From Simmondsia chinensis (Eukaryota > Streptophyta > Magnoliopsida > Caryophyllales > Simmondsiaceae), in contig JAGTTD010000019.1 in the NCBI GenBank assembly GCA_018398585.1, positions 248,001 through 312,000 of the forward strand: DNA of 64,000 nt, in the 5' to 3' direction. The position numbers and the translations under genes are program-made. This document shows, piece by piece, positions 1 through 64,000 of the stretch. Positions within the stretch are counted from its first letter, which is position 1. The number at the start of each line of letters is the position of its first letter. Under the pieces are notes generated by a model. It was not told where the DNA came from. It saw nothing but the letters and a program-made list of their open reading frames with translations, and ran no database searches.

Positions 1-328
1 TAATATTTTTATAAAAATTTTAAAAAACTTTTTATCTTTTAAATTTATAATATCATTACTATAATTAATTAAAATAATTATATTTTTATAAATATAGAAA
101 ATCTCCTTAATTTCTTTATTTTTTAGTGACAAAATGATCACAAATAAGTTATATAAGGGTTAAGTGATAAATTTTTAAAAATAAGAGAATTTTATGAAAG
201 CTTTTATTTATAAATTTTTTTTCCTAATTTTGAAGCAAAAAATAAAATTTTTTTTTGTGTAATTTACCCTAAAAAATATTAACGAGCAACGGAGTCATAG
301 CGCAGGGTGAGGGCAAAAGAGGAAACTA
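1..328. other. AT-rich flank, no gene seen
   Basis: Very AT-rich sequence with short A and T runs. I see no coding frame, repeat of a recognised family or RNA gene here. Confidence 0.5.
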
Positions 329-358
329 GCGGTGCATTTTACCCGACAATGTGATGAT

Positions 359-365
359 ACGTGTC
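359..365 (+). promoter_or_regulatory. ABRE-like ACGTGTC element
   Basis: ACGTGTC lies about 370 bp upstream of the LEA-like start codon. ACGTG-core elements mediate abscisic acid and drought responses in many LEA promoters. A single 7-mer is weak evidence, so its role is inferred from the gene class. Confidence 0.3.
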
Positions 366-612
366 ACAATCTTTCTCTTTCTTCTCTCACAAACCGGATG
401 CTGACGCCGTCAAAAACTCCGTTAGCCCGCCGTCACCAATTAACGATAACCGTCAAGAAAGACCCCCCGGGGCGGGGCCGTACCAGAAAGGAAATGTACG
501 GGGGTAGGTGCGGGCCAGGGTAGTTACATCACATGAGCCGGACCAACCCACAGTCCCCCCCCCCCTCTCTCTCTCTCTGCATTCTCCTCATTTTCTCTCT
601 CTTCTCCTTTCT

Positions 613-620
613 TTATATAG
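613..620 (+). promoter_or_regulatory. TATA box of the LEA-like gene
   Basis: TTATATAG follows a C and CT-rich tract (556-610) and lies about 110 bp upstream of the ATG at 729. Spacing and sequence suit a plant core promoter. Confidence 0.5.
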
Positions 621-728
621 GCAAGCAAGCCATCACTTGTTCATACGGATTAGATTCTCACCTACCACATTTTCTTCCTCTTTTTCAGTTTCTGTGATAT
701 TTTTTACTCGGAATTTGTAGTGTATTGT

Positions 729-3700
729 ATGGCCGCCAATTCGAGCAGCCGTGGAGTGGTGGCGAACTTAGGGAAGCGATTTGTGGCTCAGATCAGGTCT
801 CCACACTCTAAGCGATCCCTCTCTGTACTGTTTTACCGGTATAATCTCTAATTTACGGCTCTGATAGAGTAATTTATCGCTGGTGGTTTTTTTTGTCTTT
901 TTGCTTTCGTTTCTGGTATGATTCTTAGAGTTGATTGTTTCCAGTACTTCACAGTAGTGATATCATAGTTTTTGTTTGAAATGATGCAATTTGTTTGAAA
1001 TGATGCATCTCAAGTAGTTTTGATCGTTTAATGTGATTCTCTTTTACTTCTATAGTTGATCATGATGGTTGTGATTCCTTAATTTTGTTGCTTTGCGTAC
1101 TTATTGCTGATAATGTGTGCATTTTGAGATTTCTGGAAGTTCGTATAGTAATTCGAGGAAAATCTTGTTATATCTGGAGCTGTGCAGATGTCAAAGATGC
1201 GAGAGGTTTTGATAGTTTATATTCGTAATATTAATGAAATACAAAATAAAATTTTTAAATAAATATGTATATTATCTACCTTTTAAACTCAATTGATATT
1301 CACATAAAAGGACATCTCAGAATATACTAATCCAGTATTTAATTTACATCTAAACCGTTTTGGAAATTTGTTTGACGCATAGCAAATATGCTAGTTTCGT
1401 GTGAGTGTGAGTGTGTGATTTTTAGCTTACTTGAAAGAATTATCTTTGCTTATTTTACTTCTTTAGGTATTGGTATGTAATTTATGGGATTTGCTCTCAA
1501 GTTATGTATGTTAAAACTATAAAATCATTGATAGTTAAGATTTTAGAAGAGTTGGTTCCTGATATTAAAGTTTTATTGACTGAAATGTTACGCGTTCAAA
1601 ACCAAAGAACTCTCACCCTAAATATTAAGATTAATATTTTAGGTACAAGAAATGGAAGGATTTCTGCGTTATCCACACTATAAACCTAGTGAGCATTTTT
1701 GTGTTGGGGGGCATATTAGAGTAAAATTCTTCTTAGACCTTCACCCATTAGTTTACACTCTTGAAATAGTGGTTCCTTTACATATGGCTATTTCAATTAT
1801 ATAATGTTTTTTTATGTCCATCTTATCTGCAAAATTTCCGTTTTCTTAGGTTGAGAGGAGTAGAAGTAAACAATCTGTCATTACGATGACAACTTTGGTT
1901 TTGGATTTAGTTAGTATAAATCCTTGTGTTTGGATTGAATTAGTATATTTGTCGTTTCTTACTGGAACTCCTTGTGTTTGGATTGAATTAGTATATTTGT
2001 CATTTCTTACTGGAACTAATCATGCTCTATATATGTAGTTAGAATTTCACTAAAACTTTTGCATGCTATTTGTTATAATATAAAACCATTCATAGGCCTT
2101 GACCTCTTGCATAAACTTTTGGGATAGTTAATTTTTTAACATGCTTTGAGGATGTTGTTAACCAAGATATGAGGAGTTCAAATCCCAGTATTTTCACTCT
2201 CAATCTCAACATATAATTTTAACACAAAATATGAGGTTGTGCACTATCCATACTTCAGGCTCAATAGACATTTGCGTGAGACGACAATGTTAAAATATAA
2301 AAATGTTCAGGTGCCTTTGTCCATTGTCTTAAACTTTTTGGGTAGTTGGTTGATTCACATTATTTCTATCTTTTTGTTCTGTATCTGTTGCGGTCAATTT
2401 GAGGAAGCTTCTTAGGAAGGTAGGATGCTTGGTGCGTGTCATATAGTGACGGATTGATGTTATTAAAATGTCCTTATCATACATTTGGAGACCTAAATCA
2501 AATTTTTTTTTCTTGTTTGTGAAGTTACAGAGAATTAGTATACAATATTGACTTTTAATCGAATTTGTAAAATACTTGTGATCTAATACCTTGTGCTTGG
2601 ATGGCAGTACGGGTCGTTTTCATTAATTTAGGAAGTTTCAAAGAGTGATGATTGACAAATGAGTATTTGTTTTTTCCAAACAAATAATAAAATATATTAT
2701 CTTCTCAATCCTGATCCCTGATTGGGGCGTGGAATTTGTGTATTCATTTATTCGTCCATGGAGGTCTATAGACCACTATTTGGGTCGTTGCTGTGGGCTC
2801 TCTACTTTAGAAAATTATGAGATAAGGCTTGAATCACATAAACAAAAACATGTAAAGAGTTAATTGTAGGGATGTAAATGAATTGATCCGATTTACGAGC
2901 TTGTTATAAATTTGGAAAACTTGGCCTTTGTGTAGCCTAAGCAGGTCCAAATAGGGTCATTTAGGTGAAAGAGTAAAAAATAAGCCTAGTAAAACTCAAA
3001 CTCCAAGGCCCGCCATCCCAAACAAGGCTAACTGATTCAATATTGATATAGATCATCAACATCATTGTGCGTAATCGAGGATTTTGAGCCTAAAATAAGT
3101 CAAGCCCAAGCATAACCCCAAATAAGCCTAGTTCGTACCTAAGCAAGTCCATACGAAGCGAGTTCAGCTTAGCAATTTTCAAGAGCTGAGTGTTCACCAT
3201 GAGAACCTTCCATCGTGAGAACCTTAGCAATTTTTTATTTATTTATTTTTTTCCTTTTTGGTTCGGTGGCCTATACATTACCACTGGAACAACATTCATC
3301 TTTATTGTTAAGATGATAAAGATCTACCAGCGGTTGATGTTGAGAATTGGACATTTAAGTTGGGTGTATCAACCCCGTTGTTTTCTTTTTTTTTTTTTTG
3401 GGTTGTTTTATACAGCATCTCTCCTACTAGTCATTACCACCACACATACCTTAGCTCCTCTGGAATGTAAGATATCTTAATTAGTTAGTAGTAGCCGCAT
3501 GCTTCACGTGGGGAATATTTAGCTGCGTGACTTAGTTGTTCATCCTCATTTTTAATTACATATATATAAGCAAAATTGAATCTCTTACAAAAGCAAGCGT
3601 GTATTAATTAAATTAGCATCGGACGTTCAAGGCTTAAAGAATTGCACTTTAACAGCATCTGCTGACATCAAGCAGTCCTATCAAATTACCCAGTAGCAGT

Positions 3701-4562
3701 TGGTATTTTCATTGACATAGAAATGTGTTGAAATTAATTTTCCGTCTCAATTCTTGCTGTGAAATTCACGTGTGACTATAATTAATGCTAATTCATTTTA
3801 CAATGAAACCTCACTTAGACTTATATGTGAATCTTATTTATGCTAACGACCTAACCCCTAGGGTGCGGACTCAAGCCCAGTGAAATTTCACATTTTTGTA
3901 TTTGTTCATGGGTTCCTGTCTCAAACCAATAATATACATCTGAACCTCCCCGAACACTCCAAGGCATTGATTCAAGAAAGTGCCGTGATATGTCGTGAAG
4001 TATCAACTCTACAATTCATATCCTACCATTGAGCGCAAACGATCCCATAGGGCTATCGACGGGGTTTGTGGCTCCAATTTACTCTGTTGCATGATGGGAA
4101 ACTTCCGAGTAGCACTACTTGTAACTAGTAGTCAAAATACACGTAATTTGGTTTGGACATGTCAATCACCTAAAACAAGAAGGGGGGAAAAAAAATACAA
4201 CTCTCCGGAACTGTGCTTGTGTTTCTCTACTGCCTTTGTCAGAAATTAGTATCTCTTTCTTCGACAATTAGCTGACTGTTAAATCATGCTACTTGTGGTG
4301 GATGTTCAGGTCAGTGCATGCCTCGGTGTATGACAAGAACATAGATGAGCACGTTCGCCCAGCGGTGGTGCCAGACGAGGTGATCCAGTCCCAGTCTGAC
4401 AAGTACTGGGGCCCCCACCCTCAAACCGGGGTCTTCGGGCCTGCTGGTGACCACAATCCCGTCCTGGGTTCACCCGCAAAAGGTGGAAGCACTGAGTCCG
4501 TGCTGGAGCAGAAGGCCTTCTTCCGCGCACTCGAGGACTTGGACAAACCCGAGCACGCTTAA
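729..4562 (+). CDS. Late embryogenesis abundant protein, At5g17165-like
   Basis: Two exons, 729-838 and 4310-4562, joined over a GT-AG intron of 3,471 bp; the arginine codon is split CG|G. The product is 120 residues. The N-terminus (about residues 1-37) is rich in Ser, Arg and Lys with few acidic residues, like a mitochondrial or plastid presequence. The C-terminal part carries the conserved core YDKNIDEHVRPAVVPDEVI, then DKYWGPHPQTGVFGP, and ends in an acidic tail. This layout matches the plant At5g17165-like LEA family, small hydrophilic proteins tied to dehydration and stress; molecular function is not established. The intron holds a 48-bp tandem duplication and an AGCTCG-type element. 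An ABRE-like site upstream fits the family. The start is the first ATG after the TATA box and opens the presequence. Confidence 0.85.
1922..2017. repeat. 48-bp tandem duplication in LEA intron
   Basis: Two adjacent 48-bp copies starting CCTTGTGTTTGG and ending TACTGGAACT differ at about one position (GTCGTTTC versus GTCATTTC). The high identity suggests a recent duplication. Confidence 0.85.
2867..3195. mobile_element. AGCTCG-rich hAT-like non-autonomous element (partial)
   Basis: Begins TAGGGATGTAAATG, the terminal motif shared by other copies in the window, then has degenerate GAGCTT, AAGCC and TTTAGG motifs. No matching right end is visible, so the copy is probably truncated or decayed. 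It lies in the LEA-like gene intron. Confidence 0.5.
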
Positions 4563-5472
4563 CACGGAAGGAAGACTATTAATAGGTAAAGCTTGCGTTT
4601 ATCAATGTGCGTATAGGGGTTATTTTGTAATAAAAGGTAAGGTTGTGAGATAAGTGTGGAAGGTAGGTCTTGTTGCTGGGATGGTGTCATGTTGTATGCT
4701 TCTTATCACTCATGGAGGAAGACTCGTGTAGAGAAGTGGTTATGTTATGTGAATGTAAAATATCTTGCAAATAATCTTCCTTTCTAAGTTCACGTTGGAT
4801 CACTTTATGTGGTTAGTAAGATCTTGATATAGGGGTAAAACAGTCCTATGATAGAAGGGATCCTTCAATATTTGCTCATACATTGCAAATGTAAATTTGT
4901 TCGATGCAACCCCTTTGCAGTAACTGCTAAATTTAATTTGGTATTGTCTTTTGTTTTGAAAAAAAAACTAGCAAGTAAATTCTGAAAATAATTTTTTCTT
5001 ATTTTTAGTTTACTATTTTCAATTTCTGAGTGAAAATAGAAAACATAGAACTAGAAAGGTAAAAAAAATAAAAACATTTAGGACCCTTTTAATGTCCTTT
5101 TCTTTTTGCAGTTTATAATATTTGAGTAATTAAAAATTAGTTTTAAAAATGATTTCTTTTTTGTTTTTAGCTTATGAATTTCAGCTTTCAATCTAATGAG
5201 GTATAAACTAAAAACAAACAAGCTAAAGAACAAGAAAAAATCATTTTTTAAAATGTGACATAAAAGAAATACGAACAAAAAACAATACTGAACATGCCAC
5301 TGAACCATAAGTAAGCGAGGGAATTCAAACCTAGAACGGGCTACGGGCTACGGGCTAGGGCTGGCCTTAACATTGATAGTGCTCATTTGCAATCACAAGA
5401 ACCCAGTCCACTGTATTGCAAATGATTTTACATATACTACTGCATTCAAATGATTTTACAAATAACATTATG
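4563..5472. other. Intergenic spacer, no gene seen
   Basis: 3' flank of the LEA-like gene followed by AT-rich sequence. A short tandem GGGCTACGGGCTACGGGCTA lies near 5338-5358. I see no convincing coding frame. Confidence 0.4.
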
Positions 5473-5660
5473 TTAGGGTCTGGTACGTATCAATTTTTTA
5501 TTTTGCAATTTTTGGTTTCTTAGAAACCAAAAAAATAATAATTTTGAAAATGATCTTTTAGGGGGGGAAAAAAAATCAGAAATAGAAAAAATCATTTCCA
5601 AAACCCAACATCAAGTTTCAAACAAACCAAAAAATATAGGATACCAACAACAGGCCCTTA
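5473..5660. mobile_element. MITE-like element, GGGCCTGTTTGG-type ends
   Basis: The left end TAGGGTCTGGTACGTATC is roughly inverted relative to the right end, where GGATACCAACAACAGGCC reads GGCCTGTTGTTGGTATCC on the other strand. The interior is AT-rich with AAACCAAAAA and TTTTTGGTTT tracts that can pair. Similar ends flank 11958-12150, 54524-54745 and 56292-56545. Part of the right end recurs 40-50 bp downstream. Confidence 0.5.
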
Positions 5661-5810
5661 CCAACCAAAACAATAGGCAGAAAAGGATACCAACAGGCCC
5701 TTACCTAACATAAATTAGCCAAGCCAACATCAACTGCCTGGCAAGAACCAGGCGCTATCCATTACGTCGCTCTCTCGCCACCTCCTTTTCTCCCCATCCC
5801 CATACAAAAA

Positions 5811-5965
5811 CATTGACCCAGTGTTTCGAGGACTCTCACATATACAGGGTCTTAGGAGGTAAGGATGTACATAGCTTTACCCCTTCAGAGTGCTACCCTA
5901 AAGGAAGGCTGTTTACGAAGATCCCCAACCTAAGGACTCGAAACCATCAGCTGGAGCTTCGCAGT
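5811..5965 (-). mobile_element. Au-type SINE copy, possibly tRNA-headed
   Basis: Antisense Au body: CCCAGTG tail, CAGGGTCTTAGGAGG, GGATGTACATAGC and AGGCTGTTTACGAAG. Unlike the 5S-headed copies, the body is followed by GGACTCGAAACC, close to the reverse complement of a tRNA B box (GGTTCGANTCC) with one extra base, and then by CAGTTGCAG, weakly like the A-box region of Au SINEs. I see no target-site duplication. The tRNA head is inferred. Confidence 0.5.
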
Positions 5966-6845
5966 TGCAGTGAGTCATGGAAATCCTGCTATAAAGAACA
6001 ATGTGGTTAAGAGAGAGAGATCATGACGGTATCGACAGCGATTGGTCACACTTACTGAGAAGTGGGTCAGAAGAGCTGAACAAGAGAATATGAACCCTCG
6101 GATGAGCTGCAAGGCTACGAGCCAGCTCAATTCGCCTCCGCCAGGTGCTGCACAAAGCAGCAATGTCAAAATAAAAGACATGAATGCACTAGTAGTACGT
6201 ATCAAAATCACACTGCTAAACAAATGCCAATTTCATTTGCAGGATCTCTCTCGAAATTTTAGAGTCCAAAGCAAGTTTTGATCAGTAGACCCCTTTTTGG
6301 TATCAGAGGTGTCCAGGTCAACTTAAGTACTCCTGGAATAATTCACTTTGTATTACAACATCAACTAATATGTGAATTCTTTATATTACATAAATTCCAT
6401 TGCATATACAGTTATAATATATCATATATACATTGTTATTTTTCCATATATGAATGGTGATATGTAGCATACAGAAACTCATAACATAATTAGTTTTTAA
6501 AAGGTGCCCTAATATTAGGGGTTCCATTTGCTTGGGATCTTAACTAACCCCGTTCATTCTTTTTCCTACACTAAGTCGTGAATCATATTCCGTCATACTA
6601 TAATGAAAAAGGTCTTTCTTTAAGCAACTTATCCACGATTATTTGAATCTCCCACAGCCATTTGACATAGTCAATTCCATTCATCTCAAGCTTTCCTCGC
6701 AGACTCAATTTTATATGGTATCGTACAACCAGAAAACAGAAAGACAATGACAAAGAAAGCTTACTCATGTCACTCTGAATCTGGCTTGCGTCTCGTCAGG
6801 AAGGCAAATTTACGCAGTTCTTTTTTGTACGCAAACCGAGATCAT
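5966..6845. other. Spacer 3' of the PPR gene, no gene seen
   Basis: AT-rich sequence with no coding frame I can support. It includes the presumed 3' UTR and downstream flank of the PPR gene, which is transcribed from the opposite strand. Confidence 0.35.
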
Positions 6846-9800
6846 TCAAATACTCAAATGTCTCTGTTCGAGTGCCATCAATGCAGTTCGGAGCATCTCT
6901 CTAGCCTTCCTATCAGGAGTACAACCAGAAGCCTCCATTTCCTTGTATAATTCTGGCACCTGCCCATAAGTACAATCATTTTAATGAATCCCACAAAATA
7001 TGGAGAAGAAAATGAGATACCAAAGAAAATTTCCTCGAAAACATTGAAAGGGGCTAAAGAAAGACTTAGATTATATGTTATACAGATTCAAAGTATGAGA
7101 GTTAGACACGAGTATGTATATGAGGTCATAATCAGCTATTTTCTAAAGTTTTTCGATGCTTTCGGTCTAAGTTGATGTGATTGGGTGTCATACCAACCTC
7201 CAAGTATCCCTTATACAGGTATTTTAAGACATATTGTAATCATCCCACTAGATATAATCCATATTGATGCTTCTCTAACATAGGTATCTTAGGACATAAT
7301 GGAAAATCGAAGTAACTATGCTCTAGTAATAATGCCACTGCAAACAGTCCACTTTGCTGCCTCTATGAGACAAACATTGTAGGACAAGTAACTATGCCCT
7401 AGTAATCATATATTGCAAATAATCCATATTGTTGCTACTAGGTCTTTTAGACAATAAAAGGGGACATTTTATTGTAGAAGGCTCTCCTCAAAGTAGAAGC
7501 CGGAGAAACGCAGTCTTACCTCCACTTTTTCGTAGAGCTTGTTTCTAGGACATGAACCCATAACCTCCATATTACAATGGAGCATGCTTATCAATTGCCC
7601 AATCACTCTTATCAACAGTGAGACCAATCATGAAATTATGGAGAACAAGCTAACAAAGTACTTCAACCCCATATGAAAAGCATATACTAAGATCGGGAAT
7701 CGACTGAAGGAAACAGCAAACCTGATTGAATTTCTTTGCCCTGCTAAATGCTTTCATAAGGGTTGTGTAGGTAACAACATCAGGACTAATACCCTACAAA
7801 ACAAAATAAGGGCAAATGGATCATTTTATGTATATATCACTGGAAAGAAGAATTGATAACAAATGTAAACATCAACTACCAATGCATAGGGCTATAAACA
7901 AACTGCACATTAAATGGACTATTCGTGTACGGAATTGATTAGGGCTCATTCATATTCGTTTCAGGGAATTGACAGCTTATTGATCCGAGTTAAAAGTTTG
8001 AGAGCTTGATAAAAACTCAACCCAAACTTGAGCTTGATAGGAGTTCAAACAAGGGATACTCAGCTCAACTTGACTCGTTTACACTCCTACCAATGCACAA
8101 GTAGAAAGCCATAATGCTTACACTTTCGATGATATGGTGATACACAGAGAGAGCCTCGAGATGCCTCCCAGCAGTGCCAAATGCGTTGATCAACACATTG
8201 AGCATGATGAGGTTTGGTTCAATACCTTCCGCTTCCATGATCTGAAGAACCTTGACCGTCTCTTCAGATAATCCCTGTAAAACATATGGTATATGAGAGA
8301 AATACCCTTTTGAGGGTAGAGGTATAAATTATCCTTTTCTTTGCTTCTATTTAGCCCATAAATGCTTATGGTATTCCTTTTCAGATATAGTAATTGGAAA
8401 ACATTTCCAATAGATAAGGCTTATCGAGCTTGAGTTCAAGCCAAGCTTTGTCAAGCTTTTGACCATTTGTTCAAGCTTGATTCAATAAGACATTAGTATG
8501 TTCTATACAAGGAACAAGACTTCTTGTTCCGGGCACAGCGGCCAGGCCCTTTGCTAAATCTTCGCTTATGGGACGTCTTAACTTGGCTATTTAACCTAAT
8601 CAGCCCAAGTCAAGCCTATTACTAAGCCGAGTTGAGATCATAATCTAGTCAAGCTTGTCATCGAGTCGAGCTCGCTATCAAGTTAAGGTATTCGAATTAC
8701 TATCAAGCCATTATCAGACCATTTTTGAGCTAATGTCAAAAACTGTTTTGTACAAACTCAACTCGTTAAGCTTATCGAGTCTAATTGAACTCGGCTTAAT
8801 GAGCTCTTGAGGTCTTATAACAAACACGAACAAGCCCTAATCAATACTGAATGCAAGCAATATATCAAACATTTGACTTATTCACATCCCTAAATTGACC
8901 TATTGCCAGTTAGTTACAAGTTGAACTCACTTGAACTTATGTGTGGTCTCACACGCTAAATCCTTAGACTAGAACTAAGGCCCACCTGAGTTTTAACAGT
9001 TGGGTGACGGATGCTAGAAAGGAACATACCTGCTGCGCATACGCATTTGCCAGCACACAGAAGATATTGGACGACAACTGAATACCTTCTGCCTTCAAAG
9101 CCGAAATACAATCTTCTGCATCCTGATATCTCCCATACTGTCCATATATATCAAGCAAAACCGCGTATATAGCCCCGCTCTTCTCATGGCCTCTACTTTT
9201 CATTTTCTCAAAATTTTCTTTCAAGAAATCCCATTTTCCCGCTTCTCCTAACCGACTAATCAGTGTAACAAAGATCTTTGGATCAGGATACAACCCTTGT
9301 TCTTGCATTTCACTAAACAAATCAAGCGCCTTCATTAGATTCCCGCCTATACAATTCCATTTTATCAAAGAGTTCCATGTCGCTATATCCGGCCTTATAC
9401 CTTCCCTTTGCATTTTCATGAACACTTCTTCAGCTTCATCTAAATCGCCATACTTTCCAAAAGTATCAATTATGCTATTATAAATCCGCCTATCCATTGG
9501 CACCCCCATCTCCCTTATTTCTTCTACAATCTCCAAAGACTTCTTCCACATCCCATTATCCCTATAAATCTCAATTATCCTGCTATATACAAATGAATTT
9601 AACCGAAAACCGTTCCTCTTCATCTCACCGATAATCGACCAAGTATCCTCCAATCGGCCCGAATTTACATAATAATCCAAGAAAATCTCATACGTTTCTT
9701 GATTTTTAGGGATACCCAGATCATCCATCACCACTAAAACCCGACTAGCAATCTCTAATTGGCCTTTTCTCAAAAACCCTTTAATCAAAACATTAAACCC

Positions 9801-10247
9801 AAAAATTTTAGGCCTCAAACCTAAAAATATCATCTCTTGGAACAATATATCAGCTTCTAGGGTTCTACCAACATTAGACAGAGCTTCAATTAAGCTCGAA
9901 TAACAAATATAATTCGGCCTAAACCCTAATGCCTGCATTTGAGATAAACATGAAAGAGCCTCATTTATACATCCAGTCTTACAGTAATTTCGAATCAATT
10001 CACAGTATGAATCTGAACAAAGCTCTTTCCCAACTGGGTAATCCGCAAATGAACTGTTAATGACATAATTTTCATGATTTTGGGCTTTAATTTGGCGAAT
10101 TGAGATGCAGAGGCAACGATGAATTACGGGCTTTTTGCGATTGTTGAAAGTACTTGTAAAAGTGGGAGAGATGAGGAGAAAAAGGGGATAAATTGTTGAA
10201 TTTGAATGGATTTTGAAAGAGGGGGAGGACATGTAAAGTAGATTCAT
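6846..10247 (-). CDS. P-class pentatricopeptide repeat protein
   Basis: Minus-strand gene with four exons: 10247-9030, 8274-8122, 7793-7722 and 6959-6846. All junctions are GT-AG and the frame is kept, giving 518 residues. After a Ser- and Thr-rich, organelle-type presequence (about residues 1-75) there are about twelve 35-residue PPR units in tandem, for example [17 protein letters not shown] and [18 protein letters not shown], running to near the C-terminus. No E, E+ or DYW domain follows, so it is P-class. Such proteins bind organellar RNA and act in stability, splicing, cleavage or translation; the target is not predictable here. Most plant PPR genes lack introns, so three introns are a useful trait for finding its orthologue. 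Introns 1 and 2 hold AGCTCG-type elements. The start ATG at 10247 is about 600 bp from the divergent eL13 promoter. An ATG five codons in could also serve. Confidence 0.9.
7887..8089. mobile_element. AGCTCG-rich hAT-like element with exact 8-bp TSD
   Basis: 203-bp element with left end TAGGGCTATAAAC and right end GTTTACACTCCTA (inverted TAGGAGTGTAAAC). It is flanked by the exact 8-bp direct repeat CCAATGCA (7879-7886 and 8090-8097). Eight-bp duplications and short terminal inverted repeats are typical of the hAT superfamily. It has no coding capacity, so it is non-autonomous. It lies in PPR intron 2. Confidence 0.8.
8412..8892. mobile_element. AGCTCG-rich hAT-like element (decayed left end)
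   Basis: Dense GAGCTTG, AAGCTTG and CGAGTCGAGCTCG motifs, ending ATTCACATCCCTA, the inverted form of the family end TAGGGATGTGAAT. The left end is not clear. It lies in PPR intron 1. Confidence 0.6.
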
Positions 10248-10745
10248 TTGGTGTGTAACTGAGAGGTATGCGAATTGTTTGATGTTATTTGAGATTAGTG
10301 GAGGGAGAGGTGAGGGTCTTGCACATTATGGAGCAACGAAAGGATCTTTCCATTGATTTTGGTTTTCTTTTTCAATGGAAAATCAGCTAAATTTTAAATA
10401 CAAATTTAAAAGTTACTCAATTATTATTTAACACGTATAAACCTAATAACTATGACTCGAAGCTACGGAGTTCAGATTAGGATAATCAAGTCAGTTTGAA
10501 GTTTTTCAAGTTTATTGAGCATTGAACAAATTTGATAAGTAAGGGTAATTTATTTTCCTCACTCGTGTATTTTTTTTACATCAAATATTTTGCATCACAC
10601 CCATGCACATGTGTATAAAAATTTGTTATTGATAGATTATTACTGTCATAGTAATAATATGACTTATAAATTATAAGAGATACAAAATTACTTTAAAAAT
10701 TATGAGATGATTTTGTCTAAAAGAATTTATACGACATGAATTAAA

Positions 10746-10866
10746 TGGGCTGGGCCGCCTTAGTAGAAATTTGATCAAAATGGATTGCATTCAGTAAGCC
10801 CAGCCCAACTTTATGCAACACCGTCTATATAAATGTTTCAAGGCAGGGGAGGAAAATTAGGGTTTA
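10746..10866 (+). promoter_or_regulatory. eL13 core promoter: site II, TATA and telo-box
   Basis: TGGGCTGGGCC (10746-10756) and GCCCAGCCCA (about 10798-10807) are site II type motifs. TATATAAAT lies at 10826-10834, and TTAGGGTTT (10858-10866), a telo-box, sits at the probable transcription start. Site II plus telo-box is the usual pair in plant ribosomal protein promoters and ties expression to dividing cells. The spacer is shared with the divergent PPR gene. Confidence 0.75.
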
Positions 10867-11182
10867 TCAACCTTCGCTCTGCTGCTGCCTCTTTTCAGGT
10901 TTTTCTGCTGCTCCTGTTCTGAGACAGTGCAAGCGGGCTGCGATTCATCCACAGTTCAGGTAAGACATGTACTTACTTTTGAAAATAGGATTCTTGCAAG
11001 ATTGAGAGAGAAAGCGAGCTAAATTTGATTCTTAATGCGCATTTGTTGATTTGATTTAGTGTTATCATTGATTAGGTTAGTGATTTCTTTGTCTCTCATG
11101 GTTATAACATCCAATTGACTCTATATTTGATGTTTTCATTGCAATTTTCGTTATCCAAGAGCAAGCTCCTTGCAAGGGACCC

Positions 11183-11201
11183 GGGGGGGGGGGGGGGGGG
11201 G
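11183..11201. repeat. Poly-G run (19 G)
   Basis: Nineteen consecutive G in the 5' intron of the eL13 gene. One of three such runs in the window; could form a G-quadruplex or be an assembly artefact. Confidence 0.8.
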
Positions 11202-11726
11202 AGAGTGAGAAATGGCAAGGAATTGCATCATTGTTTCGTATTTATGGATGCGATTCAGTATGATCATTAATGAGGCGGTTCATGATTTTAGATGTGACCC
11301 TTCAAAGGTTTTTTTTGTAGGGACCTTCTTGCCATGCATCTTCGAAATCCAAATTTTGGGTTATGTATAATTAAATCGATATTATATGACCAAATGCGAT
11401 AACTTAGTTTTGTTTCATTCTGTATTCGTTCTTATGATCGGCGTATAAGATGATCTTGATGTTAGACCTCATCATTTTGCCTCGAAATCCTTGATCCTGA
11501 GCCGTGTACAACCTAGTTTATCATACATCAGGAGAATACGAAGAAGAGAGTGATATGCATTAAAACAATTATTGCTATGGCAAAATGATTTCATCTCAGC
11601 TTTGCTTTTTGGAATGGCCATAGATAATAGATGGCTTATGGTGTCCTTTACTGGTGTGTTTAAGATTGCCCTAAAAAGCTTCTCTTATTTTGGAGTTGAC
11701 ATTGTTTATGACTACGCAGGTAAGCA

Positions 11727-13754
11727 ATGGTGAGGCATAATAACGTTATACCTAATGGACACTTCAAGAAGCACTGGCAAAGGTATGTCAAGACCTGGTT
11801 CAATCAGCCAGCCCGTAAGACAAGGAGAAGACTTGGTGAGTTCAATTTCTCATAGCTCCTCTTTGTTTCTGTTTTTAGTTCCTTGGTCCACGGCTTTCAT
11901 GTTTCCTGTTTCTGACTTCTGATGCCTTGCTGCTTCTTGTTTTTTGCTTGTCTCCAAGGGCTTGTTTGGTATCAGGTTTTGAGAATGAATTTTTTTTTTT
12001 TTTTTTTTTGGTGTGGTTTTTTGTTCTTAGTTGTTACCTAGTTAAGAGTGAACACTAAAAACATAATCCAAAAACAAGTAAAAAATGATTTTGGAACTTG
12101 GCTTTGAATTTCTCAAAAACTACAAATAGAATATGATATCAAACAAGCTCTAATTGTTTTATTTCCCATGACTTCTCTCAGTCGTCCAGCTTGCTTCGGA
12201 AAGGCTGGTGGTGTATTCTTCATCTCTTGAATTTGTATGAAAAGGAAAAAAAATGTGACTAGTTATATCTAAATATGGGTTTTCTCTCTTAACTTCCAGC
12301 TAGGCAAGAGAAGGCCGTGAAGATATTTCCTAGGCCTACTGCTGGGCCACTTCGTCCTATAGTCCATGGACAGACCTTAAAGTACAACATGAAATTAAGG
12401 GCTGGCAGAGGATTCTCTTTGGAGGAGCTTAAGGTAGGTTGTTCCGCCATTTTTTCCGGGTCGCTTCTTTGTAAGTCAACTTATTAGCATTGTGCTCCTG
12501 GTATGATCCATCGTTTGTCCGAAAATCATAGCTATGAATAGATGTTTTATGGTAATGTGGTGGGGCCAAATGCCTTGACTTTGAAATGTACCTATTGGAT
12601 TTTTGTAAGTGGGCTATGTGTTCGGTTTGCTTTAGGTGTTAATCCAATCCATCACTGACCCAATCTCAATCTTATTTACATATTTGAATCTAGCCGTTTT
12701 CAGTTCAACTAGCATATACATTTTTTCGATATTGCGATTGTTCCAAGAATGTGTTATCGACTATCCCATAGTTCTAATGTGCTTGATCAGATTATAACAT
12801 TTGCATGGGTCGTGGATTTTGGTTTCTCCAAGGAATGTGAATTGCAGTTGAATATTTAGGCAGCATTTTTTTTTTTTTGGAGATTTGGGTTAGATTGGAT
12901 TCTTTAATAGGTTGGAGGCAAAGTTGACTAATATCTCGCTTATTGTGATCCCTTAGTACAGGTAGGGAATCTTGCTCTGTTATGGAAGCCAGACATGGTT
13001 TGGTTTGGTTTTACAGTTGCCATTAATAAAGTGCTGGTTTATGATCATTATGTGTACGTTAACATGTGCATGCCCCTTCATGCAAACCAGGCAGCCGGTA
13101 TTCCGAAGAAACTAGCCCCAACAATTGGCATAGCTGTTGATCACCGGAGGAAGAATCGATCATTGGAGTCCCTTCAAGCTAATGTCCAGCGGTTGAAGAC
13201 CTACAAGGCCAAGCTCGTTGTGTTCCCAAGACGTGCACGCAAGTTCAAGGTAACCTCTGAATCTCTTGTTTAGACTGAAGTGTCCGTTTTGGTTGATAAA
13301 GGGAGTTAGTGTCAGTTGCAACACCACTTCCCACCCACCTTGTAACCTTCCCGTTCAAATCTATAATCATACATGTCCTAAACATCATGTCCATGCAAAA
13401 TAATGCAATTAGACATATAAGGGCTTTTCTAGTTAAAAAAATACTCAGGAGGGAAACGTTTTTGTTGAACCATATGAGGCTAAGGGTCTCTTCCATATGC
13501 ATGAGAAATGACACATGACATCGTTGTGGCAGGCGGGTGATTCTGCTCCTGAGGAGTTGGCCACGGCAACTCAAGTCCAAGGTCCATACATGCCAATCAC
13601 ACGTGAGCCTCCAACTGTGGAGCTCGTTAAGATTACGGAAGAGATGAAGTCGTTCAATGCTTATGCCAAGCTCCGATTAGAGAGAACAAATGAGCGTCAC
13701 ATGGGGGCTAGACTGAAGAAGGCAGCTGAGGCTGAGAAGGAAGAGAAGAAGTAA
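11727..13754 (+). CDS. RPL13: 60S ribosomal protein L13 (eL13)
   Basis: Four coding exons, 11727-11835, 12300-12433, 13091-13249 and 13533-13754, preceded by a 5' UTR exon at about 10860-10960 whose intron ends just before the ATG. The product is 207 residues, the normal plant length. Family hallmarks run from the start, including [68 protein letters not shown] and [16 protein letters not shown], with a Lys- and Glu-rich tail. The protein is a basic rRNA-binding component of the large cytosolic ribosomal subunit, also known as BBC1 in plants. A leader intron together with site II and telo-box motifs is typical for ribosomal protein genes. The second intron contains a MITE-like element. No defects seen. 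Confidence 0.98.
11958..12150. mobile_element. MITE-like element in eL13 intron
   Basis: Left end GGGCTTGTTTGGTATCA is matched in inverted form by TGATATCAAACAAGCTC at the right end, with an AT-rich interior and no coding frame. It belongs with 5473-5660, 54524-54745 and 56292-56545 by end sequence. I did not find a clear target-site duplication. Confidence 0.65.
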
Positions 13755-14071
13755 GGATGGTTCGAACCCCATAAGTCCCTCTGCCCCTGTTAGGTTTGGG
13801 TTAGGTTTTTTGTACTGCTGTCAGTTTTATCTATTGGTTTCAATACTTAAAGTTGCTTGAGTTTGTTTCTTATCATGGATGTGCACTTGATCATTTTGTA
13901 TTATTGGAGTTTGAATTTGACGAATTTGAAGTTTTGTGCCGTTTCTAATGTGTATTTGCAACATGCTATGAGAAAGTACATAGCGTTGAGACTGACAAAG
14001 CCTACAATTTGCTCAGACTTTGGCCAATGGAGGCACGTCTAGCTTATAAATTAGGGTCAATTCCCAAACTT

Positions 14072-14110
14072 GCGTAGGCGGGAGCCCTTAGGGTACTAGT
14101 GTGTTGCTTT
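14072..14110 (+). mobile_element. Au-body 3' end fragment
   Basis: GGCGGGAGCCCTTAGGGTAC followed by TAGTGTGTTGC matches the last about 35 bp of the Au-type SINE and LINE body. It lies about 320 bp after the eL13 stop codon. Confidence 0.5.
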
Positions 14111-14112
14111 TT

Positions 14113-14635
14113 CTTCTCATCATTCATTGCCCCTCGGAAAATACAAAACAAAAAAATCTTTTATTTGTTGCACTCCATTGCATTTGAAGGCTTTTGTTAA
14201 GTAGCGGCGTTTCATATCATAATTGTTTAAAAAGAGAAGTCAGTATATGTGTTTCAAATGCAAGAGGAAACTGACCCTTCATAATTATGGCAATAATTCT
14301 TCATGCTGGCTGCAGTTTGCTATTTTATGAGACACTACTTAAATTTTTCCCATGATAACGTAAACATTGAGGAAATGCCACACATACATCATCTTATATG
14401 AATGATACACTAAAAGCCCGCACGCACCTGCATCACCTTACAAACCAATGACATACATAATCTTGACATACTAGTCACTCTGAAATGACATACATAAATA
14501 CATCATCCTGACACACCAATGCCACAATAACCAATGCGACGACATCCAAAACTATTTACAGGATAAAATTCAATCCATAAGTAACATCGGATAGACGCTA
14601 CATTATTATGATACGTCAAAGCAAGATACGGTTAA
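14113..14635. other. Spacer between eL13 and the Cys-rich peptide gene
   Basis: AT-rich with short repeats of ACATACATAA and CATCATC-type motifs. No coding frame supported; probably the 3' UTR and flank of the minus-strand peptide gene. Confidence 0.35.
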
Positions 14636-14908
14636 TCACTCGTAGCAACAACCGGATGAGCAGCAAGCAGTGCAGGGATAATCACAGTCGTTGGAGTCAC
14701 TGCAAGGATGCCCACATCCATGTGGCACCCATGGAACCACTGGCGGCGGTGGAGAGGGCGAGCTAGGGCATGGAACCACTGGTGGCAGTGGAGAGGGCGA
14801 GCTAGGGGACGACGATGGAGCCTGATGATGGCGTAAAGAAAGAGATTGGTGAGATGAAAAAATCAGGACAAACAAGAGAACTAATAGCTTATATGTAACT
14901 TTATCCAT
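14636..14908 (-). CDS. Secreted Pro-rich, Cys-rich small protein
   Basis: Single-exon gene for a 90-residue protein. Residues 1-24 form a clear signal peptide (KLLVLLFVLIFSS). Residues 29-62 hold two imperfect copies of a Pro- and Ser-rich unit (SSPSPxPPVVP). The last about 26 residues have eight cysteines, spaced C-x3-C-x5-C-x3-C-x2-CC-x3-CC. Secretion to the apoplast is well supported. The role is not known: the first part of the Cys spacing (C-x3-C-x5-C) recalls plant knottin carboxypeptidase inhibitors, but the later cysteines differ and adjacent CC pairs are unusual there. It could also be a Pro-rich cell-wall or defence peptide. A TATA box lies about 60 bp upstream of the ATG, and AT-rich spacer surrounds the gene, both consistent with an independent gene. 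Confidence 0.7.
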   Translation of the reverse strand: MDKVTYKLLVLLFVLIFSSHQSLSLRHHQAPSSSPSSPSPLPPVVPCPSSPSPPPPVVPWVPHGCGHPCSDSNDCDYPCTACCSSGCCYE

Positions 14909-14965
14909 CTTGATTTTGTTTGATGAGCTGAATTTTGTGGAGTACTAATTGTGTACGGCTTTTGC

Positions 14966-14972
14966 ATTTATA
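14966..14972 (-). promoter_or_regulatory. TATA box of the Cys-rich peptide gene
   Basis: On the minus strand this reads TATAAAT, in the context CCTATAAATGC, about 58 bp upstream of the ATG. This supports transcription of the small ORF. Confidence 0.55.
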
Positions 14973-17706
14973 GGGAATTTAGGATATGGATGACTAAGAT
15001 TAAGATATGCATGTATTATCCCAATATAGTATAACTTACGTACATCCTATTTCTTTTAAAATATAGTAAGTAAAAAATACTTTATTTGGACATAATGTTT
15101 CAAAAAAAAAAAAAAAGAAAGGATTTATTATATACATAAAGAGTGACGACTTATTTTAGAAAAGGAATAAGAAAGACAACAACATTTGGAAAATGACAAA
15201 AAAGGTATATTGGTTACATTAGTAATTGCCACATTATCAACTTTTTTTTTTTAATTGCCACATGATCTACTACATCCTCTATATGATTATCTTTAATATA
15301 GGTAACGCTCTCCTTTTTTTTTTTTTTTCCTAGAATATGTTACCCTTCTTATATATAATAATGTTCTTATTCGTCCTTTCTCTAAACTTTGTGCTTTTGA
15401 AAGTAACTTTGTAAAATATAACAAAACACAACAAAAATGTTCATTGATTCACTTTTACTCAAAATCGAGTTCATACCCTATCCTATTCGTGACTCTTCAG
15501 ATAATTTTTTTTTTTTGCATGTTTGATAATCTTTACTTTGATTAGGAAGTCAAAAACAGCAAGCCAATTTGAGCAAGCAAGAGGTTATATCACTACAAAA
15601 CGTTGGATACCACCAAGGAAATACCAACAAGCAAATTTTGGTCAATTTCAAGGGTTTGAATGACCATATTTAGGGCATATGAATTCAAAAGGATAAGATT
15701 CATTAATAAAATTTATGAAGCTAGCTTTTATCTTTTTTTTGGGTTACAACTTCAATATGAGACTTTATTATAAATAACGATATAGCTATGCAATCAGTGG
15801 AAGTCTCCATTTGGTTCAATGGAGAATTTTTTTACAAAATATTTCAATTAAAAGTATGTTTCTTAGAAACTTTTATTTATTTTGCTAAAGAAGATAGTTC
15901 TATGTTACAGATTTATATGAAGTTCAAGTTTAGCTAAGAGGTACAAGTGAAGCATAGAACGCGAGACTACGGCAATAACACGTTTTCCACTTTTGAGAAA
16001 AAGTCAATTTCTCCTTAATGGAGGAAACCGTTTTACGTACTTGTGGTGGTTGTTATAAAGTTATACAAAGAAACTATAGAATTTAGACAAAAAGGTTTTC
16101 CATCAAAACAAACGAAGCTTCAATATTGCAACAACGCAGAAACATAATGAAACAAGAGATTACAACTCAAAATTATATATTACCTCAAGAAAGATCAGCA
16201 GCAAGTGCAATCCTAAGTCTTCTGCTCAATATCCTTCCTATCTTTTGTTTGTTTCAGCTTCTTTTGCACAGTCAACTGTAGAGCAACCTACATAAAATGA
16301 GGTTCCTGAATCTGTTATTCTTCTTGTGCATTAAATCTATAAATTATGGCAATATGCAAAGAGGGAATATATTCATTTGGAGGAAAACTAGAGCACCTGG
16401 GAAAATTCAAAATATCATTTGGGCTATTTTGGAATATGTTCTTGGGATTATATGTGCTGTTTTTGTAGCGTCTCGGTTTAGGTAATATAGCTATGGATGG
16501 GGCAACTAACTCAAGCTAATCACCCTCTCCTTTGTGGGGTGAAACTCATTCCCATTCTGAGAGCCGCGGACCATTCTTTCTGATGATGTTGCTCCTTCTG
16601 ATGAAAAAAGGTATCTAAAGCTCTTATTTACAATTAGGAATCCCAAGTTCTTCACAGCACCTGTGCTTCAGCACAAACGTCCAGGATCATGCGCTCGGAC
16701 GCTTAATCTCTACCAATGAATTGAAAACTTGCTTTGTTTATACTTATTTCAACTCAATATCAGCTGTTGCTCAGATCATTATGTTCAAAAGTGGCTTCAT
16801 TTGGTACACTTAAGCTTACGACTTAGCTTGGGATTGGCAATAGGCTTGTCCAGAATTGCAAGCTGTCAAGCTTGAGCTTTACGAAGATTCCGTAGTGGCT
16901 TGAGGCACTGGGTATGATCCTTTGGGAAGGCGTCGGAGCAGCGTATTATATCCCAAAATTGAGTAATACAATTTTGACTTCTCATGATTGGAGAAATGCC
17001 CCATCTATGATCCCCGCTCTGTCATTTTTTATGATGTGTTAGGACATCATTTCCCAAAGAAGGGCACCTAACGCTTTGCCTTTATCTTTTTCAAAAAGGT
17101 AAAAAGAAGATATCTTTTACAATGCCGAAGAATACTCAAATATGGTTCGAGTTACCTCAACAAGAGAAGTTCTGGTCGTTTTAGAGACAAGTTTTCATTC
17201 CCAATCTCGGCATCACAAAAGGCAAATGCAGTGGCAGTGGGGCCAATTGCACATCTTCGCTGTATAATTGTAACGGTCAAGTGCATGTCTGATCCAGCTC
17301 CTACTGTTAGTTGGGGACTCAGTTTCAGCGATCATTCAACTCTTTAGATACCTTGATGGATCTGAGGCACATGCATTCTCATTGTCATGCAATGCAAAAT
17401 TAAGTCCATTGAGACATGAATAAGTTGATTCTACTAGCTTAAGCTCCCTTTGCTCTAAGCTTGAAGCGACATGATTGTTGCATAAGTCTCAAGCCTGAAA
17501 ATCCCAGACACAGCCCGACTCATTTATAAACGTTCAATCATAACGAATAAACCAGCTTCGGTAACACATGATTTGACAGTCAAGCTAATGAAAATTATGT
17601 CACATGCATATGTAGTTTACCCACCTAACCTTCTCTCTCTTCAAAGACACACCAAGTTCAATACACACCCATATACCTTATCTGACATTTCTCACCCTCA
17701 AGCAAA
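14973..17706. other. Intergenic spacer, 2.7 kb, no gene seen
   Basis: AT-rich with poly-T and poly-A runs (for example near 15095-15115 and 15317-15330). Near 16800-16915 there is a short GAGCTT-rich patch and the phrase GAGGCACTGGGT, possibly a fragment of the Au body end. No coding frame supported. Confidence 0.4.
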
Positions 17707-18264
17707 ATGGGGTTACAAAGTCTGCTCCGCCATGGAAGAGGGTACTCTGAGCTAGGCATAGACACGTCGGATAGCAGCAGCAGCCATGGTGGAAGCCCGA
17801 AAGCCTGTTACATTTTGCAATCAGTTCAGGATGTTGCAGTCAGCACATACGAAATGGGGAGGTCGGAACCGAGGAAAGTGGTGTTGTGCGCAGCAAAAAT
17901 GGGTTTGGCGCTAGCACTCATCTCAGTGCTTATCTTCTTCAACGAGCCCCTCCACAGCATGAGCCAGTACTCCATGTGGGCTCTCATGACGGTCATTGTC
18001 GTCTTTGAGTTCACCGTAGGTACTTACTGCTTGTTGATAACGTGTTAGTATTCAACATTATGAATCATGACGAACAGGTTAATCAATTCAATTTACTAAA
18101 AAAGGTACACACTGGTGGAATTCAAGTCAAAAACTTCCTCGTTTTCAGGTTTCTTTCCATTATGGTACCATACGAAGCTCAATAGAAGGTCGCCCTGGAC
18201 GCAAAAATATATACAGGGTTACAATAATCTTATGGAAAAGCCATAATAAAGCTCACCAAGACTA

Positions 18265-18482
18265 AAGACTTCAAGTTCAAGCTTCAGTTCCCTATTTCGA
18301 GCTCGAACCCGGCTGAAAAACCTTATGTCCAAACTCAACTCTTTTAAGCTTATTTAGGCTCAAACTTAGTTCGTTTAAACACATGAACCTCCTAATTTAC
18401 TTCAAGCATGACTCATTTAGGCTCACCTAACATGTAGGTTTGACTAGATTCGAGCTCAAAAAGAGCCAAGCCATTTGAACTA
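18265..18482. mobile_element. AGCTCG-rich hAT-like element
   Basis: Contains TTCGAGCTCGAACC, TTTAGGCTC and GAGCTCAAAAAGAGCC motifs of the window's AGCTCG-rich family. Both ends are decayed. It lies between the two surviving ALMT pieces. Confidence 0.5.
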
Positions 18483-19480
18483 ACACCCACCCTGCTCATA
18501 TACACTGCAAGGCAGTAGAGAAATGATGCTATGTCCTGACGTGGTATTCTGATTGTTACTGGTACCTACAGGGGCCACATTCAACAAATGATTCAATAGA
18601 GCACTCGGAACACTTTCAGCAGGAGCACTTTCAGCAGGCATTGGACAATTGTCAACTCGAGCTGGCATAATCCAACAGCCCATCATCATCCTCAGTATTT
18701 TCATCGCACTGGATCATATTAACAGCACCAGAATTTTTTTCATGTTCCTTGACGAATATGTATTACAACCTGAACCCGAACCAATAGACAATTGGATGAA
18801 ATAATGGACTTAAGTTATAACTCAGATTTTTTGTTTATGCAAGAAAAAATTACATTACGTACCATACTAATTTGGGCCCATTTCAAATTCATTCCACAAG
18901 AATTACATAGAGCCAGGTCTTACCAGCGGAAACCCCTGAAGCACCAAGGGTCATCAAATGAGCTCTATGAAATAACAATGCTATAAGTACACTCAAATTT
19001 GACAAAATTTTATCATACATTCTATATGACAAAAAGTTAACAAGTCATCCGATTATCTAGTGTTGTATTCTTATGATCCAATAACTATTACCGTATGTTA
19101 CATACTCAAATGGGTATCTAAATTGCGTAAATGAATTTTTTTCCTTCTCTGAAATAGCTGGCTGATATTTCTTTTATTGATGTGTATTAAATTTAAGTAT
19201 AAAAAAAGAATAATTGTGTTAGTAGTTTTTTGTGTTTTCTTTTTTCTGGATGACTGAGAGGACATATTGTCTTTAATTCTTCTATTACTTTTTCTACATC
19301 AAAAAAAAAAAGTAATTGTGTTATAGTCAATGGGACTCCATAGAATGCGGAGAAGCCAACCACACCAGAAATGCAAAATAATAGGTAAAAGCTCAAGAAT
19401 TGTTGAGTATTCATTACTAACAATCGTCATTAACTTGTATCAAACTATACTTGCAGGCACAAGGGGAACTTGGACAAGTA

Positions 19481-20392
19481 TTTTTTTTTGGCCAAAAGAC
19501 AAGCGCAAATTCAATATATATCAAAATTCAGTACAAAACAGTATCAAAATATGCAAAAATAAAAGCCAAAAGGCCCCTATACACTCAATCTAATAGAGAG
19601 CAAACCAAAAAGAAATTCATAAAAACTAAATCACAAAATTGACCCGATACCAAACTAATTTCTGAATTTCTCTTATCACCCAACTTTTACATCCGTCTAA
19701 CTCCTTGAAAATTTTTCCATTCCTGGTTGTCCAAATCATGTAAACTGTTGCAGCAAAACATGCCCGTTTAATATGTGACTCAAACAGCCGACTTCGAATC
19801 TTCTTTCCGAACCAGTCAAAACATTGCTGGAGTGTTGTGAAAAAACATATATCGCTCCATTGACAAATGCCAAGCCACACATCTTTTGACCACACACAAT
19901 CAAAAAATAAATGCTCGACAGATTCATTAGCCTGCTTACACATAGCACAACGACTAGCTAGCTGTACTCCTCGCCTTTGTAATCTATCATCTGTCAACAA
20001 CCCCCCCGATATGGCTAACCACAAAATAAAACTGTGCTTGGGAAAAGAAAACTTACCCCAAACCGTGCGTTCCCAGTGAGTTTGCTCTCGGTGAGTTCGC
20101 AGTAGGTGATAAGCTCTGCTACATTTGAACTGATCACCCTGAACGCAGCTAAGTAATTTCTGCTGGGCATCCTGAACCGAAGCAGACTGAGCAAGCAAAC
20201 TATCCCGACATATTATCAACATCCTCCAAAAAGAAGAATCATCTGTCGCTGCACTCAAATGCCAAAACTCGCCCTTTTTCATATAGATCTCATGAACCCA
20301 TCGGGCCCACAACGAATCCTTCTTATCCTGAATGTACCAGAGAGTACGCATTATTTGAGCAAGGTTCCAGCTTTCGATTTGTTTTATACCAA
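19481..20392 (-). mobile_element. 5'-truncated L1-type LINE with zf-RVT domain
   Basis: The minus-strand frame encodes the C-terminal end of an L1-type plant LINE: SLWARWVHEIYMKKGEFW, a long link, WLAISGGLLTDDRLQRRG, and the reverse-transcriptase zinc-binding motif CAMCKQANESVEHLFFDC (C-x2-C-x8-H-x4-C), then an IWTTRNGKIF stretch. The stop lies near 19626. The 3' UTR ends TTTTGGCCAAAAAAAAA, a poly-A end at about 19481. The 5' part with endonuclease and reverse transcriptase is missing, which is usual for L1 insertions. It interrupts the ALMT pseudogene. No clear target-site duplication was found. Confidence 0.8.
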
Positions 20393-20486
20393 GGCGTAGA
20401 AGGAGCAACGGTATTGCAAGAGCTCGGAAAAGGGAAGTTGGCGTAGAAGGAGCAACGGTATTGCGAGAGCTCGGAAAAGGGTCCAA
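20393..20486. repeat. 47-bp tandem duplication at the L1-ALMT junction
   Basis: Two adjacent copies, 20393-20439 and 20440-20486, begin GGCGTAGAAGGAGCAACGG, with about one mismatch. They sit exactly at the 5' truncation point of the L1 fragment. The period is not a multiple of three, so the duplication adds a frame shift to the ALMT tail. Confidence 0.8.
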
Positions 20487-21045
20487 GATACGGAGAAATT
20501 AAGCTCTAGAAAACGGCTTCTGCAGAATGTGCATAGAGCGGCTGAAGAGCTGCAAATGCAGATAGACCAAAAATCTTACCTCCTAGTGAACGCATCCATT
20601 TGGGAATCAAATATCCAACCGAAGGAATTCACAGATCCCAATGACTGTCATGATACCCATCATCAAAACGAGCACAAACAACCCTCCCTTGAAGGAAACT
20701 CTGGTCCTGTGTCAGGGAGGGACCAAGATCCACAAAATTCAAACACAATTGTTGATATAATACCAACTCCCAAACGGGTTCGTCAAAGGATGTTTTAGGA
20801 GGCAAATATCATGGCCTTTGCGGGTGCCAATAGAGGGAAAAGCAATGTCGTAGGGAGAGAGAAGAATCAATGAGAGCGCCAGTTCCTCCTTGTTCGCTAC
20901 TTTTGCTTCTCTGCTGAAGGAATTAGTCGCGAGACTTCAGAATGCTGTAGATTCATTCAAAGAGCTAAGCAAGGAGGCGAATTTTAAAGAAACTATAGAG
21001 CCATTAGGCTCCACAATATTCAGAATTTTAGATAGTGACTCATAG

Positions 21046-21503
21046 AATCAAACTGCAGATCACGGTCCTTGACCATAGTGTCACAAAATGGGCCGTGACA
21101 AGTGTTGTATAACAAACGGCAATGATCGCCACTAAGGTCTTTCTGGATACAAAATTCATTTTGAATGCAATTACTGATACTGATATCCCTTTGAACTTGA
21201 AAGCTTTTAAGAGGTGAGCACATCTACAGACTATAATTATGTTCTGCTCAAATAAAACATAATAAAATTCATTATGAAAGCCATTACAAGTACATCTATT
21301 ACATAATGGTCAATCAAGTCATAGCTAGCTCAATATAAGTTACATAATGGTTGTTACACTATGTAACATTTATTTGACTCATAATTCGCAAGCATATTAG
21401 TCAAATTCCACAGCGACGCTCTATACGTCAACGTAGGGAAATGACATAACTTCTCATCTTCCCTCTGCTTGATGCAATGAAATGTGAATAAATCAAAGGG
21501 AAG
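21046..21503. other. Spacer, no gene seen
   Basis: Sequence between the ALMT remnant and the 3' end of the next, convergent gene. A CATTATGTAACATT-type motif recurs near 21300-21370. No coding frame supported. Confidence 0.35.
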
Positions 21504-21743
21504 TCATATTACTAGGCCTTCATGAAGGACAATGAGCTTGTCACCAATGAGGCTTGCATGTGTGACACAAAACTGTCTAGCCCATGAGTCCTTTTCTGAT
21601 GCAGAATGTGGTCGTTCCATGACGATATTGTATGGCCCAGCAGGTCAGTCCATCGGTGCTGCAAAGTTCATTTTCTTCACCAGCTCATTGTCTTCATCAC
21701 TTCCCCCAGTTCGTTTCCGCATACTCTCAGCTGATACACTTCT
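21504..21743 (-). pseudogene. Coding-like frame with two TGA stops after the unknown-protein gene
   Basis: Directly after the last supported codon of the minus-strand gene, the same frame reads on as two coding-like blocks, SAESMRKRTGGSDEDNELVK and then SASEKDSWARQFCVTH. They are separated by TGA codons at 21744-21746 and 21645-21647 and end with TGA at 21504-21506. Either CGA-to-TGA changes have shortened the C-terminus, or this is an old exon or a chance frame in the 3' UTR. Confidence 0.35.
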
Positions 21744-24700
21744 TCATTTTGAGCTCATGAAATTCTTCACTTTCTCGAGTTCACTGCCGTTACGATGATA
21801 AACTCATTAGGTCAAAGGCACTAAAAGAAAGCACTGATATAACGCATAAGATCAAAATTACCTTCCTTGCAATAAAAGAACCACAAATTCACATGAGAAG
21901 GAAAGGCATCAGGAACCAAAGTGAACGCACAGCCACCATTTTCTCCCATTATTTATGTTATCAAAGAATTGATTGACAAAGCTTAGAGGCATCTTCAACG
22001 TTACGGAAATTTCCATTTTTCTAATAAATTTTTCCAAACCCACAGGTTCTTGAGAAAATGAGTTCAGAAAGCCCAATGTCTAGGAAGCACGATTTTCAGT
22101 ATTCTTCTATTGGTACTAAAAGCTGGAATTACATTTCCCCTGTTCCCAAGTCTCTGTTATTGAAGGATTGTTTTCCATGTTTTCTAAATTTTCGAAGTGC
22201 TTTCTAGTTCTTCATTTTTTTATATGAGATACTTGGAGAAAAAGAGATAGAAAACAAAAAGATCTTGCAAACTAAACACATTTTCACCTTTGCAACAAGT
22301 ATAAAGTTGAATGATATCTCATCTTTAGCCTAGCCCCAGGAAATTAAGCCTAGTCTTTGACACAAGAAAAGGAATTTGGTGAAACGGAATACTTGAAATT
22401 CAACAAATCCCCTAGAAGTCAAGGATACATATAAGACAACATTACAACAAACACGTAATTCACTAAGTCCAATGTTTCCTGAAGCAATAACTCGACTGTT
22501 TTGACAAAATAAGCTGCCAATTGAAGAGTTAATGTCTCTAAGAAAATATAAATGCATAAAGATTTTGAATGGATGTACAAAAATTTTAAGAAAGAAAATT
22601 AAAAACTTCCTCATACTAGAAAACCAGAGGCTTACCGATCACAAAATGAAGGTATTACTTTTTGAACAGCTCGAACAATGATTGAAGCATTCGCATCTCC
22701 AGCTGCAGCAGCCCAGTTTTCTCTTGCAACTGTATTTGTATAGTTAGTCAAATAAGCAAAGGGAACTTATAACTTAGGTACCCTAAGGTTCAAGCATTTA
22801 TCATTTAGAGGCAAAAACTAATTCCTAAGATAACATTAGATAACTAAAAAGATAAATAATAAATCAAATACAAAACGACTTCCCTACAAATATAAAATTA
22901 ACTATGAAATGAAACAACTTATTAAATCAAATAGGAAACAACTCGCCCACAAATAAGAGGTTTCACGATGAAACAAACATTGGTGTTGCATCCTAATCCC
23001 ACTAATCTTCTTAACAGAGCCTAATAAAAACATAACGTAAATTAACACATCTTCAAAATCATTAAATCTCATCTTGCATACTGCATCAGATAGCCACACT
23101 TTAATCTATCAGAGAACGCCATGTAAAAAATTGCTGCTATAATTATCCCAACTTATTCCCAGCAAGGTCGCAGCTGCAAAGCTAATCGGTAGCTCATCCT
23201 GAGGCCTCACTTTCTCAACGTCATTGCAGAAAACCCGGGAATTCATTAGACAAATTACTCCTTATTGTATCAGACTTCACACTCTATGTAGAATGGTTTG
23301 TCCCTTTTGCAAGAGGTCAGCCCTGTGATCACCGCACGGTCCGCACCACCCCATCCCCATAACAGCTGAGGAGAAGTGCGGAAAGGTCAAACACGCCAAA
23401 AGAAGAGAACTTGGGGGTAAATAAACTACTCATGTTCGAAATCACTTATAGCTTGTTCATGTTCATTTTGGGGGTTCAATAAAGGCTCATTAGCAATCAG
23501 TATTAGCTCAAAAATTGTTTGACGGTGGCTCGATAATAAGTGAAATAGTTTGGCTTGATAGCGAGCTCAACTCGATAGCATATTTAGCTTGATTTAGCCC
23601 CATTTGGCTCAATAGGCTAACAAGTAGAGTCAAGCCGAGTGTCAGACACACTATTATCTCATCAAACCAAGCTGAACAAAGGTTCGACAGCTCGATAAGA
23701 GCCCCCTACTCGTATTTGCGCATAAACTTGCACAAAAAATTGAAGTTTAATTGGTAGATGTGTAGACCACGATAAAAATATATTTAACTGAGAGATAAGC
23801 ATATGTAGAAAAAACAACGGAATCAACATCCCAAGAGTCCAAATCATCTCAAAGATGTTGTAATCAATTTGTTCCTGCATTTCATAAAGAAGACACGAAT
23901 ATCACATTTCTTACCGTTAAAGTCCTCTAGGCTTGAATGATCACCTCTAAGGTATGATTCATCATCCCAGTTCAAAGCTAATCCATCCATCTGAGCGAAT
24001 CCATCCAATACATGCCCGATAAGACGGTATGCAACTACACTTGTCTGATCACACACATCTTGGACAGCCACATATTGATTCCTACTTTTGTTTTGATGTT
24101 CCAATGTACTCTTTGTCTTTCCACATAAGTCAGAATCACTATGATCTGAATCCACTTTAATATTAGTTTGTGGATCCTGCTTTCCAGAAACAGATCCATC
24201 TACCAATAAGATGGATGAAAGAAGAGTTGACAACCCATTTCCGTTCGGAATAGGAATGTCCAGCTCACCCTCACCCGATTTTCTATCTGTATTTTTATCA
24301 TCATCGCATTTCACAGCTTCAACTAATGATCCAGAAGAAAAATCATGTAAGTCCTCCAAATGCATGCCGTTCCTGAGCTCAGCTTCGAGTATACCAACAG
24401 ACATGCTGTTTGAGCTTATCGGAGGGGTAAAATGTGGGTCACTGCCATTTCGGCTGTTCACCTTGGAAGGAGAATTTGAATCAGCCCTGTCCGAATAGTC
24501 TGTACTTTCCACCTCTTCACTAAAATCCTTGAACCTACACTGAGCTTCATGCAAGTTGTCTGCATGTAGCTGCAGCTTCCCATCATCATCATCCTCCTCC
24601 TCGACAAAGTCTCCATCATCACTTTCTTCTAGTTCTCCCATATATGCATCTGCAAAGTGCTGGTCAACCTTGTAATTAGGAAGATGATCCCAAACGATCT

Positions 24701-27700
24701 GCTTTATTTGAGCACTTACGTTTAATATACATTCAACCTCTTCATCAACAACCTGCTTTGAGAACAATTTATGTACCGAACGAGACCCCTTATTGATAAT
24801 CACGAGAGCCCCTAGTAAGGAATCAGGAATAGCATCCAAATCAACGCACTCAAAGAGAAACTCGGTTAGCATTTTCTTGATCACCACCCTCAATCCCTTA
24901 TTAGGCACTTCAGATACTGGATCCAATAGTTGTTGCAATTTCTTTAACTTGGGCATTTTAGCCTTCTGGTGGAGTACCCAAATCGCCTTTACAATCTCGT
25001 TCTGCAACGCTTCTACTTTTGGAGTAGCACGATAAAATTTGGCCCGAAATGAATCCTGGTAGCCGTAATGTAGCCTCATTGATAAGTCTGCAACCGCCAT
25101 TGCTTTTGCCAATGGCTCTTGTAACGCATCAGATTCATCAAGCTGAGAGAGCATTTCCAATGATTCTTTCCTTACACGCTGGATTAACCGATCCCTTGTC
25201 CATCCAGATTTGGAAGGCTTCAGCTGGGGTAAAGCTCCTTCTGTCCCTCTGAGTTTCCGGTGCATCGCACTCAGAGTCTGGAAGGACATATCCTCAAGTC
25301 CGTCAAGAACGTTCATAACAGCATCATGATGAGACTGCATCTTGGGGTTGGAGTGGTTCTGGCGATAATTCCTTGGGTCCTTAAGGAGCTCAGACAGTTG
25401 TCTGCAAACTCCAACCTGATAATCACTATGGCCATGTTTTTTCAGCATCTTCGGAAGATTTTCTCTTATGACTTTCTTCATTTTTGGGCGGGTTTTCTCA
25501 AATTCAACCACGCCACCCATAATTATTTTAGCTAATAGGTAAAGCCCATAGTTTGATAAGTCATCAAGTAGGGTCAAAATAGTACTTGACACACTGCCTT
25601 CGCCAAAGGAATCGACATCCTCATGAATCATTGCCATCCCTGTTTCGGTATAACATACTCCAAAGCACTTCTCAACATAAATTTTGACATCTTCATAGAA
25701 AACCTGAAAGGGAACAATTTCAAAACAATCAAAGACAAAGCTCCAGAACCCTACATAGTAGACGGAATGGCAAAAGCTTTTGGTAACTGCTAACTTGATG
25801 CCATAAAATAACTAAACATACATTCGTGAGACCCAAATAGACCTAGGTTTAGAACAGACACGGATTTTGCGTTTAGTGTGCGGCCTAGTAAACAGAAGAG
25901 AGCCAAAAGAAGCACAAAAATACCACAGTTCTTAACAAGGTGACATTCCAAGCTAATTAAGGGAGCTCCCTTCTTCCATACTTCCTTATGAGGGAAACTA
26001 TGATAAAAACCACACAATCATGCCCAGGGACATGATCAAAACCGAGCAATCAGATCATGCTTCGCGGTCGCAATGTCACAGAAGTAAGATGTCAAGGATG
26101 TCAGATCATGGGTCAACGCGATCTCATTGGGTATCTTTTAAAGGAATATAATTTGCTTTAAGACCTTATGTTTGCATATTTGAATAATAGTCATATGATC
26201 ATCAATTTTTAACCCCTCCAAAGTTTTTATTATATAATTCCATTTCTAACTAGTACATAAAATACAAAACACATACATTATGGAAAGCTAAGTACCATTA
26301 TATAACAGTTGATCGCTTAACTAGCTAACTCAAAATACCAGTATACAACAGCCTTTATTTAATCCCAGGATCATTAACATAAAGTAGCCAAAATATTTTG
26401 GTCCAAAGGTAAATTAACAATTCACTTTACCAGCTACTACATGATAATCAAACACAAAACATGACAGATGAGCTCATTTCATAAGTAACTTACATCATCT
26501 TCCCTCAACACCGACTCTGGCAACAATGCCCTGCACGTGGAAAAATTAATAGCTCTTGTGAATTCAGCCCAGTGCCATTCAACAAAGAATCATTTGCTAA
26601 AAGAATATATTTAAGTCTTAAAATTATCACACTCAACTGTTTTTCGAATCTTGGTTTCTTCTCAAAGTTTGCTGGGGAAAATCCTATCAGCAACCTGCAA
26701 CGGGCCTCTCCAAATAGGTAAAACAAGCATTACGGCCAATCAAGATCCCAGGCAACCAAGCAGTTATAGGAGGCCCCGATTTGTGAAGGGCCCATTTGAA
26801 AATTAATTATACTACGAAAGTAAACTTCTACTACATATCATTATATATAATTGGAGAAATCAAGGTCTATTCAGACACATTTATAAATGTATATGTACAT
26901 ATATACAGAAATCACGTAAGTTCATATTATAAGAGAACAACTGAAGGTGTGCTCAAGCTGACCAGAACATCTCCATTATCAAAAATGGGCGCATTGACCA
27001 AAACCTGCTTTAGGTCACTAAAACCTCGGGACTATCCCTAACAGGCATATATCTCTTCCCTTTCCCAAGTTATCCGGCCAGGTGGGGCATGGGGAGTGGC
27101 TCAAATAGAAATTAAGCATATGACAAAGGATAATATACAACCAACGACCGGTCCAATGAAATGGGACAATAAAGTTAACATGTTTCTTATTTGTTTTACG
27201 AGTTTGATAAGTGAGTTGAATTTAATCACCCTCGATAAGCTTAATATATCGAGTTTGAATAGACGATATTCAACTCGTTAAAGTTCGTCACGGTTCATTA
27301 AAGGCTCATAAGAGCTTGTTAGTTGCTTGGTATTAACTCAATAATCGATTGATAAGAATCTGTCATTAGCACGAGCGAGTTGTTAAATGACAAGCATTTT
27401 ATGCAATATAATGGCCTGAGAGTAGCTCAAACAGCTCAGATCAATAATGAGCTTGACTCAATAATGGGCTCGGCTCAGCTCGATTAACTAGGGAACTGAT
27501 CAAACTAAGTTTTAGTAGAGATTCATAAGTTCATTTAAGGATCTGCTTGAACTCACAATGAAACATCGAGCTTGAGTTTCGAACAAGGAGTAGCTCAGCC
27601 CGACTTAGTCTGTTGACACCCCAATCTATAAGAGAACATATGACAAGAAATTTGTCTACATGGGAATTAAATTAAATATAAATTCTACAGATATAGAACA

Positions 27701-29153
27701 TCTCCAGACATCATGCTATATTTCCTTCTCTTCTGATCAATCATTGCATGGCACTCCACCCAGATGGCATTATGACAAGAACTGCCATTATAAAGGAAAG
27801 TACACATGATGTGCAAACACCTAATAATTACAAACAGTGTCCATTGACATCAAGAATTACAAGCAATCAGAAAATGAATTTCTTTTACGCACAATAGACA
27901 TAGGTAAACGTAAATCTCGTTCTCGTGAATCATGATAAACTTTTTTAGCTACGTATGTTGCCGTGGTATGGGGGCATGGAATTTTCGCAAAAACAAGGAT
28001 TCGAATAAAATGGAATTGTATAATATAAAGTGCTTTAGACTCTAATGACACCTTGACTCTAGCATGAACCCTCGCGTGAATGCTCATAGAGCTTGAATTG
28101 CAGATAATTTTTATGCTCTCATACATTGCGTTTGAATTATAATAGCATTAACTTAATGTTAAAAATAGAAGCAATTGGAATTCAAACTCCAAACCACAGC
28201 GAAGCAATGATACCAAATATTAACTTAGGTTTGTTAGATGAAAGACAATGAATGATTTTATCATGTACAGCACTTGACATAAAGTTGTGTTCAAAGTTTC
28301 CATTCCACAATCTAGAAAAGAATAGTTTATCTCCTCAACCCGTCTTCACTCATTAACCAATGGCCTAGTACCACTACTGACCCATTTCCCACTTTGTTAA
28401 AGCTCCCTCTTGAAAATTAATTATGTTACGAGTTTTTATCCACTGCATATCACCAATTATAATCAAATAAATATCAAACTACTTATACTATATAATAAGC
28501 ACATGTGTACATGTGTAATATAAAAGGCTCATATATTAGCTCGTATTGCAAGATAAAGTACTGGGACGCCTTTGTTAATAAAAATTTACCAACCCAATTT
28601 TACTTTTGGCCCCTAAAACTTCGGGACTGAACCTGCTTCTTGTTAGGTATTAATATAGTTTACACTTCAGTTATTTTGTCATGTGATGTAATTAATTAGG
28701 TAGATATTTTGTTAATTGTTGTAATTAGTATTTTTAATTGTTCTGCTTAATGTTTAGTTATTACATTGAACAATAGCTCTCTGGAAGTCTCTCGCACACT
28801 CTCTCTACGAATCTCATTCTTCTCTGATTGTTCAACCACGGCGATTCTTTTATTTCGCTCCTCAGTCCCACACTTGTGAACAAAGTAGAGAAAATTATAG
28901 CCAAAAGAACAATTAATAATAAAAGAAAACAGTGAAAACGACGTCAAAATCATATCCAGAGCTACACTTTGATTAAACCGAAACCCTAATAACAAGAAAA
29001 CAAGCAATCATTGCAGAAAATATGGCGTAAATTAAGCCTGAAGCAACCACAAAAAGGGCGAAAATCTAACCGTCGCTTTTCGTTGATTTCTTTCTCGTGG
29101 TGCTTCATGTGAGACCACAGTGCTTGCGCATCCGTATCATAGTGCTGCTTCAT
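21744..29153 (-). CDS. Conserved-looking acidic plant protein of unknown function
   Basis: Exons 29153-29071, 26530-26494, 25703-23915, 22729-22636 and a short last exon. GT-AG junctions and split codons agree (CG|G, G|TT, CG|T), giving about 680 residues. Exon 1 is small and hydrophilic (MKQHYDTDAQALWSHMKHH). Exon 3 encodes most of the protein: an alpha-helical N-terminal half rich in Lys and Arg (MKKVIRENLPKMLKKHGH), then an acidic, Ser-rich low-complexity half (ELEESDDGDFVEEEDDDDGK). I see no signal peptide, membrane helix or catalytic motif. I do not recognise the family with confidence; a nuclear or scaffold role is possible but unsupported. The 3' end is uncertain: a pyrimidine-rich acceptor at 21821-21826 gives a stop at 21790-21792, and a weaker one at 21784-21786 gives a stop at 21744-21746. 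Intron 1 (2.5 kb) is full of repeats. Confidence 0.7.
23440..23700. mobile_element. AGCTCG-rich hAT-like element
   Basis: Contains GGCTCGATAATAAG, GCGAGCTCAACTCG and GAGTCAAGCCGAG motifs typical of the family. Ends are decayed. It lies in an intron of the unknown-protein gene. Confidence 0.5.
26750..27045. mobile_element. GGGGCC-type interspersed repeat
   Basis: Starts near GGAGGCCCCGATTTGTGAAG and ends near GTCACTAAAACCTCGGGACT. It shares GAAAATTAATTATA, a CTACATATCAT-like block and ATAATTGGAGAAAT with the copies at 28385-28640 and 51590-52005. It is non-coding. The transposon class is not clear. Confidence 0.5.
27180..27620. mobile_element. AGCTCG-rich hAT-like element
   Basis: AACTCGTTAAAGTTCG, GGGCTCGGCTCAGCTCGATT and GAGCTTGAGTTTCG motifs, ending CTGTTGACACCCCA, close to the inverted family end. 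It lies in intron 1 of the unknown-protein gene. Confidence 0.55.
28385..28640. mobile_element. GGGGCC-type interspersed repeat
   Basis: Shares GAAAATTAATTATGTTACGA, CTGCATATCACCAATTATAA and TTGGCCCCTAAAACTTCGGG with the other copies. Non-coding and lying in intron 1 of the unknown-protein gene. Confidence 0.5.
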
Positions 29154-31193
29154 CTCTCCAATGGCGGTGAATGACGGTGCTGACGACGGACGTCGCGCTG
29201 GTCGTTGACAGTACAGCGGGAACACAAAAGTTAATTAGGGTGGAGTCCCCTTGCCGAAAAATTAAGAGATTAGTGAATATAACTTAACTATTTATATTTT
29301 AAAATAATAAAAAGGATTATAATTTTTCAAAATTAATAAAAAGGTTTATAAGATTTTTTTATTTTTATAAAAAGGTCCCACTTTAGAGTGATGATGTTAT
29401 TTTCTATCGATAAAACTAATGCGATAATTATTTTTTTATTAATGTTACTGTGAAATGATAAAAGTACACTTCAGTACTCTTATTCTTACTTTATTAGCAC
29501 AAAATTCAAAATATTGTAACATGTAGAAACTATCTGTTTTCACTTGATTCATTTAAAAATATGGTTACTAAAATATATTTTTGTCATTTTATTATAGCAT
29601 TAATAAAAATAGTTATCACTCCAGCTCTATTAGCAAAAAATGATGTAATTATGTTGGAGAGTAGACATTTGATTAATATAATAAAAATTTATGGGCTTTT
29701 TTATTAATAGGACACAAACTTAAAACTTTTTTATTAATTAAAAAAATTAGAATTTTTTTTATTATTTTCTAAAATATCAATGTCCTATAATATAAATAAC
29801 CCAAAAATAGATATATGTATTGGGGCTATTTATGAACATTACAGCAAATAGGGTAGGCTTAAGTAGCCATGGGCCATCAAAAATTACATAAAACTCAAAC
29901 TTTTTTTTTTTTTTTCCTGTTTTCGTAAAAAATCAATTTATAATTGTCCAAGAATGTTAGGGTTTACACAGCTAAACTCAATTCAATATTAATTACAGAT
30001 TTATTTACAGCCACATCGAGATCATCAAATAAAGCAAAAATAAATCAATGTTAGATATAACATGAAAAATCCTTCAATAAAGAAAAAACTACGGGACAAA
30101 CCAACAAAAAAATTTACTATTAAAATAGCAATTATTACGTTTTGGTTTCAGGATGTTTGGCATAACTTAAAACCTATATATAAATATAAGAATTACCTTC
30201 TTAAACTTGAGAATACCTGATCCTCCTGATTAATTCACTTCAAATAATACCTATAAAATGCACCCTAAATTGCTCCGATATCAAACGCAATCTCCACCAA
30301 AATTTTGCGAGTGCGTGCGCTCTCTCTCTCTCTCGATTTTGATATATGTGGCTGCCGATCACCTCTCTCATTGTCACTTCATATTTGCTTCTGGAGCTAT
30401 GGCTATGCAAACCTTCACAACCCAAACTTTTGGGTTTTATATCATGAAAAACCTAGGCTTGTGAAACATATTAATTTTTCTTTATTTTCAATCTAAAAAT
30501 AAATTTTATAACATGTGGGTCATACCATAGTGCATATATGCACTCCAAGAAGGAAAAATAATTTATAACTTGTGGGCCAAACTATAGTGTATGTATGATA
30601 TACTGATACGCATTAAATGATTTGGTTATAAATCTTTGGGGGGGGGGGGGGGGGGGGGGGGGGTGTGACAAATGCTTATCAATTATAATGACAAATGACT
30701 CAATAATAAGAATAAACAATAATCATGGGTGGTAGTGGTAGTCGGCCCTAATGTTTGGGTAAATCATAGGAAGTCGAACAAGTGTGATAAATAATAGTAA
30801 GCCTTAATAATGGGTGGAAGTTACGAACAAATTAATCAAAAGAGGGATGGCCTTGTCGGTGGGGTAGACTGTAATGGCGGCGAACCATGACAGTGCACAG
30901 CGAAGGTGGGCCTTAACGGTAAACTGAAGTTATAAAAGCGAAGAGCCGTGGTCGTAGAGAACCATGGGCATGGGGGCCCCGGTGATGGATGATGGAAGTG
31001 CATTGTGGTGGTGGATGTTGATAAACGGAGCGGTGATCATGGTGAGAGGCCGGTGACGGGTCATGGCGATTAACAATGAATCTTAGTCATGATAATGGAG
31101 GCTCGTGAGCAGAACAAGCCATGAAGGTTGAATGGGTAATGGTGGGTGCAGTGGGTGGTGTAAATGGAAATAAGTCACAATGTGGAAGATTTA
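29154..31193. other. Intergenic spacer, 2.0 kb, no gene seen
   Basis: AT-rich from 29250 to 30230, then mixed sequence with a 26-G run, then a GGTGG- and GATGG-rich low-complexity block (about 30720-31160). The last block has skewed purine content but no long open frame of coding character. Confidence 0.4.
30638..30663. repeat. Poly-G run (about 26 G)
   Basis: Longest G homopolymer in the window, in otherwise AT-rich DNA, flanked by AAATCTTT and TGTGACAAATG. Confidence 0.85.
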
Positions 31194-31400
31194 AATAAGC
31201 AACATTTCCGATGCCTCAAAAGCTCCCTCCTAAGTAATGTTTGGGGGGTGGATATAAGCAGTCTTCTCTTTTCAGGGTGCTACCTTGAAGAGAGGTTGTT
31301 TCAGAGAACCCCTAACCTGAGGGGTGCAACACGAGGACTTTCTAGGGGATCACCCATCTTGGTACTGCTCTCGCCCAAGCACGTTTAAGTTCGGAGTTCT
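31194..31400 (-). mobile_element. 5S rRNA-headed Au-type SINE
   Basis: Read on the minus strand: the 5S-derived head starts ACATTAGAACTCCG and includes box A (TTAAACGTGCTTGGGCGAGA), then GGTGATCCCC and CCTCGTGTTGCACCCCTC, the exact 3' end of plant 5S rRNA. It runs directly into AGGTTAGGGGTTCTCTGAAA and the Au body. Flanks show TGTGGAAGATTTA and TGTTGAAGATTTA (31181-31193, 31403-31415), a probable target-site duplication with one mismatch. Confidence 0.8.
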
Positions 31401-31744
31401 AATGTTGAAGATTTAGAATTAATAAATTATTTTTGAAATTTTATGAATAAGTTGTAGAATAAGATTAGTTTTGCATTTTTTTTTTCTTTTTAGTTATAAA
31501 ATATATTTTTCATCTCCTATTTAAGCTATGAAAAAATGTAAAAATATATTTTCATCAAATAATCACGAGCCTTAGTAACTACTAGAGTTTCTTTCATAGT
31601 GGTGTTAAAAAGTGAACCCAAATGTAGTCTAAATGAGCAAAACTTGATATAACGGCTAAAACTTCCTAATATGCGACATAATAATGCTCATTAGGCAAAA
31701 ATGATAATCCTTACCATAATTAAAAAAAAAAAGTATCAAATTGA

Positions 31745-31960
31745 AATCAGGGCCAGACATAACCGTAAGTAACCCAAGCACCAACTTAGGGCCCCCGAAT
31801 TTTAAGGGCCCCAGATTTTTGAATTTATGGTTTTTAAATTATTAATTCTTAGTATTAGTAAATTGTACAATCAAATTTATTATAATTTGTTATATATAAA
31901 AGTCACCCTTTAGAAATTTCGCTTGAGGCCCCGAAAATATCAGGGCCGGCCTTGATTAAA
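31745..31960. mobile_element. GGGGCC-type interspersed repeat
   Basis: Left part AATCAGGGCCAGACATAACC and right part AATATCAGGGCCGGCCTTGA, with AGGGCCCC and GAGGCCCC near each end. Related in end motifs to 26750-27045 and 51590-52005, but the shared middle block is not evident here. Confidence 0.4.
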
Positions 31961-32169
31961 ATGTTAGACCATGACAGTGTAACTTGCGATATAATTAATG
32001 GGGTTATAAAATTAGATTTCATAGTTGTTCCACACGATAAATATAGATTTGTGTTCGACTTTCTAGAAAATGAATTTTTTTTTATATATTTTAAATTGCA
32101 TTATATTTTAATCAATGGAATATAACTAGACACAAATACGAATGGGCGCTTATCATGACGGGTTGTTGG

Positions 32170-32520
32170 TGCGGGTGAGTTGACGTGGATGACCCTCTTA
32201 CTCTAGAGGCTCAAGCCATTCGGAATGCGTGTTTCTTTGCCCTTTCAGCTAGATGGAATCGTGTCATTATCGAATCTGATTGTAAAATGGTTATTGATGC
32301 ACTTAACGGGTGTTCTTTTGTCCCTTGGTCCATTAAGGCGATTATATTTGACTTTTTGAACCTTAAAAGCAAAATTGTATACATGTATTTTAAGTGGGTT
32401 CCTAGAATGTGTAATAGAGTAGTCGATGTAGGAACAAGACTCCATTTTGTTAACAGATTAACCATGAGTGGCGGATTTTCCCACCACCGTAACTTTCTAA
32501 TGTGCTTTTTACAGATGTAG
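32170..32520 (+). pseudogene. LINE-derived RNase H domain fragment
   Basis: Open frame with AQAIRNACFFALSARWNR, VIIESDCKMVIDALNG and a later WVPRMCNRVVDVG block. This matches the RNase H-like domain (RVT_3 type) in plant L1 LINEs and related host proteins: E in the first helix region, the ESD motif, and N-x3-D near the end. There is no reverse transcriptase upstream, and the frame runs off into non-domain sequence. It is best read as a retrotransposon fragment. Confidence 0.7.
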
Positions 32521-32559
32521 TGTTATGTTCGGTGGCCTAGAGCTCACCGTTTGCTGATC

Positions 32560-32582
32560 GGGGGGGGGGGGGGGGGGGGGGG
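32560..32582. repeat. Poly-G run (23 G)
   Basis: G homopolymer about 40 bp after the RNase H fragment stop codon, flanked by GCTGATC and CGACTAAACC. Confidence 0.85.
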
Positions 32583-32704
32583 CGACTAAACCTGTTATTG
32601 AATTATTTACTCCATTAATTTCCAATACTTTTAAATTAATTCATCGTCTTATTTTTGTTCAAAATAATGTCCAAAAAATAAAAAATTAATATAAAACAAT
32701 CTAA

Positions 32705-32905
32705 GCGACAAACCCAGTGCCCCAAGGGCTCTCGCCTAAACAGGGTCTTAGGGGACGGATGTACGCAGCCTTCCCCCTTCAGGATATTATCCCTGAAGAG
32801 AGGTTGTTTCCGAGTGCCCCCAATCTGAAGGTGAGAACTTTCCAGGAGGCCACCCATCTTGGTACTGCTCTTACCCAAGTACGTTTAACTTCGGAATTCT
32901 AATGT
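32705..32905 (-). mobile_element. 5S rRNA-headed Au-type SINE
   Basis: Antisense order: CCCAGTGCCCCAAGGGCTC tail, GGATGTACGCAGCC, GAGGTTGTTTCCGAGTGCCC, then AGGAGGCCACCCATCTTGG and the 5S box A in antisense (CCCAAGTACGTTTAACTTCG), ending TTCTAATGT. It shares with 63103-63329 the GAG(G/A)ACTT junction, in which about nine bases of the 5S 3' end (GTGTTGCAT) are missing. No clear target-site duplication. Confidence 0.8.
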
Positions 32906-33360
32906 GATACAAATATTAAAGACTGTTTAAAAAAAAGGGTAAAAAGACTAATTTAAATAAATATATAAATAGGAGGGATCATCGGGTTAAGTGACCCAAC
33001 TACTATTATTTAATTAATTTTTTATTATTAATAGACAGCCAACAACTATTATTAGAGGGCAGGTTTGGTGGGAGTCCTTCCTAAAGTATCTCCATATACC
33101 AAACACTACGCTTTAAAAAAGTAAGACAAAAGAAAGCAAACGGCAGCGTACTACGATAACAAACTACTTAATTTAATTAATTTATAATATTACAATAAAA
33201 ATCATTAAATTATGAAAATCATTTTAAATTAGTTTTAATTTATTTGCTTTATTAGTCTATAATATTTGTAAGTTTATTTATACTAATTTGTTATTTTTAT
33301 TTTCATTCAAAATTATCTAAATTTTTGTATATTTACTCAAATTACTCTATTATTTTTTAT

Positions 33361-33549
33361 GATAAAAGGAGGTACCAACACGCCGTCATCAGATCCCGTT
33401 AGAACTTCGAAGTTAAGCGTGCTTGGGTGGGCACTCAAAAGCAGCCTCTCTTCAGAGGTCACACCCTGAAGGAGGAAGGCTGCGTATATCCGCTCCCCCC
33501 AGACCCTGTTAAAGCGGAAGCTCCTAGGGCACTAGGTATGTTGCTTTTA
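33361..33549 (+). mobile_element. 5S rRNA-headed Au-type SINE, internally deleted
   Basis: Sense orientation: GGTACCAACACGCCGTCATC, then AGATCCCGTTAGAACTTCG, AAGTTAAGCGTGCTTGGG (5S box A). It jumps to CACTCAAAAGCAGCCTCTC and the Au body, so the 5S box C region is deleted. The tail ends GGGCACTAGGTATGTTGC. Flanks CTCTATTATTTTTTAT (33345-33360) and CTGTATTATTTTTTAT (33550-33565) form a 16-bp target-site duplication with one mismatch. Confidence 0.8.
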
Positions 33550-33565
33550 CTGTATTATTTTTTAT

Positions 33566-34507
33566 TTAGTATAGATCATTGAATGTTAGTTTATTATAGT
33601 ATTGGTACCCTATATAGTTTCTTAACTAGTTAAAAATTAAAAGATAAAATCTATATAAAATAAAATTAAAAATGTTATTTTAAACAAAAAAGTGAGCTAA
33701 TAAAATTTACAAATATTACAAAATATTTTAAATAAAAAATAAAACTAATTTAAACAAATTAACGTATGTTAGCAACCAATAGAGTAAATAACTCAAGGCC
33801 TATTTGATATCATTTTTTTATCTAGAGTTTTTGATTTTCAAAATATACACTGAGATTTGAGAGGTTTCAAGAAAAGGAAAGACTTTTCAATAATATATAT
33901 AAAAAATATATAATATTATATACTTTGAAGAATAATATGGTAAAGAACTTGGATTTATTTTTTATTTTTCTTCTTATGACCTAAAATATAAAATGACACT
34001 CCATTAAAATTGCTTGGATTTGAGCATAGAAAATTTGATGACATTCCTTAGAATTGCTTGTGTTATGATTCAAAATCAAACTATACAATCAACTAACTCA
34101 ATACAGGATAGTAGAATTTATATTAATAGAGAATAAAAAAATTTACATATTCAAATATAAGGTTTGTGTAATTGGTGGGAAAGTAGGGAGAGATAAGCTA
34201 AAGATAAAAAAGGAAGGGAGACTAGAGAGAGAGATACATACATTTCAAATATTATTCATTAGTTTCTCTACTAACTAAGCCCCTATATATAGAGTTAAAA
34301 AAAATGATATAATTGTAATTAATTATTTATTTTATTTAACCTCTAAATTATCTCTCATTTAATTTATATATTTTGAATTGTATTAGCTTGGTTCAAAATT
34401 TAAAGGTTCTTAAAGATGAAGCTACTCAGCTATAATATATAGAGATAAAAATTAGATGGAGTACTCATTCTTAAATATAAAATTTTGGATTTAAAGTTGA
34501 TTTATCT
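33566..34507. other. AT-rich spacer, no gene seen
   Basis: Very AT-rich. Near 33796-33880 the phrase AGGCCTATTTGATATCA resembles one end of the GGGCCTGTTTGG MITE-like group. No coding frame supported. Confidence 0.35.
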
Positions 34508-34612
34508 AACAACAACAACAATCTCACTGCCTCAAGGGTTCCAGTAAAAGCAAGATATAAGGGATTAATTTACGCAGTCTTGTCCTTTTAGAGGGTTGAT
34601 TTCTCTAGGTAG
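34508..34612 (-). mobile_element. Au-type body fragment
   Basis: AACAACAACAACAATCTCAC, TGCCTCAAGGGTTCC, TTACGCAGTCTTGTCC and GATTTCTCTAGG follow the antisense Au body but are diverged. The head is missing. It could come from either the SINE or the LINE. Confidence 0.55.
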
Positions 34613-34739
34613 TTCATAAATATAATATAAAATATTTAATAAGATAATAATAACCTATTTTAGTTGTACGAAATTTAAAGGTATGACACCGACGGCAGGG
34701 GGAAATGGACTCATGACTTATATTCTCCATCTCTACTAT

Positions 34740-34930
34740 CCCAAACTAAAGCTCTCTCTCTCTCTCTCTGTTCATTTTCTCTCTCCTCTTGTCACTCTTC
34801 AACCCTAACCAAATCGCTACATTTTCCCCCTCTTTCTCTCCTCCCACTCTTCAATCCCGATTCTTTTCTATCTATTCAATCAATCTGCAGGCGCCAATTC
34901 ACTGTGATCAGATTTGTCGATTACTTGAGG
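34740..34930 (+). promoter_or_regulatory. LCBK1 5' leader, CT-rich
   Basis: A (CT)n tract at 34751-34769 and a pyrimidine-rich stretch up to about 34870, followed by a likely donor at GAG|GTTAAG (about 34930). This looks like the untranslated first exon of the LCBK1 gene; the first coding exon has its own acceptor just before the ATG at 35996. CT-rich leaders are common in plant housekeeping genes. Confidence 0.5.
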
Positions 34931-35309
34931 TTAAGATCTTGATTTCTTGCAGCTATCTTTTGTTGATTATCGTAATTTTATTTGTTCATCCAACAGATTA
35001 TTGTGTTCTTTTGAAAGAGTGGTGAAATATCGGCATGCCCAAGATTTTCCTTTGCAGTAGGGTTTAATTTTTAAATTCGAGCTTATCAGTATAATTTTTG
35101 CGGTAGATGCTATGTATTGTGCATTTTACATTTCGGTACACTAGAATATTTATGATATTTGAGCTCGATTGTCGAGTATTTGCATCAGAGCTGTAAGATT
35201 TTCGATGATCGATCTTGATCTTGTATCATCGAAGTTGTAAGTGAGCAAACGGGTCTGTTTTATGCTATACTTTAATTTAATTAGTTGAACATGGCCTGTA
35301 TAGGTGCCT

Positions 35310-35437
35310 GTTGGGGGCTCTTCGGAAACAGCCTTCCTATAGGCTACCTTATAGGCGCAAGGCTACATACATCTTACCCTCCTCATAAAACCTAGCTGTT
35401 GTGGGTGCCTTTTTGAGGCACTGGGTGGTGGTGGTTG
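35310..35437 (+). mobile_element. Au-type body copy, head missing
   Basis: Sense: GTTGGGGGCTCTTCGGAAAC, AGCCTTCC, GCGCAAGGCTACATACATC, TTTTTGAGGCACTGGG and a GGTGGTGGTTGTTGT tail. It starts at the linker, where the 5S-headed copies leave 5S and LINE copies continue into 3' UTR, so it is 5'-truncated. It lies in the LCBK1 leader intron. Confidence 0.7.
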
Positions 35438-35995
35438 TTGTATGGACCATATAGTTGTCTGTATACTGTCAAACAAGAATCATAGTTGGGTTGCCTCGAT
35501 TCTAAGTCCTAATTTTTATGGAGTACAATTTAAGCTTGATTTCAGTGACACCACAGTGAAGGTCGTGAGTACAATTCATTGTACTGTTATTTTCCTTACT
35601 ATAGTATATTCGATGTTATGGATAATAGAAGAATCGGCTATTTATTAGCCTATGAACCTCCCCTTTGATCCGGGACTAGGCTGTGGACCAAGATTGATGT
35701 TTTAAAGTTCTGGATGGTTGCTCATGATGTAGCCAAAGCTATAAATTTGGGGCATACTGGGTTGTATTTGGTATTTCTGCTAGTGCGGCCATTTATTGAT
35801 TTATGCATCATTAACATTTCCTGCTTGACAGTGGCTTCCAGCGGTTACAAGTGGACTTTTGCAACAGTGCAGTCACCGTGCCATTGGCAGACTAAGTTTG
35901 ATTGGCATCGGACAATCTTCTTATAGTCGAGTAATTGAAGGTTTCGTTGCCTTCCATGTGACAAATTGATGTCATAAATCTGTTTGAAAACAGAT

Positions 35996-38900
35996 ATGCA
36001 GAATACTGGGAGTCTTTCAAACAGTCCTTCTTTGAAGTTAACACCGCAACAATCTGTACGCCGATTGAGCTTGTGTTCTCAAATTTCTACTGGGCAGCAG
36101 TGCTCCCCAGTCGTCTTCCCAGAAAAACGTGGTAAAGTGAAAGCATCACGACGCGGTGTAGTCAATTCTAGCAGTGATGACCCTCAAAAAGTAAAGAGGG
36201 AAGAACATAGGATTGACATAGGGGACGAGCAGTCTGATTTATTGGGATATGAAGTGCTTTCAGCAAAGCTTGTTTTGGATAAGAGGAAGAAAAACAAAAG
36301 CACCGATGTACATAGTTCTACAGAAACTACAAAACAAGAAGCTGTTGATGCTAAACTTACAAGCAAAGCACTGGTTTGGGGATCAAATATGTTATATTTG
36401 GAAGACGTGATTTCCGTAAGATTCCTTGACCTTGCTGCTATTGCTCTACCTAGAATTATTAAGGCACATGGACTCTCAACATCCTCCTGTACTAATCTTG
36501 CAGGTATCGTACAATGTTGGTCTTAGACATTTCACCATACACTCCTATCCAATAAAGAAGCGGTGCTTTATGAAACCTCAAAGAAGTCGGAAGGATTTTC
36601 GCTTTCTAGCTTCTAATCCTGATGAAGCTCTTCAATGGGTTAATGGCTTTGCAGACCAGCAATGTTTTGTGAACTGCATGCCACATCCATTGGTATCATC
36701 AAAGAAACAGTCGATGGAATTTGTTTCTAGTGATTTTCTTCTTGAAGCAAATGTAAAATGTAAAACTTCACCTAAAATGTTAGTGATACTAAATCCGCGG
36801 TCAGGACGTGGTCGATCAAGCAAAGTATTCCATGGGATGGTGGAACCAATATTCAAGGTATGTTGATATTCTGGTTTCTTTCGCATGTTTGACTGCCTTG
36901 TTCAACTATCCTAAATGCGCGTTCGTTTTGTCCACAATAAGACATTCTATTTCTGGACAAATGCTAACTGGTTCTCAGTTATCAAAATGCGGTACTAGAA
37001 TGGATTGCATTAGGGCCATTTAGATAATTCTGATAATGTTGATATGCTGGGGGAAAACATGAATTACAGATTCAAACAACTCTTCATGAAAACTATAGCA
37101 ACTGGTGGAACAAATAAATTGAACAGAAAAATTTCCTTCTAAATAGCTCTAATGGAGACCAAGCCCAGAAAGGAACTGAAAGGCCGAAAGTCTCTGGACA
37201 CCGCACATTACATCCTGGGATATGATTTTGATGATTCATCCTTTTGTTTGATATTAGCTGCGACTATGGTTTATCATTGCTTTCAATCTTGTTGAAATTC
37301 TGGATTAGTTATAGAATCTATAAAATGCCAAACTAGATCAATCGTTAGCTCTTGGAGCCTATGCAACCCTGAAAAAGAAGTCTTACTGTTTGCTCATCGT
37401 GGTCGTAGATGGGGCGATTTGCTTCATTTCAATGCCTTCTTACTGCAAATTATTCTTTTTCTGTAACTTTCTGGAAGCAACTGGCAGAAATGAAAACTGC
37501 TTGCGATGCTGTGCTTTTCCAACTGGCCCTACCTAACAAAAGTGGGGGATGTTTCTCTCTTTTCTTAAGATGCATGCTCATAGTGTAATGAATTAGAATC
37601 TGCATCAGAGAAGAATGTATTGCATTTAATTGTTACGCTTTACAACAACAACAATTCCAATGACTCAAGGGCTCCCACATAATACCCGTCCTGGGGGGAG
37701 GGGGATGTACGCAGCCTTACCTCTTCAAGGTGCTACCCTAAAGGGAGGTTGTGTCCGGGGACCCCCAACTTGAGAGGCATAAAAGCATAAACCATCTAAG
37801 CTTAAAAGCGTAAAAGCACAAAAGCATAAAACTATAAAAATAACGGCACAGAGCAAGCATATAGAAGGTATAAAGCGGCAATCAACAATATAATAGCTCA
37901 CAGCCATATCAAGTAAATCCAACAGGTAAACATATAAGCCTAGGGGCACTAGTGTTATCTAAATTATGCTTCTATATTTTAATCTGGTACATCGGCTATC
38001 CCTATACTAGTCCTCCACTGAGCTCTATTTAAGGCCATCTCCTCATGTAGGTTTAGGTGGGTGAGGTCGTGTCTGATCGTCTCCATTCGTCTCTTCTTTT
38101 GCCTGCCTCTCCCTCTTGTCCCGAGCGTAGTATGGAGTTGTTCGCATCTTCTAATAGGGGAAGTGGTCGGTCTCCTTCAAAGAAGAGTTAAGACCTCAAC
38201 ATTTAAAATATAAATTTGTGAGTGAAGCATGGATCTCCTTTTTTGCTCCCACTTTTGATCGCATTTCCTTACTTTTGATTTGGTCACTTACTCGTTGAGA
38301 TACAATACTTGCTTCCAGTCATGCTTGACTAGATAGAATTGTGTGGAGGGTACGCATAGGTGTGCCCGATATAGTGGAATACATCCAAGCTAGTACTAGG
38401 GCCTCTAAGCTTATATGTATGCGAGCTTGATTGTATGCGACTTTGGCCATATGTTGGTGCATTTTGCTCTGTCGCGTTAATGCCTATTACTGTTGTATTC
38501 TTTCTATAGGATTACTCTGTGACATGTTCCTATGCTCGTATGCTTAGATGCTTGTAGGCTTATATACTTCTATGCTTTTATGCCTTATGCTTCTCAGGTT
38601 AGAGGTTCTCGGACACAGTCTCCCCTTAGGGTAACACCTTGAGGGGTAAGGCTGCTTAAATCCCACCCCTCCCAGACACCACATATGCGGGAGCCCTAGA
38701 GGCACTGGTTTGTTGTTGTTTTTGGATTTGTTCTGTAGAAACCATGATGGCAGGGTTACCTAGATGAGTGCCGTGAGTAGTTGAATCAGACAAATGCGCC
38801 GAGTATGTGATTGACATATGGTTGCAAACTGTGACAGCTTGCTGGGTTTAAGTTGGAGGTCGTGAAAACAACATCAGCTGGTCATGCTAGAAAGCTCGCA

Positions 38901-41900
38901 TCTACTGTTGACTTCAGCACATGCCCTGATGGTACTCACAAATGCTTTCTTTGATTAATATTATGGTGCTAGGCTAGTAGCTAATAGAATCAAATGAAGG
39001 TTATGTAAAATGATGACATATACGTAATTTGAGCTAGCCATTACATAACACAATCACTGCAATGTCATATACGTAATGTTCTCAACAGTCCGCTGTTGTG
39101 ATACTGCTCTGCCAACTGCAACGCAAATGGCAGTTGGATTCAATGGTCACTATCTAATTTCTAAGGTCATGGAGATACATTGTTTCACATTGGTACTCTT
39201 TACTTTTTTTCCCCCCCTCATATTTTGTTTATTTTAAAGATAATCTCTGTGATTCTTCTTTGCAGGAATAGTTTGCGTTGGAGGTGATGGAATTGTAAAC
39301 GAGGTCTGTCTTCCATTCATTACCCTTGATCAAATTCACTCAGCTCTGACTTAAGAATTTCAGTGTACATTGAGAATAATGCTGCTGCTGCTGTTGTTGT
39401 TGTTGTTGTGGTGATTGAGAATGCTGTGCAAAGTTTTAATAGTTACTCAAAAAGAATCTTTGAAACTAGTAAGGTCTGGGTAATTTTCTGAGATCCATCA
39501 TATTTGCTACAGTGTGGTTTTTATAAATATTGCTTTATGTCTTTAAAAGAAGTAGAATATACTTCTTGGTTACTCAACTACTGACTCCAGTTAGATATCT
39601 TGATTTAAATCCTGTAGGTTCTAAATGGTCTCCTAAGTAGGGATAACCAGAAGGAAGCTATATCTATTCCAATTGGAGTGATTCCTGCTGGTTCTGATAA
39701 CTCCCTTGTTTGGACTGTTCTTGGAGTTAGGGATCCAATTTCTGCTGCAATAGCTATTGTGAAGGTACCTCATATCACACTCCCTCTGAATTTTTCAGCT
39801 TCTGGCCAAGGATGTTTCTTAAGTTAATTTATAGCACGCAAAGTGCTTATGTTATAATTTGTGAAAGTTATGGGCTTACCTGCTTATATTAGCTTATAAT
39901 TTTTTCTTGGATGTTTATTGAACTTTGTTGACTATAATGCAGTCTACGAGTCCTTGTAGTTCAACATGGGCGAATTCAGCTTTAATCTTCAAATATTTAT
40001 GCAATGTTGAACTTAGTTTTAAAGTTTCAGGTTGAGTTTCTCTGGATCTGCTTGAATATTGTCAAGTTATTGATTACATTACTGTTCTGCGCTTCAACTA
40101 GTAATTTTTCATCATTAATGTTGAACTAATTTGTGAAATAGAATATTTATGTAATTGACCCCCAATGATTTTAGGATAGATGTAAATTAATATTACATAT
40201 ATTTTTATCTGTGTAAAAAATTAAATTGCCCCGAAACATTTGTCAAAATTTTATCAGTTAATCTCTTTACCTTCATTTCTATGTCTATTGTAAGGATAGA
40301 TTTTTAAAGCTATTATAAATCATGCGTAATTGTATTATGTAATTGGCCAAAATTGCAATGGGTCATGATCACATAATACTATTAGCATTCAAAATATTGT
40401 ATATTTATCAAACTTTTAGACTCTTTTTAAAAAATTAGAAGTATAGTGTATATGATACTATTGTATGTTATTTATCAAAATAATATTATTATATTTTGTA
40501 AAAAAATATTACCTGGCGCAATTAATGAACATATCTTGAAAAAGACGTACTTATAGATATGAGATGTGTTGAAGATTATACAATTTGACAAATAACATGT
40601 AATAACATTATGTTTATTATACTGAGTTATTTATTCGGAAGTGTTATTGCAGTCACTATTAAAATATGGCTATAGTGAATAAATTTTCTAGACCTGCCAC
40701 TACCTCTGATAAATGCACTTGAACAAGTGCCCTGTATAACTCATTAATAAAACCTTTTGTCGCTGAGGGGGATTTATTAATGAGAAAATTATGAAATAAA
40801 GACTTGAAAACTTTTTTCCTTCTAGTAAGAAGAACTACCTTAGTGATACTGATATGATCTCTATCCTTACTGATTCAAGGAAGGTGCCTGTTCTATAGTT
40901 TGAACTGAAGTCAGGTTTTTCTTTCTGAAGTTGTTGCATTTTCCCCCTGTTACTCATGCATGGCTTTGTCACTTACAATGCGTTTTTTTCTTCTGGGTTT
41001 CAGGGAGGGCTTACAGCTACAGATGTTTTTGCGGTTGAGTGGATTCACACTGGGATTGTTCACTTTGGAATGACCGTCTCATACTTCGGTTTTGTTAGTG
41101 ATGGTAATCTGCCATGCTTTTTATAACTCCTAGGTGGTTTATTTGTTATATAAATTATTAACATTGGAAAGGGATTTTTAACAAGTTGGAGGCGTTTTTA
41201 GAATCCTCGTATTTTTCCTCCCCCATCCTTCTACTGGCAAAATTTATTTGAATGTTATGTCTTAATAGACGGTTCTGCTATTTCACAGTGGATAGTGTGC
41301 GTGATAATTCTCCTTACTTTTGGCGGTGCAGTGCGGTGCCAGTTTTACCCTTGTTATTGCGCTAAATCACTTGGTTTTCTTCCGTGGAAGTGACTGATAA
41401 TTGTTCTTTATGTTCGTTGCAGTGCTTGAGCTTTCTGAGAAATATCAGAAGCGCTTTGGTCCTCTGCGTTACTTTGTTGCCGGTGTCCTCAAATTTTTAT
41501 GCTTGCCGAAGTACAGCTTTGAAGTGGAATACCTTCCAGCATTGACAGAGGCACTCGAGGCTAGAAAAACGACAGGTGACCGGGAAGTAATTGATATGTC
41601 CGATCTATACACTGATGTTATGAGGCAATCCAACACGGACCGCCTACCTAGAGCATCGAGTTTGTCAAGTATTGATTCTATAATGAGCCCTTCTCGAATG
41701 TCTGGGGTGGAATTCGATACCACTGGCAGTAGCACACATGCCAGCACCGAGCCATCTGAATATGTGCGTGCTCTGGATCCAAAGTCGAAACGTCTATCTT
41801 CCGGAAGGAGAGCTGACGCGGAAGAGCCTGAAGTACTTCACCCTCAACTTCCACTGTCAACCACTCCCAATTGGCCAAGGACTAGGTCTAGGTCTAGGAC

Positions 41901-42977
41901 CGACAGGGGATGGACCGGACTGACGACCACCCATGATGCAACTCGAGCCTCGTGGGGGCCAAACGATAAAGAGGATATCTCTTCGACAATATCTGATCCG
42001 GGTCCAATCTGGGATTCTGAGCCAAAGTGGGACACCGAGCCCAACTGGAATGAGGAAAATCGCATCGAACTACCGGGTCCACCACCGGCTGAGGATGATA
42101 CTGACAAAAGGGAGGAACTCGTGCCGAGATTTGATGATAAATGGGTGTCTAAGAAGGGACAATTTCTCGGTGTTCTCGTCTGCAACCATTCTTGTAAAAC
42201 TGTCCAAAGTTTGAGCTCTCAGGTTGTGGCACCAAAAGCCGAGCCTGATGACAATGCGTTAGATCTATTGTTGGTTCATGGGAGTGGGCGGCTGAGGTTG
42301 TTGAGATTTTTTTTGCTCTTGCAGTTTGGTCGGCACCTATCCTTGCCATATGTTGAGTATGTTAAGGTATGCGTTCAGTTTTGGTATTTTTCCTGCCATG
42401 TTTTATTCTCCCTTATTTGTATAGACGACGTAAAAATAAGAAATATCTTGCATGAATTATCTTCTATTCTCTTGTTAGTGTTGATCCAACAATTTCATAT
42501 GCAAGCATGGAATCGAATAAAGGATGTTGCATGACAAATTTCTTGTAGCACATAACGAGATTGGCCGTTGCACAATGATACCATTGTTATGGCCTCCGAA
42601 AAGCATGTGTATTTTACACATGTATTTGTATGTTAAAGCTATTAAAGCGGCATATAATTTAATTATAAAACTTGAAAAGCACACTATGGTCACTATGACT
42701 CATTACATAATATTTGAAAGTCTTCAAAACCCAGTTTTTTCTTACACTGTAATGGTGACCGCGAACCAAGATTTGATTCCATGAACGTGAATAATAATAA
42801 TAAGCAAAACTTGGTTTTACTATGCAGGTGAAGTCGGTGAAGATCAAGCCTGGGAAGCACTCACACAATGGATGTGGAATCGATGGTGAGCTCTTCCAAG
42901 TACATGGGCAAGTCATCACTTCCTTGCTTCCTGAACAATGCCGCCTCATCGGTCGACCACCCAGCCGCCAGATTTAA
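35996..42977 (+). CDS. LCBK1: Sphingoid long-chain base kinase 1
   Basis: Eight coding exons: 35996-36415, 36504-36857, 38838-38931, 39266-39303, 39618-39764, 41004-41103, 41423-42366 and 42828-42977, all in frame, giving 748 residues (Arabidopsis LCBK1 is about 760). A disordered Ser-rich N-terminus is followed by a PH-like segment (RHFTIHSYPIKKRCF, DEALQWVNGFADQQC). Next is the diacylglycerol-kinase-type catalytic domain: nucleotide loop VILNPRSGRGRSS (about residue 232), SAGHARKLA, and the catalytic GGDGIVNEVLNGL (about 294). A long Trp-, Asp- and Ser-rich linker follows, and a C-terminal CGIDGELF motif (about 718) belongs to the fold. The enzyme phosphorylates C1 of free sphingoid bases such as phytosphingosine, in lipid signalling. 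The ATG lies just after an acceptor. Intron 2 holds two inverted LINE fragments. Confidence 0.92.
37642..38175 (-). mobile_element. RTE-type LINE 3' fragment with Au-type end
   Basis: Minus strand: a coding end LGTRGRGRQKKRRMETIRH followed by LNLHEEMALNRAQWRTSI and a stop at 37979-37981. This is the typical C-terminus after reverse transcriptase in RTE-like LINEs (RGRP-KK-W then W-R-I). A 3' UTR rich in TTTTATGC follows, and then the same end as the SINEs: AAGTTGGGGGTCCCCGG, AAGGCTGCGTACATCC, GAGCCCTTGAGTCATTGG and (GTT)n. It lies in LCBK1 intron 2. Confidence 0.75.
38385..38722 (+). mobile_element. RTE-type LINE 3' UTR fragment with Au-type end
   Basis: Plus strand: CTAGTACTAGGGCCTCTAAG and CTTATATGTATG match the 3' UTR of the neighbouring minus-strand LINE. 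Then TATGCTTTTATGCC, CTCAGGTTAGAGGTTCTCGG, AAGGCTGCTTAAATCC, GGGAGCCCTAGAGGCACTGG and a TTGTTGTTG tail. Forms an inverted pair with 37642-38175. Confidence 0.7.
39379..39412 (+). repeat. (CTG)n(TTG)n microsatellite in LCBK1 intron
   Basis: GCTGCTGCTGCTG followed by TTGTTGTTGTTGTTG. Simple repeat, intronic. Confidence 0.8.
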
Positions 42978-43935
42978 TGCAAATTATCTCGTTCTGTCTA
43001 CAAAGGTGCGCCGGTGCTCTACTTTTGTTTGTGTTGTGGCAGGGATCTTCGGAGTATGATTATACATTGATAGAGGAAAATTATGGGTTGAGTGTCTCAT
43101 GATTCGTGGCCAGCGTCTTGTTGATTGCGTGTCAGAGAGTGTTACTTGTATATGTTTTTTTGGGTCACTGATGCTTTGCTTGCTCCTCAATCTATTTTCT
43201 TTTGTTTTGAGTTCGTTGCTTCCTGTTTTGTCACTTTGGAATTGGTGCTGCTGATGGTTTCTGCGTTGTAAAAAGCACTCACTATCATGGTTTCCTTACT
43301 AATGTCCAGCTTCAGATTGCCTTATCACCCGGTAAAAGTTTCGTCGGAGGGGGTATTGTGTTTGAAAAAAAGGATTAAAAATGACATAATGTTTATTTAT
43401 ATATGCAAGATTATTTATATGTTTTGAAAAAAAAAACAGGACTACATGTTAAAGAAAAGGAACACTTTGAAGCTTTTTGCCCTCTTTTTTCCTTTTCCCA
43501 AGCATGTACCTTTTTCTAAAGCATATTTTACTCTTTTGTAGTAAATATTATGCTCATCTTTTGTTTTTTTCCAATTTCTATTTATACTAGTAAGGAGGTA
43601 CAACATTAGCAACATTCGGGGGAAATGTGCTTCAAACTCATGACCTCATGTTTGGAGGCTCGGTAGTCTAACTGTTCAACCGAACCCAACTACTCTTATC
43701 TTTTTCTTGAATATAATGCCCTTTTGTAATTGTCATTTTTTGGCTTTATTCCACCTTGTTAGTTATTTCTGAATTGGTCTTGATGGTTGCAGCGTTGTGG
43801 ACGATGTAATTGTCACCCATCTCGTTTTTTCAATCTCCTTCGCATGAAGTAGAGCCCTGCAGTTATGGGAAAGCGAAGTACTGAAAATTGGGTTTATCCA
43901 AGTAGAATGAGTTAATTACCATAATTGCTGATAGG

Positions 43936-44078
43936 GTAATGTTATTAGTAGAGCAAAATTGTTATTGCCAAAGTAAGAGCAAGATAGTAGTTTTCAAGCA
44001 ATTTTTTGGCCCTCATTTTGTGTAGATTATATCATTGTTCTGGCAATAACAAGTTTTGCATTGATAAGAGCAATTACT
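43936..44078. mobile_element. MITE-like hairpin
   Basis: Left arm TAATGTTATTAGTAGAGC plus AAAATTGTTATTGCC pairs with the right arm, whose reverse complement reads TAATTGCTCTTATCAATGC plus AAAACTTGTTATTGCC. Arms are about 35 bp and imperfect; the whole is about 143 bp. Confidence 0.55.
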
Positions 44079-45064
44079 TTGATGATATAGCAAATTGAAG
44101 ATTCTACATATATATTCTTGCGTCAATCTTTGGATTCCGTTTCATACCCATAGACTTTAACCTTAACCAAGACAATTGTGGGTCTCCGTTTACAAGCACC
44201 ACTACAACGCCAAGGCTTATTCCAATGTGCCGTTGACTCTCATAGATCTGATCCTAGTTTGCATTGGCGCTGACTCTCCTTGCTTCTGACCCACTATGAG
44301 CCCTTTTATGACTCACGTCTTTCGGATGATCAGTTGGAGATCACAGTGGTTCTTGAAAGGAGTTACACATGGGAGTTTGAACTTGGGTTGGACCCATGTT
44401 AGGACGATCATGGGTCAAAGTTGGTCATACGTATCGATGCAAAAGCTTAAGGATACAAGTATTATGGCTAACCTACCCTCGATTTTGGAATTTCAACAAA
44501 ACAATATCTGCTGAATCTAAAGATTCACTCAAACAATGAACCTAATTCTTCAAAATTCTAATTCCAAGAATTTAGTTTAAAGAAATTAAGCCATTAAGAA
44601 CTTTTTTGACACCGTTTGGGTTTTTCAGAAATTAAAACTTTTTGGACACCATTTGGGTTTTTCAGAACTTTTTTGACACCATTTGGGTTTGACAAGAAAA
44701 TATCGTTTTTAAAATTTAACTTTTAGGTTTTAAAAAATTGCACCGAAAAAAAAAAAAACACACCAATAGACCCCAACCAAATTTCAAAGTAATGTATACA
44801 AACACACGACAAGATGAATACCCTAGATCACATCATTCAACGCCAATGTCAAACCCACATCGTAATAACCTTAATACAACCGAAGGGCACGACTATAGAA
44901 CATACAAACTCTATAATACATGCCTTCAAATTTATTCTATTGCCCCCGACAACTCTACTCCTAGATTACTCTGATTCAGTGGTCAAACACTAGCAAGGTT
45001 AAAGTCTTACAATAAGAAATCCCATCTCAAATCCTCAACTCTGCTCGGTCACAAAATAAAAGGG

Positions 45065-45130
45065 TAGTGTTATTTCCAGATACAAATTTGTTATGTGTTT
45101 TGGCAATAACAAATTTATACCGAAAATAAC
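45065..45130. mobile_element. Short MITE-like hairpin
   Basis: GTTATTTCCAGATACAAATT pairs with the reverse complement of the right arm, GTTATTTTCGGTATAAATT. The central TTGGCAATAACAA also occurs in the 43936-44078 hairpin, so the two may be related. Confidence 0.5.
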
Positions 45131-45156
45131 TCCAATCAGAAGAAACACCTCTAAAA

Positions 45157-48100
45157 TCAGTAAGATGCCCATGCCGTTTTCACTGTGCTTGCTCCCGGTA
45201 CAAGCAGAGCACTAGCAAGGTTCAAACTCGAACTTGACTCAAAGAGCCCGAGTTTTAGTAGCAACATGTTGATAAGGTCACCGACAACATAGGCGATGCC
45301 CGACCCCGTAATCCCGAGACTAAGATAATACATCAAAGTCGTTATGTAACGTTTCGGTGAGCCCCTCCTCGCGTGAGCCTTCCCAATGGCAAGAAGTGCA
45401 ATGAAGAAAAGTGAGATAGAGGCGATCACGATGAGTTTGAGATCCCGATTATCGCTTTTACGGAAAGAGAAACCGTAGACAAGGGGAGGCATTAGGCCGC
45501 AAACGAGGTACGAAATGACTGCTGCTGTTGCATGCAAGCAGAAGTGTCCTCTGTGTCCCATTTGTTCATAGTATCTCTCTTCGGTGGCTTCATGGTGTAA
45601 TACTCTAAGCTGTAAAATTAAAATTAAAAAAAAAGTAAACAACGTCGTTTTTGTTAAAGATTTTACAGGTGAGTACAATAAGAGATCTTGTGAAGAACTC
45701 CACATGTGAGCCTAGTACGAATCCGACATAGCTGCTATAAGAGAGAAGAGATCAATGCATAAGCCTAGCGGGTTACTCTACCCAATGTCAATTGATTTTA
45801 GAATAGAATCTTAATTTGGGATATATTGACGTAGAGAGAGAGAGGAGTATTACTCACATTATGAGCAAGAAGAAACAGGCCTCCTAACACGTTTGCCACC
45901 CCTAATGCCACCAGATTCACTGCATGACAAGGCACACCAAAGTTAAGGCGCCATTTTTAACGACAACAGTCTAAACCCTTTCCACTGGATAGCGTCAACT
46001 CGCCAGATCAAAGAATGTCACTGCCTTCTATCATGAATACGGGTCTGTATGAGCTGAGCGGAACTTGAGCTTGTCCGGCTCAAGGCTCGGTTTAATTGGG
46101 CTCGATTTGAAGCTTTCCAAATCCCAAGCTCGGAAACTTCAAGCTCGAGCTCAGCTCATCATAGGCTTGGACTCGTCTTAACTCAGTTGAGCTCGAACCC
46201 AAGCTATGAGCCTAGCTCACCTTATTTAGGCTCATTTAAGCTTTGATCTAAGCTTGATTGGACTTGTTCAGGCTCAAACTTGGATCCCATTAGGCATATT
46301 TAGCATAGTAAATTGTATCAAGAGAGGCTCAAACTTGGTTCAGCTCAAGGTCGAAACCAACCGAGCAAGCTCTACAATGAGCCTGCTCATGAGCCACTCA
46401 ACTCATCTACACCCCTAGCCATGAATCATATTAAGCTCCAATAAAACAAGGTTTCTTGGGCAAATAATCCCTGAAATATTGCTTGAAATTAAGTAATGCC
46501 TCTATGAGCTGATAATTTAATCAAATCTACTCCTAAACTATTAAAATGCATTAATTAGACCTCTCATTACGAGCGTATCACCTGTAAGTGATGTGGTGAC
46601 TTAATTAATCTAATGACGTGATAGATGCGTGATTCCAGCACTAACCATTTCACATATCCATACCATCTCAAACCCGTCTCTCTAATCTTAGCTAGAAAAT
46701 TAACTGCACAAGAAACTCAGTATGTCAGTAAAGTCGGAAACTTACATGTAGAGGCATCTCCACCTGCAGCAGACGTTACAATGCTTAAGCTGGTGATAAG
46801 TTCAAGTAAACCGCCATAGACAATGGCCTTGACTATATCTAGTTCGGGACCCGAACCACGAACTGGAGCGGGGGTTGCAACTGGGGCGGTAGTTCCGGTT
46901 TCGACATCAGGCACCGTGACACTTTCAGGTGGTGTAACCGTAGATAATGGTTTAGATGGTTGACCAGGCATTGGTATTACCACATCACCTCCTGTTTAAG
47001 AGGTGAATTCAAAGTGTTAGGCGATAAGGCTTTGGTCTAGAGATAAAACACTATCAGGAGGAAAACAAAAGGTCTGTAGACTCTGTAGTGGGGGAGTATA
47101 TGAGCCAAGCTTAGCCCAAGCTTACATGCTCGACGCCAGGCTCATCAATATTCAGCTAGGTCCAGGTTCAACTTGAAGCTCATTGACGTTAAAAACTTCA
47201 AGCACAAACTCGGCTCGTCATGAGCTTCGGACTGGCGTGGCTCAATTGAGCTCGAACTTAGTTCAGCAAGCTTCAAACTAAGCTCGCCTTATTTAAAGGC
47301 AATCTAGGCTAATCAGGCTCGAGTTCGCCGTTTAGGCTTGAATATGGCTCGATTTATTAGGCTAAAATCGGTATTAAAGGAGGCTCCTTTAGGCTTGATT
47401 AGGCTCGCGAACCTACAACCTTGAGCTTCACTAGAATCTGGCTCAGCTCATTTAGCTTAAAGAGCCAACTTGGCTTAGCTTGAGCTTGGAACAACCCGAA
47501 CTTTTCAAGCTTTACGACGAGCTGGCTAGATCCGACTCGACTCACTTACCCCCTAGATCCCCTGTTTGAATCCTCCCAATCCCTCCAGTACCCCAAAAAA
47601 AATGTGCAAATTGTTTGAAAACTTCACAGGGGATTGTTGATCATGTCTTACTGAGCAAAGGAGAAAGTGATGTTAATAATTATAATCAGATATGATTATA
47701 GAGAATGAGAGTTGACTTTGAATGATTTTACTCTGAATTATTCTTTGAGTAATCGTAGTGGAACTGCATAAAGTTAGTCCCTTATAAAAATATATGCCAA
47801 AATCATGTCTATTTATACACTAAAATAGACACAAAATCATGTGAAAAAATGACAACATAAAGAATTAATTCCAATTTTGCAGGATACAATGTGCAAGCAA
47901 CTGTGTCTCCATGGTCCAAGGCGAGATTAACGAGTCAAAACACAAATTCATGTATTCAAATACACGTGGGTTTTCTTTCAGTATAGCTAGTTTCAAGTCT
48001 GGATAAAGGAAGGAGTTAGTGAAAATTGTCAAATTCATTTATTTGAGATATTCGTTGATAATTTAAATTATTGTAACTTTTACAGTTCAGAAAACTTCAA

Positions 48101-51100
48101 TTAGGCTATAATTTCATTAGAATTAAAATTTTGTTTATTTAGTATTATCAAATTAGCTTTAGATTAATTGTTATTATCAATTTAGGAGTTTCTAATCTAT
48201 TAAGACTCTTATTTCTTCTTTACATTTACTGATATAACCGAATCTTAAATCATTATACTATTCTCAATAAATTCAGTTAAAACTAAATATAGGATACTTG
48301 GTTGGGTATAGGACTGTTCAACCATCCTCCTAGACATCCCGAGGAACCCCCTGAAAATCTAGATCTTGATCTAAAAATTACAATAATCTAAATTATTATT
48401 AAATATCTTAAATCTAGATCTCAATCTTGATCTAGAAATTACAATAAGTGTCACTATTGTAATTTCAAAGCATCTATGTGCTTAAGGGGGTAGAACAAAT
48501 GACCCAATGATCGGTAAAGATGCGCGTAAATTGGCTTAGACACCCGTCATAGGGAAAAAAATTTTGTTGGGGGTGTATCATTGTTGTTGGATAAAACACA
48601 TATAACAATATTGTTACTGGTAGAACGTAAGTCGCAACTGAGCAAACAATTTTGTGAAGGAGCATAAACGTACCATCAGGTGGTATGATAGGGGGTTCAG
48701 GTCCAGGCACTGACATTGAAACCTCTGCATATAATAAATCGTAAAGGAAATTACAATCTTCGACATTTGGGCAAGCACGCAATAGGATAAGGAGAAAACA
48801 CGATACACCAAATTTACATGGTGTGGCTTAGCCTACTTCCATGGACTGAAGTACGAAAACTTCACCATAACAATGATGGTATAAGAGTATTTTCTCCTGC
48901 TCTCTTTCTCACTGAGCACACACATACAGTTAATAAGCACAATTTACGGCCCCCTACTTGTGTAACGTCGACTCTTCAACTTCAGCCATCACAGCCATTA
49001 AATATGGCCAATAAACTAGCCATTAATCGTTATGTAATTTCCCATTATATGTGTATTGTTTATCTGTTTTAGAACATGCTCCTACTTTTGTTTACAAGTA
49101 ATGAAATTAATGATTATATTCGAATTTTTTATCAATGGAACACTTAAAAGTAACCTGCATTCTTTAAAATCTCCCAGTGCTATAGTCAGAACCAGCAATA
49201 CAACATCGCGACACTATAACCACAACCGCTGTATAACCACTGTTACAATTTCTTGAAATTTCATTGGACTTGAGGCTCGATCCAGGGAGCTGGCATATAT
49301 AAGGTTCACATACAACCCCAAGTCAGGTTCCACCATCCTAAAACCAATTAGCGTTATGTAGAGTATTCCACTAGGCTTATATATTGATCTCTTTTCTCAC
49401 AACTTCGATACAGGAGTTCCAACTAAACTCACGTGTGAAATCCTTAACGATTTCACTCCATGGCCTTAACACTGCCACAAAGTATATTGTAAACTTGTGT
49501 GGATATCTAAATAATGGTGTACGCTTGACTAGAGCAATATGTTAGCCTCCTCAAGAAGCTTTGTAGCGTGCGGACTTGTGTGGATATCTAAGTAATCGAG
49601 TATGATATTTCCTGACATAGTGGAAATGATATTGAAAACCAGGACTTTGTTTTCATCCTTTGCACGAATTCAAAATTTTGAGCAAGAGACCAAGATAAAG
49701 ATACGTACCTTCAGGTGGCATGACTGGGGGTTTGGGTTTCGACACTGGTATCTCTGCAAAGTCGCCATAGTTATTGAGCATTAGAAAAAGGCAGCATAAC
49801 TAGAAAGATAATTGAGTCAGTGTACTTTTTGACTATTACATTGTACAGAACTATTCTGAACCCCGACATTTGGTTTCTCGAATTCAGAAAAACACCATGG
49901 TTTCTTTTTTTTACCTACTTTATCTCGTTCAATATTTTGTGAAAGTAAACAATAAGAGAGAAAATACCATCAGCCGGAGTTACAGGAGGTTTGGGGTTCG
50001 ATACCAGTAATCCTGTAACATTGTTTTAACGAAAAGCCACAAAAATGAGCCTCTTGCTATGAGTGCAGTAGTACAACAACACAGCAGTCCATTGCCTCAA
50101 AGACGCTCCCGCCAAGGCAAGATCTAGGGAGGGTAAGATGTGCGCAGCCTTGACCCTACAGAGTGTTACCTGAAGGGAGATTGTTTCCAAAAGACCCCCA
50201 ATCCTTGAAAGTCTTGCTATGAGTGCATTACGTAAAACACAATTTTCATGTGACAGTAAATACTCGGATAAACTGATTATGATGTAAATTTATTATATCA
50301 AGTTGAGAATGTAAAACGGTTAAGGGGGAAAAGAAGAAAGCTTGGAAAATCATTCTTGAACTAGCATGGATGTGACTGAAACATAAAATCCTAAAGGGCT
50401 AGCTCAAGGGGCAAGGGCTCCGTTTGTTTTGAGGGAAAAACTTTTCTGTATCAATTCTAATGTTTCTTTCCCTAACTTCATACAACCATAGATACAGGAA
50501 ATGTCCTTTTATGAGGGGAAATTGACTTCCCCTCAGTGACAAAGGAAAACTTTTTTTATTTATAGAGCGGAAAATGTCCTTGTCGTAATCATATGTCATA
50601 TGCTTTACTTTAACCTCAACTTTTATAAACAATGAACCTCATACAAATTTATAGTGTGAAATCATTTTATTTAGCCAGAAAGAAAAAATTTACGAAAAAA
50701 TATTTGCGAATATTATGTGAAGAAAAGCTTCTTAAGAGCAAATAACTCCTTAAGGCCATCCACTGGGGAATGAGCCCCAGTTTATCATGTTGCAATTTGC
50801 AAGTAGCGAAAATTCTGAGTGGGTGTTGCATGGAACCTAGGCATTAGTCGAGGCGTACACGATCTGGCATGCACACCTTGATTACCAAAAATATGTATGT
50901 AGAAGATGTGCTTCTGCTTTTATGCACAAGCAAAAAGTTTGAGAAAGACGAAGGTAAAGAAATGTACCCTCGGGTGGTTTCAGAAGAGGTTCTCTCTCGG
51001 GATCACATATGTTCGTAGCTGCAAATGCAAAGACACAAACGGGTATTAGAAATATACTCAAACAGAGGACTCAGGTTACTTTCAAAAGCTTTACTGAAAT

Positions 51101-54100
51101 ATTAGTTGTGTTAAGAATTCCACATGTGACAACAACAATGCCTAAGAAGATCCCGCCATGGTAGGGCCGAGGGGATGAACGCAGCCTTACCCCTACAGAG
51201 TGCTACCTTGAAGGGAGGTTGTTTTCTAGAGGGAGAAGAGATCAACAAACAAGCATATTGAGCTACTCCACTTATTGCCAATTGGTTTTAGGATGGAACT
51301 TCACTTAGGCTAATACATGGATCTCATTAGGACCGATGAAAAATTCACTAGTTGCAATTGAGTCTTTCCTTGTTTTGAAAGGAATGTAGAGAGAATAACT
51401 TACCGGGCGGTCCAAGGATGGAATCGTCTGGTTTGTCTTTTGATACTTGCAGAAGATTTAGAATCCAGAAGTTAAAAACATTTCCTGTCAAATTCAGTGA
51501 ATTGGTTATAATCCAAACCAAAAGCCAAGTTCCTAAGAGACAAGCTCATTGAATCAGCAACCCGAGATATTAGAGACCCAAGATAATAGAGGCAGGGGTC
51601 GGCCTGTACTGTATATCGTTATTCATAATTGGAGAAATAATGACCTAGTAGGGTCAAATGTATGTATGTTTCCCACTTTTATGGAGTCTGGTTTAGACCC
51701 CAAGCAATTCATGTAGTTGCTTGGGACCTCCAATTTATGAAGGGCCCCTTTTAAAAATTAATTATATTATAAGTTTATTTCTACCGCATATCACCATTCA
51801 TAATTGGAGAAATAACAAACTATGTATAATAAATTATAGTGTATATGTACAAATATAATACATGACCCACATATTAATTGTTATTATAATATAAAGTGGA
51901 TTAGTTGACATGAGCTTAAGCTGACTTATACACATCCATTATGAAAAACAGGCCTGCAAACCAAAACTAGCTTTAGGCCCCAAAAATCTTAGGACAAGTG
52001 TGTTGTAGAGAGACTATTTTCGAGACTTGCACTACCCGGTGTATAAAAAGGCACACCTTGGGCAAGGCGAGGTGCAGCTCCCTCGCCTCACAGGCCTTGG
52101 GCAAGGCAACTTTGACAAGGCATGCCTCGCGCGGGGTCTGGGGGGTGGATATACGCAGCCTTTTCAGGGGGTAACCCTGCCGAGAGGCTGCTTCCAAGGA
52201 CCCCTAACCTTATACGGTTGGCAACACAAGGACTTCCCAGGAGGTCACCCATCCTAGTACTACTCTCGCTCAGGCACATTTAACTTCGGAGTTCTAATAG
52301 GATCCGATACCTTAGTGCCTTGTAAATAAACCCTAACATATTTATCTTATATGATATAACATAATATCCTTTTTTTTTTTCTTTAATACTTAGTAGCATA
52401 TTAGTAGTTAATAGTTATACATAATTGATTTTGATATCTTTATTTTGATATGAAAGAATTGGAAAAGAATGATATTGATGCCATGTATTTTTTGTGGATT
52501 TTAGGATGCCTTACAATTTTTGTAAAAAAAGCTTACGTTGATATATATTACAGCGCGTTTTGATGAATATTAATATCTTTTAGCGGTATTTTTCTTAGAC
52601 ACTATATGTATTTTTAATTAGAGTTGTTATATTGCATAACTAATTAATTTTATAGCTTATGTTCATAAAATATTTTATGAATATAGAATATGAATGCAAA
52701 TTACAAAACTATGCGCCTCACTGTGCTAAGGCGCGCGCCTGCGCCTTCGCCTTTCTCCTTTCGCCTTGCACCTAGGCACCAGGACCCCCTATTGGCTCAA
52801 TGCGCCTTGAGCCCTTTTATACATTGGAACTACCGACATCCACGAGAAAATGAAACATCTTAGGGGTTGCACTGAGAGTCCAAGCATAATATGGGAGTAA
52901 AAAGTGAAAAATTTACCAAAATGTTAAACTGGTATCGGAGTTGTATTTACCTGACTCCTTTTTGTTGGAAACAGCAGTTGTCTGTGCTCTGTCAATCTTC
53001 TCTTTCTCAGGGACGGAGGGTTCTTCAGGTGGCAATGGTGACACGTCTTCTGTAGTCACAACATGTTCGATTTCTGCAGAATTTGATGTCAAAGAAGTGT
53101 AGCCAATCAATTATCCTACGCCTAAATCAATATTAGAGGTGCAAATGAGCCAAGACTGTGAGAAGGGTTGTTATTCAGTTGAAAAGGCACGTCTCATTTT
53201 TAGCTCGAGCAAAACCGACCAAGATCCTTCAGCTAAATGAGTTCAGCCCAAGTCCAAAAGCTTAAGCTTGGTGGCTTGTAAGCCTAAACAACAAACCTGA
53301 ATGAGCCAATCTCAAGCTAAACTATAAGACTTAATGGATCCCATCGAGCAAAGTTTGAGCCTAGGTGAACCGAGCCTGAGCCTGAGCCTAATTGATCTCA
53401 AACAAGCATAGATCAAGCTTAATGAGTTTGAACATTTAAGCTTAGCTCAGAGCTTGCAAAGTTGGGTTCAAGCTCAACGTAGCTTAGTCAAGCTTGAGAT
53501 CAAAGTTACCAAGCATAACAAGCTTTGGACGAAGCCAAGCTGGATTTGAGCAAAATGTTACAGAGCACATAACATTTACGCTGCAACGATACCTGTGCCA
53601 CCCCCTCTCTTCCCATCAGTGTGTGTCGGTCCAACATTCGTGTCCACTTCCTCGGTCAACAATGGCACTTGAGCTGGAGGAGCGATATCTCTTGAAGGAA
53701 TATTGGATGAAACACCTGCAGTTCGGCACATTTTGAAGTGAGAGGGCTCTTACACCTGACACGTGAACTTAGAGTAACTCACTAATCTTATATGTTGATA
53801 TCTTCTTCTTAGAACCCTGATGTGATTTCTTATTGAACTCGCATGTGGAGTTCTTAACGCATCGTGCATGTCTACTGGGAGAAAAAAACTCTAGAAGGTT
53901 GTATTGACAGGGTCATTTTCTTTTTTTCGACCCCCTTAATTTCCAACTATTTCCCAATTTTTCATCTTTCATAGAAAAACTTAGAAAATTATAGATAAAG
54001 AAACTAAGCAAATTTTTGCAAACTGAAAGTGGCCTTTTATCTTTCGTTTTTCTGAAGAGAGGAAGATTCAGGGTGGTGCAGTAGTGTAACCAGATGGAGA

Positions 54101-57100
54101 TATAAAATGGCTATGTGAAGACCAAAATTCTGCAATAAGTAAAATTCAAGGCAGAAGTTCGCGCTCTGTGGTTTCTTAACTTAAAAGCAGTCAAGAAATA
54201 ATCCGTAAATTTATTTTTTCTGGGTAACTAAGCGGGTTAGGGGCCAACAGGACTCGAATCTAGGCTTTCTTATTTTAGAGCCTCGGATTTCATAGTGTTC
54301 TTACACTGGTCAAAGCCCTTCATCGCTAAATAAACGGTAAACGATCAAAGGAACAAAAGAAAAAGATACTTTACCCTGCTTGACTGTATTGTCGGGTTTA
54401 CGTCCGAATCTCCAGAACAGAAAGCCGTTTTCTGTTGGATTCAACGAAATTAGTTAGAATTAAATGCCAGGATCTCTCCAAGCAAAACAAAGACAGTAGC
54501 ATAGATAATAGCAAATTAGGTCCATTTGGCAATTTCTGATTTTAGTTTTTTCTTTTTATAGAGAAACTAAAACAAGTTTTAGATATCATTTTTTCTTGCT
54601 TTTGATATTCTGTTCTCAATTTAAAAGGCTTCAACAAAAACAGAAAACTAGAAACTAAAATCAGAAAGATTCAATTCAAAAACCCGGTTTTAGTTTCTCG
54701 AAAACAAAAAAAATAAAACAGAAAATAATACAAAACCGGCCCTTATGAACTTCTCAAAATGTCTAGTCTAACCATACCGTCAGGAATAAAGATGCTGAAG
54801 CAAGATAAGCATCTGAAGGCATCCTGAGTATCATCAGTCTTGGTTTCAGTATCTCTCTCTGCAACAGGCTCTTCAACTACATCTCCAGGTTCAACAGAAG
54901 GTGCAGGAGGAGCCATCTCAATGGGCACAAGCCTGAAATCATCCCCGCCACTCGAAATTTCTTGAATTTTCCTTTTTCTTCTACGTAGAATTACCCGTTT
55001 GGTAATACACGAGTTACAATTAGGACAATATAAATCGTGCGTTTCTTGCTTCTCCAGCACCTTTTCAACATCGAATTCTTCTTCCTTTTCTGTGCTTGGC
55101 TGTACATTTGAACTAACAGGTGGTGGGAAACTGAAACTTTCCGAGCTTTTATCTAATAATTTCTCCTCGTGTATAATGTCAATTTCAGTATCGGGGTGCT
55201 TTCCGAAAGTAGGACTCTTTTCCAAGTGAGCTAGTTCTTCATCTGGAGCATTTTCCTCAAGAGGGGGAGGGTGTGCAACGGTACCGTGGCCATTTTCCAC
55301 GGAGGATCCATTTGTAAATTGAGCACCTGCTGCAATGAAGAAGGTAAATGTTTAGAAACATGACCAAATTTGTTACACAACCACCTTTTCATATAAAATC
55401 AGCATCTCAAAATCGATTATGTAACCGCCATACGATAGTCATTTCCTGGATTCTTCTGAAGTTTCGTATATTAGACAATTGTGATATACAACTCCACATG
55501 ACCAACAACAGCAAGGAGGGAGCCTTCCATTGTAATCATCTCCTTATGCAAACTTAAGATTGCAATCATAATCAAAATGATAGGTCTAATAAGAAATCTC
55601 ACATTAGGCTTGTATGTGGATCTCATGTATGCAAGCTCTGTGGATCGGTAAAGGGCCCAATGAAATTTAACATAAACTGAACAGGTTGAAAGTGAAAAAA
55701 TCATGAGATAGGCAGTGCTAGCTTGTTTTAGCTCGAAAGAATCGTCCTATTTCGAGCCTGGACTAAACCTAAGCTTCTTGAGATAGGCAGCTCAAAAGCA
55801 TAAACAAGCCTAAATGAGCCATTCTCAAGCTAAATGTAACCTAAACATGCCTCACCGGGCCAAATTCGAGCCTAAACAAAACTCAATTGAGCCAAGATGA
55901 GGCGAGCTTAGCTTGGATTGCAACCGAGCTGAGTTGGAGCTCAAAATTGTCTGGGACCGATGGAACTGATTCATGCAGAGTCACAGAGAGAATCTATTCA
56001 GAGCAACCTGAATATACTGCAATAACCAAATAGTTCTTTCTGCTGGGTGCAATTCAAAGTCGTAGAACTTTAATTACAAGAAAAGCATAAACTTTTTTCC
56101 ACTGAAAGCATAAAAATGGCTTTGTTAGAAAATCCCAGACAAACCCACACAAGAAAGGGGCGTAGAAAAGAGTGAAAAGAACTATGAAAAGTCAAAAGCT
56201 TACATTCCCATCTCAAATGATCATTTCTGGAGTACATTGAGATTAAGACAGGGACAAAATCAGACGAAAATAGGAGAAATATGAAAGAATTAAGGGTTTG
56301 TTTGGTGTCGTTTTTTGTTTACAATTTTTTATATTTCATAAACTAAAGACATATTGTGAAAACAATTTTTCCTCGTTTTTCTTGTTTTCTTTTCAGTTTT
56401 TTCTAGCTTGGCTCAAAACTAAAAACTAAAAACTAAAAATAGAAAACCAAAAATAAAAAAGAATGTTTTCAAAACCAGGATTTTACTTTCTCAAAAACTA
56501 AAAACTATAAATAGAAAACGGTACGAATAAACCCTAAGATTATTGATTCAATATTTCCAGGATTAATACTACAAAGTATGGAAAAGAAAGAATCCCCCAA
56601 TAGAAATCTGAAAATTTTCCAGTAAAAAAGGATGAAATCAGAGAGAAGAACTAACACCTAAAGATGTTCTTCTTTTCCAGATGCAAAATCAGAAGAAGAG
56701 AAAGAGAAATATGAGCGAATTATGATTATTATTTCAAAAATCTGAACATTTTGCAGCAAAAAATAATAAACTTACGTGCTCTTCCTTTTCACGCCCTTTT
56801 ATCTTATACCCAGTAAAATTAACCTTTATTTTCCCTATTCCCAAGTATTTTTCTACCTGCTTTACAATTATAAAGAGACAATAAAGATAAGCCTAACCCA
56901 TAAATACTCAGATCAAAAATCCATAATTACAAACATCAAATATTATCATATAAAATTTCACCAAACCCTAAACCCAACCTCTAAAATTGACATATATAAA
57001 ATCCACATATAAACCTAACCGGGGTCCATCCTAGAATCAAACTACACTTAACTGTTCATCTTCTCTTTCGTCAACTTCTGTTACCCAACCCACGAGGTTA

Positions 57101-57698
57101 CCATACATGAGACCCACATAAACTAACACTAAGCTTATATATTGATCTATTCACCCTCACAACTCCTACCTGGGATTCTCACTATACTCACATGTGGAGT
57201 TTTAACAATTTTAATGTGAAATTTTTTACTAACTCATTATTATTGTTAGAGTACAAATCTATTCCTGAACTTTCATCCATCAGCTTAAACTTTCGGGAAA
57301 GACGTTTCATTGACAATTATAAATTCAAGTATATGAAAAACATTGAAAGAAAAGAACTCAAAAAAAGAAAATGTGGGTCTACCTTCGTTTTCAGTCCCAT
57401 TTGGAGCCTCCAACTTAATGGGGTCCTCTAAATTCCCCAATTTCAAAATTTCCCCAAATTTACCCTCATTTTCTTCTTCAATACCCACGGATCCATCTCC
57501 ACCATCTCTGCAACTTTCACCATTGATGCTCTTCTTACTGAAATTGTACCCGCTGTTGTCACTGGACTCACTGTCGCTGCCGGAGCTGGCAATGGCATTA
57601 CCGACGCCGTGGTGGGTGGTGGGCCGCCGCCGTGAACGCCGCCTTAAGTCGGGGCCCACCGCCACGTCAGCATCTTCCTGCAGAAATGGGAGCTCCAT
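45157..57698 (-). CDS. Membrane protein of ER body-like, CCC1/VIT-type transporter
   Basis: Thirteen exons on the minus strand: 57698-57383, 55326-54778, 54431-54375, 53715-53593, 53073-52951, 51484-51404, 51018-50968, 50012-49968, 49753-49709, 48724-48674, 46991-46746, 45919-45858 and 45609-45157. The spliced frame gives 733 residues. The N-terminal half is acidic and disordered, with a possible metal-binding motif YCPNCNSC (about 205) and a later CLSC (about 277). Exons 3-10 encode a linker, and exons 7-10 a repeated P-x-PP-x2-PP-(E/D) unit. The C-terminus has about five membrane helices, starting with DIVKAIVYGGLLELITSLSI, and the VLHHEATEERYYE segment of MEB-type proteins. Arabidopsis MEB1 and MEB2 are ER-body membrane proteins related to vacuolar iron transporters, with iron/manganese transport activity in yeast. 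The repeat linker and ER location here are inferred. Confidence 0.85.
46038..46417. mobile_element. AGCTCG-rich hAT-like element, both ends visible
   Basis: Left end TACGGGTCTGTATGAGCTGA and right end, inverted, TAGGGGTGTAGATGAGTTGA. Flanks ATCATGAA and GCCATGAA agree at 6 of 8 positions. It lies in an intron of the MEB-like gene, between exons 12 and 11. Confidence 0.7.
47089..47555. mobile_element. AGCTCG-rich hAT-like element
   Basis: Left end TGGGGGAGTATATGAGCC; right end ACTCACTTACCCCCTA is the inverted family end. The interior is dense in AGCTCG, TTTAGGCTTG and GAGCTTGG motifs. MEB-like gene intron. Confidence 0.6.
50068..50211 (-). mobile_element. Au-type body insertion with exact 16-bp TSD
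   Basis: 144-bp insertion flanked by the exact 16-bp repeat TCTTGCTATGAGTGCA (50052-50067 and 50212-50227). It holds only the shared body, from the linker CTTTCAAGGATTGGGGGTC to the (GTT)-like tail, so it was inserted as a 5'-truncated copy of either the SINE or its partner LINE. MEB-like gene intron, about 56 bp upstream of exon 8's acceptor side. Confidence 0.85.
51126..51226 (-). mobile_element. Au-type body fragment
   Basis: GACAACAACAATGCC, GATGAACGCAGCCTTACCCC and TGAAGGGAGGTTGTTTTC follow the antisense Au body. No head and no clear target duplication. MEB-like gene intron. Confidence 0.7.
51590..52005. mobile_element. GGGGCC-type interspersed repeat
   Basis: Starts GGCAGGGGTCGGCCTG and ends TTTAGGCCCCAAAAATCTTA. 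It shares AAAAATTAATTATATTATAA, CCGCATATCACC and ATAATTGGAGAAAT with 26750-27045 and 28385-28640. Confidence 0.5.
52037..52826. mobile_element. Candidate GC-ended DNA element with nested SINE
   Basis: Left end CGGTGTATAAAAAGGC and right end, inverted, CAATGTATAAAAGGGC are similar; flanks GCACTACC (52029-52036) and GAACTACC (52827-52834) differ at one of eight bases. The terminal regions are rich in AGGCG and GCGCCT, while the interior is AT-rich. A 5S-headed SINE sits inside near the left end. An 8-bp duplication suggests hAT, but the evidence is modest. Confidence 0.45.
52110..52318 (-). mobile_element. 5S rRNA-headed Au-type SINE, nested
   Basis: Minus strand: head GGCACTAAGGTATCGGATCC, TTCGGAGTTCTAATAGG in antisense, intact box C region (GTAGTACTAGGATGGGTGAC), then CCTTGTGTTGCCAACCGTAT, AAGGTTAGGGGTCCTTGG and the Au body. 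The 5S part is nearly complete and the 5' domain is close to native 5S (GCACTAA). The tail is lost or merged with the host element. Confidence 0.8.
53134..53510. mobile_element. AGCTCG-rich hAT-like element
   Basis: Left end TAGAGGTGCAAATGAGCC, then TTTTTAGCTCGAGC, AAGCTTGG and GAGCCTGAGCCTGAGCC motifs. The right end is not clear. MEB-like gene intron. Confidence 0.55.
54524..54745. mobile_element. MITE-like element, GGGCCTGTTTGG-type ends
   Basis: Left end AGGTCCATTTGGCAATTTC; right end AAAACCGGCCCTTATG, inverted CATAAGGGCCGGTTTT. The interior has complementary TTTTAGTTTTTTC and GAAAACAAAAAA tracts. MEB-like gene intron. Confidence 0.45.
55715..55950. mobile_element. AGCTCG-rich hAT-like element
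   Basis: TTTTAGCTCGAAAG, CCTAAATGAGCC, AACTCAATTGAGCC and GAGTTGGAGCTC motifs. Ends are decayed. MEB-like gene intron 1. Confidence 0.45.
56292..56545. mobile_element. MITE-like element, GGGTTTGTTTGG-type ends
   Basis: Left end AAGGGTTTGTTTGGTGTCG; right end GGTACGAATAAACCCTAAG, inverted CTTAGGGTTTATTCGTACC. The interior is a run of AAAACTAAAAACTAAAA paired with TTTTCAGTTTTTTC. MEB-like gene intron 1. Confidence 0.55.
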
Positions 57699-57949
57699 TG
57701 GTGTGGGGTACGAAACACTAGGCGAATGCTGCGCTGCCCGAGGTTGCCCGTGAAGGATTTAATTTAGACGGCTGCTTGATAATGAATTTTAGCACATTAT
57801 TTATAGTTGGGTTTTTCTAAAATAAAAATCATTTTAAAAAAAAATTAATTTGATTTTTAATTTTCTACTATCACATCTAAATTTTTTAATATTATACCTA
57901 AATATAATGCTGCTAAAATCTAATAATTTTTGATAATGTGACAATCTAA

Positions 57950-58100
57950 CAACAACAACAACAGCAGCAGCAGTTTCAATGTCACAGGGGCTCCCGCACG
58001 AAGCAGGGTCTGGGGGTGGATGTAAACTAGCAGTATAAAATATACCGCACATAAGACAACTACAAGGCACATAGTAAAGCAAATAATACGTGCCCAATAA
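57950..58100 (-). mobile_element. RTE LINE or Au-type 3' end, internally deleted
   Basis: AACAACAACAACAACAGCAG, CAGGGGCTCCCGCACGAAGC and AGGGTCTGGGGGTGGATGTA match the antisense tail. It then jumps to sequence with AGTAAAGCAAAT, like the LINE 3' UTR at 61808-62370. The middle of the body is deleted. Confidence 0.55.
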
Positions 58101-59007
58101 TAGACAAATAATCGGGAAATGTGACAATCTAAAAAGAGAAAAATAATTAAAAAAATTTGAATTCAAGTTTAAAATAAACTTAAAGGGTTATTTATTCCAA
58201 ATGTCTCTGTACTTTGTCTATTCTGTCAATTTAATTTTTATACTTTTAATTATGTTAATTTAGTTCTTGAACAATTTAAAATGTGTCAATTTAATAATTT
58301 GGTCAAATTTAAGTTAAGTTAATGTCGTAATTTTGAACGGTAAAATTATGTTAGATGTAAATAATTTATTATAAATTCATTTGTTTACTCAATTTAACTC
58401 AATTCGTGGCTGAACCATTAAAAATTTTATTAAAAACTTGACATAATTTTTTTTCTAATGACCCAATTGACACATTTTAATTTGTAAATTGACTAAATTA
58501 ACATAATTAAAAGTATAATAATTAAATTGGCACAATGAACAAAAAAATATAAAAATTTAGCATAAATAACCCTTTAAAATATTTAGAAAATTAATTACTT
58601 AACTACACAACTGTTCTTTTGAAATATTACATCAACAAAAATTTTTTGGAGGATACTATCATGTATATGATTCTAAATTATATATACATTAGTGTTTTCA
58701 TCTAAAATTCATCGGATTATGAATAAAATTTTTCGTATTATAGGGAAAATTGAAAATATGCATGTACATTGTTAAAACATATATGATGATAATATATTGC
58801 CAAGAATACATAAATGTTTGTAGAATTACAAGAAATGACAAAAAGTACTAAATTCCAACAAACAATGTCTACGCATGTTAAAAATATGATTGCTTTTTTA
58901 AGCAAAATTTGACTAAATTTTAATTCATAATAATAAAATTTTTAAATATTATAATATATTACTGTATATTAAAAACTCCAGTACCATAAAAGAGAGAGAG
59001 AGAGAGA
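58101..59007. other. AT-rich spacer, no gene seen
   Basis: Very AT-rich upstream flank of the MEB-like gene. A (AG)n tract lies at about 58990-59007. No coding frame supported. Confidence 0.4.
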
Positions 59008-59034
59008 CAACAACAACAACCCAGTGCCTCAAGA
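59008..59034 (-). mobile_element. Au-type 3' tail scrap
   Basis: ACAACAACAACAACCCAGTG then CCTCAAG is the antisense end of the Au body. It stops abruptly where the foldback element begins. Confidence 0.6.
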
Positions 59035-59039
59035 GAGAG

Positions 59040-60055
59040 TGAATATCATTTTAAAAAAATTTAGCAAACTAGCACAGTTTACTGCAGCTCTGTGGTTGTA
59101 CGACGTCCCGTACGTCATGCAATAGTGCCCAGGATTTTTTTTAATTATTTTTTTTTTAGTTTTACATATTTAAAATTTAAAAAAATTAATAATTTTTTTT
59201 AAATTTAAATTATTTTAATTTTTAATTTTATAATTTAAATCACTAAAAAAGTATATGTATATTATTATTTGAACTATTAATAAGGAAGATATAAATGAGG
59301 GACATATTTAAATAAAGAGATGGTGATATGTATATTATTATTTAAACTATCTCATACAGGAACTATAGTATTATAATACTATTAATAAGGAGGATATAAA
59401 TGAGGGACACATTTAATAAAAAGACATTGATGTTTTCAACAAAAAAAATCACGAGTTCATGCATTTGTATGTTATTATTTGAACTATTTTATTAGATACA
59501 TGTAACTCAAAAACTAATGTATATGAATTTTTAAAATATATTTTATAAACTATATGAAATAATTTTTTAGTTTTTGAGTTACATATATCTAATAAAATAG
59601 TTCAAATAATAATGTACAAATACGTAAATCGTGATTTTTTGTTAGAAACATCAACATCTCTTCATTTAAATGTGTTCCCAATTTATATCCTCCTTATTAA
59701 TAGTATTATAATACCATAGTTTCTGTACGAGATAGTTAAATAATAATATATATATCACCATCTCTTTATTTAAATGTGTCCCACATTTATATCTTCTATA
59801 TTAATAGTTCAAATAATAATATACATATACCTTTTTAGTGATTCAAATTATAAAATTAAAATAATTTAAATTAAAAAAATTATTAATTTTTTTAAATTTT
59901 AAATATGTAAAAAAAAAAAAATATGGGCACTGTTGCATGATGTACGGGAGGTCGTGCAACAGTGCCAATGTTGCACGACGTACGGGAGGTCGTGCAACCA
60001 CGTTGCTACAATAAATTATGATAGTTTGTTAAATATTTTTAAAAAGGTGATATTT
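59040..60055. repeat. Foldback element, about 1 kb with about 480-bp arms
   Basis: The sequence is a long inverted repeat centred near 59540. Left arm landmarks ACGTCCCGTACGTCATGCAA, AGATATAAATGAGGGACA and AACTATTTTATTAGATACAT reappear in reverse complement in the right arm (59560-60055). The GC-rich outer motif GACGTACGGGAGGTCGTGC is repeated twice on the right. Outer parts TTTAGCAAACTA and TAGTTTGTTAAA extend the pairing. No coding frame; the transposon class is uncertain, with long terminal inverted repeats like Mutator-type or foldback elements. Confidence 0.85.
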
Positions 60056-61196
60056 TTTTAAAATTTGTGATAGTTTGCTACAAAAAGTTCATATATTTAA
60101 GGAATATTTTTTCTTAATTTTATTTGTGTAATTTTGGTGAATTATTATTATTTTTGGTCAAGGTGAAAATTTTAATTTATAAGGGGATGCATTAATTAAT
60201 AAAGATCCGGAGGAGTGATGTGATGTTGTGCTGTGCATTACCCGACCACGTCCCTTTCCATATTTTTGTTTTTATTTTTATACGATATGCAAGTTATGAC
60301 AACTATATAATATGAATGTATTAAAAAAAATATTGGGAGAACGTAACAGAGCGGATAAGATAACAGTTAAAAATATTTAAAATTATATTAACTTGAAAAA
60401 TATTAAGCAATTAATTGCTGATTTATTAAAATTATCTGTGATGAAGTACTAAGTTGGCCTGTTTATTGATGGGCCTCCTAGTTTTCTTTTTACTATTTAA
60501 ATAGGGTGGAAAGACAAGACTATCTTCTATTGAAATCATTTGTTACAATCGAGTTCAAATGAGGGGGGATTGTGACCCACTAGTCGTGATTACATTGATG
60601 ATCAAAATGAATCCTGGCAAGCTAATGAGCCCCGGAAATACAAAACCTGGGAATCCAAAGAAAGGCCAAAAAAACGGAGCCCGAGAAAGAGTGAATATAA
60701 AAAAAAAAGTTAACTTTTTAGCTTAGTCAGTGTCATATAAGATAACGAGTATTAATGTACCAACTAAACTCGATTTATGCATAAATAATATTGTTTTTAA
60801 GTTTAAAACGTCTCAACATAGAGAGTTTAACTTGGAGAACGCAAAATTAGATTCAAGTTTTGCGGATAAGCTTTGTAAATAAAAAAAGCTTGTTGATCTT
60901 CCCACTAAGCCTTTAATGTAACGTCAGCTTGACTCATTCACCCTAAGCAACAACCACTATTTTTCTCGTTAGCTACAAATATTTTTGGTTAATAATGAAG
61001 CAATAAAATAAACAACTACAAATTTAATTGCTCTTGTAATAATAATGTCGTATATAAAAACTTTCTAAATATATACAACACCGGTTAATCATATATTTTT
61101 ATATTCAGATGGCATAGAATTGTAATATTTTGTGGATAAAAAATTTTATATTTAAAAACCGCATAAATACTAAAAACAAAATGACAACAACAGCAA
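60056..61196. other. AT-rich spacer, no gene seen
   Basis: AT-rich flank with no coding frame or recognised repeat that I can support. Confidence 0.4.
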
Positions 61197-61197
61197 T

Positions 61198-61200
61198 AAC

Positions 61201-61250
<50 letters not shown>

Positions 61251-61290
61251 TAATAATAATAATAATAATAAACAATAATAATAATAATAT
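61198..61290. repeat. (AAT)n microsatellite
   Basis: About 90 bp of AATAAT repeats with a few AAC interruptions. Confidence 0.95.
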
Positions 61291-61320
61291 GTATAATATA
61301 TAATTATCATAAGCATAGAT

Positions 61321-61542
61321 AGGGTTCATTTACGGGGCACTAAAGCACAGGAACCCATTAGAACTCCGAAGTTAAGCGTGCTTAGGCGAGAGGAAGTCCT
61401 CGTGTTGTCAACCCTATAAGATTAGGAGTCTTTGAAAACAATATCTCGACAAGATTACACCTTGAAAGGATAATGTTGCACACATCCACCTCTAGACCCC
61501 GCTTAGGAATGAGCTCTTGAGGCACTAAATTTATTATTTTTG
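61321..61542 (+). mobile_element. 5S rRNA-headed Au-type SINE with perfect 16-bp TSD
   Basis: 222-bp element between exact repeats TATCATAAGCATAGAT (61305-61320 and 61543-61558). Head: GGGGCACTAAAGCACAGG, AACCCATTAGAACTCCGAAG, TTAAGCGTGCTTAGGCGAGA (box A and intermediate element), then a deletion of about 25 bp over box C, and GGAAGTCCTCGTGTTGTC. Body: TAAGATTAGGAGTCTTTG, then a diverged Au part, and GAGCTCTTGAGGCACTAAAT. The head covers 5S from near its first base, so the chimera moved as one unit. Confidence 0.9.
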
Positions 61543-61807
61543 TATCATAAGCATAGATCTGAACCAACCCCAATTCTATTCTATCTATCAAGATTTTTTT
61601 ATTAATTAATATTATTTTGAGTTTTAAATTTTAAATAGAGAATAGAATTTTTGGATTTTATAATAGGGAGGCCCAATGAGTGGGGCCTGCTGAAACGATA
61701 TTTTGACGATACGAAAGCAGATCCACACACACTGGGTACAACGTGGATCACGTGGCCCATTTATTTATCCAACCTGCCAATTTTATTTTGAATTAAATAA
61801 TTAAATT

Positions 61808-62370
61808 AAATACACAACAACAACAATAACAACAAGCCCAGTGCCTGCAAGGGCTTCCGCAAAAGCGGGTCTGGGGAGAGTAGATGTACACAGCTTTCCC
61901 CTTTCAGGGGGCAACCCTGAAGAAAGGCTATTTCCGAGGACCCCCAATCTGAGAAGCCTGAGAGCTGATCCGCAGCATAGAGCATGAGAACATGAGTAAA
62001 GCAAAGCACACGTCAAGCAAAACAACAAACTCAAAGCAAGCCAGAACACGCAGAAATCAAAGAAATCAAGGGAATCAAAGAAATCAAAGGAAATCAAATG
62101 ATAGGTAGGCACGTAGGAGTTCATGAGAGCAAATACACAACCTAAGTGAGCTAGGAGGAAATTAAGGGCTAGCACTAGTAAGCTAGATTACCTTACTCTC
62201 ACTATAGCATCTATAACCCCTATACAAGCCCTCAATTGGGCCCTATTTAAGCCATTTCTTCTCAGAGGTCTTGTTGAATCGCCTCCAGCCATCTCTTCTT
62301 TGGCATGCCTCTTCCTCTCCCTCCTAGTGTAGTAAGGGGTTGTTCGCATATCCTTACTGGAGCATTGTCA
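61808..62370 (-). mobile_element. RTE-type LINE 3' fragment with Au-type end
   Basis: Minus strand: GRGRGMPKKRWLEAIQQDL, the C-terminal RTE motif, then a deletion of about 30 bp and a degraded frame. A 3' UTR follows with TTACTAGTGCTAGCCC, homologous to the LINE at 37642-38175. The last part is CTCAGATTGGGGGTCCTCGG, GAAAGCTGTGTACATC, GACCCGCTTTTGCGG, AGCCCTTGCAGGCACTGGG and (TTG)n, the same 3' end as the SINEs. Confidence 0.8.
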
Positions 62371-62395
62371 ATTAAATTAAATACACACCCCATAT

Positions 62396-62430
<35 letters not shown>

Positions 62431-62438
62431 GCACACAC
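62396..62438. repeat. (TA)n(CA)n microsatellite
   Basis: ATATATATATATATATATA followed by CACACACACACACGCACAC. Confidence 0.95.
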
Positions 62439-63085
62439 TAGATTTACGATAATTTTTATATTTAAAAAAGTTAATATTTTGCATTAATATATGTTCTTAA
62501 TTTTGTTTGTTTAAGATTTTGTTTTTTTTACAAGGGCTTTAGACCTGACCCATGGAGTTGCTGTATACTAAGATCCAAATATAAGTCCAAATGAGATTTT
62601 ATCCTAAAATTAATTAATATTAGGTGGAATAACACGTCAGATTTATAAGTTGGTCTCTTATTTCTTACATCTCCTATGTGGGATTCATATTAATTCACAT
62701 GTAGAATTATTACTCTTAACACTTTTAACATATTTGCAATTTTGATATGATAATATTCTTTTAATACTTAGTCTTGAATGAATTGACAGAGATTTTTTAT
62801 TTTTTATGGCAAAATAATTTTAAACATGTTTCGACTCTCCTCAATTATTCAATAATTAAATGAAGTTCGTAATAGTATAATAAAAGTTTTTCATTATTTT
62901 TTCTTTTCTATAAGCTTGTAGAATTTTTATGGCTAGGATGTGAAAGCTTTGTATATATATTACAATATACATTTACTAATATGATAAATATTGTAAAATA
63001 TAGTACCAAATATTTTTTATAAATTTATAGTTTTAGAATATATTTACCAAATATGCAATTATACATATTTTTAATACTACAATCA
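62439..63085. other. AT-rich spacer, no gene seen
   Basis: AT-rich with no coding frame or recognised repeat that I can support. Confidence 0.4.
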
Positions 63086-63102
63086 TTACCTTTGTAAATT
63101 AA

Positions 63103-63329
63103 AAAGGAAGGAGGAACATACCCAGTGGCTCAAGGGCTCCCGCCTACGCAAGGTCTGGGGGGGCGGATGTACGCAGCCTTCTCCATTCAGGGTGTTAACC
63201 TGAAGAGAGACTGTTTCCCAGTGCCCCCAACCTGAGGGTGAGGACTTCCCAGGAGGTCACCCATCCTGGTACTGCTCTCGCCTAAGTACGCTTAACTTCG
63301 GAGTTCTAATGGGATCCGGTAACGGCGTG
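63103..63329 (-). mobile_element. 5S rRNA-headed Au-type SINE, near full length, 17-bp TSD
   Basis: 227-bp element flanked by TTACCTTTGTAAATTAA (63086-63102) and TTACCTATGTAAATTAA (63330-63346), one mismatch. On the minus strand: ACACGCCGTTACCGGATCCC, AAGTTAAGCGTACTTAGGCG (box A), GGATGGGTGACCTCCTGGGA (box C, intact), AAGTCCTCACCCTCAGGTTG, then the Au body and a tail ending near CCACTGGGTATGTTCC. The best-preserved head in the window; the 5S internal promoter elements appear complete. Confidence 0.9.
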
Positions 63330-63346
63330 TTACCTATGTAAATTAA

Positions 63347-64000
63347 TAGAGAAAATAATTTTTTTTTCTTAAAACAAGACATAAAGAGGAGAAAATAAGC
63401 TTCCAAATCAATACCTCTTAGTCGAAGGTACGCAATTTAACTGCTATACAATTATAATAACACGTCCTTTATTTTAAATGTCATAGTTTATATATTTATT
63501 AGATAAAAAATATTATTAGATTATTAAACATAATTTAATAATCTAGTAATATTTTATTGTATAAACTTGTGTTTGGCATTTTTCTTGAGTTGTATTAGTT
63601 CACAGTTCACACAAAAATGCAAAGAAAAAGGGAATAAAGAATATTAAATTAAATATAAAAATAACATAAAAGTCAGCACCCATGATCCTTAATTAAATGC
63701 ATATGTACACCTACTATTTCAGTGTCTATTTAATGGTAGTATTTTAAAATAAAAATAATTTACATTAAAAATTATTTTATTTAGTAGAAAATCGTTTTAA
63801 TAAGTTCACACTTTCTTTTTTCGAGTTGCTCGAAATATATAAGTCTAATTTAAGAAATTTTCCTACTTGCTTGGAGGATGAAACATAACTTCAATAAGGG
63901 CTCTCAATTTTTAAAGGTTTTAGTCCTAAAGTATCAATTGTAAATATAATAAGGTTTATAATTAAAATATTATTTTTTTAGCATAATAGTGTTAATAAAA
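63347..64000. other. AT-rich spacer, no gene seen
   Basis: AT-rich to the window end. No coding frame or recognised repeat. Confidence 0.4.

Follow-up and report, generated by a model that had tools for sequence, protein, structure and literature searches.

A probable 5S rRNA-headed SINE family sharing its 3′ end with an RTE-like LINE in Simmondsia chinensis

The window (the whole 64-kb stretch of S. chinensis DNA analyzed here) contains an element, copy A, that lies between two perfect copies of a 16-nt word.

61305..61320, forward strand: left target-site duplication of copy A, TATCATAAGCATAGAT
61321..61542, forward strand: copy A, older type, with a 5S head (about 61321–61414, box C deleted) and a LINE-tail body (about 61420–61542)
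61543..61558, forward strand: right target-site duplication of copy A, 16/16 identical to the left copy TATCATAAGCATAGAT

The preliminary description had placed a 5S head and a second module inside an exact 16-bp duplication, and both copies of the 16-mer are found exactly there. Within the window, this 16-mer has only these two occurrences, and the longest word shared by Markov-simulated flanks (2000 pairs) is 11, versus 16 around copy A. Apart from the target duplication, no terminal repeats were found in copy A. The Rfam 5S_rRNA model (RF00001) matches positions 61318–61419 with E 0.00033 over the window as a whole; the score, 37.8 bits, falls slightly short of the 38-bit cut-off. The first ~94 nt of copy A correspond to positions 1–120 of the model with an internal gap. 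The 5S origin of the head, proposed earlier, holds in both the Rfam match and the alignment to host 5S genes, but its description as box A with flanking sequence does not: the head is 5S from end to end, with an internal gap of 26 nt. In the alignment with the sister copies B and C, the gap is a 26-nt deletion in copy A that removes box C, and its breakpoints are its own among the 40 best genome matches.

Six copies with a 5S head and a body (A–F) are present in the window. Besides copy A, these are:

52131..52334, reverse strand: copy B, full-length 5S head and body, older type, 87% identical to the older consensus, aberrant 3′ end
63103..63329, reverse strand: copy C, young type, 95.9% identical to the young consensus, duplication TTAATTTACATAGGTAA / TTAATTTACAAAGGTAA (16/17)
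31194..31400, reverse strand: copy D, 5′-truncated head and body, duplication TAAATCTTC[A/C]ACATT (14/15)
32708..32908, reverse strand: copy E, 5′-truncated head and body
33361..33546, forward strand: copy F, head and body with an internal deletion of ~54 nt, duplication TTACT[C/G]TATTATTTTTTAT (18/19)

Target duplications of 15–19 bp flank four of the six (A 16/16, C 16/17, D 14/15, F 18/19); for B and E none was found. The value of 16/17 for copy C applies to the chosen boundaries, other boundaries giving scores of 10 and 9. Rfam 5S matches with E up to 1 occur in five of the six, D being the exception, and two sister copies exceed the Rfam cut-off (63.2 and 53.3 bits). On the 3′ side of the body of copy B (52000–52131, reverse strand) there is a GC-rich stretch, gaggcgaggga... 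cctcgccttgccc, unlike the family tails observed, which may reflect either fusion at the 3′ end or a nested insertion. In copies D and E (at 31404 and 32908), box C reads AAGATGGGTG, as in three host 5S genes; the consensus has AGGATGGGTG.

Copies A and C served as queries against the host assembly, which consists of 35 contigs totalling 831 Mb. For copy A, the best 40 of 3472 candidates were kept and, for copy C, the best 40 of 6949; each set includes its query and is made of best matches, not of a random sample. With a joined unit defined as at least 50 aligned nt of head and at least 60 aligned nt of body in one alignment, head and body are joined in 39/40 loci of the copy A set and in 40/40 of the copy C set, or 79/80 together. 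With the copy A query, 32/40 loci begin within the first six bases. With the copy C query, the remaining 39 loci are 93%–95% identical to copy C, and 36 of them start at one base. Target duplications (called at a score of at least 10) enclose head and body in 23/40 and 31/40 loci, respectively (54/80 in total), and were not found in 17/40 and 9/40. Their lengths, as scored over the 80 loci, are 10–27 bp. Mismatched pairs, with upstream and downstream flanks taken from different copies, give duplication calls in 29/1000 (copy A set) and 13/1000 (copy C set) cases.

These counts agree with what had been proposed from the window, a family of plant SINEs with a 5S head that insert as single units: both parts are joined in 79/80 loci and enclosed by duplications in 54/80. 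The genome search suggested there, for full-length copies with duplications and a consensus, yields common 5S–body junctions, so that the two parts are not confined to separate insertions and the junction is not unique to the window. The elements have the characters of SINEs, being short, noncoding, and dispersed, with consensus lengths of 240–257 bp and TPRT-type duplications. In 150 kb of other flanking sequence, eight 5S heads were found, seven of them joined to a body. All seven come from the 84 kb beside SINE matches; the 66 kb next to LINE matches contain none, which indicates an uneven density. In viral and prokaryote contigs, neither the junction nor plant 5S gave a match, and likewise none was obtained for host protein. 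Protein matches suggest a eudicot host: ranked by E-value, Sarracenia and then Nepenthes (47% identity) come first for one protein, and Amaranthus (62%) for another.

The copies fall into two types. The older type (A and B) has a consensus of 257 bp, built from 13 copies, with a median divergence of 10.3% and a (TTG)n end. The young type (C) has a consensus of 240 bp from 24 copies, with a median divergence of 2.9%, and ends in TATGTTCC followed by T runs. Copies D, E, and F align to the young consensus, with only C close to it. The two consensuses are 87.6% identical over 218 nt spanning the junction, and TACCAGG is present in both. Runs of four T are absent from the older consensus; the young consensus contains a single run of six T, in the tail, that could act as a pol III stop. 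Since the young tail is made of TATGTTCC and T runs without (TTG)n, the partner of this type may be another LINE lineage. Some young-type tails (L033, L034, L036, L043) differ in how often TATGTTCC or GTTCC is repeated, a pattern that looks like copying of the terminal unit on insertion.

Compared with a tandem 5S gene of the host, the older head is 94.2% identical over 104 nt and the young head 96.3% over 80 nt, so that, with the match to RF00001, the head is 5S-derived like that of SINE3-type elements (94%–96% over 80–104 nt). A tRNA-derived head with A and B boxes, as in Au, is not what is found, the head being 5S by both Rfam and host alignment. Of the host's 47 top-scoring 5S matches, 46 are on contig C8, mostly in two tandem arrays, and one is on C29. 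The arrays on C8 lie at 4.69 Mb and 6.41 Mb; the spacing is ~435 nt in one and ~421 nt, or double, in the other. All three host 5S genes that were fetched contain CCCATTAG; at that site, the plant 5S oligos and primers given in the literature passages have CCCATCAG. The T of CCCATTAG is present also in the SINE heads, in 35 of the 36 older loci with the site found (in four it was not found) and in 39/40 young loci. In a literature word search, CCCATCAGAACTCC is present in 11 papers and the T form in none. As a SINE-specific mark, CCCATTAG was rejected because it is also present in the host 5S genes; it is instead a mark of the host lineage. With this T common to SINE heads and host genes, the head agrees with a 5S of host-lineage type.

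Other positions differ. In place of the TACTAAG and CTCTTGGG of the host 5S genes, the two SINE consensuses read TACCAGG and CTCCTGGG, which suggests that the capture of 5S predates some changes in the host genes. TACCAGG is present in 39/40 young loci and in 19 of the 24 older loci with the site found (16 are without the site); window copy B and the other 5/24 older loci have T instead. The promoter boxes are present in both consensuses. The core of box C, AGGATGGGTG, is intact in 32 of the 40 young loci but in 11 of the 40 older ones, and box A in 12/40 older loci, the boxes being decayed in most older copies. Internal head deletions of at least 6 nt, mostly over box C, occur in 22 of the 40 loci found with copy A (L001, L009–L028, L059–L077), a list that may be enriched for box C losses, copy A itself being without box C. 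One pair of breakpoints is common to L025 and L070, and all others are private.

The body occurs in the window also outside the six copies:

61817..62354, reverse strand: LINE 3′ end G, with a C-terminal ORF remnant containing a frame break, 3′UTR, shared body, and (TTG)n tail
38329..38724, forward strand: LINE 3′ end H, with a short stretch like an ORF end (weak, E 0.24), 3′UTR, shared body, and TTG tail
37642..38176, reverse strand: LINE 3′ end I, with a 65-aa C-terminal ORF remnant, 3′UTR, shared body, and (TTG)n tail
5804..5931, reverse strand: body K, without a 5S head and with a tRNA-like B box just upstream

The LINE ends H and I are paired in inverted orientation (37640–38735), a few kilobases before an ORF (41401–42534) with a match to the lipid-kinase family YegS_C, which we read as a putative sphingosine/ceramide-kinase-like gene. 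For the 65-aa remnant of I no protein relatives were found, and for a 46-aa part of it no Pfam family. A second LINE type has left remnants at 19626–20498 (reverse strand) and 32179–32520 (forward strand) with zf-RVT and RNase H-like RVT_3 domains; in our reading it would be L1-type.

A genome search with the ORF remnant of I gave 13859 candidates, of which 150 were scored. Longer genomic frames contain RVT_1 in two loci (E 8.9e-35 and 5.8e-36), as in non-LTR reverse transcriptases, with R2 and LINE-1 as the nearest solved structures. Exo_endo_phos_2, a candidate endonuclease domain of apurinic type, is seen in one locus at 20.7 bits, under its cut-off of 27.4. The tails were compared in the best 30 of the 150 scored loci (I included, not a random sample). 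A body match with a score of at least 51 lies within 900 nt of the ORF match in 30/30, one of them reaching the edge of the searched range. With a score of at least 56 and within 600 nt of the ORF end, the count is 28/30, the SINE thus having its 3′ end in common with a LINE of the same genome. The maximum score is 22 in shuffled sequence and 19.5 in upstream sequence. An earlier control that included the reverse strand had a maximum of 131.5, probably because the locus of I in the window (L088) holds the inverted copy H. Per block of 10 nt, SINE–LINE identity is 12%–43% up to consensus position 120, 67% at 121–130, and 69%–94% after that (14 of the 21 high-scoring LINE loci aligned). This sharp rise near position 125 indicates that the 5S end and the LINE homology join at a single seam. 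Judged by its sequence, the body comes from an abundant LINE, of which it forms the 3′ end; the 3′ module, described earlier as Au-type, is here traced to that LINE.

The motifs of this LINE we take to be RTE-like. Together with the (TTG)n tail, they would put the partner in the RTE clade, a putative placement by tail and motifs. TTG repeats are present in the tail in 27/30 LINE loci, and the plant RTE families treated in the part of PMC3747384 at hand end in (TTG)n or (TTGATG)n (7/7).

LINE and SINE copies alike retain a hairpin in the body, with 92.1% of cells paired (reached in 6/500 shuffles) versus 28%–48% when the pairing is slid. Four pairs are changed on both sides (16/500 shuffles), and the covariation score is 0.242 (5/500); the count of pair types is not unusual (102/500). 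RNA structure is supported for this hairpin only, as against whole-element folds, which for copies A and C are no better than shuffles (z 0.08 and –0.65).

We consider copy A, with a probability of about 0.88, to be a member of a high-copy plant SINE family in which a 5S head is joined to the terminal ~130 nt of an RTE-like LINE. Transcription would depend on an internal RNA polymerase III promoter contributed by the head. Through the LINE-derived 3′ end, which has the conserved hairpin and in older copies also (TTG)n, the LINE reverse transcriptase, acting in trans, would be able to copy the SINE RNA into nicked DNA. Such insertion would leave the duplications observed around the whole unit (10–27 bp as scored). 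The family probably arose by a jump of the LINE enzyme from LINE RNA to 5S rRNA, which joined the 3′ end of 5S to the LINE tail. To its being the first plant 5S-headed SINE family, formed by template switching from an RTE-type LINE onto host 5S rRNA, we would give even odds.

The body is presumably similar to that of the Au SINE and the Angio-SINE superfamily, including the 3′ GCGTACATCC...CAGACCC region, and Au is tRNA-headed. A tRNA-headed, Au-type SINE could then have inserted beside an older 5S relic, the two parts being unrelated insertions; this presumed likeness to known plant SINE 3′ ends and the B box of body K are in line with it. We regard it as practically negligible, with 79/80 loci joined and both parts within duplications in 54/80: the recurrent junction inside target duplications refutes separate insertions of 5S and body. 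Further, among 116 body matches, drawn from SINE and LINE loci so that the proportions are not genomic, 49 have a 5S head, 38 a LINE ORF, 14 are truncated, 14 are other, and one (K) has a B box. When neither 5S head nor LINE ORF is present and the start is intact, a tRNA-like B box is found upstream in 1/15 (K alone), compared with 25/2320 in shuffled upstream sequence; loose A-box scans gave many chance matches. With the B box seen in K alone among the 116, tRNA-headed relatives were rejected as the main source of the body. Cassandra, a plant TRIM with 5S in its LTRs, duplicates 5 bp of its target. Like copy A, it has a 5S promoter region within a plant retrotransposon, and it is a known dispersed one (PMC10853983 and PMC10886601, as far as their passages go), yet solo LTRs or fragments of Cassandra have next to no probability here. 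It is an LTR element, whereas copy A has no terminal repeats besides the target duplication; the duplications are long (10–27 bp, where the literature passages put Ajax and plant Helenus TRIMs at 5 bp), and the 3′ half of the element matches a LINE end. The Cassandra LTR was rejected on the terminal repeats and the duplication length.

There remain readings that differ in the number of origins. LINE enzymes make template-switch chimeras, and 5S–LINE chimeras could have formed repeatedly and independently instead of as one self-propagating lineage. Private head deletions, common in the older set, and the absence of the SINE-specific TACCAGG from copy B and 5/24 older copies would suit such repeated formation. 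It is nevertheless very improbable, given TACCAGG (TACTAAG in the host) in 39/40 young and 19/24 older copies with the site, the first base shared by 36/39 young matches, and the 93%–95% identity of all 39 to copy C. That the older and young types stem from two separate 5S captures, on related LINE tails, is doubtful to a lesser degree. The older type retains the 3′ end of 5S while the young one stops ~12–14 nt short of it, the first ~24 nt of the young type are unrelated, and the tails differ; against this stand TACCAGG in both consensuses and their 87.6% identity across the junction. A single family, with 5S head and LINE tail moving together, is the reading we prefer.

BovB belongs to the RTE clade. 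The mammalian Ped-1 (springhare) has, as described, the same architecture as the plant family, with a 5S rRNA promoter and a BovB LINE tail (PMC3747384, Table 1, seen in part). The SINE of tobacco, TS, and the potato LINE RTE-1_STu have in common ~100 nt of their 3′ ends, both with TTG repeats (same source), like the SINE–LINE pair here; TS, by its description, has a tRNA head, versus 5S here. SINE3 and other 5S-derived SINEs (zebrafish SINE3, lepidopteran HaSE3, Aspergillus) likewise combine a 5S head carrying internal pol III boxes with a noncoding body, but those named in the passages have animal or fungal hosts, and here the host is a plant and the head is that of the host lineage. Au differs from the present family in its head, tRNA versus 5S. 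The Angio-SINE superfamily of Seibt et al. 2020 reportedly has a 37-bp Angio-domain near the 3′ end.

In the parts of the reviews at hand, plant SINEs are derived from tRNAs (PMC9033089), or nearly all are (PMC10741241), and the gain of genic promoters by SINEs is cited for animals (2024 Cassandra paper, PMC10853983). In 2013, three SINE/LINE 3′-end pairs were listed in flowering plants, none for Au (PMC3747384, in part). Among the keyword matches listed, none is a plant 5S-headed SINE, and one may be described in Repbase, SINEBase, or Seibt et al. 2020. Passages of PMC11490119, PMC5787218, PMC5974128, PMC6544950, and PMC11508114 were also drawn on.

A dispersed plant family of 5S-headed SINEs would break the rule of tRNA origin for plant SINEs. 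The combination of 5S promoter and LINE tail is known in animals and, in the literature passages at hand, is not described in plants. Such elements would probably be overlooked by software that searches for tRNA A and B boxes. With the SINE found together with the LINE that shares its tail, the SINE/LINE pairing is directly testable. If true, a plant SINE body of the Au/Angio type would gain its missing LINE partner, and the family would be the kind of 5S-headed donor from whose insertion the Cassandra 5S promoter has been proposed to stem (PMC10886601, in the passage available).
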